NCBI GenBank assembly: GCA_028683835.1
Contig: JAQUHB010000018.1
Coordinates: 1-59,057 of the forward strand
Source: Sulfurimonadaceae bacterium
Lineage (GTDB): Bacteria > Campylobacterota > Campylobacteria > Campylobacterales > Sulfurimonadaceae
Length of the DNA: 59,057 bases
Direction: 5' to 3'
In this document: positions 1 to 59,057 of the stretch, in pieces
Numbering within the stretch: position 1 is the stretch's first letter
Layout of the letters: each line of letters begins with the position of its first letter
Notes under the pieces: model-generated
The model's database searches: none
What the model saw: only the letters and a program-made list of their open reading frames with translations
What the model was told of the DNA's origin: nothing
Position numbers and translations under genes: made by a program

Positions 1-236
1 TTTCTAAAAATATTATGACAGTTCCACAAAAAGCCGTTTTACAAAATCCTCTTGGAACTACGGTTTTTGTAGTTGTAAATGGAAAAGTAGTTGCAAAACC
101 GGTAAAAATTTTAGATACAGCAGGTCAAAATTTTGTAATCGCGGGTGTATCGCCAAGAGATGTAGTCGTTGTAAACAACTTCTTTCGTATCAAGCCGGGT
201 GCTTCTGTCATCATCGATAAAACTATCAGTAAATAG
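1..236 (+). CDS. RND efflux periplasmic adaptor, C-terminal fragment (5' end outside window)
   Basis: This is the tail of a membrane-fusion protein that links an inner-membrane RND pump to an outer-membrane channel. The reading frame is open from base 3, so the gene starts before the window; the ATG at 15 is internal. The visible residues (MTVPQKAVLQNPLGTT..., then VVAKPVKI and a final basic end) match the membrane-proximal beta domain of MexA/AcrA-type adaptors, where VPxxAVxxxxxG is typical. The stop lies 8 bases before the pump gene, and the outer-membrane lipoprotein follows, so this is the first known member of a three-gene efflux operon. The substrate cannot be read from the fragment. 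Confidence 0.85.
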   Translation, partial: SKNIMTVPQKAVLQNPLGTTVFVVVNGKVVAKPVKILDTAGQNFVIAGVSPRDVVVVNNFFRIKPGASVIIDKTISK

Positions 237-244
237 GCAAAAAG

Positions 245-3200
245 ATGTTTTCTAAATTTTTTATCAATAGGCCGATTTTTTCTGCGGTGCTCTCTATCAT
301 AGTACTTATTGTAGGTTTTATATCTATTAAGATTCTTCCTATTGAAGCTTACCCAAGTGTTGTTCCTGTGCAGATCAACGTAAGTGCAACTTATCCGGGA
401 GCAGATGCTCAGACGCTGGCAAAAACTGTTGCTGCGCCACTAGAAGAAGCCATTAATGGCGCCGATAACATGATTTACATGACTTCTACGGCTTCACCAA
501 GTGGAACTATCTCTATTGCTGTTCTTTTTAAAATAGGAACAGATCCTGATGCGGCAAATGTTGATGTTAACAACCGTGTGCAACTCGCACTCTCTCAACT
601 TCCACAATCTGTTCGTGATCAAGGGATAAGCATACGAAAACAATCTCCTGATATGCTCAAAGTTCTTGCTTTTACTTCAAAAAGTCAAAAGCATGATACT
701 GTTTACCTTTCTAACTATGTCTCTATGAATATTTTAGATGACATAAAACGTATTCCAGGTGTTGGGGATGCGCATATCTTTGGTAATCAAGATTATTCAA
801 TGCGTGTTTGGCTTGCACCCGATAAACTTGCAAATTTTGGTCTAAGTGTAACTGATGTCGTTAATGCAATAAAAAATCAAAATAATCAGTATTCAGCAGG
901 ACAATTAGGACAAGAACCAACAGCAAAAAATCAGGTATTTACGTATACTGTTCAAGCTCAAGGCAGGCTTCAGGATGCAGAGCAGTTTGGCGATATCATC
1001 CTAAAATCAAATCCTGATGGCTCAGCACTCAGACTTAAAGATGTAGCGCGAGTGGAACTTGGCTCTGAAACTTATTCTTTTAAAGCAACCTTTAATAAAG
1101 AGCCAATGATTCCAGTGGGAATTTTTCTTTCTCCGGGAGCAAATGCGCTCAAAGTCTCGGCAGAGCTTGATAAAACAGTCGAAGAACTTTCAAAAAAATT
1201 TCCTTCTGATATCAAGGTCAGTGTACCCTATGATCCAACGGAATTTGTAAAACAGTCTATTACGGAAGTTGTTTATACTTTAGGACTTTCTATTTTGCTT
1301 GTTGTGGGAATTATCTATCTTTTCTTAGGAAATGTTAGAGCGACCATTATTCCGGTTATTGCGATTCCTGTTTCCATCATCGGAACATTCGCGGGATTTT
1401 ATGCTGCCGGATTTTCCATCAATCTTCTTACACTCTTTGGACTTACTCTGGCCATCGGTCTGGTCGTTGATGATGCCATCGTCGTTATTGAAAATGTCGA
1501 ACGGATCTTACATGAAAATCGTGATATGAGCGTTAAGGATGCTACTATCAAGGCGATGAGTGAAATTACAGGTCCAGTTGTTGCCATCGTTTTAGTTCTT
1601 TCAGCTGTTTTTATTCCAGCTTCGTTTATCGGTGGATTTAGCGGAAAGTTGTATCAGCAGTTTGCTATTACTATTGTTATGTCTGTAGGTATCTCCGGGC
1701 TTGTTGCTTTGACATTAACTCCTGCGTTATGTGCATTGTTTTTAAAACATGAAGAGCCGACACCTTTTTGGCCTATAAGAAAATTTCACCAATTTTTTGA
1801 TATGGCTACATCTAGTTTTACCTCTGGTGTTAAGCGTGTCGTCAAACTTGGACTTTTAAATCTTATTCTTTTTGCCGTGATGATAGGTGCGGCATATATG
1901 CTCTCTAAAAAACTTCCGACTGGACTAGTTCCGAATGAGGATCAGGGGGTTGTTATGGTGATTCAAAATATGATGCCGGGTGCCTCTTTATCAAGAACAA
2001 AAGCTACGACTGATGAAGTTGGAGATGCACTTTTGAAAAATCCAAATGTCACAAAAGCAGCAGGACTTTCAGGTCTTGATATTACGACATTCGCATATAA
2101 AACAGATTCAGCAATCTCTTTTGTGCATCTTACTGATTGGGATAAACGTAAATCTCCCGAACTTGGTGCAGATGAGATTGCAAAAAAATTTATGGGGCAA
2201 TTTTCACAAAACAAAGAGGCATTTTTATTTGCTGTGACTCCGCCTCCGATTCGCGGTATGAGTACAACTGGCGGATTTGAGATGTATGTACAAGATCGCA
2301 CGGGCGGTGATGTAGAACAGTTAAATGATTATGTCGATGAGATTGTCAAACGTGCATCTGATCGTCCTGAGCTTATGGGCGTACGTTCAAGTTTAAACAC
2401 CAATGTACCACAGTATAAGGTAGAAGTTGATAAAGAAAAAGCGAAGGCACTTGGTATCTCTATTGGCGATATTTTTACAACTATTCAAGCATCATTTGGT
2501 GGTTCTTATGTAAATGACTTCAACCTTTTTGGTCGTACATATCATGTAGATGTGGAGTCAGATGCGCCATATCGCGGAGATACAAACAGTTATGATAATG
2601 TATTTGTTAAATCTTCCAATGGAAACTTAATTCCCATTAGTGAAGTGGCCAAAATCACACGTGTTATAGGACCAAGTGTCATCCAGCGTTTCAATATGTT
2701 TGATGCGGCAAAAATCTCAGGTCAACCAAAACCAGGATACAGTTCTGGCGATGCACTTAAAGCTATAGAAGAGGTTTCTGCGTCTGTCTTACCAGATGGA
2801 TATACGATCAGTTGGGCAGGAACAGCATATCAAGAAAAAAGTTTAGAAAAGGGTGGAAATATGGCATTTGTATATGCGATACTTTTTGTCTTTTTAATTC
2901 TTGCGGCTTTATATGAGAGTTGGAGTATCCCGTTTGCGGTTATTTTAGCTGTCCCGTTTGCATTCTTTGGAGCGGTTTTAGGACTTTGGCTCAGAGGATT
3001 GGAAAGTGATATCTATTTCCAAGTCGGACTTATCACTCTTGTAGGACTTTCAGCGAAAAATGCGATCTTGATGGTAGAGTTTGCGATGCAAAGACTCAAA
3101 CTTGGATATTCGTTACATGAAGCGACCATCGAGGGTGCAAAAGTGCGCTTTCGTCCGATAGTTATGACATCATTTGCATTCATTATGGGCTCTTTGCCTT

Positions 3201-3373
3201 TGGCTATGAGTATTGGTGCGGGAGCAAACAGCCGCCATATTATTGGAACGACTGTTGTGGGTGGAATGATAGCTTTAACAATGATCGGTATCTTTTTTGT
3301 GCCGCTTTTTTATTATTTGATTATGAGTTTTAAACAGAAATTTTTTGCTAAAGGAGATCGTAATGCGAACTAA
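245..3373 (+). CDS. RND multidrug efflux pump, inner-membrane subunit (AcrB/HAE1 type)
   Basis: This is a proton-driven antiporter that takes hydrophobic or amphiphilic compounds from the inner membrane and periplasm and passes them to an outer-membrane channel. Its 1042 residues match the HAE1 family. A transmembrane helix near residues 10-30 opens the first repeat, followed by two large periplasmic loops. The proton-relay residues are visible: an Asp pair (D409, D410) in GLVVDDAIVVIENV and a Lys (K938) in GLSAKNAILMVEFA. The downstream lipoprotein gene starts inside its last codons, indicating translational coupling. Family and mechanism are secure; the drug spectrum is unknown. Confidence 0.96.
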   Translation: MFSKFFINRPIFSAVLSIIVLIVGFISIKILPIEAYPSVVPVQINVSATYPGADAQTLAKTVAAPLEEAINGADNMIYMTSTASPSGTISIAVLFKIGTDPDAANVDVNNRVQLALSQLPQSVRDQGISIRKQSPDMLKVLAFTSKSQKHDTVYLSNYVSMNILDDIKRIPGVGDAHIFGNQDYSMRVWLAPDKLANFGLSVTDVVNAIKNQNNQYSAGQLGQEPTAKNQVFTYTVQAQGRLQDAEQFGDIILKSNPDGSALRLKDVARVELGSETYSFKATFNKEPMIPVGIFLSPGANALKVSAELDKTVEELSKKFPSDIKVSVPYDPTEFVKQSITEVVYTLGLSILLVVGIIYLFLGNVRATIIPVIAIPVSIIGTFAGFYAAGFSINLLTLFGLTLAIGLVVDDAIVVIENVERILHENRDMSVKDATIKAMSEITGPVVAIVLVLSAVFIPASFIGGFSGKLYQQFAITIVMSVGISGLVALTLTPALCALFLKHEEPTPFWPIRKFHQFFDMATSSFTSGVKRVVKLGLLNLILFAVMIGAAYMLSKKLPTGLVPNEDQGVVMVIQNMMPGASLSRTKATTDEVGDALLKNPNVTKAAGLSGLDITTFAYKTDSAISFVHLTDWDKRKSPELGADEIAKKFMGQFSQNKEAFLFAVTPPPIRGMSTTGGFEMYVQDRTGGDVEQLNDYVDEIVKRASDRPELMGVRSSLNTNVPQYKVEVDKEKAKALGISIGDIFTTIQASFGGSYVNDFNLFGRTYHVDVESDAPYRGDTNSYDNVFVKSSNGNLIPISEVAKITRVIGPSVIQRFNMFDAAKISGQPKPGYSSGDALKAIEEVSASVLPDGYTISWAGTAYQEKSLEKGGNMAFVYAILFVFLILAALYESWSIPFAVILAVPFAFFGAVLGLWLRGLESDIYFQVGLITLVGLSAKNAILMVEFAMQRLKLGYSLHEATIEGAKVRFRPIVMTSFAFIMGSLPLAMSIGAGANSRHIIGTTVVGGMIALTMIGIFFVPLFYYLIMSFKQKFFAKGDRNAN

Positions 3374-4784
3374 AATATTATTATGTTCTGTGATGCTACT
3401 TTTTGCAGGATGTTCATTTGCGCCCCAGATGAAAACTCCTGATATCGCACTTCCAACTTCTGTAAGTAAAAAAAGTGTCAATATCGATACTCAGTGGTGG
3501 AGAGGTTTTGGTGATCAAAATCTTAATAAACTCATAGCTGAAGCACTTAAGAATAATGATGATCTCAAACTTGCCGTAGAAAATGTTAAAAAAGCCAGAG
3601 CACTTTATGGAATTAGTGAAGCCCAGATGTATCCAGAGATCGATCTTGGTGGAAGTGCAACACGTCAAAGTAAGAGTCTTAACTCTTATCCAGCTTCATA
3701 TGGCGGTACTTACAATAACTTTGCTCTTTCAGCTTCAGTGGCGTATGAACTTGATTTTTGGGGAAAAGTAAGAAATCAAGAGAAAGCTAATTTTGCAACA
3801 CTTCTTGCAACCGACGCACTTCGCGATGCCTTAGAAATTTCTCTTGTAAGTGATGTATCAAGTTACTATTTTAATCTCGTTTCCATCAATGAGCAGCTGC
3901 GTATTGCAAAAGAGAGTCTAAAAAGTTATGAAGAATCTTTGCACTACAAAGAGATGCAGCTAAAACACGGAGTTGTAGATGAGCTTGTAGTAGCACAGGC
4001 AAGAGCACAGGTGGCATCGGCAAATACCATGATGCAGACTATACAATCAAATAGGATAAAAGTACAAAATGCTTTGATTCTTCTTTTGGGACGTAATCCA
4101 AAAGAGATATTTGAAAATGTCTTAATGAGCTCAAAAACCCTACCGGAGGGGATTAATATCCCATCGGGTCTTTCGGCATCACTTTTACAAAACCGTCCTG
4201 ATATAATGGCGGCAGAAGAAACTTTAAGATCAAAAACTTCTCTTGTGGGTGTTGCAAAAGCGGCTTATTTTCCAAGTATTTCCTTAACTGGGAGTTATGG
4301 ATTTCAAAGTCAAACTCTCGATAAGTTAGCTCAAAGCAGTTCTTTAGTTTGGGGATTTGGTCCAAGTATTAATGTTCCTTTATTTGATTTTGGAAGGATC
4401 AGACAAGCTGTAAAGGCGAGTAAATCAGATCAAAGAGCCGCAATTATCTCTTATGAAAAAGCTGTTAAAATTGCCTATAAAGAGGTATTTGATGCTTTAG
4501 AAACTATCAAAATCTCTACTCTTAAACGTGATGCGACAAATCAAGAAGTTGCTGCCTACCAAAATGCTTTAGAGATAGCAACTAAAAAGTTCGATCATGG
4601 AACGGCGACTTATCTAGATGTTCTTGACGCTCAAAAAGCTCTTTTAAATGCCAAACTTTCAGTAGCAGATGCTGCTTCAGGGGTACTTATCGCGGATGTA
4701 ACACTCTATAAAGCACTTGGTGGCGGCTGGAGTAAAGAGACAAAAAGAGAAAAGTTTTTAGAAAATAAAAAAGATGATGAGTAA
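3363..4784 (+). CDS. RND outer-membrane efflux lipoprotein (OprM/NodT family)
   Basis: This is the outer-membrane channel of the tripartite pump, 473 residues. I place the start at the ATG at 3363, after AAAGGAGA; the in-frame ATG 18 bases earlier has no suitable ribosome-binding site. The N-terminus has a short hydrophobic stretch and a lipobox (LFAGC), so it should be a lipoprotein. The two OEP repeats are visible, including WWRGFGDQNLN near the start and LLQNRPDIMAAEE in the middle, both typical of the NodT/OprM family. It overlaps the pump gene by 11 bases and its stop overlaps the dapE start by one base. Confidence 0.94.
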   Translation: MRTKILLCSVMLLFAGCSFAPQMKTPDIALPTSVSKKSVNIDTQWWRGFGDQNLNKLIAEALKNNDDLKLAVENVKKARALYGISEAQMYPEIDLGGSATRQSKSLNSYPASYGGTYNNFALSASVAYELDFWGKVRNQEKANFATLLATDALRDALEISLVSDVSSYYFNLVSINEQLRIAKESLKSYEESLHYKEMQLKHGVVDELVVAQARAQVASANTMMQTIQSNRIKVQNALILLLGRNPKEIFENVLMSSKTLPEGINIPSGLSASLLQNRPDIMAAEETLRSKTSLVGVAKAAYFPSISLTGSYGFQSQTLDKLAQSSSLVWGFGPSINVPLFDFGRIRQAVKASKSDQRAAIISYEKAVKIAYKEVFDALETIKISTLKRDATNQEVAAYQNALEIATKKFDHGTATYLDVLDAQKALLNAKLSVADAASGVLIADVTLYKALGGGWSKETKREKFLENKKDDE

Positions 4785-5878
4785 TGCAAATAATAGAACT
4801 GTTTAAATACCTGATAAATGCAAAGAGTGAAACGCCTGATGATGGTGGATTACTCGATTTTATAGCTGAATATTTGCAAGGATATACGGCTGTGAGAGTT
4901 GATAAAAATGAGGTAAAAAATCTTTTTATCTATAAAAAATTCGGCGAGGGGAAACATCTTTGTTTTGCTGGTCATGTGGATGTTGTCCCCGCAGGAACAG
5001 GCTGGGAAAATGATCCATATATTGCGATGGAAAAAGATGGCTACATTTATGGTCGCGGTACACAGGATATGAAAAGTGGAGTGGCGGCATTTTTGCAGGC
5101 AGTAAAAGAGACAAAAGAGTTTGATGGAACACTCTCTTTGCTTCTGACTTCCGATGAGGAAGGCCCTGGAAAATATGGTACTCTAGAGGTCTTAAAATAT
5201 CTCAAAGAAAATGATTTGATGCCTCATAGTTGTGTCGTTGCAGAACCTACATGTGAGAGTGTTTTTGGAGATGCTATCAAAGTTGGACGTCGCGGTTCTA
5301 TTAACGGACTGCTTAAAATCCAAGGCAAACAAGGTCATGCCGCATATCCAGAGAAATCTCTTAATCCGATTCATCAGATAGCTAAAGTCTTAGATAAAGT
5401 AGCAGGTATTGATCTTGATCATGGAGATGAGTTTTTTGCACCAAGCAAATTTGTTATTACCGATATTCGTTCTGGAATGCAAGTAACAAACGTAACTCCA
5501 AATAGTTTGGAGATGATGTTTAATGTTCGTAATTCCACAAAAACGACGACAAAAGAGATAGAAAGTTTTATAGCAGAGCACTTTAAAGATATGCACTATA
5601 CACTTTCTCTTGATCAGAGCGCATTTCCATTTGTTACAAACTCAGATACAAAGATAGTAAAAAAGATCGATAGAGCGATCCAAGAGATAACGGGCGTAAA
5701 AACAAAATACTCCACAGCAGGAGGTACAAGTGATGCTCGTTTTATCGCACCTTGTGGAGTTGAAGTAATAGAATTTGGAGTGAAAAATGATACAATTCAT
5801 TCCGTAAATGAGAGAACGACTGCCAAAGAGGTGGAAGATCTTTACAAAGTTTTTAAAAGACTTATTGAGATTTATTAA
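4784..5878 (+). CDS. dapE: succinyl-diaminopimelate desuccinylase
   Basis: Hydrolyses N-succinyl-LL-2,6-diaminopimelate to LL-diaminopimelate and succinate in lysine and peptidoglycan synthesis (cytoplasm). The 364-residue protein is close to the usual family length. M20 peptidase-family zinc motifs are intact: GHVDVVPAGTGW, GRGTQDMKSG (bridging Asp) and TSDEEG (catalytic Glu pair); a later GGTSDARF motif is specific to DapE. The start overlaps the stop of the efflux lipoprotein (TAATG), so translation is probably coupled, an unusual partnership with a drug pump. RidA follows after about 19 bases. Confidence 0.95.
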   Translation: MQIIELFKYLINAKSETPDDGGLLDFIAEYLQGYTAVRVDKNEVKNLFIYKKFGEGKHLCFAGHVDVVPAGTGWENDPYIAMEKDGYIYGRGTQDMKSGVAAFLQAVKETKEFDGTLSLLLTSDEEGPGKYGTLEVLKYLKENDLMPHSCVVAEPTCESVFGDAIKVGRRGSINGLLKIQGKQGHAAYPEKSLNPIHQIAKVLDKVAGIDLDHGDEFFAPSKFVITDIRSGMQVTNVTPNSLEMMFNVRNSTKTTTKEIESFIAEHFKDMHYTLSLDQSAFPFVTNSDTKIVKKIDRAIQEITGVKTKYSTAGGTSDARFIAPCGVEVIEFGVKNDTIHSVNERTTAKEVEDLYKVFKRLIEIY

Positions 5879-5897
5879 TAAAAATAAAGGAACAAAT

Positions 5898-6272
5898 ATG
5901 AAATTCGTACAAACAACAAAAGCACCATCAGCAATAGGACCATACTCACAAGCAGTTGTTGCAAATGGAATAGTTTATACTTCAGGACAGATCGCTTTGA
6001 CCCCGGAGGGCGTGATGCTTGAAAATGACGTTGTAGTTCAAACAGCACAAGTGTTTAAAAATCTTACAGCTGTTTTGCAAGAAGCGGGAAGTGATTTGGA
6101 TCAAGTGATCAAAACGACGATCTTTTTGGCAAGTATGGATGATTTTGCCACTGTCAATGAACTTTACGCAGAGGCGTTTGGCTCCCACAAACCAGCACGC
6201 TCAACGGTAGCTGTAAAAACTCTTCCAAAAAATGCACTCGTAGAGATAGATGCTATCGCTTTAGTGAAATAA
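5898..6272 (+). CDS. ridA: RidA family enamine/imine deaminase
   Basis: RidA proteins hydrolyse reactive 2-aminoacrylate and related enamines released by PLP enzymes, protecting other enzymes in the cytoplasm. The 124-residue protein contains the family signatures: APSAIGPYSQA near the start, TSGQIAL, the substrate-binding Arg in PARSTVAV, and a final VEIDAIAL. I use the ATG at 5898 after AAAGGAAC; an upstream in-frame ATG lies inside dapE and gives a non-conserved extension. It is probably cotranscribed with dapE and is followed by a hairpin. Confidence 0.92.
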   Translation: MKFVQTTKAPSAIGPYSQAVVANGIVYTSGQIALTPEGVMLENDVVVQTAQVFKNLTAVLQEAGSDLDQVIKTTIFLASMDDFATVNELYAEAFGSHKPARSTVAVKTLPKNALVEIDAIALVK

Positions 6273-6294
6273 TGTAAGGTTTAAAGCCTTACAT
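6272..6294 (+). terminator. Inverted repeat after ridA, possible terminator
   Basis: ATGTAAGG and CCTTACAT form an 8-bp stem around a loop of about 7 bases immediately after the ridA stop. The nearest T-rich run (TTCTCTTTTTTCTTCTT) begins about 20 bases further on rather than directly at the stem, so this is only a moderately good intrinsic terminator. Confidence 0.45.
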
Positions 6295-6394
6295 GTCATG
6301 ATTCCTTCTCTTTTTTCTTCTTATTAATATTCACGTATCTACTTGCGCATCAACCATAAACTTTTGAGTGAAATTATTTTTAGTTTTGGCGTGA

Positions 6395-6400
6395 TATAAT
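6395..6400 (+). promoter_or_regulatory. -10 element (TATAAT) for the sensor/regulator/kinase operon
   Basis: A consensus TATAAT lies 27 bases before the start of the cache-sensor gene, behind a T-rich stretch (TTATTTTTAGTTTT). There is no clear -35, which is usual for vegetative promoters in Campylobacterota, where T-rich upstream DNA takes that place. AGGTGAAG downstream could serve as the ribosome-binding site. Confidence 0.5.
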
Positions 6401-6426
6401 CCCATAAAAGGTGAAGCGTGTAAATA

Positions 6427-7530
6427 ATGTATAGATATAAGTTTTTGATAGCAATTTTTGTGTTTATCATTGTAGTAACGACAGTGATTTTTCTCTATTT
6501 TCGATTTGAAGTCAAAGAAGACAAGCTCAAACATGTCCTCGATCAGTTAACGCTTGAGTTAAATGATCAACTCAAAACCAATCAAATGGATGCTTTGAAA
6601 TTAGCGCTTGCTATGTCTAGAAATAGCGCTCTTGTAGATGCACTTGAAAATGATGATGAAGATTTGGGATATCGCATTCTCTCAGATGTTACGAAAAACA
6701 TAGAAACCAATACCCATACAAAAATAAAAGCACAAATCATTACAAGCGAGTACAATATTTTTGCAAGAAGCTGGGATGATGTTTATGCAGGGATGCCTCT
6801 TGGTGATTATCGAACGGATCTTGATTACTTTAAAACGCATAATACTCCAAGAACATCGATAGAAGTGGGTCGTAGGTTAGGATTAAAAGCGACCGTTCCT
6901 ATGTATAAAAACAATCTATTTTTGGGATTTTTTGAAGTTATAGATTTTTTTGAACCCATTACGGAGTATTTTAGAACACAGGGGATAGATTTATACGTTT
7001 TGATGGATGATAAATATTATAGCACTGCCGTTTTGATGCAAGAAAATTTAACGTTCAATAAATATATAGTTGCAAACAGAAATTATAATGCAGCACATAT
7101 TGACGTGCTCAAATCTATAGATTTTGGACAGTTGAAGTCTAATAGAATTCTTTCAACCAAGGGTAGACATATCTTTTATGAAGCTATGCATAATGGCGTG
7201 GGAGAAACGATAGGCGCATTTGTGATGATTCTGCCAGATAAATATTTAAATTATTTCAGAGATCCCGAAGATGATATATCATTTTTAATCAACGTAAAGA
7301 GAGGCAGTTTATATAACATTCAAAAAAATAAAGAGATGCAAAGTGGCGATCTTTATAATTTCAATAATCCTTCTGATATTTTTTATATGAAAAATATTGT
7401 ATCGGGGGAAGATAAAGCAGACTTTTCAAATCAAGCATATAAAAAGCTAAGTCATTACTCAAAAGATGAATTGATCCAACTTATACTGGACAATCAGGCA
7501 GTGAAACATATAGATGGGAAAATTAAATGA
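6427..7530 (+). CDS. Membrane-anchored cache-type sensor protein without output domain
   Basis: 367 residues with one N-terminal transmembrane helix (about residues 6-26) and no recognisable second helix, so nearly all of the protein should face the periplasm. The middle part (including GDYRTDLDYFK, then VEVGRR-like and LFLGFFEVIDFFEP segments) resembles periplasmic double-cache ligand-binding domains of chemoreceptors and kinases. No HAMP, kinase, GGDEF or methyl-accepting domain follows; the C-terminus ends in a short helical segment. The stop overlaps the start of the response-regulator gene (ATGA), and a histidine kinase follows. I infer that it acts as a separate ligand-sensing subunit for that kinase; the ligand is unknown. 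Confidence 0.7.
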   Translation: MYRYKFLIAIFVFIIVVTTVIFLYFRFEVKEDKLKHVLDQLTLELNDQLKTNQMDALKLALAMSRNSALVDALENDDEDLGYRILSDVTKNIETNTHTKIKAQIITSEYNIFARSWDDVYAGMPLGDYRTDLDYFKTHNTPRTSIEVGRRLGLKATVPMYKNNLFLGFFEVIDFFEPITEYFRTQGIDLYVLMDDKYYSTAVLMQENLTFNKYIVANRNYNAAHIDVLKSIDFGQLKSNRILSTKGRHIFYEAMHNGVGETIGAFVMILPDKYLNYFRDPEDDISFLINVKRGSLYNIQKNKEMQSGDLYNFNNPSDIFYMKNIVSGEDKADFSNQAYKKLSHYSKDELIQLILDNQAVKHIDGKIK

Positions 7531-8183
7531 AAATTTTATTGTTAGAAGATGAATACTCTTTACGAATCAGTATCAAAGAGTTTTTAGAAGATATTGGTCA
7601 CACGGTAGATGCTTTTATGGATGGACTTGATGCCTACAATGCAGTTTTTGATAAAACTTATAACCTTTTACTCCTTGACGTGAATGTGCCTTCCCTCTCA
7701 GGATTTCAACTTTTGGAAAATCTGCATAAAGAAGATATGAAAATACCAACTATTTTTTTAACTTCAATGACAGATATCTCAAATCTTAGACAGGGGTATG
7801 AAAAGGGCTGTTGCGACTATATTAGAAAGCCTTTTGATCTTGAAGAACTCGAACTTCGTATCTCTCAAGCCTACAAAAGTTGCTACACTGATGACAGCCA
7901 TTTCATAGATCTAGGACAAAATGTAAACTACAATATGACCAAAGGAAAACTCACTTTAAATAATGAAGAGGTGATTTTAAGAAAAGCTGAAAAAGATATT
8001 TTGGAAGTGTTGATAAGATATAAGAATACGGTTGTTTCCATCGCGACAATTCAGGATGAAGCTTGGGGCGAATATGTCGAACCGGCAACAATAAGAGTAC
8101 AGATGAAAAATCTTCGACAAAAGATTCCCGAGGGAATTATTCAAAATCGCAGAGGTTTAGGATATATCATTGAACGATCTTAA
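7527..8183 (+). CDS. OmpR-family response regulator
   Basis: A DNA-binding two-component regulator of 218 residues. The receiver domain (about 1-115) has the acidic pair E7/D8, phosphoacceptor D51 in LLLLDVNVPS, T79/S80 and the conserved K101 in YIRKPF. A winged-helix output domain fills residues 130-218 and ends with the RRGLGYII signature of the OmpR/PhoB class. It overlaps the sensor gene before it by 4 bases and the kinase gene after it by 14 bases. The neighbouring sox operon is a possible target, but no operator has been identified. Confidence 0.93.
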   Translation: MKILLLEDEYSLRISIKEFLEDIGHTVDAFMDGLDAYNAVFDKTYNLLLLDVNVPSLSGFQLLENLHKEDMKIPTIFLTSMTDISNLRQGYEKGCCDYIRKPFDLEELELRISQAYKSCYTDDSHFIDLGQNVNYNMTKGKLTLNNEEVILRKAEKDILEVLIRYKNTVVSIATIQDEAWGEYVEPATIRVQMKNLRQKIPEGIIQNRRGLGYIIERS

Positions 8184-9333
8184 ATACGCCGTACAAAATG
8201 CTTTTATTTATACTGCACTCGTAGCGGTCATTTTATTGGCGCCATTATTTTTTTATTTTATCTATATGAAAAATATTTATTCCATAAAAAATGAGTTAGT
8301 TTTAAAAGAAAAATCCTTAATGATTATCAAATCTATGGAGGAGTTTAACCAAGATGATCCATATTTTGAGTATCCAAGGTTTCAGACATTTCAATCGGGT
8401 TTGTATGATATAAGATTTAAGCCTATTTTTTCTCTCATTCATTATGATATTAAAAATTTTAAAGAGGGCTATCATATTGATGAGAGTGATGCATATTTAA
8501 TTATCTCTCTTCCAAAAGACAGATATTTCGGTGCAAGTTACTTGATAGTAAAAAACAGTGTTTCTTATGCAGATCTTTATAAGAATGTTGCGACTATCTT
8601 GTTCTCCATTGCTTTATTGGTGTTTGGGCTTAGTATGTTCTTTTTAAATAATTTTGCAAAACCATTCAAACTCGTCAATCAAAAACTTGATAATTTTATT
8701 AAAGACTCCATTCATGAGATCAATACTCCTTTGGCGATTATCAATGTCAATATAGATCTTTACAACAGAAAAAATCCGACCAATAAGTATATGCAAAGAA
8801 TGAAAGCTGCTGTAAAAGTTTTATCGCACATCTATGAGGATATGGATTATTTAGTAAAGTACAATAGAATAGATCATGCACCTGTAGAGATCGATTTTAC
8901 AAAATTTATGAAAGATCGGATAGATTATTTTTCAGATGTAGCTTCTATGAAAGAGATACTCATAGAGAGTGATATAGAAAATAATATTTCAATTTTTATG
9001 AACTATAAAGAGCTACAAAGAGTTGTAGATAATAATATTTCAAACGCGATCAAGTATTCGTATGAAAATAATATCATCAAAATATCCTTACATATAAGAG
9101 ATCAAGTGTGTAGTATGAGTTTTCAAGATTATGGTGTCGGTATAGAAAAGGTTGAAAAAATTTTTGAACGTTACTATAGAGAAAACACCAATAAAGGGGG
9201 GTTTGGTATTGGTCTTAACATTGTTAAATCGATTATTGATAAAGAGGGGATCATTTTAACTATCGAATCAGCCCTAAAACAAGGGAGTACTTTTACCTAT
9301 ACTTTTCCAGAAAGAATCATCACTCTTCATTAA
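8170..9333 (+). CDS. Sensor histidine kinase
   Basis: A membrane histidine kinase of 387 residues. It has two transmembrane segments (about 13-33 and 141-160) framing a periplasmic loop of roughly 105 residues, then a dimerisation domain with the phosphorylated His in DSIHEINTPLAII (H182), an N box (NNISNAIKYSYENN) and G boxes (DYGVGIEK, GGFGIGLNIVKSI). The start is a TTG inside the end of the regulator gene; the next ATG would remove half of the first membrane helix. It presumably phosphorylates the upstream regulator, possibly with the cache protein as ligand sensor. Confidence 0.9.
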   Translation: MNDLKYAVQNAFIYTALVAVILLAPLFFYFIYMKNIYSIKNELVLKEKSLMIIKSMEEFNQDDPYFEYPRFQTFQSGLYDIRFKPIFSLIHYDIKNFKEGYHIDESDAYLIISLPKDRYFGASYLIVKNSVSYADLYKNVATILFSIALLVFGLSMFFLNNFAKPFKLVNQKLDNFIKDSIHEINTPLAIINVNIDLYNRKNPTNKYMQRMKAAVKVLSHIYEDMDYLVKYNRIDHAPVEIDFTKFMKDRIDYFSDVASMKEILIESDIENNISIFMNYKELQRVVDNNISNAIKYSYENNIIKISLHIRDQVCSMSFQDYGVGIEKVEKIFERYYRENTNKGGFGIGLNIVKSIIDKEGIILTIESALKQGSTFTYTFPERIITLH

Positions 9334-9385
9334 AATAAAAAAATCCGCAAAAATAACTTCATTTTATATAAATTTTACACTTCAC

Positions 9386-9394
9386 TGTTAAACT
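9386..9394 (+). promoter_or_regulatory. Possible extended -10 upstream of soxX
   Basis: TGTTAAACT fits a TGn-extended -10 element 31 bases before soxX, in an AT-rich gap of 91 bases that separates the kinase gene from the sox genes. No good -35 was found, so the assignment is tentative. A strong ribosome-binding site (AAGGAGGAAG) precedes the start codon. Confidence 0.3.
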
Positions 9395-9424
9395 ACCCTC
9401 GAATCAAAATAAGGAGGAAGTAAA

Positions 9425-9946
9425 ATGAGAATTAGCCTAATGGCTTCATTACTTCTTGGATGTTCTTTATTCGCTGTTGATTATAGCAGTATGATAGAAA
9501 GTCCAAATGCAAGTACAATAATACAAAAAGATCTACTGGGCTCAGCAAAGGCATCTACCATGCCAACTGATTGTATTTCAACTGATCCAAAAGCAATTGC
9601 TAGAGGCGCTTTTATTTTTCACAATCTTAACGGTGAAACGAAAGATACTCCACCAGAGGGATTAAGTAAAAAAAATAGTGATGGTTCTGAGAAACAATTT
9701 GGAAATTGTATTGCTTGTCATAATATTGAGGGTGCCAAAGGTGCTGGAAATATTGGTCCTGACCTTCACAATTACAAAAAGAACTTTATTGACAGCGGTG
9801 CAAGAAATGATCAATTTGTGTATCAAAAAATTGCTGATGCACGTATCGACAACCCAAATACTCACATGACAATAAACCTGACTACAGGATTATTTAATCA
9901 AAGAGAAATATGTGACATAGCGTCATATATCGTATCTCCAAAATAA
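9425..9946 (+). CDS. soxX: SoxX, monoheme c-type cytochrome subunit of SoxXA
   Basis: SoxX accepts electrons when SoxA joins thiosulfate to the SoxY carrier in the periplasm. The 173-residue precursor has one heme-binding motif (C95IACH99), and M148 in THMTINL is a plausible distal ligand. The N-terminal hydrophobic segment is a signal sequence; it contains LLGC at residues 10-13, which loosely resembles a lipobox, so soluble or lipid-anchored export is open. Two further cysteines (C50, C163) lie outside the heme motif. A strong ribosome-binding site and position first in a soxXYZAB run support the call. Confidence 0.93.
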   Translation: MRISLMASLLLGCSLFAVDYSSMIESPNASTIIQKDLLGSAKASTMPTDCISTDPKAIARGAFIFHNLNGETKDTPPEGLSKKNSDGSEKQFGNCIACHNIEGAKGAGNIGPDLHNYKKNFIDSGARNDQFVYQKIADARIDNPNTHMTINLTTGLFNQREICDIASYIVSPK

Positions 9947-9963
9947 AAGAAGGGAAATTAATT

Positions 9964-10428
9964 ATGCAAAGAAGAGATTTTATTAAAACATTAGGAGCTG
10001 CAGCGGTTATCGGCGCAGTTGTACCAGCTATGAGTTTTGCAGCAGATGCACCAAAAGGGCCAAATGCATTTTCGTACAAACAAGCACTTGATACTATTAC
10101 AGGTGGAAAAACACCGGTTAAGTCAGAGAAGATACATTTAAAAGTTCCAGAAATCGCTGAAAATGGCGCCGTTGTTCCAGTAACTGTAGAAGTTGATTCT
10201 CCTATGACTGAGAGTGACTATGTGAAAGCAATTTATATATTTGCTACAAAAAACAATAATGTCCGTTGTGTTGCTATGCATCTTACTCCGGCAAATGGAA
10301 AAGCTATTCTTGGAACTCGTGTTAAGTTAGGCGGAACACAAGATGTGGCAGCTTTGGTAGAGATGAGCGACGGTTCTTTCTTGGTGAATTCTCAAAGCGT
10401 TAAGGTAACAATCGGTGGATGTGGTTGA
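9964..10428 (+). CDS. soxY: SoxY, thiosulfate-carrier protein
   Basis: SoxY carries sulfur intermediates on a C-terminal swinging-arm cysteine in the periplasm. The 154-residue precursor begins with a twin-arginine signal (RRDFIK, then a hydrophobic stretch and an AxA-type cleavage region near residues 20-27). It ends in IGGCG, the carrier Cys being residue 153; the common family ending is GGCGG, so this one is a glycine shorter. The gene sits between soxX and soxZ, its obligate partner, as expected. Confidence 0.95.
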   Translation: MQRRDFIKTLGAAAVIGAVVPAMSFAADAPKGPNAFSYKQALDTITGGKTPVKSEKIHLKVPEIAENGAVVPVTVEVDSPMTESDYVKAIYIFATKNNNVRCVAMHLTPANGKAILGTRVKLGGTQDVAALVEMSDGSFLVNSQSVKVTIGGCG

Positions 10429-10478
10429 TTATCAACCAAGATTAAATTTATAAAAAAATAACTAATAAAGGATTTACT

Positions 10479-10814
10479 ATGGAAGAAAGAAAAGCATTAA
10501 TTAAGATCAAACCAAAGAGCTACGCAGATGGTGAAATCGTAAAAGTTGATTTTATGGTTATGCATCCTATGGAAACTGGTATGCGTAAAGATAAAAAAAC
10601 AGGACAAGTTGTTCCTGCAAAATACATTAACAGTGTGAAGTTTGATTACAATGGAAAAATCATCACATCTATGAATGTTTGGGAATCTGTATCGGTGAAC
10701 CCTGTCTTTACTATTTACATGAAAGTAAATGGAGCAGGAAATCTGAAAGTTACTTTTACTGATAGCACTGGCGAAGTAAATGAGAGTAGCATTGAAATTA
10801 AGCCTAAAGGCTGA
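10479..10814 (+). CDS. soxZ: SoxZ, partner of SoxY
   Basis: SoxZ forms the SoxYZ heterodimer that presents the SoxY cysteine to the other Sox enzymes. The 111-residue protein has no signal peptide, as is normal: it is exported bound to Tat-dependent SoxY. Family features include KIKPKSYADGEIVKVDF at the start, MHPMETG and the predicted immunoglobulin-like beta sandwich. A 50-base gap separates it from soxY and three bases separate it from soxA. Confidence 0.95.
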   Translation: MEERKALIKIKPKSYADGEIVKVDFMVMHPMETGMRKDKKTGQVVPAKYINSVKFDYNGKIITSMNVWESVSVNPVFTIYMKVNGAGNLKVTFTDSTGEVNESSIEIKPKG

Positions 10815-10817
10815 GCT

Positions 10818-11585
10818 ATGAAAAGCATATTAAAGATAACGTTAGGTGTTGCTCTATTCACATCACTATCATATTCTAGCGAACAATTTGCTATGAGTGA
10901 TGCGGATCGTGCAATGTATGCAGACTTATTGGATGCGAATCCCGCTGATATGATGGTTCAAGATGGGAAAGAACTTCTTAGTAAGTATGGTGGCGGAGAC
11001 GCTGGCCTTGCAAAGTTCTTACATGTAAGCGAAGATAAACTTCCAGCATTCATTGCAGGATTTCCAAGATATTTACCAGATTTTAAAAAGGTAGTTGGTC
11101 TTGGTCAGGTTGCGCAAGCGCTTATGGTAACAAATGGCAATAAAGCATTTGCTCTAAAAGACCCAAAGATGTTTAACATGGTAGCTTATATAAAATCGAT
11201 AGCAAATGATGAAAAGATTAATATAGATGTCAATGCAAACCAGCAGATGAAAGATGCGTATGCTTTGGGAGAAAAAACATTTAATGAAAGACGTGGCGGT
11301 AGAGGTTTGTCTTGTCTAAGTTGTCATAGTGCAGATGTTGTCGGTTCTATTCTTAGAACACAGCCTCTTCCTGATCTTGGTGTTAACAACTCTGGTGGAA
11401 CATGGCCGGCATATAGAATGACAAAGTCATCATTAAGCACTATGCAACACCGCTTTCAAGGTTGTATGAACAATGCTCTTCAGGCAGTAATCCCTCTTGG
11501 ATCACCTGAGATGGTAGGACTTGAAGTTTACGTAACGAACAAAGCGAAGGGAAAAGCTATCGCTATTCCCGGATTAAAAAGATAG
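10818..11585 (+). CDS. soxA: SoxA, monoheme c-type cytochrome, L-cysteine S-thiosulfotransferase subunit
   Basis: With SoxX it oxidatively joins thiosulfate to the SoxY cysteine. The 255-residue precursor has a signal peptide (about 1-20), one heme motif (C166LSCH170) and the active-site Cys C216 in HRFQGCMNNAL, which ligates the catalytic heme in the family. The N-terminal half contains no cysteine at all, so the extra heme of diheme SoxA proteins is absent. One TTACATGTAA palindrome lies inside the gene at 11029. Confidence 0.94.
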   Translation: MKSILKITLGVALFTSLSYSSEQFAMSDADRAMYADLLDANPADMMVQDGKELLSKYGGGDAGLAKFLHVSEDKLPAFIAGFPRYLPDFKKVVGLGQVAQALMVTNGNKAFALKDPKMFNMVAYIKSIANDEKINIDVNANQQMKDAYALGEKTFNERRGGRGLSCLSCHSADVVGSILRTQPLPDLGVNNSGGTWPAYRMTKSSLSTMQHRFQGCMNNALQAVIPLGSPEMVGLEVYVTNKAKGKAIAIPGLKR

Positions 11586-11594
11586 GAGGCGAAT

Positions 11595-13355
11595 ATGGAA
11601 ATTTCAAGAAGAGATTTTATGCATATTGCTGCAATTTTTGGACTTGGTATGGCTACAACAGGCTATGCCGCTCCTAGATCTGCAGCGGATATATCGCTAA
11701 AAGATTTGTATGATTTCAAAGCAAAAGGAAAAGTTACACTACTTCATATGTGTGACCTTCACGCGCATATCAAACCGCTTTATTGGAGAGAACCTTCAAC
11801 TTTGATCTCGGCTCCAAATCTTGTAGGAACTCCAGGATTTTTATGTGGTGAAGCATTCGCAAAACATTATGGACTAGAGCCTAGCAGTCTTGATGCATAT
11901 TTTGATACATATATGGATTTTGATGTTTTGGCTAAAAAGTTTGGAAAAATGGGCGGTATCGCTCACATAAAAACTTATCTTGATCATGTAAGAGCTGAAC
12001 GAGGAAATGAAAATGTACTTTTCCTAGATTCTGGAGATACTTGGCAGGGAACGGGTGTTGCACTCAAAACTGGCGGTGAAGCAATTGTAAAAGCACAAAA
12101 TTACCTTGGTGTAGATGTAATGGTCGGTCACTGGGAATTTACTTACGGAAAGAAAAGAGTAAAAGAGCTTATAGGCATGTTAAATGCAAAATTTATCTCT
12201 CAAAATATCATCGGTGATGATTCATTTGCAGATGATTTTGAAGAGTTGATCTTTAAACCGTATACAATTGAAGAAAAAGGTGGCGCGAAGATTGGTATTA
12301 TCGGTCAGTCATTTCCATTTACATCTACAGCAAATCCAAAAGAGTTTACACAAGGATGGAGCTTTGGTCTAAGACTTGATACGCTTCAAAAATATGTAGA
12401 TGAATTAAGAGATGAGCATAAAGTTGATTGTGTGGTTCTTCTATCACATGATGGTTTTAGTGTTGATCAAGAGGTTGCTCGTCAAGTGAACGGGATAGAT
12501 TTTATCTTGAGCGGACATACACATGATCCTTCTCCTCAGCCTATCACGATCAACAAAACTGTGATCGTCATAGCAGGAAGCCATGGCAAATACATTGGCC
12601 GTCTTGATGTTGATATCAAAGATGGAAAAGTAAAAGGTTATGAGTATAAACTTGTTCCGATGGCGTCTCATATGATTCCAGCAGATCCAGCGGGAGTAAA
12701 ACTTGTCAACGAACTTTATGCACCTTTTGATGCAGAGTTTAATGAAGTATTGGGAAAAACGAAAAATATGCTTTATAAAAGGGATACATTTTTCTCGACT
12801 TTTGATCAGTTGATCAACGATGCGATCTTGGATGAAATGAAATGTGATATCTCATTTACACCTGGATATAGATGGGGAACAACTGTTCTCGCCGGTGATG
12901 ATATTTTGATGGATAATGTCTATGAGATGTGTGGTATCACGTACCCGAATGTGTATACATTTGAGTTAAAAGGACAGCATATCGCTTCACTTTTAGAAGA
13001 TATCGCAGATAATGTTTTTAATGCAAATCCACTTTATCAACAAGGTGGAGACATGAGTCGTCTCGGTGGTGCTACATATGATATCGCCGTTGCAAATAAA
13101 GCTGGAAAACGTATCACGAACTTGAAAATTGGCGGTAAACCAATAGATCTGAAGAAAACTTATATCGTTTCTTCATGGGGTGGGAATTTACAAAATGCAG
13201 GAGCAAATCTTCAAAAAGAGAAGATCAGAGCTGTGTATGATGTGACAAGAGATTATATAAAAAGACAAAAAGTTGTAGATGTCAGCAATAAAGGCAATGT
13301 GACTTTAGTGGACTATACCTGTGGATGTCCAGAAAAAGGGACGCGAGGGAAGTAG
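11595..13355 (+). CDS. soxB: SoxB, thiosulfohydrolase
   Basis: SoxB hydrolytically releases sulfate from SoxYZ-bound thiosulfate or sulfonate intermediates, using a dinuclear manganese site. The 586-residue precursor has a twin-arginine signal (SRRDFMH and a hydrophobic core). Metallophosphatase-fold motifs are in order: CDLHAHIKP (D54, H56), DSGDTWQGTG, VGHWEFTYG (the SoxB form of the GNHE motif), LLSHDG and SGHTHDP. The C-terminal 5'-nucleotidase-like domain follows. A ribosome-binding site (AGGAGG) precedes the ATG. It is the last gene of the sox run and is followed by a strong hairpin. Confidence 0.97.
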   Translation: MEISRRDFMHIAAIFGLGMATTGYAAPRSAADISLKDLYDFKAKGKVTLLHMCDLHAHIKPLYWREPSTLISAPNLVGTPGFLCGEAFAKHYGLEPSSLDAYFDTYMDFDVLAKKFGKMGGIAHIKTYLDHVRAERGNENVLFLDSGDTWQGTGVALKTGGEAIVKAQNYLGVDVMVGHWEFTYGKKRVKELIGMLNAKFISQNIIGDDSFADDFEELIFKPYTIEEKGGAKIGIIGQSFPFTSTANPKEFTQGWSFGLRLDTLQKYVDELRDEHKVDCVVLLSHDGFSVDQEVARQVNGIDFILSGHTHDPSPQPITINKTVIVIAGSHGKYIGRLDVDIKDGKVKGYEYKLVPMASHMIPADPAGVKLVNELYAPFDAEFNEVLGKTKNMLYKRDTFFSTFDQLINDAILDEMKCDISFTPGYRWGTTVLAGDDILMDNVYEMCGITYPNVYTFELKGQHIASLLEDIADNVFNANPLYQQGGDMSRLGGATYDIAVANKAGKRITNLKIGGKPIDLKKTYIVSSWGGNLQNAGANLQKEKIRAVYDVTRDYIKRQKVVDVSNKGNVTLVDYTCGCPEKGTRGK

Positions 13356-13359
13356 GCTT

Positions 13360-13395
13360 TGTAAGCAGAAAGCGTAATTTCTGCTTACATTTAAA
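13360..13395 (+). terminator. Perfect 12-bp hairpin after soxB
   Basis: TGTAAGCAGAAA (13360-13371) and TTTCTGCTTACA (13378-13389) pair without mismatch around the 6-base loop GCGTAA. A short AT-rich tail (TTTAAATAT) follows. The position four bases after the soxB stop suits a terminator or a 3'-end stabiliser that separates sox expression from the porin gene. Confidence 0.65.
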
Positions 13396-13463
13396 TATAC
13401 ATATAACGACATAAATGGACATTAGTATTATGGCATTTTAGTGAATTAAATAAGGGAAATGAA

Positions 13464-14999
13464 ATGAAATTATTAAAACTAAGCGCAGCTGCGGCATTGG
13501 CATGTCTTCTCACAACTTCGGCAAACGCTGATGAAGAAAAAGCAAAACGTGATCTAAAAGATAATATGCAAGAGGTCTATAATGTTCTTCCAAGCAGTGT
13601 AGATAACTTAAGTGATGCCTTTACAAAAGGTATGTTCTATGGTCGTTTACGTATGAATGCATTTAAATATGATTGGAAAAATCAAGTAGCAGGTAAAAAT
13701 AAAAATAATAGCGAACTTGGTCTTGGTGGCAGTCTTATTTATAAAACGGCACCTTTTGCAGGTTTGAGTGCTACTGCTGGCTTTTACTATTCTGATAGCC
13801 CTTTTGTTGGGATGCGCGTAGATAATGCAGCTGATTTAACGTATATGAAAAGTGGAAAAGATACTATCAGCCGCTATGATGCATATAACAGTGGTGATTA
13901 TTATATGGCTGTTCTAGGACAAGCGTATTTGCAATATGATATCTCTAAAACTTCAGTAAAAGCTGGACGCCAAATTTTCGAATCATTATTAACAGCTTCA
14001 AATGATACAAAAATGATTCCAAATACTTTTGAGGGTTATACTGTTGAGACAAAAGAGATTCCAAAAACAACGATTCGTGGAGCTCTATTTACAGCAGAAA
14101 AACTTCGTGACCATTCCACTTTTTGTGATGTCATTACATATGGCGATGGTTCTTCAAATGCGAAAGCGACATGGAACGGAAATGATGATTCCGTAGCACA
14201 TCAAGGTTTAAGCTATGCAAATTTTGTGAAGGCTGGTAGAGATGTAAACCATAAGCTGATCGTTGCAGATATTGACAATAAATCGATAGATAATTTGAAA
14301 ATCGATGTCACATATACGACAGTACCTGATGTTGTATCAAATATTGCCGGCGAATTAAATTATAAAATACCGTTACCAGGTGGGTACTCTTTAACTCCAG
14401 GTATACGTTATATGCAACAAATAGATAACGGTGGTGGCGATGTTGGTGGGGCAAGTTTAAGTGGCAAACTTGTTACTTGGACAGGAACTACCCCTACATA
14501 TCATAGTAACTTAGGTTATAGTAGTCCAAAAAGCTTAGATGGTTCAATAGGCATGGCTCGTTTGGTTCTTAACAATGGTCCTTTAAAAGCACAAATTGCA
14601 TATTCTCAAGTTGCAGATGATGCGGATATCGTAGCTCCATGGAGAGGATTCCCAACCGGAGGGTATACACGTGCAATGGCTCAATATAACTGGTATGCAA
14701 ACACAAAAACATATGATGCAGAGATAGGTTATGACTTTGGAAAAGCAAAAATCCTTAAAGGTTTCAGTACTTTAGTTCGCTACGCTGCTCAAGATTTTGA
14801 TAAGAAAAAACAACTCGCCGGTGTACAGGCGGATAGCAAGGTTGTGGAAATCGATCTTCGTCAAAAAATCGCAAAAGGGTTAGATGCAAAACTTCGTGTA
14901 GGAATCGCGAGTTCTGATAAAATGACTTATGGCACATATGCTGGTAAAGATATTGGCTCGTATAACGAATACCGTTTCGAGATAAATTACCTATTCTAA
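13464..14999 (+). CDS. Outer-membrane porin (OprD-like, Campylobacterota type)
   Basis: A 511-residue precursor with a clear Sec signal peptide (about 1-22, ending SANA). It then shows alternating hydrophobic strands rich in Gly, Tyr and Asn and a C-terminal YRFEINYLF ending in Phe, the mark of an outer-membrane beta barrel. The overall pattern (RLRMNAF, LQYDISKTSVKAGRQ, VRYAAQDF) resembles OprD-type porins of this phylum. It stands between the sox genes and the redox/sulfur accessory genes, so passage of thiosulfate or other sulfur compounds is a reasonable inference, not a demonstrated one. It has its own ribosome-binding site and probably its own promoter. Confidence 0.8.
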   Translation: MKLLKLSAAAALACLLTTSANADEEKAKRDLKDNMQEVYNVLPSSVDNLSDAFTKGMFYGRLRMNAFKYDWKNQVAGKNKNNSELGLGGSLIYKTAPFAGLSATAGFYYSDSPFVGMRVDNAADLTYMKSGKDTISRYDAYNSGDYYMAVLGQAYLQYDISKTSVKAGRQIFESLLTASNDTKMIPNTFEGYTVETKEIPKTTIRGALFTAEKLRDHSTFCDVITYGDGSSNAKATWNGNDDSVAHQGLSYANFVKAGRDVNHKLIVADIDNKSIDNLKIDVTYTTVPDVVSNIAGELNYKIPLPGGYSLTPGIRYMQQIDNGGGDVGGASLSGKLVTWTGTTPTYHSNLGYSSPKSLDGSIGMARLVLNNGPLKAQIAYSQVADDADIVAPWRGFPTGGYTRAMAQYNWYANTKTYDAEIGYDFGKAKILKGFSTLVRYAAQDFDKKKQLAGVQADSKVVEIDLRQKIAKGLDAKLRVGIASSDKMTYGTYAGKDIGSYNEYRFEINYLF

Positions 15000-15056
15000 A
15001 AAAGGGCGTGAGAGTTTATCTCTTGGCCTAAATAAAAATATATAAAGGTTGTGTTC

Positions 15057-15962
15057 ATGAAATTTCTTTTGGTTTGCATTGTTTTTTTTCATTCTCTCCA
15101 TGCATTCGATTATAAATTGAAGCCCGAAAAAGTAAATGCTACTACATTTTGCTTTTTTGGGTCTCCAGAAGAGATCAATAAACACAACAATGGAAATATG
15201 GTCAACTCCTGTTTTGTAAATATGGGGAACAGCTATCTCGTTGTAGATAGCGGCCCTACATATCAGTACGCCGCACAAGCGTATACAAAGATGAAAGAGA
15301 TAAAAAATCTTCCTGTCTCTTATGTCATCAATACACATGTTCATGACGATCACTGGCTTGGAAATGGCTACTATAAAGAGCTGGGCGTCAACATCATAGG
15401 TTCAGTCAAATTTCAAGATGAGACAAAAGCTGAAATGACAAGAATGCAAAGAAATGTGAGTAAAGATGCATATGTAAAAACAATGCAAGTATTTCCAAAT
15501 CTTTTTGTAGATAAAGAAAAAATATTCATAGTAGATGGCAAAAAAATAGTAATAACCGGTGTAAATAAAAAAGCTCATACTTCCAGTGATCTTCTCGTTT
15601 ACATACCCGAGTACGCAACACTCTTTGTTGGAGATGTCATTTTTAACAATCGCTTACCATCATTAAGAGATGGCAATATTTTAGAATGGATAAAAGAGCT
15701 TGATAAGATAAAAGCGATGAAGGCCGAATATGTTATAGGCGGACATGGGACTAAGACAGATGCAAGTTCACTTGATTTTACTTATAACTATTTAGTCGAG
15801 CTTAGAGACAAGGTAGCAAAAAAACTTGAAGAGGGCAAAGATATCGAAGATGCCATTACAAATATCAAGATGCCTTCATATGAGAAAGTAAATATGTACG
15901 ATACGCTGCAAAAACAAAATATTGATACAGCTTATCGGACTATGGAGTGGAATAATGACTAA
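15057..15962 (+). CDS. Exported metallo-beta-lactamase-fold hydrolase (SoxH-like)
   Basis: A 301-residue protein with a signal peptide (about 1-16). The metal-binding motif THVHDDH (H94, H96, D98, H99), a later AHTSSD and GDVIF, and a final GGHG motif place it in the metallo-beta-lactamase superfamily; architecture and context resemble SoxH/quinoprotein-relay hydrolases. The start chosen is the ATG at 15057, 8 bases after AAAGG; the in-frame GTG at 15051 is too close to that site. The next gene starts inside its last codons. The substrate is unknown; a glutathione or protein thioester, polysulfide or persulfide is conceivable. Confidence 0.85.
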   Translation: MKFLLVCIVFFHSLHAFDYKLKPEKVNATTFCFFGSPEEINKHNNGNMVNSCFVNMGNSYLVVDSGPTYQYAAQAYTKMKEIKNLPVSYVINTHVHDDHWLGNGYYKELGVNIIGSVKFQDETKAEMTRMQRNVSKDAYVKTMQVFPNLFVDKEKIFIVDGKKIVITGVNKKAHTSSDLLVYIPEYATLFVGDVIFNNRLPSLRDGNILEWIKELDKIKAMKAEYVIGGHGTKTDASSLDFTYNYLVELRDKVAKKLEEGKDIEDAITNIKMPSYEKVNMYDTLQKQNIDTAYRTMEWNND

Positions 15963-16329
15963 GATATCCGTTTTATTTTTATTGGCAGCTATTTCTCTTG
16001 GTGCGACAGAATGGAAAAATTATGATGAGGGACTTCTTGAACAAAAAAGTTCACACAAGCCCATTATGATTGATGTTGTTCGAACAAATTGTCACTATTG
16101 TATCAATATGGAAAAAACAGTGTTTGAAGATAAAGAGATGAGTGCATGGATAGAAAAAAGGTTTATTCCTGTCAAAATAAATATTGATCATGAAAAACTT
16201 CCTTTAGGTCTAACTACTTCCTTTACACCGACTTTTTATTTTGTGGATGAAAAGCATAATGTACTTAAAAAAATACCAGGTTCTTGGAACATCGAAGATT
16301 TCAAAGACCTGACAAGGAATATTAAATGA
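15955..16329 (+). CDS. Periplasmic thioredoxin-like protein with CHYC motif (SoxW-like)
   Basis: A 124-residue protein with a short signal sequence (about 1-16) and a thioredoxin fold. The redox motif is C46-H-Y-C49 in VVRTNCHYCINME, followed by a cis-proline loop (FTPTFYFVD) and GSWNIEDFK near the end. This resembles SoxW-type and other exported thioredoxins that keep Sox or carrier cysteines reduced. The start overlaps the preceding gene by 8 bases, and its stop overlaps the following DsrE gene (ATGA), so the three genes are likely translated together. Confidence 0.85.
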   Translation: MTKISVLFLLAAISLGATEWKNYDEGLLEQKSSHKPIMIDVVRTNCHYCINMEKTVFEDKEMSAWIEKRFIPVKINIDHEKLPLGLTTSFTPTFYFVDEKHNVLKKIPGSWNIEDFKDLTRNIK

Positions 16330-16760
16330 TAAAAGTTCTAATTTCACTTTTGATGATGAGTATTTTTGCGTATGCCGATACGATATTTGCAAAGCCTTTG
16401 CCATCGATTGATAATCCTCGAAAGATTGTTTTTTCTATCCATAGTGCAGATGAAGAAACGATCAATCATGTTCTAAGCAGTGCCAACAATGTCTTAAAGT
16501 TTTATGGACCTGAAAAAGTAAATATGGAGATTGTTGCCTACTACCACGGTATTGAAGCAGTTCTAAAAAAGAACAAAGAGATCGCATCAAGAGTTGAGAC
16601 ATTGATGCAATATGACGTAAAGTTTATTGCTTGTGGAAATACTATGCAAACAAAACATATCAAAAAAGAGGAACTCATCGATGGTGTTGAGATTGTAACT
16701 GCTGGGATCGTCGAAGTTACAGAGCGAGTTCAAGATGGTTGGGTCTATATAGTCCCTTAA
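16326..16760 (+). CDS. Exported DsrE-like protein (first copy)
   Basis: A 144-residue protein with a signal peptide (about 1-17). The rest fits the DsrE/DsrF-like fold: KIVFSIHSADEE at the first strand, NMEIVAYYHGIEAVL, and a single conserved cysteine C103 in KFIACGNTMQ. DsrE proteins bind or relay persulfide sulfur, and exported versions are often found beside sulfur-oxidation genes. A second, divergent DsrE gene lies two genes downstream. The role in sulfur transfer is inferred from family and context. Confidence 0.85.
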   Translation: MIKVLISLLMMSIFAYADTIFAKPLPSIDNPRKIVFSIHSADEETINHVLSSANNVLKFYGPEKVNMEIVAYYHGIEAVLKKNKEIASRVETLMQYDVKFIACGNTMQTKHIKKEELIDGVEIVTAGIVEVTERVQDGWVYIVP

Positions 16761-16790
16761 TATTTATAAATCAAAAAAAAGGAAAAAGAA

Positions 16791-17714
16791 ATGAAAAAAA
16801 TTGTTAGTATCGTTGTTACACTTTTAATGAGTGTAGCTTTACAAGCCGCTGGTGATCTACATCTTTTTGATGTTGATAATGCAAATGGAGCTATAACTCC
16901 GCAGAAAATAGAAGACGCATTACACAAAAATGGTTTTATGACAGGGATACGCTCAGAGATGACAACACCTTTTACAAAACAGTTTCAAAAGAGTGACTTT
17001 AAAGTGTTTACACTTTTAACAGTATTTAATCCTAAGATTGATAATACCCTTGTAAAACAGTTTCCACATGCTGGTATTTTTATCCCAATGGGTGTGGGAA
17101 TTTATCAAGCTAATGGTGAAAAAACTTTACATGTAAGTATCTTGACTTCAGAAGCTGAAGCAAAGATCATAGGAATCGCAAATAATTCTATGCTTCAAGA
17201 AAGAGAAACACTGGCAATCAAAGCTATTAAAGAGGCGATGCCAAATGCAAAACAGTCGCTTAGTGAAGATTCTTTAAAAGAGAGTAGAAATCTTGCGACG
17301 ATGTATGAGCTAAAACTAGATGGTGGTGACTGGAAAGCTGCAAAACAACAACTAGAAATGGGTCTTGAAGGCGGTTTTGTTCCTCGCGGTTTTGTGATGG
17401 CGGCTTCTATGGATTATGATGCAGATGTTTTTCAAGACGACGGCAAGGAAAATCCGTATGATTTTTATGAAACTTATTCTATTTGTAAACTTCCAATTAT
17501 TTATACGGTTGCCAAAAGCAGACCAGAAGCTGCCGCATTTGCACCTTGTACAACGATAGTGTATAAGAAAAAAAATGAGGACAAAATCGTTGTAGGTTTT
17601 CCTGCGGTATACAATTGGTTAAGCAGTGCAAAAGTGGAAGACAAAGAAGCAAAAGAATCTTTGCTTAAAGGGCAAGAAGAATTTGAAGCTATTTTAAAAG
17701 AGGTAACAGAATGA
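16791..17714 (+). CDS. Exported DUF302 family protein
   Basis: A 307-residue protein with a signal peptide (about 1-19). The first half carries a DUF302-like domain (IEDALHKNGFMTGIRSEMT, then FKVFTLLTVFNPKI, and HAGIFIPMGVGIYQ). The second half (from about residue 160) is a helical/mixed region with a second alpha-beta segment and two cysteines (in SICKLPI and FAPCTT). DUF302 has no established function. It sits between two DsrE genes, its stop overlapping the second one (ATGA), which suggests that the three act together. A TTACATGTAA palindrome lies at 17127. Confidence 0.75.
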   Translation: MKKIVSIVVTLLMSVALQAAGDLHLFDVDNANGAITPQKIEDALHKNGFMTGIRSEMTTPFTKQFQKSDFKVFTLLTVFNPKIDNTLVKQFPHAGIFIPMGVGIYQANGEKTLHVSILTSEAEAKIIGIANNSMLQERETLAIKAIKEAMPNAKQSLSEDSLKESRNLATMYELKLDGGDWKAAKQQLEMGLEGGFVPRGFVMAASMDYDADVFQDDGKENPYDFYETYSICKLPIIYTVAKSRPEAAAFAPCTTIVYKKKNEDKIVVGFPAVYNWLSSAKVEDKEAKESLLKGQEEFEAILKEVTE

Positions 17715-18175
17715 AAAAGATTCTGCTTCTTCTTGCAATGTTGAGTTTTCTTTACGGCGATGATGGAGTGAAAAAAGTTGTTTTTGATCTCACGACCGGC
17801 GATATGCATGTTTTTAAGCAAAAGGTTCTCTCAGGTATTTCAAATCAAAGAAGCTATTATGAGGGAAAGCTTGAAGAACTCAAAGTTGCGGTGGTGATAC
17901 ATGGAGATGCTTACAAATTTTTTATTAAAGATTTGGACAACTCTCCGTATAAAAATGATGTTGCCCTTGTAAAAGAGAGAGCAGAGATCAGTCAAAGACT
18001 TTTAACTTTAGCTAAAAGCAGTAACGTCGAATTTCTCATGTGTCAAACAGGTATGGAACATAAAAAGATAGATAAGACAATTGTTGATTCATATGTCAAA
18101 TTTGTTCCAAATGCAACTATAGGACTTATAGATAAACAAAGCGAAGGTTACGTTTATATCCCGATTATGAATTAA
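17711..18175 (+). CDS. Exported DsrE-like protein (second copy)
   Basis: A 154-residue protein with a short signal peptide (about 1-16) and a DsrE-like fold: KKVVFDLTTGD, LKVAVVIHGDAYKFF, a helical ERAEISQRL segment and one conserved cysteine C111 in EFLMCQTGMEH. It is clearly different from the first DsrE copy 1.4 kb upstream, so it is an old paralogue rather than a recent duplication. It ends the plus-strand accessory group; the next gene is on the opposite strand. Sulfur binding at C111 is inferred. Confidence 0.83.
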   Translation: MKKILLLLAMLSFLYGDDGVKKVVFDLTTGDMHVFKQKVLSGISNQRSYYEGKLEELKVAVVIHGDAYKFFIKDLDNSPYKNDVALVKERAEISQRLLTLAKSSNVEFLMCQTGMEHKKIDKTIVDSYVKFVPNATIGLIDKQSEGYVYIPIMN

Positions 18176-18194
18176 AACACTGAGTATCTTTCTA

Positions 18195-18227
18195 ACGGAT
18201 CAAGGAACTTAAAGTTCCTACCTCCGT
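18195..18227. terminator. Long hairpin between convergent genes, probable bidirectional terminator
   Basis: A nested inverted repeat: ACGGA (18195-18199) pairs with TCCGT (18223-18227), and AGGAACTT (18203-18210) pairs with AAGTTCCT (18212-18219), separated by a 3x3 internal loop. It lies in the 89-base gap between the plus-strand DsrE gene and the minus-strand hemerythrin/PAS gene, so it may end transcripts from both sides. No long T run is adjacent. Confidence 0.5.
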
Positions 18228-18264
18228 CTGGGTCATTTCTCTTGAACAGTCTTACATCGTATCT

Positions 18265-19248
18265 TTATTCCCAGTCAAGTAGCCTTTGTTGCCCTTGCAA
18301 TCCTCTGATATGTGTAACATCTTGGCTTACTTCTATAACCCCCTTATAAACACCCTCATCATTTCTAATAGCAAAATATCTGATGTGAATAAATTTTCCT
18401 TTGAACTCTATCCAAAACTCTGCTTCATCTCTGCGACCGGCTTTAAATTCTCTAAGTATCATGAGTACTTGATCCACACTTTTTGGAGGGTGACAAAATT
18501 TCACTTCCCTTCCTATGATCCCTGCACTTCTTGGAAATACTCTCTCATCACCGCGATTGTAAAAGATAACGATGTCGTTTTCATCAACATAGGTTATGTC
18601 TACAGGCATAAACTTCAGGAGCAAATTGATTTGCTCAGGAAGCATATACCCCTCATCAAGTTTGATTCTGTTTTCAAGAGAGAAAGGAAGCTTTCTTCTT
18701 GAAGTATCTTGGCTTGGATGGATATATTCTTCTTGCGTAATGGCAGGAAATGCCGGAGGTGCTTCGTCAAACATCCAACCTATCTCCTCTTCTCCAATTC
18801 TCATCTCTATCCATTCATCAGCGTTTAGCATATTAAAAGCTCTCGGTAAAAGTCTTTGCTCTTCCACTTGCATAATATGCTCTAAATTGCTAAAAACTAT
18901 TTGAAGATTTTGACTTATACTGAGGATGTCTTGTACTTTTATTGCACTACGCACAGCTTTAATCTCATCTCTTATTTGATCATGAAAGGCCCACATGTTT
19001 TGGCTTGGACTTGTCCAACCATATTTTTCCAAGTAGGGAAAAAGCTGATTTTCTTTTCTAGCAAAATGTTTCTCAATAAGGCAAAGTTTATCAAATAGTC
19101 TTGTAAACTCTTCGTTTTCACCTACTATATTTATCTTGCTGATTTTTGAGATTACTTCCCTGATTAATTTGTTTTCATCCAGATAAACTTTTACCGGATG
19201 ACCTTCTGGTATATTTGAAGATCTGTCTTGCCCTAAAAATTCACTCAT
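18265..19248 (-). CDS. DUF438-type hemerythrin/PAS protein
   Basis: A 327-residue soluble protein. Residues about 40-150 carry a helical HHE-type domain with candidate metal ligands in EKHFARKENQLFP, AFHDQIRDE and NLEHIMQVEEQRLLPRA; this can bind a diiron centre or heme/oxygen. Residues about 205-320 are a PAS domain (MPVDITYVDENDIVIFYNRG, then a FCHPPKS loop and IRYFAIRNDEGVYKGVIEV). The architecture matches the DUF438/PAS family suspected of sensing oxygen, NO or redox state. It is transcribed alone, divergent from the ABC-exporter operon. AAGGAAA precedes the start on the minus strand. Confidence 0.83.
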   Translation of the reverse strand: MSEFLGQDRSSNIPEGHPVKVYLDENKLIREVISKISKINIVGENEEFTRLFDKLCLIEKHFARKENQLFPYLEKYGWTSPSQNMWAFHDQIRDEIKAVRSAIKVQDILSISQNLQIVFSNLEHIMQVEEQRLLPRAFNMLNADEWIEMRIGEEEIGWMFDEAPPAFPAITQEEYIHPSQDTSRRKLPFSLENRIKLDEGYMLPEQINLLLKFMPVDITYVDENDIVIFYNRGDERVFPRSAGIIGREVKFCHPPKSVDQVLMILREFKAGRRDEAEFWIEFKGKFIHIRYFAIRNDEGVYKGVIEVSQDVTHIRGLQGQQRLLDWE

Positions 19249-19274
19249 AACTTTCCTTGATCTGTGATGGTGAG

Positions 19275-19280
19275 ATTATA
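19275..19280 (-). promoter_or_regulatory. Possible -10 (TATAAT) for the hemerythrin/PAS gene
   Basis: On the minus strand the sequence reads TATAAT here, 26 bases before the start codon, preceded by an AAAAAGTA stretch. No clear -35 was found. Confidence 0.4.
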
Positions 19281-19355
19281 TACTTTTTACTGTCTCTACA
19301 TTTTGACATATGACAATAATATGAATTTTTTTAATCTCCTTCTTTGCTAAGTCTG

Positions 19356-19364
19356 TGCTATACT
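19356..19364 (+). promoter_or_regulatory. Extended -10 (TGC-TATACT) for the ABC-exporter operon
   Basis: TATACT preceded by TGC forms an extended -10 element 23 bases upstream of the HlyD-type adaptor gene. It lies in the 139-base divergent gap shared with the minus-strand hemerythrin/PAS gene. AAGGAG follows at a proper distance for translation. Confidence 0.5.
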
Positions 19365-19387
19365 AAAGCTCCAAATAAGGAGTCCAA

Positions 19388-20539
19388 ATGATAAAAAAAT
19401 ATGGAATCTATGTCCTTGTCTTCCTTTTACTTATTGGTGCAGTTTTTTTAATCTATGCAAAACTAACTCCTCTTAAACTTCCTTCAAATCTTGTCTGTGC
19501 ATCTGGAAACGTGGATGGTGATCTTATCGCGCTCAACACAAAATACGCCGGACGAATAGATCAAATCTTTGTCCAAGATGGTCAAAGTATCAAAAAAGAT
19601 GACAATGTTGCAATCCTTCAAAGTGATGAAGATGAGGCACAACTTCGCTCTTTGAGTGATGGCATCGCTTCAGCTAAGGCATCACTTGAAGCATTGATCC
19701 AAAACAGTGCGATAACAAAAGAGAGCGTACCCCTTGAGATAGCAAAAGCGCGTAATGCACTTTTCGTCGCTATCGCACAAAAAAAAGATTTAGAAGACTC
19801 TCTTGGTACACAAAAAGAGCAGATGGAGCAAGATGAAAGAGATCTTGCTCGTAACAGTTCTCTTTTTGATAAAAGCCTTATAAGCCAGCAAACTTATGAA
19901 TATATAAAACTAAAATCACAGAGTTCAAAAAACAGCTATTCTTCTCAGGCTCAAAGAATCTTGCAAGCACAAAAAAATATTGATATCGCACGCTCAAACC
20001 TTGCACTCTCAGAGTCTCAGAATAAAAAAATTCCTGCATTAGAGGCAAATATAGAAGCGGCTAAGAGAAATATCGCTTCACTTCAAGCAAGTAAAGATCG
20101 CGCACAAATCATGATAGACGATATGACCCTCAAATCTCCCGTAGATGGTTTTGTTATAGAAAAGATTGCCAATCAAGGGGAGGTGTTAAACCCTGGAATG
20201 GTTATAGCAACACTGATCGATCCTAAAAGTTTATATCTCAAAATATTTGTTGATACGATACAAAATGGGAAGATAAAAGTGGGCGATAAAGCGGTGATTT
20301 TTTTGGATACCTATCCTGATAAACCCATAGAAGCTGTTGTCGCAAGAGTTGCTCAGGATGCAGAATTTACCCCAAAAGAGGTGAGTGTTCAAAGTGATCG
20401 TATCCAAAGGGTTTACGCTGTGCATCTCAAACCCTTACATGTAAACCCTTTACTTAAACTTGGCATCCCTGCTATTGGCATAGTTTCACTTGATGGGATT
20501 GGCTTGCCAACATCACTAAGCCAGATTCCTAAGATATGA
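19388..20539 (+). CDS. HlyD/YbhG-type periplasmic adaptor of an ABC exporter
   Basis: A 383-residue membrane-fusion protein. It has one N-terminal transmembrane helix (about 7-26), a lipoyl-like half motif (GRIDQIFVQDGQSIKKDDNVAIL), a long coiled coil (about residues 85-240, rich in Gln, Ala and Ser), the second lipoyl half (SPVDGFVIEKIANQGEVL) and a beta barrel. It should link the inner-membrane ABC permeases encoded downstream to an outer-membrane channel. It overlaps the following MFS gene by four bases (ATGA). Confidence 0.9.
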   Translation: MIKKYGIYVLVFLLLIGAVFLIYAKLTPLKLPSNLVCASGNVDGDLIALNTKYAGRIDQIFVQDGQSIKKDDNVAILQSDEDEAQLRSLSDGIASAKASLEALIQNSAITKESVPLEIAKARNALFVAIAQKKDLEDSLGTQKEQMEQDERDLARNSSLFDKSLISQQTYEYIKLKSQSSKNSYSSQAQRILQAQKNIDIARSNLALSESQNKKIPALEANIEAAKRNIASLQASKDRAQIMIDDMTLKSPVDGFVIEKIANQGEVLNPGMVIATLIDPKSLYLKIFVDTIQNGKIKVGDKAVIFLDTYPDKPIEAVVARVAQDAEFTPKEVSVQSDRIQRVYAVHLKPLHVNPLLKLGIPAIGIVSLDGIGLPTSLSQIPKI

Positions 20540-21693
20540 AAACGATCAATAAAAATGTGGTAATGCTTGGAGTTGTGAGTTATTTTACCGATTTTGCATC
20601 GGCAATGATTACTCCGATATTGCCGATTTTTATTGTCACTGTCTTGCATGAAGGGATGGATAAGCTTGGGCTTATCGTGGCAGTTGCGACTTTTATTTCT
20701 TATGGACTTCGCGTTATTTCGGGTTACATTGCCGATCGCTTTGGGCTTGTCAAACCTTTGGTCGTGGGTGGATATATTCTCTCGGCGCTGAGTAAACCTC
20801 TTTTTGGATTTGCTCATGATTATATCGCTGTGGGGATGTTAAGAAGTGCAGAGCGCTTTGGAAAAGGGGTGCGTTCTGCTCCAAAAGATGTTTTGATCTC
20901 CAGTTACAGCCAAAAAGAGAGTTCTGGCAAAACTTTTGGTTTTCACAAGACGCTTGATCTCGCAGGAGAACTGAGCGGTGCACTTTTTTTATTTTTGATG
21001 CTTTACTTTTTCGGACAAAATGAAACGGTGATGCGAAATATCTTTTTTGCCACTTTAATTCCTGGGATCCTTGGAGTTTTTGTAGTACTCTTTTTTGTAA
21101 AAGATATCCAAAAAAACCCACAGAGGGTTCAAAATCTTTCTTTAAAACTGACACCAAATGATAAACAGACCATTTCAGAACTTCTCTTTTATTTTCTGTT
21201 TTCTATGTTTGCACTCGATAGTGCTTTTTTTGCTATGGAAGCTAAAAGTATAGGGATAGCAACACTTATCATCCCTTTATTATTTATCGTCTCGACGACA
21301 ACACAAGGTTTGACAAGTTACTATTTTGGTATCTTGAGCGATAAAATAGGGGTTAGAAAAGTGATGGGTTTTGCGTATATAAGCGGAATATTGTCTCAAT
21401 TTTTTTTATATCTGCAGACACCTTTATTTACATGGATCGCGTATGGTTTCTTAGGACTTTTCACAGTCATTTCACTCAATGCAAACCGTTCTCTTATCGC
21501 GAAAAATGCTGATAACAAAGGCTTGGTTTTTGGTATTTTTTATGCATGTGTGGCACTTTTTGGTGCGGTGGGTGCGTATATTTTTGGAGTGATCTGGCAG
21601 GAGTACGGGATGGATATCTCTCTTGCCCTTTCGTTGATTTTCACCATGTGCATTACGCTAGCCTTTTTTATCAGAGGCAAAAAAAATGGCTGA
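20536..21693 (+). CDS. MFS transporter
   Basis: A 385-residue integral membrane protein with about 12 predicted helices. The loop 2-3 signature appears as SGYIADRFGLVKP and a second one as ERFGKGVRSAPKDVLI, both typical of MFS efflux carriers. The gene is inserted between an ABC-exporter adaptor and its ATPase, overlapping both (4 and 8 bases), so it is part of the operon rather than a passenger. Substrate unknown; drug or metabolite efflux is the default inference. Confidence 0.88.
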   Translation: MKTINKNVVMLGVVSYFTDFASAMITPILPIFIVTVLHEGMDKLGLIVAVATFISYGLRVISGYIADRFGLVKPLVVGGYILSALSKPLFGFAHDYIAVGMLRSAERFGKGVRSAPKDVLISSYSQKESSGKTFGFHKTLDLAGELSGALFLFLMLYFFGQNETVMRNIFFATLIPGILGVFVVLFFVKDIQKNPQRVQNLSLKLTPNDKQTISELLFYFLFSMFALDSAFFAMEAKSIGIATLIIPLLFIVSTTTQGLTSYYFGILSDKIGVRKVMGFAYISGILSQFFLYLQTPLFTWIAYGFLGLFTVISLNANRSLIAKNADNKGLVFGIFYACVALFGAVGAYIFGVIWQEYGMDISLALSLIFTMCITLAFFIRGKKNG

Positions 21694-23332
21694 TTTTTAT
21701 CCTGTAGACGCTTTACATGTAAGCGGTGTGAGTGTTGGTTATAAAGATAAAATTGCCATTAGTGATGTGAGTTTTGAGGCAAAGAGTGGTGAGATCATCG
21801 GTTTCATCGGTGCTGATGGCGCTGGGAAAAGCTCTTTGATGCAAGCCATTGCTGGAATCGTACGATTTAGCGGAGAGATCTCTTATCTGCAACACAAGTA
21901 TCACTCTCCAAAAGAAGCAGAGAAGATAAAAATACACACCGGATTTATGCCTCAGGGAATCGGTCTGGTTTTGTATGATACGCTCACGGTAGATGAGCAT
22001 TTAAGGTTTTTTGCTGATCTGCGAGATTTGAAAAAAGATGCTGCGTTTCTTGCGTATAAAAAACAGCTTTTACATATGTCAGGTCTGAGTGCATTCGCAG
22101 AAAGACAGGCCATGAACTTAAGTGGCGGTATGATGCAAAAGCTTTCACTTATCTGCGCTCTTTTACACCGTCCAAAGCTTTTAATTCTTGATGAACCTAC
22201 AACGGGAGTCGATCCGCTTAGCCGCCTTGAACTTTGGGAGATATTACGCAACATTGCAAAAGAAGAGGGCACGATTATTCTTGTGAGCACGGCTTACATG
22301 CAAGAGGCTTCCAAGATGGACAGAGTGATGCTTTTTCATAATTCTAAAGTTATTGCCAGTGGAACATCGGCTGAGCTTATTGATTCTATTCGACCCTATG
22401 TTTATGAAAAAAGTCTCGCAGATAATGATGAAAACTCTATCTCATTTGACAAAGTCATTTACTCGTTGGACTCCCTCAACTTATCTCTCCATGAGCCGAC
22501 TCTGGAAGGACTTTTCTTTGTCAATGCACTCAAAGAGAGAAAAAAAATAGCAAACTTTGCCATCAAAAGTCGAGAAGATGATGAGGTGATTCCTGAAGTG
22601 GTAATGGAGTGCCATGGTGTTTCAAAGAAATTTGGCGCATTTGTTGCAAATGAAAAGATAGATATGCAGCTTAAAAAGGGTGAAATACTAGGACTTCTTG
22701 GAGCAAATGGAGCTGGCAAGACCACGTTTATAAAGATGCTTTTAGGACTTTATAGTATTGATGAAGGCAAACTTACTCTTCTTGGTCAGTCAATCAAAAG
22801 CGGTAAAGACAGACAAGAACTCAAATCTAAGATCGGCTACGTGAGCCAGCATTTTGCACTCTATAAAGATATGAGTGTTAAAGAAAACTTACTTTATTTT
22901 GCGAGTATGCACCGTATTGAAAAGAAAACAGCACTTTCACGCATTGCTTTATATGCAAAAGAGCTCGGATTTGAGGAGTATCTGGGTAGTTTCGCGAACG
23001 AGCTTCCTCTTGGAGTTAACCAGCGTTTCTCCATAGCAGCGGCTCTTTTACATGAACCTTTAGTACTTTTTCTGGATGAACCGACAAGCGGAGTCGATAC
23101 TTTAGCACGCGCGCAGTTTTGGCAAATACTTCAGAAGCTCAAAGAAGTTTGGGGCATTTCCATCCTTATTACCACACACTACATGAGCGAAGCGCAGTTC
23201 TGTGATCGTGTGGTGCTTTTAAAAAACGGGCAGAAAGTCGCTGATGATACGGTATCAAATCTCTATGAACGATTTCCTAAGGCGAAAGATTTTGAAGATA
23301 TCTTCTTAGAATTTTACAAGGAGAAAGCGTGA
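21686..23332 (+). CDS. ABC transporter ATPase with two nucleotide-binding domains (YbhF-like)
   Basis: A 548-residue cytoplasmic protein with two ATPase domains in one chain. NBD1 (about 5-240): Walker A GADGAGKSS, signature LSGGMMQKLS, Walker B LLILDEPTTGVDP. NBD2 (about 305-540): Walker A GANGAGKTT, Walker B VLFLDEPTSGVDT, but a degenerate signature (LPLGVNQRFS in place of LSGGxxQR). The arrangement matches YbhF of the YbhFSR exporter, with two ABC-2 permease genes following. One composite ATP site may therefore be weak. Start and stop overlap neighbouring genes; a TTACATGTAA copy is at 21713. Confidence 0.93.
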   Translation: MADFYPVDALHVSGVSVGYKDKIAISDVSFEAKSGEIIGFIGADGAGKSSLMQAIAGIVRFSGEISYLQHKYHSPKEAEKIKIHTGFMPQGIGLVLYDTLTVDEHLRFFADLRDLKKDAAFLAYKKQLLHMSGLSAFAERQAMNLSGGMMQKLSLICALLHRPKLLILDEPTTGVDPLSRLELWEILRNIAKEEGTIILVSTAYMQEASKMDRVMLFHNSKVIASGTSAELIDSIRPYVYEKSLADNDENSISFDKVIYSLDSLNLSLHEPTLEGLFFVNALKERKKIANFAIKSREDDEVIPEVVMECHGVSKKFGAFVANEKIDMQLKKGEILGLLGANGAGKTTFIKMLLGLYSIDEGKLTLLGQSIKSGKDRQELKSKIGYVSQHFALYKDMSVKENLLYFASMHRIEKKTALSRIALYAKELGFEEYLGSFANELPLGVNQRFSIAAALLHEPLVLFLDEPTSGVDTLARAQFWQILQKLKEVWGISILITTHYMSEAQFCDRVVLLKNGQKVADDTVSNLYERFPKAKDFEDIFLEFYKEKA

Positions 23333-24438
23333 AAAATTTTGTAAGATTCTCCGTTATTAAAGCTTTTGTACTCAAAGAACTCACAGAGCTAGTGCGTACA
23401 AAACTCATCATTATGGTCTACATGATGCCCTCGATGGTGACTATCCTCTTTGGATATGGGATTGCCATGGATGTGACTCACTCGCGAATCAGTATCATAG
23501 ACAACGACAACTCTAAATACTCTTCTGAGCTGATCTCAAAGTTCTCACACTCCAAATATTTTGATGTAACTTTGACACATGAAAGTGAAGCTCAAGCTCT
23601 CGAGAAAATCAAAAAAGCGCAAAGCGACATCATTCTTATCATCCCAAGTTCTTTTGAAAAGAATCTTTTAAAAGGAGAAAAGAGTGAGCTTGGCGTTTTT
23701 ATAGACGCGGCTTTTGCGAATCGTGCAAGTACGATGCAAAACTATGTGCAAGGCGTTATCCAGAGCGCCGCAACTACATCTGCGCCGATGATGACGCTTA
23801 ACACCAGAACACTTTTTAATCAGGCAATGCGTGATGAAGATGCCATCGTGCCAGGACTTATTGGGCTTGTTTTATTGGTCGCTCCAGCGATTCTCACGGC
23901 TCTTTTGATTGTTAAAGAGAAAGAAAAGGGGACGATATTTAATTTTTATGCTTCGCCCATCGGGAAGTTGGAGTTTCTTATCGCAAAGCTTTTACCTGTT
24001 CTTTTGCTTCACTCAGTCAATATTTTCATCCTTTTTATTTGGGCAACTTATCTTTTTGATGTCCCGTTTCGGGGGAGTTTTTTTCTTTACTGGCTTTCAA
24101 GCGAGATCTACATCCTCATTAGTCTAAGTATCGGGATGTTGATCTCCATTATCGCTAAACGTCAGATTGTAGCGGTGGTACTTACCGTCATCATTACTAT
24201 TCTTCCCGCATTTTTGTACTCTGGGATGCTGATGCCTATCTCCTCGATGCAAGGTGCATCTTGGATGGAAGCACATATTTTCCCTGTTATGTACTATAAC
24301 CATATCTTGTATGACTGCTTTTTGATCGGGCAGGGATTTGATTCGTCAAAAATCGTGCTTTATCTTTTTATTCTCGTAGGATATGTAATTGCACTGCTTG
24401 GACTCGGTGCTCTGTTTTTGAAAAAAGAGATGCGATGA
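23329..24438 (+). CDS. ABC-2 type exporter permease (YbhS-like)
   Basis: A 369-residue membrane protein with the ABC-2 layout: an N-terminal helix (about 27-47), a periplasmic domain of roughly 130 residues, and five C-terminal helices. The cytoplasmic KEKEKGTIFNFYASP motif before the second helix is the typical contact loop for the ATPase. The GTG start overlaps the ATPase stop (GTGA) and the stop overlaps the next permease gene (ATGA). It should pair with the next permease as a heterodimer. Confidence 0.92.
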   Translation: MKNFVRFSVIKAFVLKELTELVRTKLIIMVYMMPSMVTILFGYGIAMDVTHSRISIIDNDNSKYSSELISKFSHSKYFDVTLTHESEAQALEKIKKAQSDIILIIPSSFEKNLLKGEKSELGVFIDAAFANRASTMQNYVQGVIQSAATTSAPMMTLNTRTLFNQAMRDEDAIVPGLIGLVLLVAPAILTALLIVKEKEKGTIFNFYASPIGKLEFLIAKLLPVLLLHSVNIFILFIWATYLFDVPFRGSFFLYWLSSEIYILISLSIGMLISIIAKRQIVAVVLTVIITILPAFLYSGMLMPISSMQGASWMEAHIFPVMYYNHILYDCFLIGQGFDSSKIVLYLFILVGYVIALLGLGALFLKKEMR

Positions 24439-25517
24439 AGAGTGTGTTTTTTACCATTGTATTCAAAGAACTTAAAAGTTTTATGCGCTCGGCTGCTTTG
24501 GTGGCTGTTGTTTTATACTCCTTTACTATCGACATCTACGTTGCAGGGGAGGGGATTGACATAGAGCCAAGAAATGTGGCTGTTGGATATGTGGATAACA
24601 GCAGCGGAGGTATAAGCAAAAAAATACTCTCAAATCTTCATAGTCCGGAATTTGTAGCTCCTGTACAATTTCTTTCCCAAAAAGAACTTAGCAATGCCAT
24701 TTACAATAAAGAGATCATGGTTGGCCTTGTGTTTGATAACGATTTTGAAAAACTCTATCGTGAGAAAAAAAATACTCAGCTAAATGTCTTACTTGATGCC
24801 ACGTCCGCTTCACAAGGCTTTACAACCTTGATGTATCTTCAGAGTATCTTATTCTCTTTTGAGGATATTCAAATTCCGCTAGACCTTAAAATCCATAAAC
24901 TTTTTAACCAAAATTCTGATAACAAGTCTTTTATGGCGCTTTCAGAACTGCTTTCACTTATCACGATGTTGGTAGTTATCTTAACAGCGATAGTTTTCGT
25001 CAAAGAGAAAGAAGACGGTACCTGGGATATTATGCTTTTGATGCCAATAGATGCCAAACTGACTATTTTGGCAAAGACTCTTTCTCAGGTGATTATCGTT
25101 ATGGGAGGGGTGATACTAAGTCTTGGGTTTGTTATTTTTAACATTTTTGACACACCGATGAACGGCTCTTTTTGGAGTTTTATCTTTTTGACTTTTTTAT
25201 ATACATTTTCAAGTGCAGGCATAGGACTTTTTGTAGCCGCTATAGCAAAAGATGTGATGCAGGTTGCGCAGTTTTCTATTGTCATTATGATTCCACTTAT
25301 CTTTTTAAGCGGTGCATGGACGCCAATATACACGATGTATCCCTTTTTTCAGGTGCTCTCATTTTTCTCTCCGTTGAGATATTATATCGAGGGAAGTGAA
25401 AGTATCTTTTATAGAGGCACCTCATTCGTTGATCTTTATCCTTATTATTTTGGTGTAGTGATTTTGGGATTTATTTTGTATATCATAGGGTTTAAGAAGA
25501 TCGGGAGATTGTTTTGA
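24435..25517 (+). CDS. ABC-2 type exporter permease (YbhR-like)
   Basis: A 360-residue partner of the preceding permease with the same layout: first helix near residues 15-35, a periplasmic domain, then helices from about residue 170 with the contact loop VKEKEDGTWDIMLLMP. Homology to the upstream permease is recognisable but distant. It probably completes an exporter with the HlyD-type adaptor and twin-domain ATPase. The stop overlaps the TTG start of the outer-membrane protein gene that follows. Confidence 0.92.
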   Translation: MKSVFFTIVFKELKSFMRSAALVAVVLYSFTIDIYVAGEGIDIEPRNVAVGYVDNSSGGISKKILSNLHSPEFVAPVQFLSQKELSNAIYNKEIMVGLVFDNDFEKLYREKKNTQLNVLLDATSASQGFTTLMYLQSILFSFEDIQIPLDLKIHKLFNQNSDNKSFMALSELLSLITMLVVILTAIVFVKEKEDGTWDIMLLMPIDAKLTILAKTLSQVIIVMGGVILSLGFVIFNIFDTPMNGSFWSFIFLTFLYTFSSAGIGLFVAAIAKDVMQVAQFSIVIMIPLIFLSGAWTPIYTMYPFFQVLSFFSPLRYYIEGSESIFYRGTSFVDLYPYYFGVVILGFILYIIGFKKIGRLF

Positions 25518-26506
25518 GAGTTTTGATCTGGCTTGGATTTTTCTTAGGCTTAACGCTCCACGCCGATCAGTTTGCATTTGAGTTTTACAACGATTATTTT
25601 GCTAGAACCGATAAGCACTTCACAAACGGTGTCTGCATGAGTTGGATGGATAGTGATGGTGTCAATCTTGATCTCAACACTACGTCACTTTATACTCATA
25701 TCATGTTCAATATTGTTGATGCAATTCCCTACACAGATAGACAAGAGTATAAAAATTTTACCGCAGGTGTAAGCCTCAGTCAGATCATGTTAACTCCCAA
25801 AGATACTACTAAAAAAAACGTACAATATAATGATATGCCTTACGCTGGATATCTTGCCTTGTCCCTTTTTGAATTTAAATGGAATCAAAAAAGTTTTAAA
25901 GAATACCGCCTTGATCTTGGCGTTATCGGTAAAGAGTCTGGTGCTGGAGATCTGCAATATGGATTTCATAAACTCTTAAATGAGGCGAGACCACAAGGAT
26001 GGGATACGCAGCTAAGTACACATTATGTTGTCAATGCTTTGTATCGTTATGGTGAAAAAAGCTGGACAAAACAGAGTGTCGATGGAGATGATATGGACTG
26101 GTTCAATCATGCCGGCGTGCAAGTTGGAAACTATGTTACAGATCTGTTTGCAGGTACTATGTTTCGCTTTGGAAAGAACTATACACAAAACTTTAATGTT
26201 CATTATCCTTATCTCAGAGAGGAGGCTTCATTCTTACATGTAGACAAACCTCATAAAGGTTTTGGCTGGTCAGCGAGCGCGGGATTAAGCGTTGAAGCTG
26301 TTGCTTATCTCTATCCTTTTGATGCCGCCACAAAACTTGGATATCAAACGACGCTCAATCCGGTAAACGCTTCAGCGTATCTTGGTGCAGACCTTTGTTA
26401 TGGAGCGCACAAGCTCACCTTGATGTATCAAGCGCAATCCTCTTATATCATGGAGCAAAAAGAGATCGATATCTTTGGCGGCTTACTCTACTCTTATCAG
26501 TTCTGA
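25514..26506 (+). CDS. LpxR-like outer-membrane lipid A deacylase (DUF2219 family)
   Basis: LpxR removes the 3'-acyloxyacyl chains of lipid A in the outer membrane. This 330-residue precursor has a signal peptide (about 1-17). It then shows the family opening FEFYNDYFARTDKHFTNGV, in which Asn, Asp and Thr residues near the N-terminus correspond to the conserved ND...TD..FTNG signature, plus GVIGKESGAGDLQ and a final SYQF for beta-barrel insertion. The start is TTG, overlapping the permease stop as TTGA. Activity on lipid A is inferred from the family; the operon context suggests envelope remodelling or export across a modified outer membrane. Confidence 0.82.
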   Translation: MRVLIWLGFFLGLTLHADQFAFEFYNDYFARTDKHFTNGVCMSWMDSDGVNLDLNTTSLYTHIMFNIVDAIPYTDRQEYKNFTAGVSLSQIMLTPKDTTKKNVQYNDMPYAGYLALSLFEFKWNQKSFKEYRLDLGVIGKESGAGDLQYGFHKLLNEARPQGWDTQLSTHYVVNALYRYGEKSWTKQSVDGDDMDWFNHAGVQVGNYVTDLFAGTMFRFGKNYTQNFNVHYPYLREEASFLHVDKPHKGFGWSASAGLSVEAVAYLYPFDAATKLGYQTTLNPVNASAYLGADLCYGAHKLTLMYQAQSSYIMEQKEIDIFGGLLYSYQF

Positions 26507-26568
26507 TAAAAGAAAAAACTATTTTATGGCATAATGAGCCGAAAAATCGTAAGAAGTGGAATTTTAAA

Positions 26569-29500
26569 ATGTATCCGACAACATTATCATCGATCTTAAG
26601 CTCAGAAATTACTACTTTATCTCCTGATCTATCCGTCTCTTACGCACTACAGATCATGGCGCAGGATCAACTCAGTTCCATCATCATTATTGATGAGCAA
26701 AATATTCCCATAGGAATTTTTACAGAACATGATATGCTCAAAGTGCTCTCTGGAGATATTAAGTCGACAAGTAGTTTAAGTGAAGTGATGGGAGTTGATC
26801 TTTGTACAGGCAATCTTCATGATGAGATTCATGATGCATACATTGTGATGTCTAGTAAAGGATACCGACATCTGATTGTTGTGGATGATGAGAATAAACT
26901 TGCCGGTGTTGTCACTCAGGGAGATTTCCTTCGCCATATTGGCTTTGATAATCTTTTATATAGTAAAAATGTCAAGGATGTGATGAGTAAGGTTTTCGTC
27001 ATCATCAATGAAAACGATACGCTTATCCATGCCGCACAAAGTATGACGGAAGCAAAGAATAATTATGCTGTTGTGATGAGGGAAACGCACCCAATAGGGA
27101 TAATAACTGAACGAGATATTCTTCATTCTTCCTCTGTTGAAGAAGATACTCTAGGTCAAATAGCCTCGCATTTTTGTAAGCCTGATTTTCCCAAGGTTTA
27201 TCTCAGTACGTCTCTTGTAGAAGCGGCAAGACTGATGGAAGCGCACAGCGTGCATCAGCTTATCGTTATGGATGATCATGATGAAAGCTTGATCGCAGTA
27301 GTGACACGCTATGAACTTTTAAAAGCTATCCATGGCAACTATTTTGAATTTTTATTAAATCAGATAGAAAACAAAAATACTACACTGCTTGAGTTTGAAA
27401 AAAACTATAACCTTCTTTTACAAGACAAAGAAGAGTTATCACAAAGTGAGAAAAAATTTAAAGTCTTATTTGAGATGTTTCCCGAGGGGATCACCCTTGT
27501 TGATTTAGAAACTCATCAAATTGTAGAGTTCAATCACATTGCCGCAGAACAGCGAGGCTATACTGATGCAGAGTTTAAACAGATACAAATCAGTGACTTT
27601 GAGACTCTTAAAACGCCTCAAGAGATCAATGATCGTATGGCAAAAATATTACAGGAGAGACACTTTGAGTTTAGTACGGTTCATCGTCGCAAAGATGGAT
27701 CGCTTTTTGATGTTTTTGTCAGCGTGTCTGCGATTAAGATTCGAGAAAAGTCCTTTTTATTGGCTTATTATACTGATATTACAGAGAAAAAAAGAAGAGA
27801 AAACAGACTAAACTCACAGTTGGCGCTTTTGAAGACTTTAGCAAATGAGATGCCAATGGAAAAACATCTCGATGCTATTGCTCTCTTTGTAGAAGATCAG
27901 TCACCAGGAGCGAAATGTTCTATATTGATGGTAGATGATACGACACAAAAACTTCATATCGGTTCCGCTAAAAGTTTGCCAGCATCCTATAATGCTTTAG
28001 TTGACAATGTGCCGCTTGGATATGGCGAAGGTTCATGTGCAACAGCATGTTATACCGCTCTGCCTGTTTATGTCTCAGATACGCGAACAGATCCTCTTTG
28101 GGCAAAATATCGAGAAGTTTTTTCTCCATATACTTGGCTAAGGAGTTGCTGGTCAACGCCATTTTTTGATATCCAAAAAAAAGTATTGGGCTCTTTTGCC
28201 ATTTATGGTGATACATGCAGACAACCCTCTTTGGATGAGAAAGAGTTGATGAACTTTGCTGCTTCATTGGCAGGGATTATTGTTGAGCGTTTTAAAAATC
28301 AAGAAGCGTATGCAAAACAAGCTACTTTTTTTCATACTTTAGTCAATACCATCCCTGATCTCATTTGGATTAAAGATATCAATGGAGTATATCTTGGCTG
28401 TAATCCAATGTTCGAGCGTTTCTTTGGAGCTAAAGAGGATGTCATCATTGGGAAAACAGATTATGATTTGGTCAATTCTGAGTTGGCTGATTTGTTTCGC
28501 TTCAAGGATAATATGGCAATGCAGACACAATCTTCAACTGTAAATGAAGAGTGGGTCACCTTTGCCGATGATGGGCATAAGGCTCTTCTTGAAACAGTAA
28601 AAGTTCCTATGCTTGATAAAAGAGGAGAAGCTATTGGTATTTTAGGTATCTCGCACGATATTACTGCGCGAAAAAATATCGAGGATACTTTGCTTGAAAA
28701 TGAGCGCTTTTTGAATGCTTCTCAAAGCATTGCACAGATTGGAAGTTATATTCTTAATATCGGGACAATGGAATTTACAACTTCTGAGACCATGAATCAG
28801 ATCTTTGGTATTGATGTTAATTTTAAACGAACATTTGAGGGTTGGATTGATTTAATACATCCAGATGATCGTTTGCGAATGAATGAATATTTTATCAATG
28901 AGGTTGCCACTAAATTTCAGACTTTTGATAATGAATACAGAATCGTTTGCCCCAACACTAAACAAATAAAATGGGTTCATGGGCTTGGAAAATTAGAGTT
29001 TGATGAGAATGGAAAATTTGTAAGGATGCTTGGAACGATCCAAGATATTACTAAAAATAAGCAGATATTGGCATCTTTACACAAGCTTTCTTTTGCAGTT
29101 GAACAGAGTCCAAATGCGATAGTCATTACTGATATTGATGGAAATATTGAATATGTCAATAAGGAATTTACTCATAACACCGGGTATAGCCTTGAAGAGG
29201 TTATAGGTGAAAATCCTCGTATATTACAGTCTTATCAAACAGCAAGTTCAACGTACGATGAAATGTGGGAACACTTAACAAAGGGAGAGATTTGGAAGGG
29301 AGAACTGATCAATCAACGTAAAGACAAAAGTGTGTATATAGAATCAGCGATAATCGCTCCAGTTAAAGATAAAGACGGAAAAGTTACAAACTATATTGCC
29401 ATCAAAGAGGATATTACTGAGAAAAAAAGAGCAGAAAAACATATTGATAATCTTGCTCACTTTGATCAGTTGACAGGTCTTGCAAATCGAACTTTACTCA

Positions 29501-30744
29501 ACGACCGTGTAAGTTATCTTTTGAGCACGGCAAAGAGGACACAAAAACATTTTGCCGTTATGTTCTTAGACCTCGATCACTTTAAAAATATCAATGATAC
29601 TTTAGGACATACACTTGGAGACAAGGTTCTTATAGAGATAGCAAAACGGATTAAAAGTTTGATACGTATAGAAGACACAGTTGCGAGATTGGGCGGGGAT
29701 GAGTTTATTATGATCTTTCCAGAAACGGACTCAAATGCAGCGATCCATGTCGCTACAAAATTGATAGAAGAGATTTCAAAACCATCAGATATAGAGCATC
29801 ATGAACTTACTATCACTCCATCTATCGGTATCGCCATCTATCCCGATGATGGGGAAGATTTTGATACTCTTTTGAAAAATGCAGATACTGCTATGTATAA
29901 AGTGAAAAATGACAGTCGCAACAACTTTCACTTTTTCACGCAAGAGATGCAAAAAAACTCTTTTCGTAATCTTGAACTCAGTAATGCGCTCAGGCATGCA
30001 TTTAAACGTGGTGAACTGGAACTTTATTACCAGCCTCAAATCGCTATAGAAGATGGTAGAATTGTTGGGGCAGAAGCGCTTTTGCGTTGGAAACATCCAA
30101 CACTTGGTATGGTTTCTCCAGCTGAGTTTATCCCTATAGCAGAGGATAGCGGGCAGATCATCGAGATAGGAACTTGGGTATTGCGTACCGCACTTTTTGA
30201 GATGAAAAGGTGGATTGAGAGCGGATTTGGTCCCTTGACAATAGCTGTGAATATCTCCGCAATTCAGTTTAAACAGCCAAATTTTTCAGAACTCATAATA
30301 GATACTCTTGCAGAAATACAGGTGCCTCATGAGTGTTTAGAAGTAGAATTAACCGAAGCCGTGGCGATGCATAATCCAAAAACTGTCATCGGTGTTATGA
30401 ATAAGCTCCATGATCTTGGTATTCGTATGTCCATCGATGATTTTGGAACTGGATACTCCTCTTTGAGCTATTTAAAACAGTTTAAAGTTTATAAGCTCAA
30501 AATCGATCAGTCATTTATCCACGATATCGCCATTGACGGGGATGACCGATCAATAGTATCGGCGATCATCGATATGGCAAATAATCTTGGACTTCAAACT
30601 ATCGCTGAGGGGGTAGAAACAGCTGAGCAACTCTCATTTTTACGTTTACATGGATGTAATGAAATACAAGGATATTACTTTAGTAAACCGCTCAGAGCTG
30701 ATGACTTTATGAAGTTTGTAGCCAATAACAGAGATCCCCACTAA
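26569..30744 (+). CDS. Cyclic-di-GMP protein: CBS x4, PAS, GAF, PAS x3, GGDEF, EAL
   Basis: A 1391-residue cytoplasmic signalling protein. Approximate order: two CBS pairs (1-265), PAS (295-415), GAF (430-580), three PAS domains (585-960), GGDEF (960-1130) and EAL (1140-1390). The cyclase site ARLGGDEF is intact, with an inhibitory RxxD (RIED) five residues before it; the esterase motif AEALLRW and DDFGTGYSS are intact too, so both making and breaking c-di-GMP are possible. CBS pairs usually bind adenine nucleotides. I start at the ATG at 26569 behind AAGAAGTGG; an upstream in-frame ATG lies within the previous gene in another frame and gives no domain. There is no membrane segment. Confidence 0.93.
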   Translation: MYPTTLSSILSSEITTLSPDLSVSYALQIMAQDQLSSIIIIDEQNIPIGIFTEHDMLKVLSGDIKSTSSLSEVMGVDLCTGNLHDEIHDAYIVMSSKGYRHLIVVDDENKLAGVVTQGDFLRHIGFDNLLYSKNVKDVMSKVFVIINENDTLIHAAQSMTEAKNNYAVVMRETHPIGIITERDILHSSSVEEDTLGQIASHFCKPDFPKVYLSTSLVEAARLMEAHSVHQLIVMDDHDESLIAVVTRYELLKAIHGNYFEFLLNQIENKNTTLLEFEKNYNLLLQDKEELSQSEKKFKVLFEMFPEGITLVDLETHQIVEFNHIAAEQRGYTDAEFKQIQISDFETLKTPQEINDRMAKILQERHFEFSTVHRRKDGSLFDVFVSVSAIKIREKSFLLAYYTDITEKKRRENRLNSQLALLKTLANEMPMEKHLDAIALFVEDQSPGAKCSILMVDDTTQKLHIGSAKSLPASYNALVDNVPLGYGEGSCATACYTALPVYVSDTRTDPLWAKYREVFSPYTWLRSCWSTPFFDIQKKVLGSFAIYGDTCRQPSLDEKELMNFAASLAGIIVERFKNQEAYAKQATFFHTLVNTIPDLIWIKDINGVYLGCNPMFERFFGAKEDVIIGKTDYDLVNSELADLFRFKDNMAMQTQSSTVNEEWVTFADDGHKALLETVKVPMLDKRGEAIGILGISHDITARKNIEDTLLENERFLNASQSIAQIGSYILNIGTMEFTTSETMNQIFGIDVNFKRTFEGWIDLIHPDDRLRMNEYFINEVATKFQTFDNEYRIVCPNTKQIKWVHGLGKLEFDENGKFVRMLGTIQDITKNKQILASLHKLSFAVEQSPNAIVITDIDGNIEYVNKEFTHNTGYSLEEVIGENPRILQSYQTASSTYDEMWEHLTKGEIWKGELINQRKDKSVYIESAIIAPVKDKDGKVTNYIAIKEDITEKKRAEKHIDNLAHFDQLTGLANRTLLNDRVSYLLSTAKRTQKHFAVMFLDLDHFKNINDTLGHTLGDKVLIEIAKRIKSLIRIEDTVARLGGDEFIMIFPETDSNAAIHVATKLIEEISKPSDIEHHELTITPSIGIAIYPDDGEDFDTLLKNADTAMYKVKNDSRNNFHFFTQEMQKNSFRNLELSNALRHAFKRGELELYYQPQIAIEDGRIVGAEALLRWKHPTLGMVSPAEFIPIAEDSGQIIEIGTWVLRTALFEMKRWIESGFGPLTIAVNISAIQFKQPNFSELIIDTLAEIQVPHECLEVELTEAVAMHNPKTVIGVMNKLHDLGIRMSIDDFGTGYSSLSYLKQFKVYKLKIDQSFIHDIAIDGDDRSIVSAIIDMANNLGLQTIAEGVETAEQLSFLRLHGCNEIQGYYFSKPLRADDFMKFVANNRDPH

Positions 30745-30795
30745 TAAGTTCATATTTTAAAATCAAGAAACTTTTTATAAATAGAGATCTTTCTC

Positions 30796-30824
30796 TTGAC
30801 ATTATTACTAATTAGTAATATACT
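30796..30824 (+). promoter_or_regulatory. Promoter with a perfect palindrome in the spacer, probable MarR operator
   Basis: TTGACA (30796-30801) and TATACT (30819-30824) are separated by exactly 17 bases, a near-consensus vegetative promoter. The spacer contains ATTACTAATTAGTAAT (30804-30819), a perfect 16-base palindrome touching the -10. It lies 20 bases upstream of a marR gene, so autorepression by blocking RNA polymerase is the natural reading. Confidence 0.8.
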
Positions 30825-30843
30825 TTTGTTCGAGGTGATTGAT

Positions 30844-31296
30844 ATGAAGATTCATGCGACAAAAAGTTATGGGATAAAAGCGGATAAATCTATGAGTACG
30901 TGGATTCAGCTGTTTCGTACATATAATAAAATCAGAGCAAAAGAATCAGTTTATATTCAGTCATTTGGTCTGACCATGAACCAGTTTCAGGTGTTGGAGG
31001 TTTTATATCATAGAGGAGATCTTTCTATCGGAACGATCACAAAGCTCACTATGGGAACGCACGGCAACACGACCGTTGTGGTGAAAAATCTTAAACGAGA
31101 CGGCTGGATCAGCTCCGTTGCCGATGAAAAGGATAAAAGAACTTTTATTCTTTCAATTACGCAAAAGGGCAAAGATATTATAGAAAGTCTGTTTCCCAAT
31201 CATGCAAAAAACTTTGAAGAATATTTCGATGTTTTGAGTGATGATGAGGTAGATACACTGTTTTCACTTCTTCGAAAACTAAATAAAGCACAATAA
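30844..31296 (+). CDS. MarR-family transcriptional regulator
   Basis: A 150-residue winged-helix regulator. The DNA-binding part includes LTMNQFQVLEVLYHRGDLSIGTITKLT and the recognition/wing segment DGWISSVADEKDKRTFILSITQKG, standard for the MarR family. The start is the ATG at 30844 after GAGGTGATT; the earlier in-frame ATG overlaps the promoter itself and cannot be the true start. It precedes yceI-, ygiD- and pirin-type genes with short spacing and likely controls them together with itself. MarR proteins often respond to phenolics, quinones or cysteine oxidation; this one has no cysteine in the visible sequence, favouring ligand binding. Confidence 0.92.
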   Translation: MKIHATKSYGIKADKSMSTWIQLFRTYNKIRAKESVYIQSFGLTMNQFQVLEVLYHRGDLSIGTITKLTMGTHGNTTVVVKNLKRDGWISSVADEKDKRTFILSITQKGKDIIESLFPNHAKNFEEYFDVLSDDEVDTLFSLLRKLNKAQ

Positions 31297-31309
31297 AAAA
31301 GGATCTGTC

Positions 31310-31879
31310 ATGAAAATTAAAGTTATAGCGTTAGCGTCACTACTATGTGCAGGAACTCTGTTTGCAGGAAATTATAAAGTCGATGTCGATCATACGAATG
31401 TGTCTTTTAAAGTAAAGCATATGATGATCTCAAACGTCAAAGGTGAGTTTGGCAAATTTAGCGGAACGTTTACTTATGATGAAAAAACAAAAACACTTAA
31501 AGCTTTACATGGTGATGTGGATGTTGCTTCTATATCTACAGATAATGCAAAAAGAGACGGGCATTTGAAAAGTGCTGATTTTTTTGACGTAGCAAAATAC
31601 ACGACGATGAGTTATACGCTTGACAAAGTAATTGGCAATAAAGCGTATGGAAAACTTACGATTCACGGTATAACAAAAGAGGTTCCGCTGGATCTTGAAC
31701 TTAGTGGCAATACCGTAAAAGATCCTTGGGGAAATATAAGAACAGGACTTTCACTCAGTGGAACGATCAATAGAAAAGATTTTGGATTGATGTGGAATCA
31801 AGCTATAGAAGCCGGCGGGGTAATGGTCGCAGATGAGGTCAAAATCAACGTCGAGATTGAGGGGATTTTACAAAAATGA
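31310..31879 (+). CDS. YceI family periplasmic lipid-binding protein
   Basis: A 189-residue precursor with a signal peptide (about 1-19, ending LFA). The YceI core is clear: YKVDVDHTNVSFKVKHMMIS, then GKFSGTFTYDE, and LTIHGITKEVPLDL. Family members form a lipocalin-like barrel that binds isoprenoid chains such as polyprenols or quinones in the periplasm. The stop overlaps the start of the dioxygenase gene (ATGA). Its place under a MarR regulator with a YgiD-like enzyme and pirin points to a quinone or aromatic-compound response. Confidence 0.92.
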   Translation: MKIKVIALASLLCAGTLFAGNYKVDVDHTNVSFKVKHMMISNVKGEFGKFSGTFTYDEKTKTLKALHGDVDVASISTDNAKRDGHLKSADFFDVAKYTTMSYTLDKVIGNKAYGKLTIHGITKEVPLDLELSGNTVKDPWGNIRTGLSLSGTINRKDFGLMWNQAIEAGGVMVADEVKINVEIEGILQK

Positions 31880-32640
31880 AAGCGCCAGCCCTTTTTCTTG
31901 GGCATGGCAACCCTATGAATGCCATAGATGACAATCTTTTTGTCACTACTCTCAATAGGCTGGGCAAAACGTTGCCTAAACCAAAGGCTGTCTTGGTGAT
32001 CTCTGCACATTGGACTGAGCCTTTTTCTGCCGTTAGTCTGCATGAAAGTGAACTTTTATACGATATGTACGGATTTCCAAGAGAGCTTTATATGGTGACT
32101 TACCCGGCAAAAAATGGGGATTTTTTAATCCCGCGACTGCAAAATATGATTCCTGATTTACGAGTAGAAAAAAGAGCGCTTGATCATGGTGTATGGAGTG
32201 TGTTACTTCATCTTTTTCCTGATGCGGATGTTCCGGTGATCGAGCTTTGCATTAACTCTAAGTTTTCCATGAGAGAGCATTTTGAGATGGGAAAAGCGCT
32301 TGGAGTTTTGCGAGAAGAGGGTGTTATGATAGTGGGAAGCGGAAATGTCACTCATAATCTTCGAGAAGCAGTTTTGGGAGATAAAGATGCTTCTGTGGAT
32401 GCATGGGCAAAAGAGTTTGACAGTTTTGTAAAAGATGCGCTTGTCTCACATGATTTTGATGCACTTATCGATTTTGAGACAAGGCAGCGTTACGCTCATC
32501 TCGCACATCCCACAAAAGAGCATTATATACCGCTGCTCTACATTGCGGGTGCATCGATGAGTGATGAAAAAAGCAGATTTGTCTATGAGGGGATAGAACA
32601 TGGAAATCTCAGCATGAGAAGCTGGATAACAGGAGAATAA
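31876..32640 (+). CDS. Extradiol ring-cleavage dioxygenase, YgiD/DODA family
   Basis: A 254-residue member of the class III extradiol (LigB-type) dioxygenases. Iron-ligand regions are visible: FLGHGNPMNA near the N-terminus, SAHW, LDHGVWSVLLHLFP, GSGNVTHNLR and EHYIPLLYIAGA. E. coli YgiD opens the ring of L-DOPA and similar catechols; the natural substrate in an aquatic sulfur oxidiser is unknown. It sits between yceI and a pirin gene with overlap or single-base spacing. Confidence 0.9.
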   Translation: MKAPALFLGHGNPMNAIDDNLFVTTLNRLGKTLPKPKAVLVISAHWTEPFSAVSLHESELLYDMYGFPRELYMVTYPAKNGDFLIPRLQNMIPDLRVEKRALDHGVWSVLLHLFPDADVPVIELCINSKFSMREHFEMGKALGVLREEGVMIVGSGNVTHNLREAVLGDKDASVDAWAKEFDSFVKDALVSHDFDALIDFETRQRYAHLAHPTKEHYIPLLYIAGASMSDEKSRFVYEGIEHGNLSMRSWITGE

Positions 32641-32641
32641 G

Positions 32642-33361
32642 ATGATTGAGAAAATAGAAAAAGAGAAGATGTTTTTTTCAAACCAAGGGTGGCTTGAGAG
32701 CCGATTTCATTTTTCATTTGCAGAGTATCGCGACTATGATAATATGCATTTTGGAGTGCTTCGTGTTTTAAACGACGACATTGTCCATCCGCAGAGCGGT
32801 TTTGGTATGCATCCCCATCATGATATGGAGATCATCTCTTACATCGTCGATGGCGAGATCACGCATAAAGATTCTATGGGAAATGAACGGATTTTAAAAC
32901 GTGGCGATGTGCAGTACATGAGTGCCGGAACTGGTGTGATGCACTCAGAATACAACAATCATAAAAGTAAAGATCTTAGACTTCTTCAGATCTGGATATT
33001 GCCGCCGCAAAAGGGGATGAACCCTATATACGGAGATATCTCTTTTGATGAGAGCGAACGTAAAAACAAACTCTTACATGTAATTTCAAATGAAGCAGGC
33101 AATGGTAAAGTGAAAATCCATCAAGATACCAATATTTACGTCTGTGAGTTGGAATATGGCAAAGAGATTGATTTTAAAATCTCTGAGAATCGACAGATAT
33201 ATTACGTTCAAATAGAGGGCGATGTAGAGGTGAGTAGCTCAACCACGCAAGGCTCTTTACGCGTAAGTAAAGGCGACGCTCTAAAAATCAAAAATGAAAA
33301 CTTCTTAAATCTACGGGCAGTTAGTGATATCCATTTTCTCTTTATTGAGATGAACTCTTAA
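32642..33361 (+). CDS. Pirin family protein (YhhW-like)
   Basis: A 239-residue bicupin. The metal-binding segment GFGMHPHHDMEIISYIVDG supplies two His and a Glu, and GTGVMHSEYN supplies another His, as in pirin and YhhW, which can act as quercetin 2,3-dioxygenases. A second cupin domain fills the C-terminal half. The gene follows the ring-cleavage dioxygenase after one base. Together they suggest detoxification of polyphenols or quinones, but substrates cannot be read from sequence. A TTACATGTAA copy is at 33074. Confidence 0.9.
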   Translation: MIEKIEKEKMFFSNQGWLESRFHFSFAEYRDYDNMHFGVLRVLNDDIVHPQSGFGMHPHHDMEIISYIVDGEITHKDSMGNERILKRGDVQYMSAGTGVMHSEYNNHKSKDLRLLQIWILPPQKGMNPIYGDISFDESERKNKLLHVISNEAGNGKVKIHQDTNIYVCELEYGKEIDFKISENRQIYYVQIEGDVEVSSSTTQGSLRVSKGDALKIKNENFLNLRAVSDIHFLFIEMNS

Positions 33362-33402
33362 ATTACTTTAGAAAAGATAAAGCATAAAAACTCTAAAATT
33401 CT

Positions 33403-33431
33403 TTAAATGACTGATGGTCGGTCATTATACT
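33403..33431 (+). promoter_or_regulatory. Promoter and imperfect palindromic operator for the TetR/RND operon
   Basis: TATACT at 33426-33431 is a good -10; a weak TTAAAT lies 17 bases upstream. TGACTGATGGTCGGTCA (33408-33424) is an imperfect palindrome (six of eight pairs match) that fills the spacer and ends just before the -10, as expected for an operator of the TetR-type repressor encoded 19 bases downstream. Confidence 0.65.
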
Positions 33432-33449
33432 GTGACCATAGGAGGCTTT

Positions 33450-34046
33450 ATGGCGATTATCGTCGACAAGGTGCAAAAAAGAAAAGATATTGCCCTTACT
33501 TGTAAGGCTCTGTTTGTGCAAAAAGGGATCAAAAATCTTACGATCTCACGTATTGCCAAAGAAGCCGGAGTGGGCAAGGGTACTTTATATGACTATTTTC
33601 AAAACAAAGAGGATATTGTTTTTGAAATTGTCAATATTTTACTTGCAGAACATGATGCGTTAAAAGAGATAAAAATTGCAAAAGCAACATCAACAAAAGA
33701 GAAGATAAAGATCTTTTTTGAATTTTTTTATAATGATGAAGTTGAGCTTCGAGGACTTTACAAAGAGTTTGTGTCCATAACTTTAAGTGAGCCAAACAGT
33801 GAGATGAGTGAATTTCATTCGAAATGTTACCAGACTTATGCCGATTGGTTTCAAAAAGTTTTACAAGAAGGTGTTGCAAAAGGTGAAATCATTGAGCAGG
33901 CTATCGCACTTTCCAATGGACTTTTTGCCCTTGGAAAAGGGATGTTCCTCTCTAGTTGTGCGACAAACCGTACGGATACTTTACAACACGAAATAGAGAG
34001 TTATATAGATACTCTATTTGATTTGATTGAGGTGAAAAATGGTTAG
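33450..34046 (+). CDS. TetR-family transcriptional regulator
   Basis: A 198-residue repressor. The N-terminal helix-turn-helix reads LTISRIAKEAGVGKGTLYDYF, followed by a helical ligand domain. Start: ATG at 33450 after AGGAGG; a longer in-frame version would begin inside the operator. The stop overlaps the start of the TolC-type gene by 8 bases, so it is the first gene of an efflux operon and probably represses it until a pump substrate binds. Confidence 0.93.
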   Translation: MAIIVDKVQKRKDIALTCKALFVQKGIKNLTISRIAKEAGVGKGTLYDYFQNKEDIVFEIVNILLAEHDALKEIKIAKATSTKEKIKIFFEFFYNDEVELRGLYKEFVSITLSEPNSEMSEFHSKCYQTYADWFQKVLQEGVAKGEIIEQAIALSNGLFALGKGMFLSSCATNRTDTLQHEIESYIDTLFDLIEVKNG

Positions 34047-35265
34047 ATGGACACTACTGCTCCTGCCTGCATTGCTGCTTGGAGATGATTTAAAAGGTTT
34101 GCTCGATTTCGCAGCAAAAAATAGTGATATAGTACAGACAAAAGTACTCACTCAAGAGGTAAAAGGCAAAGAACTCGCATCGCAAAAAAGTGCTTACTAT
34201 CCCACTGTAGACATTGGTGCTTCCTATCAGAGACTAGATGAAAAAAGTCCTTTTATGCCGGGTGAGACTTACAGCGGATATGCAAAAGTAGGTGTTGATA
34301 TCTATGATGGGGGAAGAAAATCATCATTGGTTGAACAAAAACAAAATGAACTTAAATCTAGCAGTTTTGATACAGCTGCAACTAAGAAGACTCTCTCTTT
34401 AGGTATTGTGCAAGATTTTTATAACATAAAAAATCTTCAAGCAACTTTGGGCGCAAAAGAGGAAGCAGGGAAATTTCTTAAAGCTCAGCTTTATCGTGTA
34501 AGTCAATTCTATATCGCAAAAATGGCGACAAAAGATGAAGTGGACAGACTCCAGTCAGCATTTGATACCAATACTTATGAAATTGAAGCAACAAAACTGC
34601 AGATACTCTCAGCTAAAAAGATTCTTTCTTTAAAAGTTGGAAAAGATGTCGAGAGTTTTGAAGATTCTTCATTTAAAGAACCTGCGAGTGAGAGTTTTGA
34701 CCAAAGTGACAGCGTAAAGTCTCTAGTCGCACAAAAAGATTCACTTGATTCAAGTGCCCGTGCATTGATGAGTGCCTATTATCCGATGCTCAGAGTTGAA
34801 GATACTTATAGTATTTATGGATACGGCAATGTTGATCCAATAATGCCAAAACAACCTGATAGTCAAAACCAACTGATGATCACGCTGGGTATGAGAGTTT
34901 TTGATAATGGTAGTGTAGAAAAAAGCAAAGAAGCGGTAGTTGCCTCTTCTCAAGCGCTCAATACACAGATCAATTACCTTTCTAAAGAGCAAAAGATAAA
35001 CTTTGAGATCTTTCAAGAGCAGATCAAAACAAGCAAAGTGGAAATCTCAAGTGCTACAAGTGCCCTCCAAGCGGCTAAAAGCGCATTTATAACTATCGAG
35101 CAAAAATATAATGCAGGCATTGCAGATAATGTTACTTATCTTGATGCTCTTGCTTCATTGACAAATGCCAAAGCGCTTCAGACAAAAGCGTTAGATGATA
35201 TGCAAAGTGCATATGCGGCGTATTATTACTATAGTGGAAAAGATATCAGGGAGTTTTTAAAATGA
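34039..35265 (+). CDS. TolC family outer-membrane channel
   Basis: A 408-residue precursor with a very short signal segment (LLLLPALLLGD) and no lipobox, unlike the channel at 3363. Long alternating helical stretches and two OEP repeats are seen, with conserved ATLGAKEEAGKFLKA and QKYNAGIADNVTYLDALASL segments. It should form the exit duct for the RND pump encoded downstream. Overlaps with both tetR (8 bases) and the adaptor gene (ATGA) indicate one transcript. Confidence 0.92.
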   Translation: MVRWTLLLLPALLLGDDLKGLLDFAAKNSDIVQTKVLTQEVKGKELASQKSAYYPTVDIGASYQRLDEKSPFMPGETYSGYAKVGVDIYDGGRKSSLVEQKQNELKSSSFDTAATKKTLSLGIVQDFYNIKNLQATLGAKEEAGKFLKAQLYRVSQFYIAKMATKDEVDRLQSAFDTNTYEIEATKLQILSAKKILSLKVGKDVESFEDSSFKEPASESFDQSDSVKSLVAQKDSLDSSARALMSAYYPMLRVEDTYSIYGYGNVDPIMPKQPDSQNQLMITLGMRVFDNGSVEKSKEAVVASSQALNTQINYLSKEQKINFEIFQEQIKTSKVEISSATSALQAAKSAFITIEQKYNAGIADNVTYLDALASLTNAKALQTKALDDMQSAYAAYYYYSGKDIREFLK

Positions 35266-36005
35266 GAAAATTGTTATCTATTTTAGTCATATTATTTGTG
35301 AATGTACAAGCGGAAAATATCTATGCAACTTTTAACGTCACACCAGCGAAGAGTGCGGATGTCGCTTTTTATGCAAACGGTGTGGTTGATAAGCTTTATG
35401 TAGATATCAACTCACACGTAAAGAAAGGTCAAAAACTCGGAGCATTGCAAAACAATGATCTCCAAGCCTCTTTAGAGATGGCGAAAGCATCACTTAAAGA
35501 TGCAAAAATTGCTTTTGAATTTTCAAAACGAGATTATGAAAGAGAGCAAAAAGTACAGCATCTTGTTGATGAAGCAACATTTGATAGATTTAGACAAGCA
35601 TATGAAAGAGCTACTGCGGGAGTCGTCAATGCTCAAGCTAACGTTAAATATAAGCAGTCCCTCGTAGATAATAGTGTTTTATATGCGCCTTTTGATGGAG
35701 TTATCACAGACAAAAAAGTCGAAGTGGGTGATGTTGTAAGTTCTATGATGCTCAAAACTGCATTTACTGTTCAAAGCAGTTCAAGCAGAAAATTGCTTCT
35801 TGAATTTGATCAAACAAACTGGAAAAAAGTGAAACTTGGGGATATTTTTCGATATAAAATTGACGGCGATACAAAAGAGCATATAGGAAAAATATCAAAA
35901 ATTTATTCTGTCTCAAATAGTGCAAATAGAAAAATGAAGGCCGAAGTGATAGCAAATGATATTATGGTTGGACTTTATGGTGATGGCAACATCATAACAA
36001 AGTAG
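35262..36005 (+). CDS. RND periplasmic adaptor, short form
   Basis: A 247-residue membrane-fusion protein with a signal peptide (about 1-17). It keeps the lipoyl halves (VDKLYVDINSHVKKGQKLG and YAPFDGVITDKKVEVGDVV), a short hairpin (about 70-130) and part of the beta barrel, but ends well before the membrane-proximal domain; usual adaptors have 350-400 residues. The reading frame is intact, so the short form looks genuine. It lies between channel and pump genes. Confidence 0.88.
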   Translation: MRKLLSILVILFVNVQAENIYATFNVTPAKSADVAFYANGVVDKLYVDINSHVKKGQKLGALQNNDLQASLEMAKASLKDAKIAFEFSKRDYEREQKVQHLVDEATFDRFRQAYERATAGVVNAQANVKYKQSLVDNSVLYAPFDGVITDKKVEVGDVVSSMMLKTAFTVQSSSSRKLLLEFDQTNWKKVKLGDIFRYKIDGDTKEHIGKISKIYSVSNSANRKMKAEVIANDIMVGLYGDGNIITK

Positions 36006-36012
36006 GAAAAAG

Positions 36013-39000
36013 ATGTATAAATTTGCAATCAATAGGCCAATAGCGACATTGATGTATGTGCTGACACTCTTTATCTTTGGATATATGAGTTTTAAAGCGA
36101 TGCCAGCAGCGCTCTTTCCAAATGTCGATTTTCCTATCGTTACAATCAAAACAGCGTATCCAGGTGCTGAATCAAGTACAGTGGAATCTCAAATAACAGA
36201 TAAGATAGAAGAGGCTGTTTCAGGAGTTGATGGTGTAGATGAGATCGTCTCCACAAGCAGTGATGGCGTGAGTGTCGTAACTGTCAAATTTTTCTTGGAG
36301 CGCAAGATCGATGAGGCGACTAATGATGTGCGTGATAAGGTCTCAGCAGTCAAACTTCCAACTAACGCAAAATCACCACTTGTAAGTAAGCTTGATATTG
36401 GCTCTGCTTCTGTTATCAACGTGTTTTTGACAGCTAAAAAGAATAATATCAAAGAGTTAATGCTTTTTGCTGATGAAAAAGTGAAGCCTGCTTTGCAACA
36501 GATTGAAGGTGTCGGTGCTATCAATATCATTGGCTATAAAGACAGAGAGATACGTATCTTTCCAGACCCAAATCTTTTAAATAAATTTGGTATCTCAGTC
36601 ACAGAACTCAATAATATTGTAAGTAAAGAGAATGTAAAAATCGGTGGCGGAAAGCTTATCTCTGCAGATAAAGAGGTTGTTCTTAAAACAAAAGCAGACG
36701 CTTTGAGCGTGAATGAACTACGAGAGATGATCATCAAAGATGGGATCAAGCTAAAAGATGTTGCTCGTGTAGAAGATGGTCTGAGTGATCCAAAAAGCTA
36801 TGCCTCTTATAATGGACAAGAAGGCGTTATGCTTGAAGTGCAAAAGATCTCAGGGACAAATACTCTTGATATTATTAAGCGTGTAAAAGCTGTTATGCCA
36901 AACCTGCAAAAGATGGCAGGAGATAATTATGGAGTACAGACGCTTCAAGATACAGGACCATTTATCATTCATTCTTTGGAAGATGTGGAGTTTGACTTAG
37001 TTTATGGCGCACTTTTGGCAGTTATCATTGTTTTTGGATTTTTGCGTAACTTTACCATTACTGCGGTTTCCGCACTTTCTATCCCTATCTCCATTATGGG
37101 AACGATAGCTTTTATGCACTATATGGGATTTGATCTCAATAAGATGACACTTGTAGGGCTTACCCTTTCCATCGGTATTATCATTGATGATGCTATTGTT
37201 GTTTTAGAAAATATCTATAAAAAGATGGAAGCTGGACTGGGGCGATTGGAAGCTGCGTATGAGGGAGTTAAAGAGATGGCATTTGCAATTCTTGCGATCT
37301 CTGCAATGCTTCTTGCTGTTTTTATCCCCGTGGCAAATATGAGCGGAATAGTGGGCAAATTTTTTGAAAGTTTTGCGATGACCGTAGGGTTTGCCGTCGT
37401 GATCTCTTACACTGTTGCTATGAGTTTTATGCCGAGCTTGAGTGCGAGAGTTTTACATAAGGGTGAGAGTAGATTTTATAATGCGACGGAACCGATATTG
37501 AGATTTTTGGACCGTATGTATGAAAAGATTTTGAAATTTGTTTTGAAATTTAAAGTGATTACCATCAGTTTTGTACTGATCTTATTTGTGGCATCTTTGA
37601 GTCTTTTTCCAAAAATCGGGATGGATTTTATTCCCAAAGAGGATAAGGCTGAATTTGAAGTAGACCTCAAAGCTAACACGGGAGTCTCGCTCGAAGAGAT
37701 GATCAAAAAATCCCAAGTGATAGAAGCCCTTATAAAACAAGATAAAGATGTTGTTTTTACAACCTTGAGTGTGGGCTACAATAGTGTTGCTGAAAAAAAT
37801 AAAGCCGCTATCTATGTAAAACTCACATCAAAAGATCAGAGAAAAGAGAACCAAGAACAAATTATCCAAAATCTAAGAAAGAAGCTCAAAGCATATCAGA
37901 GTAAAGATATGTTTATAACCGCCGCTGCGATTCCTGATATCAAGGGTGCAGGTGTCAGTGTGCCTTATCAGATAGTTTTAAAATCTGATTCATTTGATGC
38001 GCTGAAAGTTGCAACAAAAAATTTAACAGAGTATCTTAAAGCGAAAAAAGGGTTTGTGGATATTGATACAAATCTTGATGATGGAAAACCTCAGATCGAT
38101 ATCAATATCATCAGAGAAAATGCTGCAAGATATGGTATTACAGCAACGCAAATTTCAGAAGCGATTTCGACAGCTTTTTCAAGTGATATCGAGCTTTCTT
38201 ATTTTGAAGAAAATGGGAAGCAATACAATATTACCTTGCGATTTGAAGACGTTAACAGAGTCAAAGTAGAGGATCTTGGCAAGATTCAACTTCGCGGTAC
38301 GAATGGAGAACTTGTATATCTTAGTGGCTTAGTAAGGTTTACTCAAACATCTTCTCAAGCGTCTATCTATCATTATGAAAGACAGCGTCAGGTAAGCGTA
38401 TACGCAGATCTTTTTGGGCTTGACCTTGGTGGCGCCGTGACATATACAAAAGATGGTATAGATAAGCTTCTGCCTGCTGGTGTAACTTATAAGTTTACAG
38501 GTTTTGCTGATGAGATGGTAAAAACAGGGAAGGCTTTTGGTACTGCAGTGGGGCTTTCTGTAATACTGATGTTTATTATTTTAGCAATACTCTATGAGTC
38601 ACTGATTCAGCCAATCATTATTATGATTGCATTGCCACTGAGCATTGTGGGTGTTATGATAGCACTTTTTGTAAGTGGACAGCATTTTAGTCTTTTCGTC
38701 ATGATCGGTTTTATGTTGCTTATGGGGATGGTTGGGAAAAATGCGGTCTTGCTAGTCGATTTTGCAAATATTGCTGTTGAAAGTGGGAAAAAAGTGGATG
38801 AGGCTCTCATAGAAGCGGGAGAAAAAAGACTTCGTCCTATTTTAATGACGACAATCGCTATGATTTTCGCTATGATTCCGATTGCAATTAGCACAAGTTT
38901 GGGAAGTGAGACAAAAGCTCCGATGGCTATCGCGGTTATCGGCGGTTTGCTTAGTTCGATGTTTTTGACACTTTTAATAGTGCCAGTCATCTATAAACTG

Positions 39001-39060
39001 ATCTATCCATTCGATAGATGGCTAAGAAAATGGTATGAAAAGAAAAAGTTAGAGGTTTAA
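36013..39060 (+). CDS. RND efflux pump, inner-membrane subunit (second system)
   Basis: A 1015-residue pump of the AcrB/MMPL-like RND superfamily. Proton-relay residues are in place: D392/D393 in GIIIDDAIVVLENI and K909 in GMVGKNAVLLVDFA. Twelve helices and two large periplasmic loops are predicted. It is clearly distinct from the pump at 245 in sequence and partners (short adaptor, non-lipidated TolC, TetR control), so the window holds two non-redundant efflux systems. Substrate unknown. Confidence 0.95.
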   Translation: MYKFAINRPIATLMYVLTLFIFGYMSFKAMPAALFPNVDFPIVTIKTAYPGAESSTVESQITDKIEEAVSGVDGVDEIVSTSSDGVSVVTVKFFLERKIDEATNDVRDKVSAVKLPTNAKSPLVSKLDIGSASVINVFLTAKKNNIKELMLFADEKVKPALQQIEGVGAINIIGYKDREIRIFPDPNLLNKFGISVTELNNIVSKENVKIGGGKLISADKEVVLKTKADALSVNELREMIIKDGIKLKDVARVEDGLSDPKSYASYNGQEGVMLEVQKISGTNTLDIIKRVKAVMPNLQKMAGDNYGVQTLQDTGPFIIHSLEDVEFDLVYGALLAVIIVFGFLRNFTITAVSALSIPISIMGTIAFMHYMGFDLNKMTLVGLTLSIGIIIDDAIVVLENIYKKMEAGLGRLEAAYEGVKEMAFAILAISAMLLAVFIPVANMSGIVGKFFESFAMTVGFAVVISYTVAMSFMPSLSARVLHKGESRFYNATEPILRFLDRMYEKILKFVLKFKVITISFVLILFVASLSLFPKIGMDFIPKEDKAEFEVDLKANTGVSLEEMIKKSQVIEALIKQDKDVVFTTLSVGYNSVAEKNKAAIYVKLTSKDQRKENQEQIIQNLRKKLKAYQSKDMFITAAAIPDIKGAGVSVPYQIVLKSDSFDALKVATKNLTEYLKAKKGFVDIDTNLDDGKPQIDINIIRENAARYGITATQISEAISTAFSSDIELSYFEENGKQYNITLRFEDVNRVKVEDLGKIQLRGTNGELVYLSGLVRFTQTSSQASIYHYERQRQVSVYADLFGLDLGGAVTYTKDGIDKLLPAGVTYKFTGFADEMVKTGKAFGTAVGLSVILMFIILAILYESLIQPIIIMIALPLSIVGVMIALFVSGQHFSLFVMIGFMLLMGMVGKNAVLLVDFANIAVESGKKVDEALIEAGEKRLRPILMTTIAMIFAMIPIAISTSLGSETKAPMAIAVIGGLLSSMFLTLLIVPVIYKLIYPFDRWLRKWYEKKKLEV

Positions 39061-39102
39061 ACATAACTTAAAGCTATTTTGTGTAAAATTTCGAACTTTT
39101 TA

Positions 39103-39108
39103 TATACT
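39103..39108 (+). promoter_or_regulatory. Possible -10 (TATACT) for rplU-rpmA
   Basis: TATACT lies in the 70-base gap before rplU, preceded by the T-rich stretch CGAACTTTTTA. Spacing to the start codon is about 22 bases and AAGGAAG provides the ribosome-binding site. Confidence 0.45.
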
Positions 39109-39130
39109 GATTAAGATTTAAGGAAGCGCT

Positions 39131-39439
39131 ATGTACGCAATCATCAAAAACGGTGGCAAACAATATAAAGTTCAAGAGGGTGATATCTTATTATTAGATA
39201 AGATGAGTCTTGAACCAAAAGACATCGTTGAAATTAAAGAAGTTCTTGCAGTTAATGCTGGTGAACTAAAAGTAGGTACTCCATTTGTTGAGGGTGCTGT
39301 TGTAACTTTAGAAGTTATTAACGAAGGTCGTGGCAAAAAAGTTATCACTTTCAAAAAACGTCGTCGTAAAGATAGTAAAACAAAACGTGGTTTCAGAAGA
39401 GATTTCACACGTGTATGTGTTACTAAAATAGCTGCGTAA
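39131..39439 (+). CDS. rplU: 50S ribosomal protein L21
   Basis: A 102-residue ribosomal protein that binds 23S rRNA in the large subunit. It has the family start [18 protein letters not shown] and the basic C-terminal [16 protein letters not shown] segment. It is followed by rpmA after 23 bases, the universal bacterial order, and opens a long conserved run of housekeeping genes. Confidence 0.98.
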
Positions 39440-39462
39440 TTAATTAAAAGTAGGAGATAGAG

Positions 39463-39720
39463 ATGGCTCATAAGAAAGGTCAGGGTAGTACACAGAATAA
39501 CCGTGATTCAGCTGGTCGTAGACTTGGCGTTAAAAAATACGGTGGACAAACAGTTATCGCAGGAAATATTATCGTTCGTCAAAGAGGAACTAAAATTCAT
39601 CCTGGTTTAAATATCGGTATGGGTAAAGATCATACTTTATATGCATTAGTAGATGGAATCGTTGAGTTTGGTCGTAAAGATAAAACTCGTAAACAAGTTT
39701 CAATCGTACCTGCTGCATAA
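39463..39720 (+). CDS. rpmA: 50S ribosomal protein L27
   Basis: An 85-residue ribosomal protein whose N-terminus reaches towards the peptidyl-transferase centre. It begins [16 protein letters not shown], without the cleavable extension found in Firmicutes, and contains [21 protein letters not shown]. The preceding ribosome-binding site is AGGAGA. Confidence 0.98.
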
Positions 39721-39729
39721 TTTCTTTCT

Positions 39730-39745
39730 TCAGGCTTTGGCCTGA
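39730..39745 (+). terminator. Small hairpin after rpmA
   Basis: TCAGGC and GCCTGA form a 6-bp stem around TTTG, ten bases after the rpmA stop. T runs follow only about 25 bases later, so termination would be weak or partial. The rest of this 157-base gap is AT-rich; TTGCATGTAA at 39832 is a one-mismatch copy of the recurrent palindrome. Confidence 0.45.
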
Positions 39746-39877
39746 TGAATTTCTGACAAACTCTTTTTTAAATCCATTTTTTTAACTATAATTTTGTTTC
39801 TAAATTTCAATCTTTAACAGTTTATTTTGTCTTGCATGTAAGCAAAATTCATTTTTAAATATTGCACAAGGATTTTT

Positions 39878-40984
39878 ATGTTTATAGATAGCGTAGAGCT
39901 TACCGTTTCTTCAGGAAAAGGGGGAGCAGGATGTGCTTCATTTCGTCGTGAAAAGTTTGTCGTAAACGGTGGCCCAAACGGAGGTGATGGTGGAAAAGGT
40001 GGTGACATTTGGTTTAAATGTGACAACAACACACATACGCTTTCCCATTTTCAAAAAAATATGCATATCAAAGCAGATAACGGTGTTCCAGGTGCTCCAA
40101 GAAATATGACTGGAAAATCTGGCGGAAAAAAAGTGATCATCGTTCCTCCAGGAACACAGATTATAGATAAAGAGAGCGGAAAAGTTCTTTTTGATATGCT
40201 TGAAGATGGTCAAGAAGTTGTATATCTTGAAGGTGGAAAAGGTGGACTTGGAAATACTCACTTTAAATCTTCGACAAACCAAAGACCAACGCATTGTCAG
40301 CCGGGAGAAGCAGGGCAGACTAAAGAGATTAAACTTGATCTTAAACTTATCGCAGATGTTGGACTAGTAGGTTTCCCGAATGTTGGAAAATCAACGCTTA
40401 TCTCAACAGTTTCAAATGCTCGTCCAGAGATTGCAAATTATGAATTTACGACATTGACTCCAAAGCTTGGTCAGGTAGATATCGGGGATTTTGAATCTTT
40501 TGTTATGGCTGATATTCCAGGTATCATCGGTGGCGCTCATGAGGGCAAAGGTCTTGGTATCCAATTCTTACGTCACATCGAGAGAACAAAAACACTTTTG
40601 TTTATGGTTGATTTGGCTTCATATAGAGATTTAAAAGAGCAATTTGAGACTTTACAAAAAGAGGTTGCTGCATTTTCTGAGATACTTGGAACAAGCAAAT
40701 ATGCAATCGCTTTGACTCGCTTAGATATCGTTGCCTGGGAAGATGTTCCCCTCCTTATCAATGGTTTTTTAGAACTCCTTGGTTTGAAGGCAAACGAGAA
40801 AAGTGAATTTGATTTTGACACTGCATTGCCATATTTTATTCAAGATACTGCAGATGAAACACTCGGATATGATAGAACAAAACCATATTTTGTTGCACCG
40901 ATCTCATCTGCAACTAGTAAAAATATCGAAGCACTCAAATATGCGCTTTTTAATCTTGTACACACGGACAGACAACAAAAATGA
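39878..40984 (+). CDS. obgE: Obg GTPase
   Basis: A ribosome-associated GTPase that acts in 50S assembly and the stringent response. The 368-residue protein has the glycine-rich Obg domain (about 1-158, including [16 protein letters not shown] and [13 protein letters not shown]) and a GTPase domain with G1 [10 protein letters not shown]3 DIPGI and G4-like LTRLD. A large extra C-terminal domain of the Bacillus type is absent, as in proteobacteria. Its stop overlaps the proB start (ATGA). Confidence 0.97.
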
Positions 40985-41748
40985 AACGTATCGTTTTAAA
41001 AGTGGGGACTGCGGTTCTCACAGAGAACCTACAAATTGCAGAGGATAGACTTGCAAATATTGTAAAGCTTCTTGTCGACCTAAAACAAAAGTATGAAGTC
41101 GTACTGGTCTCTTCTGGAGCAGTTTCTGCTGGTTATACTCAACTCAAACTTGATAAAAAAATACTTCAAAATAAACAGGCACTCGCAGCTATTGGTCAAC
41201 CGCTTTTAATGAAAAAATATCGTTTGGCTTTTGGTAAACATAATGAACTTTGTGCACAGATACTTTTAACTGCCGCAGATCTTAATACTCCAAAACAAAA
41301 TCAAAAAATCAAAAATACGATGAATATCTTACTTGAAAATGGTGTTGTTCCTATCGTCAATGAAAATGATGCAACAGCGACAGAAGAACTCGGAGTGGGA
41401 GATAATGATCAGCTTTCAGCTTACGTTGCCTGTAGCATTGACGCAGATATGCTTTTGATCCTTTCAGATATAGATGCTTATTATGACAGTGATCCACACA
41501 AAAATCCTGCTGCAAAAGTAAGAAAAATAGTAAACATTATAGATTCTCATGAACTCGAACAAGTGGCTTCTCCTCATAGTGAATTTGCAACTGGCGGTAT
41601 AGTAACAAAGCTCAAAGCCGCTTCTTATATGCTTACATGTAAGCGTGAAATGTTTTTAGCAAGCGGTTTTGATCTAAGCGATGTAAGAAGTTTTCTCCTT
41701 GATGAGAAACATTTAGGCGGTACACTCTTTACATGTAAGGAAGGTTAA
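40981..41748 (+). CDS. proB: Glutamate 5-kinase, without PUA domain
   Basis: Phosphorylates L-glutamate in the first step of proline synthesis. The 255-residue protein contains the amino-acid-kinase motifs [37 protein letters not shown] and [13 protein letters not shown]. It ends after the kinase domain and lacks the C-terminal PUA domain of the E. coli enzyme, a short form known in several lineages. Two TTACATGTAA copies lie near its 3' end (41633 and 41729). Confidence 0.95.
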
Positions 41749-41749
41749 T

Positions 41750-42658
41750 ATGAAAATTATTTTTATGGGAACCCCGAGTTATGCCGATGAGATTTTAAAA
41801 GATCTTCTTAAGGCAGGTGATATAGAAGTAGTAGCTGTTTATACTCAGCCAGATAAACTAGTCGGCAGAAAAAAAATTATGACTCCTCCTCCTGTTAAAT
41901 TAACGGCCCTAGATTCTAATATTGCAGTGTATCAGCCTTCAAAATTACGAGATGAATCTGTAGTTAAAGAGCTTTTAAAAATAGAGTGTGATTTTATTGT
42001 TGTAGCAGCATATGGGCAGATACTTCCTCGTGAGATTTTAGATCATGCTATCTGTATCAATCTTCATGCATCAATTCTTCCAAAATATCGAGGCGCAAGT
42101 CCTATCCAAGAAGCATTATTGCACGGTGATAAAGTAACTGGGGTAACAGCCATGAAAATGGATGTAGGCCTCGATACGGGAGAAATAATCAAAATATCTA
42201 AAGTTGCAATTGATGATGATGAAAAAGCAGATGCACTTTTTATAAAATTGACAGAAGTGGCAAGCGACTTAACTCTTGATGTTTTAAGAGATTATCACAA
42301 GCTGACTCTTATAAAACAAGATGAAACTCTTGCAACACACTGCTCGAAAATTACAAAAAATGATGGAGAAGTAGAGTTTGTAGATGCCATTATTTTGTAT
42401 AACAGATACAGAGCCTTTACTCCATGGCCGGGGATCCATCTTCAAAGTGGATTAAAAATAAAAAGTATAAAACTTCATTCTGCTTGTCGAACATATACGC
42501 CTGGAAAAATTTTAGAAATAGCAAAAGATTATATCGTTGTTGGATGTACACTTGGTTCACTTGAAATTTATAGAGTTCAACCAGAATCAAAAAATGAGAT
42601 GGATATCATCTCCTACTGCAACGGAAAGCGTTTAAAAATTGACGATATTTTATCTTGA
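41750..42658 (+). CDS. fmt: Methionyl-tRNA formyltransferase
   Basis: Formylates initiator Met-tRNA using 10-formyl-tetrahydrofolate. The 302-residue protein shows the N-terminal formyltransferase domain with MGTPSYADEIL, the catalytic INLHASILPKYRGASPIQ (Asn-His pair) and DVGLDTGEI, then the C-terminal OB-like tRNA-binding domain with FTPWPGIHL. It overlaps the birA start by 20 bases. Confidence 0.97.
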   Translation: MKIIFMGTPSYADEILKDLLKAGDIEVVAVYTQPDKLVGRKKIMTPPPVKLTALDSNIAVYQPSKLRDESVVKELLKIECDFIVVAAYGQILPREILDHAICINLHASILPKYRGASPIQEALLHGDKVTGVTAMKMDVGLDTGEIIKISKVAIDDDEKADALFIKLTEVASDLTLDVLRDYHKLTLIKQDETLATHCSKITKNDGEVEFVDAIILYNRYRAFTPWPGIHLQSGLKIKSIKLHSACRTYTPGKILEIAKDYIVVGCTLGSLEIYRVQPESKNEMDIISYCNGKRLKIDDILS

Positions 42659-43274
42659 TGAAGTAGCTTCAACTCAAGAATACCTCAAAGAGCGTTTAAA
42701 AAGTAAAGAACTTGTTTCACCTATTGCTGTTGTTGCCAAAAGACAAACACACGGACAAGGCAGTAGAGGAAACAGTTGGATAGGCGCAGATGGAAATCTT
42801 TTTCTATCTTTTTGTATCTCTATCAAAGAGCTACCGCGAGATCTTAGGCTTGAATCCTCTTCCATCTACTTTTCATATATTATGAAGCAGGTTTTGGAAG
42901 ATCATGGCTCACATGTATGGCTGAAATGGCCAAATGATTTTTATATAGGAGATGTAAAAATAGGCGGAACTATTACCAATATTGTCAAAGATGATTTAGT
43001 CTGTGGAATTGGACTCAATTTAGTTGCGGCTCCTGATGTTTTTGAAAAATTGGATGTTGAGATTTCTTTAGAAAATATTTTAGAATGTTATTTTAATTAT
43101 TTGAAAAAAAATATTGAATGGAAGCATATTTTTAGTAAGTATAAGTTAGAATTTCGCAAGAGCAAAAACTATTTTGCGCATAGTGGGGATGATAGAATTT
43201 TTCTAGGTGATGTTTCGTTGCAAGACGATGGATCCATAGTCAGTGATGGTCAAAGGATATATAGTTTAAGATGA
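42639..43274 (+). CDS. birA: Biotin-[acetyl-CoA-carboxylase] ligase, class I
   Basis: Attaches biotin to the carboxyl-carrier protein of acetyl-CoA carboxylase. The 211-residue protein has the ligase motif KRQTHGQGSRGNSWIG and the WLKWPNDFYIGDVKIGGTI segment. It begins directly with the catalytic domain, so the DNA-binding repressor domain of E. coli BirA is missing. The start is a TTG inside fmt, supported by GGAAAG about 10 bases upstream; no ATG gives the conserved N-terminus. Confidence 0.93.
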   Translation: MTIFYLDEVASTQEYLKERLKSKELVSPIAVVAKRQTHGQGSRGNSWIGADGNLFLSFCISIKELPRDLRLESSSIYFSYIMKQVLEDHGSHVWLKWPNDFYIGDVKIGGTITNIVKDDLVCGIGLNLVAAPDVFEKLDVEISLENILECYFNYLKKNIEWKHIFSKYKLEFRKSKNYFAHSGDDRIFLGDVSLQDDGSIVSDGQRIYSLR

Positions 43275-44053
43275 GTGAAGTAATCGTAATAGCAAATCAA
43301 AAAGGTGGAGTAGGTAAGACTACAACAGCTGTCAATCTGGCTGCATCTTTAGCGGTGGCTGAAAAAAAAGTTCTTTTAATCGATGCTGATCCGCAGGCTA
43401 ATGCGACAACCTCTTTAGGTTTTCACAGAAATGATTATGAATTTAATATCTATCATGTACTTATTGGAACTAAAAAATTAAAAGAGATTATTCTTAAATC
43501 TGCACTGCCTACTTTACACCTTGCACCATCAAACATTGGTTTGGTTGGTATAGAAAAAGAGTATTATGAATCTGGAAATTCAGAAGGAAGAGAGTTAGTC
43601 TTAAAAAAAGCAATTGCTTTGGTTATTAAAGATTATGATTATATTATTATTGATTCCCCTCCAGCACTTGGACCTATGACTATCAATGCACTTTCAGCTT
43701 CAAACTCTGTAATTATTCCTATTCAATGTGAATTTTTCGCACTTGAAGGTTTGGCACAGCTTTTAAATACAGTAAGACTTATACGTAAGACTATCAATCC
43801 AAAACTCTCGATTAAAGGATTTTTACCGACAATGTTTAGTTCTCAAAATAATCTTTCAAAACAGGTGTTTGCAGATTTGAGACAACATTTTCAAGGAAAA
43901 CTTTTTAGAGACACTGAAAATGAGTTTATAGTGATACCAAGAAATGTAAAACTTGCAGAATCTCCATCTTTTGGAAAGCCGGTTATTTTATATGATGTAA
44001 AATCAAGCGGTTCTGAAGCATATCAAGACCTTGCGCAGGCGATCATAGCGTGA
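43271..44053 (+). CDS. parA: ParA chromosome-partitioning ATPase
   Basis: A 260-residue Walker-type ATPase that, with ParB, moves chromosome origins apart. The deviant Walker A NQKGGVGKTTTAVN begins at residue 8, followed by DADPQANATTSLG and IIIDSPPALGPMTINAL. It overlaps both birA (ATGA) and parB (GTGA). The pair is chromosomal in type, not a plasmid remnant, since it is embedded in a conserved housekeeping run. Confidence 0.97.
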   Translation: MSEVIVIANQKGGVGKTTTAVNLAASLAVAEKKVLLIDADPQANATTSLGFHRNDYEFNIYHVLIGTKKLKEIILKSALPTLHLAPSNIGLVGIEKEYYESGNSEGRELVLKKAIALVIKDYDYIIIDSPPALGPMTINALSASNSVIIPIQCEFFALEGLAQLLNTVRLIRKTINPKLSIKGFLPTMFSSQNNLSKQVFADLRQHFQGKLFRDTENEFIVIPRNVKLAESPSFGKPVILYDVKSSGSEAYQDLAQAIIA

Positions 44054-44895
44054 TAAAAAATAAAGCGTTAGGCCGTGGACTCGGCGCTCTTTTGGGTGAG
44101 ATGGAAAAGGCGTATGACAATGAAGTTCCAGATAGTGATGCAGTACTAGACATTCCACTTAAGAGTATCAAACCAAATCCTTATCAGCCTAGAAAAAGCT
44201 TCAATGAAGAGTCATTGCTAGAGCTTGGCGAATCTATTAAAAATGATGGTCTGCTTCAACCTATAGTCGTTATATCTGATATTGATGGATATACACTTGT
44301 CTCTGGAGAGAGAAGACTACGTGCATCAAAATTGATGAAACTAAAAACGATTCGTGCTATTTGCATGAAAGTTGATGATGATAGCATGCGTCATTTAGCT
44401 TTGATAGAAAATATTCAGCGTGATGAGCTTAATTCTATTGAACTAGCCCTTGCCTATGAAGAGTTAATCAAGATGCATAATATCACTCATGATGAATTAG
44501 GTGCAAGAATTCACAAAAGCAGAGCAAACATAACAAATACAATGCGACTTTTGCAACTTTCGCAAAAGACTCAAAAAGCTTTGATTGACAATAAAATCTC
44601 TTCTGGACACGCAAGAACTTTAATTGGTTTAGATGAAAAAGAGCAACAACTGTTAGTTGATTCTATTATTGGACAAAGATTGAGTGTGAGAGACGTTGAG
44701 GGGATGGTCAAATCACTAAAAACAGATATAGAAAAATCAGTAAGTCAAGAAAAAGAAATAATAGAATATAACTTCTTCCAAATCAAGAAAAAAATTGAAA
44801 ATTATGGATTAAAAGCCACGTTTAAGTCAAATAAAATGACTATTGAGTTTTCTAGTGAGTTGCAAATAGAGCAATTTCTTTCAAAACTTTTATAA
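44050..44895 (+). CDS. parB: ParB chromosome-partitioning protein
   Basis: A 281-residue CTP-dependent DNA clamp loaded at parS. It begins NKALGRGLGALLGEM (the ParA-stimulating N-terminus), then the ParB domain with KPNPYQPRKSFNEESL, the CTP-binding LVSGERRLRA and LIENIQRDELNSIELA, and a helix-turn-helix (HDELGARIHKSRANITNTMRLL). GTG start overlaps the parA stop. No parS-like palindrome was noticed in this window. Confidence 0.97.
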   Translation: MIKNKALGRGLGALLGEMEKAYDNEVPDSDAVLDIPLKSIKPNPYQPRKSFNEESLLELGESIKNDGLLQPIVVISDIDGYTLVSGERRLRASKLMKLKTIRAICMKVDDDSMRHLALIENIQRDELNSIELALAYEELIKMHNITHDELGARIHKSRANITNTMRLLQLSQKTQKALIDNKISSGHARTLIGLDEKEQQLLVDSIIGQRLSVRDVEGMVKSLKTDIEKSVSQEKEIIEYNFFQIKKKIENYGLKATFKSNKMTIEFSSELQIEQFLSKLL

Positions 44896-44931
44896 AAAAT
44901 TCAATTTCCTCAAAAAAAAACTCTTATTTAA

Positions 44932-44960
44932 CTGTCGTTTCAATTTACACATAGTATAAT
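44932..44960 (+). promoter_or_regulatory. Promoter of the ATP synthase operon
   Basis: A consensus TATAAT at 44955-44960 lies 22 bases before atpF', with only a weak match (CTGTCG) 17 bases upstream in a T-rich context. AGGAGGTG gives a strong ribosome-binding site. The 87-base gap separates parB from the atp genes, so the operon probably has its own transcript. Confidence 0.55.
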
Positions 44961-44982
44961 CACGCAACTTTTAGGAGGTGCT

Positions 44983-45405
44983 ATGTTAGATATAAGTCCG
45001 ATACTACTCGGTGTAACGCTGGTTGTATTTCTTATCCTTATTGCCGTTCTAAACAGTTGGCTCTATCGTCCTTTGCTATCTTATATGAGCAAACGTGATG
45101 CTGATCTCAAAAGAGATTTGCATCAAGTTGGATCAAATGATGATGAGGTTAGTGCGCTAATCGCAAAGTCTGAGCAGACTGTTATGGATGCTAAACTCGA
45201 AGCGGCAGCTTTAAGGGAGAAAGTTATTGCAGATGCTAAGGAATTGGCACAAAGCAAGTTAGATGCAAAACGTGCTGAATTAGCAGGTGAATATCTTGAG
45301 TTTGAAAAAACTTTGGCTCAAGAGCGTAAAGAGTTAAATAATGCCTTGCTATCGCAAGCTCCTTTATTTAAAGAAGCTATTAAAGCTAAATTTAGTCAAC
45401 TGTAA
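44983..45405 (+). CDS. atpF': F-type ATP synthase subunit b'
   Basis: A 140-residue stator subunit with one N-terminal transmembrane helix (about 6-26) and a long charged coiled coil. Two different b-type genes in a row (this one and the next) form a heterodimeric stalk, the arrangement of Campylobacterota, cyanobacteria and alphaproteobacteria. Genes for subunits a and c are not in this operon. Confidence 0.92.
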   Translation: MLDISPILLGVTLVVFLILIAVLNSWLYRPLLSYMSKRDADLKRDLHQVGSNDDEVSALIAKSEQTVMDAKLEAAALREKVIADAKELAQSKLDAKRAELAGEYLEFEKTLAQERKELNNALLSQAPLFKEAIKAKFSQL

Positions 45406-45413
45406 GGATGTTC

Positions 45414-45929
45414 ATGAGTAGAATTATATTATTAATGCTTATGGTGTCAACATATGCACTAGCGTCAGAAAATGGTGCTGAGCACTCTACAGATATTGTG
45501 TGGCGTACTATAAACTTTTTAGTTTTTGTTGGAATTGTTTGGTATTTTGTAGCTGAACCTGCGAAAAGTTATTTTTCAGGAAGAAGTAAATCTATAGCAG
45601 ATGAACTTCAAAAAGTTCAAGATAAACTAAGTGAATCAAAAACTGCAAAAGAAAAAGCTTTACAAAAATTGTCTGATGCCGAGAAGTTGGCGAAAGAGAT
45701 TTTGGAAAATGCTAAAAAAGAGAATAAAGTTCTTCAAGACGGTGTTATGAATCAATGTAACAGTGACCTTGAAATCATTATGAAACAAAATGTTTCATTG
45801 ATGGAACTTGAAAAAAGAAAAATGGTAAGAGAAGTAGTAGATGCTACTTTATTTGAATTGCTAGCAGAAGACAGAAATAGTTTTGATACAAAAGCTATGG
45901 TTGATGTTATCTTGAAAAAGGTTGCATAA
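45414..45929 (+). CDS. atpF: F-type ATP synthase subunit b
   Basis: A 171-residue stator subunit. It has a signal-like segment at the start (about 1-16, ending ALAS), then a membrane helix near residues 28-45 and a long coiled coil. I choose the ATG at 45414, five bases behind AAGGA, over the ATG six bases earlier, which directly abuts that site. The presequence before the membrane helix is a feature I recall from related b subunits. The stop overlaps the atpH start (TAATG). Confidence 0.92.
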   Translation: MSRIILLMLMVSTYALASENGAEHSTDIVWRTINFLVFVGIVWYFVAEPAKSYFSGRSKSIADELQKVQDKLSESKTAKEKALQKLSDAEKLAKEILENAKKENKVLQDGVMNQCNSDLEIIMKQNVSLMELEKRKMVREVVDATLFELLAEDRNSFDTKAMVDVILKKVA

Positions 45930-46462
45930 TGGAAGAAATGATTGCAAAGCGTTATGTAAAAGCTTTGAAAAATGCTTTTAATGTTAGCGAATTAGCTGAA
46001 GTAGGTGTTGTTTTTAATGCACTTGCAGGTGAATTTAAAAATCCGAAATTTTCTCAAATTATGGGTAATCCAAATGTAACAAAAAATCAAAAATTGGCTA
46101 TTTTATTAGATGCTACAAAAGCTGTTGAATCTAAAGAATTAAATAATTTTATTCATTTGTTAGTTGAAGAACACCGTATCAATGTGATCCCTGCAATTTC
46201 TCAAATCATTGAAAAAGAGATAGCAAAAATAAACAACACATATAGCGGTATTGTTTATAGTAATGGTGATATTGACAGTGCAACTTTAAGTGAATTAGGC
46301 TCAGGAATTAGTAAAAAGATTAATTCAAATATCACTTTGAAATTTATTAAAAATGATTTTGATGGTGTCAAAATGAAGATTGAAGATCTTGGACTTGAAA
46401 TAGATTTTTCTAAATCTAGAATAAATACTCAAATTATTGAGCATATTTTAAAAGCAATTTAA
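45929..46462 (+). CDS. atpH: F-type ATP synthase subunit delta
   Basis: A 177-residue protein of the stator that joins the b subunits to the top of F1. It shows the N-terminal helical domain (MIAKRYVKALKNAF), the NPNVTKNQKLAIL segment and LVEEHRINVIPAI, followed by the C-terminal domain. It lies between atpF and atpA in the standard order. Confidence 0.95.
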   Translation: MEEMIAKRYVKALKNAFNVSELAEVGVVFNALAGEFKNPKFSQIMGNPNVTKNQKLAILLDATKAVESKELNNFIHLLVEEHRINVIPAISQIIEKEIAKINNTYSGIVYSNGDIDSATLSELGSGISKKINSNITLKFIKNDFDGVKMKIEDLGLEIDFSKSRINTQIIEHILKAI

Positions 46463-46483
46463 TACAAAGAGAGGAGAATAGTA

Positions 46484-48001
46484 GTGGTAGCAAAAGTAAA
46501 AGCTGACGAAATTAGTTCTATTATAAAAGAACGTATCGAAAATTTTGAACTTAGTGTAGATATCAACGAAACAGGTAAAATCGTTTCTTATGCTGATGGT
46601 GTTGCACGAGTTTATGGTCTAAATAATGTTATGGCTGGTGAGATGGTTGAGTTTGAAGATGGAACTCGCGGTCTTGTTATGAACTTAGAAGAAAGTACAG
46701 CAGGTGTTGTTACACTTGGTAGTGGAAATGCATTAAAAGAGGGAATGAGCGTTAAGCGTTTAGGAAAACTTTTAAGTGTGCCTGTTGGCGACGCTCTTCT
46801 TGGTCGTGTTGTAAATGCACTTGGCGAACCTATCGATGGTAAAGGTCCAATTGAAACAAACGAAACTCGTTTGGTTGAAGAAAAAGCACCTGGTATTATG
46901 GCTCGTAAATCTGTTCATGAACCACTAGCGACTGGTATTAAAGCTATTGATGCGCTAGTTCCAATTGGTCGTGGTCAACGTGAGCTTATTATTGGTGACC
47001 GTCAAACTGGTAAAACTACAGTAGCATTAGATGCAATCATCAACCAAAAAGGTAATGGTGTTGTATGTATATATGTTGCTGTTGGTCAAAAACAATCAAC
47101 TGTTGCGCAAGTTATTCGTCGTTTAGAAGATAATGGCGCTATGGATTATACAATCGTTGTCTCTGCTACAGCTGCTGAAGCTGCTGCACTTCAATTTTTA
47201 GCTCCATATACTGGTGTTACTATGGGAGAATACTTCCGTGATAATGCACGTCATGGTCTAATTGTATATGATGATTTATCTAAACATGCAGTTGCTTACC
47301 GTGAAATGTCTCTAATCCTTCGTCGCCCTCCAGGCCGTGAAGCTTATCCGGGAGATGTTTTTTATATCCACTCTCGTTTACTAGAACGTGCTGCGAAGTT
47401 AAGTGATGAAAAAGGTGCAGGTTCTTTAACTGCTCTTCCAATCATTGAAACTCAAGCAGGTGATGTTGCGGCATATATTCCTACAAACGTGATCTCTATC
47501 ACTGATGGTCAAATCTTTCTAGAAACTGACTTGTTCAACTCAGGTGTTCGCCCTGCGATCAACGTTGGTCTTTCAGTTTCTCGTGTTGGTGGTGCTGCGC
47601 AAATCAAAGCTACTAAACAAGTTGCTGGGACTTTACGTCTTGATCTTGCTCAGTATCGTGAACTTGCAGCATTTGCTCAATTTGCATCTGATCTTGATGA
47701 AGTTTCTCGTAAACAACTTGAACGTGGGCAAAGAATGGTTGAAGTTTTGAAACAACCTCCATATTCTCCACTTTCAGCTGAGAAACAAGCTCTTGTTATT
47801 TTCGCTGGAAATGAAGGTTTCTTAGATGATATGGCAGCTTCAAATGTTGTTCGTTTTGAATCTGAGCTTTATCCGTTTGTTGAAGCTTCATACCCTCAAA
47901 TTTTTGAGAGTATCAGAAATTCATCTAAAATCGATGACGATACACATGCGTTGATGATTAAGGCACTAGAAGAGTTTAAAACTAGTTTCGTAGTAGCGTA
48001 A
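46484..48001 (+). CDS. atpA: F-type ATP synthase subunit alpha
   Basis: A 505-residue non-catalytic nucleotide-binding subunit of F1. The P-loop GDRQTGKTT and the signature [17 protein letters not shown] are present. GTG start after GAGGAGA. It shows strong codon bias towards GTT, GCT and CGT, as expected for a highly expressed gene. Confidence 0.98.
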
Positions 48002-48013
48002 GGAAGTATTTCT

Positions 48014-50304
<2,291 letters not shown>

Positions 50305-50330
50305 TCCATATAAACTCTAAAAGGATTGTT

Positions 50331-50723
50331 ATGGATACATTCAAACTAGAGATTCTAACTCCTAATGGCGCTATCTTCATGGGTAACGTTGTTAGTGTAA
50401 CTCTTCCTGGTGAAGAGGGCGAGTTCGGAGTTTTGGCACATCACGCATCGCTAACAACCTTGTTACAAGCTGGTGTGATAGATCTTGAGACAGATCACAA
50501 AACTGTAGAATCAGTTGCTGTCAATTGGGGTGTTGTTCAAGTGGATGAGTCAAAAGTTGTTGTGCTTGTTGATGGTGCCGTTTCTATAAAAGGTGCTTCA
50601 GAGAGTGAAATCGCTGCGGCTTTAGCAGAAGCTAAAAAATTAATAGAAGATGTATCAGACTCATCTGCTGCTATCGCTTCTGTATCTGCAAAACTAGAAA
50701 ATGCAGCTCAAAAATTAATATAA
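50331..50723 (+). CDS. atpC: F-type ATP synthase subunit epsilon
   Basis: A 130-residue F1 subunit that couples rotation and can inhibit ATP hydrolysis. The N-terminal beta sandwich reads KLEILTPNGAIFMGNVVSVTLPGEEGEFGVLAHHAS, given here only by its ends KLEILTPNG and GEFGVLAHHA, with a helical C-terminus. It completes the F1 genes and is followed by the Tol-Pal genes after four bases. Confidence 0.95.
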   Translation: MDTFKLEILTPNGAIFMGNVVSVTLPGEEGEFGVLAHHASLTTLLQAGVIDLETDHKTVESVAVNWGVVQVDESKVVVLVDGAVSIKGASESEIAAALAEAKKLIEDVSDSSAAIASVSAKLENAAQKLI

Positions 50724-50727
50724 TTTT

Positions 50728-51297
50728 ATGTTGAATCATATTATAGATTTTTATCTTAAAAGTCATCCTGTCACACTTTTTGTGTTGGCAGTTTTGACTT
50801 TGTATTTCTTCATTATCAATTGGATCTTTTTTTATCGTCTTTTTTCTTTAAGTGCATGGAATTCAAGAGAGAGTTCATCTTTAGAGACATTGCTTATGGG
50901 TTCACCAAATATTGCACCAAACTCTTACTTGAGTCATTTTATTAAAAGTACATCGGTACTTTCAAAAGAATTGTTTGATTTGGCACAATTTGCAGCAACA
51001 AAAGAAGCAACAAAAGGGTTGTCCTTTTTATCTATAGTTGCTTCAACATCACCATTTATTGGTCTTTTTGGTACGGTTACTTCTATTTTAGATACTTTTA
51101 GTCATATTGGCCAATCTAGTGGAACGATGGCAATTATTGCTGCGGGCGTTTCTGATGCTTTGGTCGCAACAGCAAGTGGCATATTTGTAGCTATTTTTGC
51201 ATACACATATCACCAAATTATTAAGAGAAAAGCATTTGAACTCTCAGGATTATTAAAAATGCAGTCTGATTCTTTGCTCTCTAAAAAAGCGTATTGA
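50728..51297 (+). CDS. tolQ: MotA/TolQ/ExbB proton-channel protein
   Basis: A 189-residue inner-membrane protein with three helices (about 15-38, 105-128 and 138-162). The conserved signature TSPFIGLFGTVTSILDTF and AAGVSDALVATASGIFVAI are typical of TolQ/ExbB. With the next gene it should form the proton-driven motor for the Tol-Pal system whose other genes follow. Annotation as exbB is equally common in the phylum; the tolB-pal context favours TolQ. No strong ribosome-binding site was seen. Confidence 0.92.
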   Translation: MLNHIIDFYLKSHPVTLFVLAVLTLYFFIINWIFFYRLFSLSAWNSRESSSLETLLMGSPNIAPNSYLSHFIKSTSVLSKELFDLAQFAATKEATKGLSFLSIVASTSPFIGLFGTVTSILDTFSHIGQSSGTMAIIAAGVSDALVATASGIFVAIFAYTYHQIIKRKAFELSGLLKMQSDSLLSKKAY

Positions 51298-51689
51298 TGA
51301 TGTACGATTGGGATGATAAACCAGAACTAAATATCACTCCACTTGTGGATGTGATGTTGGTCTTACTTGCAATCTTAATGGTTATTGCACCAAATATAGT
51401 ATATGAAGAGTTGATTAATTTGCCTCAGGGCTCTTCGATGAAGCAAATATCAAAATTGTCACCTGTTCATATAACTATTGATAAAGATAAGAATGTCAAA
51501 GTAAATAATAATAACTATGAACTTAGTTCTTTTGCAGATAACTTTATGCAATTTGCACAAACATTTGGTGAGAAACCAACTGTAACTATAAGCGCAGACA
51601 AAACCCTTGATTATGGTATTGTTATGTCTGTTATTGCTGCTGTAAAGCAAGCTGGATTCACAGAAATATCTTTAGCTACAAATGGATAA
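51297..51689 (+). CDS. tolR: TolR/ExbD biopolymer transport protein
   Basis: A protein of about 130 residues with one transmembrane helix (about 17-36) bearing the critical Asp in LNITPLVDVMLVLLAILMV, then a periplasmic domain. The proton-conducting Asp is intact. The exact start is open: TTG 51294, ATG 51297 and ATG 51300 are consecutive in frame; I use the ATG that overlaps the tolQ stop. The stop overlaps the next gene. Confidence 0.92.
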   Translation: MMYDWDDKPELNITPLVDVMLVLLAILMVIAPNIVYEELINLPQGSSMKQISKLSPVHITIDKDKNVKVNNNNYELSSFADNFMQFAQTFGEKPTVTISADKTLDYGIVMSVIAAVKQAGFTEISLATNG

Positions 51690-52491
51690 TAAAAACGATA
51701 GCTACTTTTATTTGAGTGGCTTTATATCATCGCTGATAATGCTACTGCTGTTTATCCTTTTTTCTTATGCCCTTTTTTCTGCACAGGAGAATAAATCTTA
51801 TGCCTTAACCAAAGATAATTCTATCAACATTTCTCTTGTCACTGACTCTTCAAAAAAAAACGTTGAAAAAAAAGTAGAAACTGAAAAGGAAGTTGTTAAA
51901 GAAGAACAACCTGAAACGATTCAAGCACCAGCTGAAACTAAAGAAACTCCAAAAGAGAGTGAAACGAAGGTAGAACAAAAAGAAGCACCTGTAAAAGAAG
52001 CAGATGTTTCCACACTATTTTCGAAAGTTTTTACTAAGTCAGTTGATTCAAAAAAAACTGATAAACAAGTGAAAATGGATAAAAGTCAATTACAAAAATT
52101 AACAAAAAAAGTGGATACCATAAGTAAGAATAACGTTGGGTCATTAACGCAAAAAATCCAAAATACAAAGTTTTCAAAAGCAGCTGTAGAAGTGACTAGC
52201 CAAAGTAGTTCCACCGGCGCAGAGGTTAACAAGTATTTGGCTAAAATTCAAGGCCAGATTTATGATAATTTTTTCCCTCCGTTAAATACTCAAGGACAAA
52301 CAGGTAAGGTTCTTATCAAACTTTCTTCAGATGGAACAGTCTTGGACTTCAGGATAGTAAGCTATTCTGGTAACGACTTTTTTAATGCAGAAGTTGATAG
52401 ATTAAAAAGAAGAATTATGATGTTGAAATTTCCAGAAAACCCTGATGGTAAATCTGGAAATTACATGATTACATTGGTAGCAAAGGAGTAG
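51682..52491 (+). CDS. tolA: TonB/TolA-type energy-transducing protein
   Basis: A 269-residue protein with one N-terminal membrane helix (about 10-32), a Lys/Glu/Pro/Thr-rich extended region (about 55-105), and a C-terminal TonB/TolA-like domain (YLAKIQGQIYDNFFPPLN, GKVLIKLSSDGTVLDFRI). Located between tolR and tolB, it most likely spans the periplasm and connects the motor to Pal. TonB is the alternative label; the context supports TolA. Confidence 0.85.
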   Translation: MDNKNDSYFYLSGFISSLIMLLLFILFSYALFSAQENKSYALTKDNSINISLVTDSSKKNVEKKVETEKEVVKEEQPETIQAPAETKETPKESETKVEQKEAPVKEADVSTLFSKVFTKSVDSKKTDKQVKMDKSQLQKLTKKVDTISKNNVGSLTQKIQNTKFSKAAVEVTSQSSSTGAEVNKYLAKIQGQIYDNFFPPLNTQGQTGKVLIKLSSDGTVLDFRIVSYSGNDFFNAEVDRLKRRIMMLKFPENPDGKSGNYMITLVAKE

Positions 52492-52493
52492 AT

Positions 52494-53744
52494 TTGCGTA
52501 TATTTTTAAGTTTATTATTTTTTTTCACTCTATCTTTTGGAGCTGATGCTTCGATTGAAGTTATAAAAAAAGTGGATGTTGCGCCTAATATCGGTGTTGA
52601 AGATTCATCAATAGGTTATGATGAGAGTTTAAGAAACTCATTTTTTAAAACTTTACTTGGTGACTTAAATGTTTTATCACTTTTTAACGTCGATAGGCAA
52701 CACTACACAACAAATTATGAAAATAATGATGTTGTAGTGGAGAATAGAGATAAAGATTATGTTATTAGATATAAAGTTTCAGAAGAGGTTGATAAATCAT
52801 TTAACGTTACAATGAAAATTATGAAAAAGTCGGTTGTCGTTGCTACGAAAAACTATACATTAAAAAATAAAAATCTTTATGTTTTCGTTGCACATGCAAT
52901 GGCATTTGATGTAAATGAATACATGGGAGCAGCACCTGTAAATTGGATTAAAAGTAAAGTTTTGATTGCACGTTTGGTATCACCTGGACAAAGTGAGATT
53001 CTTGTCTGCGATTATACACTTACATTTTCACAGAGAATTGTCAAAGGCGGAATCAATATCTTCCCAAAATGGGCAAATAAAGATCAGAGTGCATTCTATT
53101 ATACATATTTAAGCGGAAGAAAACCGATATTAAAACTTGTAGATATTAGAACTGGAAAAGCTTCTAACGTGCTCTCATCAGATGGTATGATCGTATGTTC
53201 AGATGTCAGTCCTGACGGGAAAAAACTTCTTGTGACTATGGCTCCAGAAGGACAGCCTGATATTTATCTTTATAATGTAGATTCTAAAAAATCTACACGT
53301 TTAACAACATATCAAGGTATAGATGTTGGCGGTCAATTTTTGAATGATAATAGAGTTGCTTTTATTTCCAATCGTTTGGGTTACCCAAATATTTTCGCAT
53401 TAACAATTGGAAGTAATGCAGTAGAACAATTGGTTTTTGAAGGCAAAAGCAATTCTTCTTGTAGTGCGTATAATGGATATGTTGTATATAAAGCGAGAGA
53501 AAGTTCTGATACTTTTGGCGACAACACTTTTAATCTTCATTTAATTTCTACTGGGAGTTCTGTGGTAAGACGCTTAACTGCAACAGGAGTAAATGAATTC
53601 CCTAGGTTTTCGGGAGATGGTGATTCTATTCTTTATGTGAAAGAATATAAGCAACAAAGTTCAATAGGTATTATTAGGCTTAAATATAATAAAAATTACC
53701 TATTTCCTTTAAAATATGGAAAAATTCAGTCAATTGATTGGTAA
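52494..53744 (+). CDS. tolB: TolB periplasmic beta-propeller protein
   Basis: A 416-residue precursor with a signal peptide (about 1-17). The N-terminal TolB domain is followed by WD40-like/PD40 repeats (NIFPKWANKDQSAFYYTYLSG, SDVSPDGKKLLVTMA, PRFSGDGDSILYV). It binds Pal and controls its attachment to peptidoglycan. The start is TTG three bases after the tolA stop, without an ATG nearby. A small AATAAAA/TTTTATT inverted repeat follows the stop at 53745-53761. Confidence 0.95.
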   Translation: MRIFLSLLFFFTLSFGADASIEVIKKVDVAPNIGVEDSSIGYDESLRNSFFKTLLGDLNVLSLFNVDRQHYTTNYENNDVVVENRDKDYVIRYKVSEEVDKSFNVTMKIMKKSVVVATKNYTLKNKNLYVFVAHAMAFDVNEYMGAAPVNWIKSKVLIARLVSPGQSEILVCDYTLTFSQRIVKGGINIFPKWANKDQSAFYYTYLSGRKPILKLVDIRTGKASNVLSSDGMIVCSDVSPDGKKLLVTMAPEGQPDIYLYNVDSKKSTRLTTYQGIDVGGQFLNDNRVAFISNRLGYPNIFALTIGSNAVEQLVFEGKSNSSCSAYNGYVVYKARESSDTFGDNTFNLHLISTGSSVVRRLTATGVNEFPRFSGDGDSILYVKEYKQQSSIGIIRLKYNKNYLFPLKYGKIQSIDW

Positions 53745-53782
53745 AATAAAAGTGTTTTATTAAGATTATTAACAATTTTTTT

Positions 53783-53788
53783 GATACA
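53783..53788 (+). promoter_or_regulatory. Possible -10 (GATACAAT context) for pal-ybgF
   Basis: TTGATACAATGG after the run AACAATTTTTT resembles a Campylobacterota promoter -10 with T-rich upstream DNA, about 31 bases before the pal start. It suggests an extra internal promoter for pal and cpoB. The exact hexamer boundary is uncertain. Confidence 0.4.
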
Positions 53789-53818
53789 ATGGCACAATAT
53801 CAAATACAAGGGTCTTTC

Positions 53819-54370
53819 ATGAAAAAAAATGTTATATTGTCGAGTGTAGCGGTTGCTGTTTTGTTGTTTTCTGGATGTAGTACGAATAAGCCGACTGTTG
53901 ATCAGACTGCTAAAACAATAACTACACCATCATTAGAGTCGTCTTCTGTGAATACTGAAACTACAGCTCCAGTTACTAGTAACAATGCAACAGATAATGT
54001 TGCAGCAAACGGTGCGTCTATGGCAGATATTGAAAAAAGTATGACTTCTGTATATTTTGATTTTGATAAATTCAATATACGTGAAGATATGAAAGCGAAT
54101 GTTAGTACTGATTCTAGCATAGCGAAAGCTGCAGCTTCTGCATACGGAGTAAAATTAGAAGGTAACTGTGATGAGTGGGGTAGTGATGAATATAACTTCG
54201 CACTAGGTCTTAAACGTGCTCAAGCAGTAAAAACTGAATTAGTTAACGAAGGTGTTGATGCTAAACGTATTTCAATGGTAAGTTTAGGTAAAAGTACTCC
54301 AGTATGTACTGAAAAAACAAAAGAATGTTGGGCTAAAAACCGTCGCGTAGATTTCAAATTACTTCCATAA
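53819..54370 (+). CDS. pal: Pal peptidoglycan-associated lipoprotein
   Basis: A 183-residue lipoprotein anchored in the outer membrane and bound to peptidoglycan. It has a lipobox (LFSGC), a Ser/Thr/Asn-rich linker (about 22-65) and an OmpA-like domain: VYFDFDKFNI, GNCDEWGSDEYNFALGLKRA, KNRRVDFKL. The start used is the ATG at 53819 after AAGGG; an in-frame ATG ten codons upstream overlaps the promoter-like region and gives no signal peptide. Confidence 0.96.
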   Translation: MKKNVILSSVAVAVLLFSGCSTNKPTVDQTAKTITTPSLESSSVNTETTAPVTSNNATDNVAANGASMADIEKSMTSVYFDFDKFNIREDMKANVSTDSSIAKAAASAYGVKLEGNCDEWGSDEYNFALGLKRAQAVKTELVNEGVDAKRISMVSLGKSTPVCTEKTKECWAKNRRVDFKLLP

Positions 54371-54373
54371 TAT

Positions 54374-55294
54374 ATGAAGCGCGCACTCTCTTTTATAGTT
54401 TTTGCATCGCTTCTTCCTATATCACTGCTTAGTTCTGAGCCTTCTGCGTTCGGAGCTGGTGATTTAGATTCCCCCTCTCCTTACGGACTTACTCAAAGCG
54501 AAAAAGTCGTATTGGAAAATAAGCAAAAACTTGATGGCTTACGTCAAAAAACTTCTTCTGTAGACAATAAAATAGATTCCCTCCGAGAAAGAGTTGATGG
54601 TTTTCAAACAGTTGTTGAAGGTATTTCTAAAACATCACATCAAAATAGTTTGGATATACAAACTCTTCTTACAAATAGTAGAGATAGCTCTGATTCTAAA
54701 GATGCACGTAACCAAAAAATAGACCAATTAATTAAAACAAATAGTGACAACTTAGAAAAACTTAGATTGCTTATGACTGACATGTCTACAGTCGTAGATA
54801 CAATCAATAAAAATTATGTTTCTAAAGAAGAATATAACAGTTTAGTAAAAGATGTGAACGATATGAAAAGTCTCTTAGGCTCTAAAGTTAAATCATCAGC
54901 TAAGTCTTCGGGTGATTCCTTAGATTCTATGGGTACTGCAAAGGTTTACAGCAAGGCTGAGGCTTATTATAAAAGTAAAGATTATGATAAAGCAAAAGAG
55001 TGCTATGATTACTTGATATCAAAAAACTATAAAGCTGCATATTCTAGCTATATGGCCGGTGAAGTAAGTTACAAAACTAAAAACTATTCTGATGCCATCT
55101 CTTACTATAAAGAGAGTGGAACACGCAATGAGACGGCAACATATATGCCAACTTTAATGCTTCATACAGCAATAGCAATGCAAAAAACTAAAGATAATGA
55201 CACTGCGAAGAAATTTTTAGGTGCTCTTATCACAAACTATCCAAAATCGAGTGAATCAAAAGATGCAAAAAAAATTCTCTCTAGCTTAAAATAA
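54374..55294 (+). CDS. cpoB: CpoB/YbgF Tol-Pal accessory protein
   Basis: A 306-residue precursor with a signal peptide (about 1-20). It has a coiled-coil section (about 40-160, VVLENKQKLDGLRQKTSSVD and further heptads) and a C-terminal tetratricopeptide-repeat domain (YSKAEAYYKSKDYDKAKECY, then TKNYSDAISYYKES and FLGALITNYPKSSESKDA). It coordinates peptidoglycan synthesis with outer-membrane constriction in other bacteria. It follows pal after three bases. Confidence 0.9.
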   Translation: MKRALSFIVFASLLPISLLSSEPSAFGAGDLDSPSPYGLTQSEKVVLENKQKLDGLRQKTSSVDNKIDSLRERVDGFQTVVEGISKTSHQNSLDIQTLLTNSRDSSDSKDARNQKIDQLIKTNSDNLEKLRLLMTDMSTVVDTINKNYVSKEEYNSLVKDVNDMKSLLGSKVKSSAKSSGDSLDSMGTAKVYSKAEAYYKSKDYDKAKECYDYLISKNYKAAYSSYMAGEVSYKTKNYSDAISYYKESGTRNETATYMPTLMLHTAIAMQKTKDNDTAKKFLGALITNYPKSSESKDAKKILSSLK

Positions 55295-55346
55295 CTGTAT
55301 CAAATATAATTTTTCAGCCTTTATGAAAATTATAAATGATACAATC

Positions 55347-55352
55347 CACAAA
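55347..55352 (+). promoter_or_regulatory. Possible -10 in the cpoB-slyD gap
   Basis: GATACAATCC in this 78-base AT-rich gap resembles a -10 box (TACAAT) about 24 bases before slyD. AAGGTGAA follows as ribosome-binding site. No good -35 was seen. Confidence 0.35.
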
Positions 55353-55372
55353 AATATAATTAAGGTGAAAAT

Positions 55373-55894
55373 ATGGCAATTGAAGCAAATCAAATAGTCT
55401 CTATTGAGTATGAAGTACGTGATGGTGATACTGTTGTGGATAGTAATATCGGTGGAGCACCATTAGTATTTATGTTTGGAAAAGGTCAGATTATTCCTGG
55501 TCTTGAAAATGGCATTAAAAACATGGCTATCGGTGAAAAAGGTGACGTTCATGTTAAAGCAGAAGACGCTTATGGTGTTTATAATGAAGAAGCAGTTGAA
55601 GAGTTGCCTCGTGAGCAATTTGCTGGAATTGAACTTGAAATGGGCATGAGCCTTTATGGTCAAGGTGAAGATGGTTCAACTGTACAAGTAATAGTAAAAG
55701 AGATTGGTGAAGATACGGTTGTGATCGATTTTAATCATCCTTTAGCTGGTAAAGCTTTGATGTTTACTGTTGCAATTAATAATATTCGTGATGCATCTGC
55801 TGAAGAAGTAATGTCTGGAGTCCCTGTTGAAAATATGGTAGATGACTCTGGTTGTTGTGGAACTGGCGGCGGCAGTGGCTGTGGCTGTCACTAA
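55373..55894 (+). CDS. slyD: SlyD FKBP-type peptidyl-prolyl isomerase/metallochaperone
   Basis: A 173-residue cytoplasmic folding helper. The FKBP core (PLVFMFGKGQIIPGLENGIK) with an inserted IF chaperone domain is clear, followed by DFNHPLAGKALMF. The tail is rich in Cys, Gly and His (GCCGTGGGSGCGCH), a probable nickel or other metal-binding segment as in other SlyD proteins. The next gene probably starts inside this tail. Confidence 0.95.
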   Translation: MAIEANQIVSIEYEVRDGDTVVDSNIGGAPLVFMFGKGQIIPGLENGIKNMAIGEKGDVHVKAEDAYGVYNEEAVEELPREQFAGIELEMGMSLYGQGEDGSTVQVIVKEIGEDTVVIDFNHPLAGKALMFTVAINNIRDASAEEVMSGVPVENMVDDSGCCGTGGGSGCGCH

Positions 55895-56636
55895 ATTTAT
55901 TACCGCTTCTAACGCTTCAAAAGAAGCGTTCAAGACTGCAAATTTATTAAAATCTCTCACTGTAAATACATTAATTTATGGTGAGCGAGGTACCGGTAAA
56001 AAAACACTTGCAAAGTATATAGTTCCAAATGCATCCGTTATAGATGCATCTTCTTTTGATGAACTTTTGACAGCTATTGAAAGTAGCAGTGAAATAATAA
56101 TTACCAATATAGAAACTTCTCCAAATATTCATAGAGTTTTTCAAGCAATACAAGAAAAAAAAATAAGAGTTGTTGCTACTTCTGTACATGTAAGTACAAA
56201 TGAATTGTATGACGATCTTTTTAGTGTAAAGTTTGACCTTCCCCCATTGAACAAAAGAATGGAAGATGTTGAAGCTTTAATTGATATTTATTTGAATGAA
56301 GTTCAAGAGATAGTGAGAGAAGATGTAAAATTTAATCGTAAAAATTTTGTTCCTGATCTCTTAGATAATTCGATTTCTCTTAAAAAACAGATTTATTCTC
56401 ATGCATTTTTAGAAAATATTACTGTGAATGAATTGATGTATTTGATAGAAAATTATTTAGAAGATAAGATAGGAACAAATAGCGATTATCGAAATAATCT
56501 CTATATATATGAAGTTCCTTTGATTCGTGCAGGACTGAAAAAATTTAAATCTCAACTGCAATTAGCAGATAGATTGGGGCTTAATCGCAATACTTTGAGA
56601 AAAAAAATAGCAGACAATAGTGAATATGGATTATAA
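55881..56636 (+). CDS. Degenerate NtrC-type AAA+ protein with C-terminal Fis helix-turn-helix
   Basis: About 251 residues. A P-loop (LIYGERGTGKKTLA) is followed by weak equivalents of Walker B (EIIITNIE), sensor I (IRVVATSVH) and the R-finger/PPL region (DLFSVKFDLPPLNKRMEDVEALI); the C-terminus is a Fis-type helix-turn-helix (LADRLGLNRNTLRKKIA). The GAFTGA loop that contacts sigma-54 is missing and the domain is shortened, so it is unlikely to be an ordinary sigma-54 activator. The start is uncertain: GTG at 55881 (or 55875), inside the end of slyD. The role is unknown. Confidence 0.75.
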   Translation: MAVTKFITASNASKEAFKTANLLKSLTVNTLIYGERGTGKKTLAKYIVPNASVIDASSFDELLTAIESSSEIIITNIETSPNIHRVFQAIQEKKIRVVATSVHVSTNELYDDLFSVKFDLPPLNKRMEDVEALIDIYLNEVQEIVREDVKFNRKNFVPDLLDNSISLKKQIYSHAFLENITVNELMYLIENYLEDKIGTNSDYRNNLYIYEVPLIRAGLKKFKSQLQLADRLGLNRNTLRKKIADNSEYGL

Positions 56637-56657
56637 ATATTTGATATAGGGAGTTTT

Positions 56658-57596
56658 ATGAGTAAAAAAATAGCAATGATTTTTCCAGGTCAGGGAAGTC
56701 AAACAATCGGTATGGGTAAATCGTTTTATGAAAACAGTGAGTTAGCACGTGAGATGTTTAAAAATGCGGGCGAGAGAATAAGTGTTGATTTTACAAAACT
56801 TTTATTTGAAGAAAATGAGCAACTTTCTCAGACTGCATACACACAACCGGCAATTTTACTGATAAGTGTGATCGCATACCGTCTTTTTCAAGAAGCAAAT
56901 CCAACGGTTGCTACCCTTTTTCTTGGACATTCTTTAGGTGAATTTAGTGCTTTATGTGCATCTGGTGCTATTGATTATGTCGATGCCGTGGAGCTTGTTC
57001 ATAAGCGCGGCGCCTTGATGCAAGATGCTTGTACAGAGATTGAAGCTGGTATGATGGCACTTGTCGGCATGGATGATGATAATGTTGAAAAAGTGTGTGC
57101 AGATGCAAGAGCAGCAGGTAAAAAAGTTTGGGCAGCGAACTTTAACCAAGATGGTCAGATTGTTGTAGCAGGAATGAAAGCGGATCTTGTAGAGATGGAA
57201 GCACTATTTAAAGAAGCCGGTGCAAAACGAGCAATACTTCTAAACATGTCAGTGGCAAGCCACTGTGAACTGCTTGCTCCTGCGCAAGCATCTTTAGAAG
57301 AAGCGATGAGAGCGATGATAACAGAAAACTTTTCTGCACCGATAATCTCAAACGTAACTACAAAATCATACAGCACAAAAGATGAAGCGATCGCTCTTTT
57401 AAAAGATCAGCTTGTAAAACCTGTAAAATATAAACAGTCGATCGAAGCAATCGCAAATGATGTGGATCTTTTTATAGAGTTTGGTAATGGAAATGTTTTA
57501 AAAGGACTCAACCGCAGAATTGCTAAAGATATCGAGACTTTAAATGTTTCTGATATGGACTCTTTAAACAGTGTGATAGAAGCGCTTAAAGCATAA
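56658..57596 (+). CDS. fabD: Malonyl-CoA:ACP transacylase
   Basis: Loads malonyl groups on acyl-carrier protein for fatty-acid synthesis. The 312-residue protein has FPGQGSQTIGMGKSF at the start, the nucleophilic Ser in GHSLGEFSAL, the conserved Arg in LVHKRGALMQDA and the catalytic His in SVASHCELL. AGGGAG precedes the ATG. Confidence 0.97.
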   Translation: MSKKIAMIFPGQGSQTIGMGKSFYENSELAREMFKNAGERISVDFTKLLFEENEQLSQTAYTQPAILLISVIAYRLFQEANPTVATLFLGHSLGEFSALCASGAIDYVDAVELVHKRGALMQDACTEIEAGMMALVGMDDDNVEKVCADARAAGKKVWAANFNQDGQIVVAGMKADLVEMEALFKEAGAKRAILLNMSVASHCELLAPAQASLEEAMRAMITENFSAPIISNVTTKSYSTKDEAIALLKDQLVKPVKYKQSIEAIANDVDLFIEFGNGNVLKGLNRRIAKDIETLNVSDMDSLNSVIEALKA

Positions 57597-57599
57597 GTG

Positions 57600-58316
57600 A
57601 TGAAAATAACTTTAGTTCAGAATGCACCGAAATTAAATAGAACTAACTTAGAAACTATTGTCGCTCAAGTGCTTACATGTAAGAGCGATGTTATCGTATT
57701 TAGTGAGCTCTCTTTGAATGGATATCTTTTACAAGACAAGCTCCTTGAAGATGCATTTCGCATAGATGAACTCAAGTCACTTTGCGATGCAAGTAAAGAA
57801 ACAGATATCGTTGTCGGTGCAGCGCTCAATCTTGACGATGAATATTTTAACTGCGCGCTCTATTTTAGTAGAGGTGAGCTTTTAAGTATACATAAAAAAG
57901 TACATCTTCCAAATTACGGGATGTTTGAAGAAGCGAGATATTTCCATAGTGGTGAAAAGTTTGAGACCTTTGCAACTTCTTATGGTGAAGTCGCGATGCT
58001 TGTGTGCGAAGATCTTTGGCACCCAAATACCGCAGCAGAGCTGTACACGAAAAAACCGAAGATCGTTTATGTACTTGCGGCATCTCCAGCGCGGGGATTT
58101 GAAGATGATTTGTTAACTATTCAAGAACAGTGGTATGCATTATTAAAATCTCTGGCATTGCACTGTGATACAAAAGTCATCTTTGTCAATCGTGTCGGAT
58201 TTGAAGATGGGCTTGGTTTCTGGGGTGGAAGTTGTGTGTTAGATAGAAATGCAAAGATTTTAGAGCAATTCCCGCTCTTTGATACTATAACTAAAACAGT
58301 AGAGGTAAAGATTTGA
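57600..58316 (+). CDS. Carbon-nitrogen hydrolase (nitrilase superfamily)
   Basis: A 238-residue protein with the Glu-Lys-Cys catalytic triad: Glu in VFSELSLNGYLL, Lys in HKKVHLPNYGMFEE and Cys in LVCEDLWHP. The last motif and LAASPARG resemble the glutaminase domain of glutamine-dependent NAD synthetase more than aliphatic nitrilases, so ammonia release from an amide is a fair guess. The start may be the GTG three bases upstream; no strong ribosome-binding site helps decide. A TTACATGTAA copy lies at 57673. Its stop overlaps the TTG start of mtnN. Confidence 0.88.
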   Translation: MKITLVQNAPKLNRTNLETIVAQVLTCKSDVIVFSELSLNGYLLQDKLLEDAFRIDELKSLCDASKETDIVVGAALNLDDEYFNCALYFSRGELLSIHKKVHLPNYGMFEEARYFHSGEKFETFATSYGEVAMLVCEDLWHPNTAAELYTKKPKIVYVLAASPARGFEDDLLTIQEQWYALLKSLALHCDTKVIFVNRVGFEDGLGFWGGSCVLDRNAKILEQFPLFDTITKTVEVKI

Positions 58317-59005
58317 AATTAGCAATAATGGGTGCAATGCCCGAAGAAATAGCACCGATTTTAGAAAAAATCGGAACATATAAAACGACTGAATATGCAG
58401 GAAACAAGTATTATGAAGCAACATATAACGGTGTAGATTTAGTCATTGCATATTCTAAAATAGGTAAAGTTTTTTCAACACTCACCGCAACGACAATGAT
58501 AGAGCATTTTGGTGCACAGAAACTTCTTTTTAGCGGAGTTGCAGGAGCTATAAGCCATGAACTCAAAGTCGGTGATCTGATCGTTGCAACAAAACTTGCT
58601 CAGCATGATCTAGATATCACAGCATTTGGACATCCTTTTGGTTATGTTCCTGAGGGCGCTGTTTTTGTAGAAACAGACAAAATGCTTATAGAACTTTCAA
58701 AAACAGTAGCGGCTGAAATGGGCCTACATGTAAAAGAAGGTATCATCGCAACGGGCGATCAGTTCGTTGCAAACGAAGAGCGTAAAAACTGGATCGGGAG
58801 CACATTTAGTGCAGATGCATTAGAGATGGAAGGCGGTAGTGTCGCGGTTGTGTGTAACGCCTACCATGTACCGTTTTTTATCCTTCGTGCTATTAGTGAC
58901 GCCGCAGATATGGATGCGAGTTTTAGTTTTGATGCATTTTTAGAAAGCAGTGCAAAGACGAGTGCGGAGTTTGTTATGAAAATGGTTGATAAAATTGGAA
59001 AATAA
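58313..59005 (+). CDS. mtnN: 5'-methylthioadenosine/S-adenosylhomocysteine nucleosidase
   Basis: Cleaves SAH, MTA and related nucleosides (including 6-amino-6-deoxyfutalosine in menaquinone synthesis of related Campylobacterota). The 230-residue protein has MGAMPEEIAPI, FSGVAGAI, ATGDQFVA, DALEMEGGSVAVVC and the catalytic Asp in LRAISDAAD. The TTG start overlaps the previous stop (TTGA) and follows AGAGGTAAAG. Confidence 0.95.
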   Translation: MKLAIMGAMPEEIAPILEKIGTYKTTEYAGNKYYEATYNGVDLVIAYSKIGKVFSTLTATTMIEHFGAQKLLFSGVAGAISHELKVGDLIVATKLAQHDLDITAFGHPFGYVPEGAVFVETDKMLIELSKTVAAEMGLHVKEGIIATGDQFVANEERKNWIGSTFSADALEMEGGSVAVVCNAYHVPFFILRAISDAADMDASFSFDAFLESSAKTSAEFVMKMVDKIGK

Positions 59006-59057
59006 AGTTCAACTCTCTAAAAAGATCATGAGTAAACTCGGTAAAACGAATGCCGAG
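58995..59057 (+). CDS. ttcA: Start of a TtcA-like tRNA 2-thiocytidine synthetase (cut by window end)
   Basis: From a TTG at 58995 an open frame runs off the window and reads QLSKKIMSKLGKTNAE, resembling the N-terminus of TtcA-type PP-loop proteins (xLSKKxLKxxGKxNAxF). It overlaps the end of mtnN. As I recall, a PP-loop protein follows the same nucleosidase gene in C. jejuni, which supports the guess. Only about 21 residues are visible; an ATG at 59028 is an alternative start. Confidence 0.5.
   Translation, partial: MENKVQLSKKIMSKLGKTNAE

Follow-up and report, generated by a model that had tools for sequence, protein, structure and literature searches.

Campylobacterota dominate sulfur oxidation at vents and in sulfidic sediments, and the fate of the sulfane sulfur of thiosulfate in those that lack SoxCD, or encode it separately, is unsettled. 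We examined a sox locus on a 59,057-nucleotide contig of a Sulfurimonadaceae bacterium (the whole contig being the window hereafter). A preliminary description, made from the letters alone, had placed five exported genes at positions 15057-18175, directly after soxXYZAB and a porin gene, with start-stop overlaps joining genes 1-2-3 and 4-5. We found all five open reading frames there on the + strand (Table 1), and the overlaps are present: 8 bp between the genes for the metallo-beta-lactamase-fold (MBL) hydrolase and the thioredoxin-like protein, 4 bp (ATGA) between the latter and the first DsrE gene (DsrEa), and 4 bp (ATGA) between the DUF302 gene and the second DsrE gene (DsrEb). A gap of 30 bp separates DsrEa from DUF302. 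Also borne out were the motifs reported earlier, namely CHYC in the thioredoxin-like protein, C103 and C111 in the DsrE proteins and an intact HxHxDH in the hydrolase. By a hydropathy test, not SignalP, all five proteins have a strongly hydrophobic N-terminus, and by the same test this is shared by >90% of the homologues of each.

Table 1. Features of the sox locus, with positions in the window
Feature	Position	Strand	Basis or remark
dCache_3 sensor protein, response regulator and histidine kinase; upstream of soxX	6427-9333	+	dCache_3 1.6e-12
soxX	9425-9946	+	soxXYZAB spans 9425-13355; cytochrome c domains (Pfam) within soxXYZAB
soxY	9964-10428	+	TIGR04488 5e-49, over cut-off
soxZ	10479-10814	+	TIGR04490 4e-32, over cut-off
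soxA	10818-11585	+	SoxA/TsdA cytochrome domain (Pfam)
soxB	11595-13355	+	TIGR04486 3e-238, over cut-off
OprD-type outer-membrane porin, between soxB and module	13464-14999	+	Pfam OprD 3.6e-13
MBL-fold hydrolase	15057-15962	+	Pfam Lactamase_B 1.1e-20
Thioredoxin-like protein (CHYC), optional member	15955-16329	+	Pfam Thioredoxin_7, Thioredoxin_2, DsbH ~1e-11
DsrEa, core member	16326-16760	+	Pfam DsrE 1.8e-9
Tandem DUF302 protein, core member	16791-17714	+	Pfam DUF302 6.9e-11, two stretches
DsrEb, second DsrE paralogue, optional member	17711-18175	+	Pfam DsrE 3e-9

The order of the cluster genes was found again in most of 20 other genomes. The co-occurrence with soxXYZAB that the preliminary description had proposed as a check held up, as soxXYZAB adjoins the module in 42 of the 45 homologous loci whose upstream flank was long enough. 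Where the flank sufficed, DUF302 loci contain soxY and soxZ in 44/45 cases, soxB in 42/45 and DsrEa in 41/45; the thioredoxin gene is present in 24/45 loci and the OprD porin gene in 35/45 homologous loci. DsrE and DUF302 form the constant core, and the hydrolase, the thioredoxin and the second DsrE are variable. The arrangement that had first drawn attention, a DUF302 gene between two DsrE paralogues, is real here but optional elsewhere, the second DsrE occurring in 14/45 loci. Across Campylobacterales the DsrE-DUF302 set is found repeatedly next to sox genes of a single lineage, and its position next to soxYZ makes this pair a specific set of candidate genes, with a possible role for the DUF302 family, which has no assigned function. 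Two further contexts point to soxYZ as the common neighbour: in one genome (G068, locus L173) DUF302 is preceded by an FCSD-type flavoprotein gene, soxY, soxZ and a Rieske protein gene, while soxC is absent and no soxB exceeds the cut-off, and a DUF302 paralogue adjoins soxCDY2Z2 in at least eight genomes.

Both DsrE copies score over the Pfam cut-off for DsrE (PF02635). The C103 column of DsrEa is cysteine in 51/51 aligned proteins, and the C111 column of DsrEb in 28/28, including proteins from Sulfurovum mangrovi and two Methylosinus DsrE proteins. The AF2 model of DsrEa (pLDDT 92 or above for both core proteins, 94.8 here) best matched 1l1s, with Z 20.5 over 111 residues at rmsd 1.0. Score and conserved cysteine place both copies in the DsrE/DsrF-like family, as does the predicted fold for DsrEa, in agreement with the earlier call of a DsrE fold with a conserved cysteine. 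Predicted fold and cysteine are common to DsrEa and MTH1491, ST0148, Escherichia coli YchN and DsrE-TusD; unlike these, the window DsrE carries a hydrophobic, signal-like N-terminus.

The DUF302 protein scores 42.3 bits against a cut-off of 23 (PF03625) and is a tandem repeat, its N-terminal half aligning with its C-terminal half at 96.5% in hhalign (E 9e-10). Searching the PDB by sequence with the DUF302 profile gave weak matches only (1q9u, E 0.041), and the fold was identified by structure comparison: the C-terminal repeat of the AF2 model (pLDDT 92.2) matched 1q9u with Z 11.5 (128 residues, rmsd 2.2) and 1j3m with Z 10.4. Score and predicted fold agree on PF03625 membership. Two cysteines, C232 and C253, are invariant (59/59) and are kept in the second repeat only. 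The preliminary description had missed this pair. It is also present in a DUF302 protein encoded away from sox in the same genome and is a general family feature found in unrelated contexts, with no Sox specificity.

The hydrolase has the marks of the MBL-fold superfamily, namely a Lactamase_B domain, HxHxDH as HVHDDH (H94, H96, D98, H99) and the distal ligands H174, D193 and H230, and this metal site is kept in ~60/63 aligned proteins. Two further cysteines are conserved in the alignment (C32 in 59/63, C52 in 60/63). Its sequence is homologous to SoxH and the quinoprotein-relay zinc metallohydrolases, yet it belongs to neither curated equivalog, with 186 bits against 280 and 170 against 300 (TIGR04558, TIGR04559); the E-value for the SoxH-related TIGR04559 is 9.4e-55, below the cut-off. 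Beta-lactamase models fell far below their cut-offs and the best models were SoxH-related, and we rejected a beta-lactamase function. SoxH of Paracoccus pantotrophus shares the MBL fold and is homologous to the window protein (E 3e-29), but its sequence lacks HxHxDH (N, Q, H and A align with H94, H96, D98 and H99), whereas the window protein keeps the motif and has the two conserved cysteines in addition. The thioredoxin-like protein, with CxxC in 47/47 aligned proteins, has a thioredoxin fold and CHYC and is at most a candidate for the periplasmic Sox thioredoxins (SoxW/SoxS), which are partnered with a CcdA/SoxV reductant carrier; in the part of the neighbourhood that was read, the cluster has no CcdA gene.

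That this is not a characterised system, as had been supposed, holds for the whole set, of which our literature search found no description, but not for its pieces. In Sulfurovum indicum ST-419, dsrE, soxW and soxH1 adjoin soxABXY1Z1 and are up 2.17-3.83-fold on thiosulfate versus S0 (PMC10045233). That cluster shares three gene types and the split sox arrangement with ours, but neither DUF302 nor a second DsrE is mentioned in the paper, which offers no mechanism for the genes together. Acidithiobacillia and Thiohalorhabdus have a DUF302 gene between soxA and soxB, likewise in a cluster without soxCD, for which a role in trithionate oxidation was proposed; it is described as a single 191-residue protein, however, and no DsrE or MBL gene is reported (PMC5037610, PMC5248467). 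Sulfitobacter sox clusters contain DsrE, DUF302 and SoxH genes, but include soxCD, with DUF302 between soxF and soxH (or soxG) and DsrE between soxB and soxC (PMC11034169). On plasmid pOB3b1 of Methylosinus trichosporium OB3b we found the order soxZ-soxB-DsrE-DsrE-DUF302, in which, as in our set, two DsrE genes accompany DUF302, there immediately downstream of soxB; the DUF302 domain is single, genes for an MBL protein or a thioredoxin are lacking, and the SoxB is alphaproteobacterial.

We tentatively favour, at somewhat under even odds, the reading that the module is an accessory set of soxXYZAB whose proteins would act in the periplasm on thiols and persulfides of the SoxYZ sulfur carrier. 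The single cysteine of DsrE would accept sulfane sulfur, or a blocking persulfide or polysulfide, from the swinging-arm cysteine of SoxY, and the C232/C253 pair of the tandem DUF302 would pass it on or release it by thiol-disulfide exchange. The thioredoxin, where present, could re-reduce DsrE, DUF302 or SoxY, and the SoxH-like metallo-hydrolase could hydrolyse a thiol-linked product or trapped adduct. SoxYZ would in this way be kept loadable with or without SoxCD, and the sulfur would either exit as polysulfide or S0 or re-enter the cycle. Our observations cover gene content and order, the wide conservation of the set alongside soxXYZAB, invariant cysteines, an intact metal site and predicted folds. 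From the gene neighbourhood we infer SoxYZ as the partner; persulfide carriage by the cysteines, the sequence of transfers and what the hydrolase acts on we likewise infer. The accessory reading is favoured by the soxYZ linkage, by invariant C232/C253 and C103, by a DsrEa fold like that of the sulfurtransferase-family proteins MTH1491, YchN and DsrE/TusD, by the Methylosinus gene order and by the Sulfurovum induction, and the linkage and induction uphold the earlier idea that the set is periplasmic, concerned with sulfur and redox chemistry, and linked to Sox. The generality of the DUF302 cysteine pair argues against it, as do the DsrE, thioredoxin and, in Ruegeria and Paracoccus plasmids, DUF302 genes that adjoin soxCD.

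The set could instead serve redox housekeeping without carrying sulfur, holding periplasmic thiols, those of SoxY and SoxA included, in the reduced state and repairing over-oxidised or disulfide-linked SoxYZ. SoxS, SoxV and SoxW are thought to do such upkeep of Sox thiols in Alphaproteobacteria, whose sox clusters carry CcdA and thioredoxin genes. The operon does include a CxxC thioredoxin, and where soxCD adjoins the sox cluster, DsrE and thioredoxin are retained and DUF302 is missing. The thioredoxin, however, is among the less constant members, DsrE and DUF302 being the most constant, and DsrE has the fold of a sulfurtransferase and one cysteine only, unlike a dithiol reductase; we regard housekeeping as somewhat unlikely.

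The preliminary description had argued from an absence of soxCD. This contig carries no soxCD, beside soxXYZAB or elsewhere, but the genome encodes SoxC elsewhere (G000:C51:32820-34067, 595 bits, over the cut-off), beside a dihaem-type cytochrome, soxY2 and soxZ2. That argument fails for this reason and because DsrE and thioredoxin genes also adjoin soxCD-containing clusters, which marks at least these two as companions of Sox in general rather than replacements for SoxCD. A SoxCD-independent role is nevertheless possible, since 13 of the 26 genomes with soxB and DUF302 have no SoxC match over the cut-off, and Sulfuricurvum genomes, published as lacking soxCD (PMC4288042), carry the module. 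DsrA over the cut-off was found in none of the 12 tested of these 13, nor in the present genome, and we rejected rDsr as the sulfane sulfur sink. On these counts the module occurs independently of SoxCD, and these carriers add to the case for action on SoxYZ. It is doubtful, on balance unlikely, that DsrE and the tandem DUF302 form an undescribed periplasmic sulfane-sulfur relay for unloading SoxY-persulfide without the need for SoxCD, with C232/C253 as acceptor or releasing site. If true, DUF302 would gain a biochemical function for the first time and the recycling of SoxYZ in SoxCD-less Campylobacterota would be explained; C232, C253 and C103 are the named candidate cysteines.

A stronger version of the earlier claim, that the module removes or oxidises the SoxYZ sulfane sulfur in place of SoxCD, could draw on the same SoxC- and DsrA-less carriers and on near-exclusivity with adjacent soxCD: the module is present in 25 of 28 soxB genomes without adjacent soxC versus 1 of 16 with adjacent soxCD. 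In the SoxB tree, however, this split-versus-joined contrast separates two SoxB clades, and the DUF302 contrast therefore counts as one evolutionary event; Fisher tests (9e-13 for soxB/DUF302, 5e-8 for split versus joined) take genomes as independent, contrary to this tree, and we do not use them as evidence strength. SoxC is present here and in half of the carriers, DUF302 adjoins soxCD in Ruegeria and Paracoccus, the set has no molybdenum or haem oxidising enzyme, and S0 release is what the literature expects of SoxCD-less strains (PMC12403661). We rejected replacement of SoxCD as the main explanation and consider it improbable. That these are sulfide, polysulfide or metalloid tolerance genes merely sharing a sox promoter is highly improbable: a DUF302 relative does occur in a cyanobacterial sqr/arsenic context (PMC5061849) and a porin adjoins the module, but linkage to soxYZ and soxXYZAB is near-constant across the order and sox adjacency was found again in another phylum.

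A promoter and terminator scan of 9300-18700 gave no signal above shuffles, and a transcript boundary could therefore not be placed. Upstream of soxX, the sensor and two-component genes keep the same order in homologous loci, and the dCache_3 sensor with its two-component pair is a probable regulator.

The window is one complete contig of its assembly (G000:C85), and in it soxXYZAB is followed by an OprD-type porin and then by five plus-strand ORFs, bearing out the five-gene system of the preliminary description. Neighbouring ORFs overlap by 8, 4 and 4 bp, with a single gap of 30 bp. All five proteins have a hydrophobic N-terminus, common to >90% of the homologues of each, and are predicted to be exported. 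Convergent with the last gene is one for a hemerythrin and PAS protein (18265-19248, minus strand).

The five module genes in the window
Gene	Position	Strand
MBL (SoxH-like metallo-hydrolase)	15057-15962	+
thioredoxin-like	15955-16329	+
DsrEa (first DsrE-family protein)	16326-16760	+
DUF302	16791-17714	+
DsrEb (second DsrE-family protein)	17711-18175	+

A DUF302 search gave a match in 41 of 150 genomes of the order, and most of the first 20 neighbourhoods repeated the order regulator, soxXYZAB, porin, MBL, thioredoxin, DsrE, DUF302. Scanning named genomes returned 269 relatives; among the best 80 of these, which were retained, all organism-named loci belong to Campylobacterota. For the 45 of these 80 loci with >6.5 kb upstream, we found soxY and soxZ in 44, soxXAB in 42, DsrEa in 41, MBL in 37, the porin in 35, thioredoxin in 24 and DsrEb in 14. 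By these counts, DsrE with DUF302 makes up the constant core, and the window, with its two DsrE genes, represents one variant. This variant recurs on a Sulfurovum mangrovi plasmid, annotated in the same order as MBL, DUF255-type thioredoxin, DsrE, DUF302 and DsrE. At L158:9001-10775 on this plasmid, soxB reads as four ORFs and the porin as two, a pattern suggestive of frameshifts or sequencing errors; the remaining sox and module genes are intact. A single-contig genome (L047, G141:C1:1757000-1776900) carries three tandem copies of a truncated MBL, two thioredoxins, DsrEa and DUF302, spaced 3883 bp apart with identical scores, the copy closest to the porin having a full-length MBL. This triplication is either a recent amplification or an assembly artefact.

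The window DUF302 protein is a tandem repeat. C232 and C253, in the second repeat, are invariant (59/59), and in 52 of 59 proteins the first repeat has Met at the position matching C253. Because the 21-residue spacing recurs in certain DUF302 proteins not associated with sox, and beside sox in Methylosinus, it is a feature of the DUF302 family. In the AF2 model (pLDDT 92.2), the predicted C-terminal repeat resembles 1q9u (Z 11.5 over 128 residues, rmsd 2.2). Away from sox, three genomes (L163-L165; G107, G131, G095) encode multi-repeat DUF302 proteins 1040 to 1070 residues long, that of L163 adjoining genes resembling RND exporters, and another long DUF302 protein (L180, G141:C1:1060853) has lost both cysteines. 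C103 of DsrEa is conserved in 51 of 51 proteins, and the predicted DsrEa structure (pLDDT 94.8) matches MTH1491 (Z 20.5), ST0148, YchN, TusD and DsrE. The genome of the window also encodes a third, exported-looking DsrE (L178, G000:C5, 51777-52136). Its gene lies shortly before, and in the same orientation as, a sensor, response regulator and kinase set paralogous to that upstream of sox. In an alignment of 63 MBL proteins, about 60 retain the metal ligands, and two cysteines, C32 and C52, are conserved. In contrast, the homologous SoxH of Paracoccus pantotrophus (L159:16105-17058) lacks the HxHxDH motif, and the same substitutions occur in Ruegeria.

The preliminary description had argued from missing soxCD to a candidate route handling SoxYZ-bound sulfur. 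This fails for the genome itself, which encodes SoxC on another contig (G000:C51:32820-34067, 595 bits) among a cytochrome, soxY2, soxZ2 and a thioredoxin; a weaker form of the argument holds for about half of the carriers. We tabulated 44 soxB genomes, counting G054 though it is partial and below the cut-off. No soxC lay within 15 kb in 28, of which 25 have DUF302; the other 16 had soxC nearby, and in the one of them that has DUF302 this gene is unlinked. Thirteen genomes with soxB and DUF302 had no SoxC over the cut-off, five of them (G018, G036, G064, G096, G103) assemblies of one or two contigs, and DsrA over the cut-off was found in none of the 12 tested. In a SoxB tree of 75 rows, module-linked SoxB proteins form one group (66 rows, support 99/85), and the five soxCD-adjacent SoxB sampled fall in another. 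The contrast between module and soxCD is therefore one event, not 40 independent ones. DsrE and thioredoxin are kept in sox clusters with adjacent soxCD, a DUF302 paralogue adjoins soxCDY2Z2 in several genomes, and in G068 an FCSD-type flavoprotein, soxYZ and a Rieske protein precede DUF302. The neighbour common to the soxXYZAB-linked, soxCDY2Z2-linked and G068 DUF302 genes is soxYZ. Most likely, the module acts on SoxYZ thiols or persulfides; relay, reductive repair and replacement of SoxCD are not distinguished by sequence data.

Among a handful of plasmid records from other phyla, Methylosinus carries soxZ-soxB-DsrE-DsrE-DUF302, and Ruegeria and Paracoccus SMMA_5_TC have DUF302 near soxB with soxC present; none was listed near soxB on plasmids of Rhodobacter CZR27, P. 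ferrooxidans, Allomeiothermus or Bradyrhizobium betae. We found no description of the whole five-gene set in the open-access literature searched. In Acidithiobacillia, a DUF302 gene has been reported to separate soxA from soxB (PMC5037610, PMC5248467), and DUF302, DsrE and SoxH have been reported in Sulfitobacter (PMC11034169). Sulfuricurvum has been described without soxCD (PMC4288042), and sulfur release was expected by the authors for a strain with only soxABXY1Z1 (PMC12403661). In Sulfurovum indicum, dsrE, soxW and soxH1 adjoin soxABXY1Z1 and are upregulated 2.17-3.83-fold on thiosulfate versus S0 (PMC10045233).
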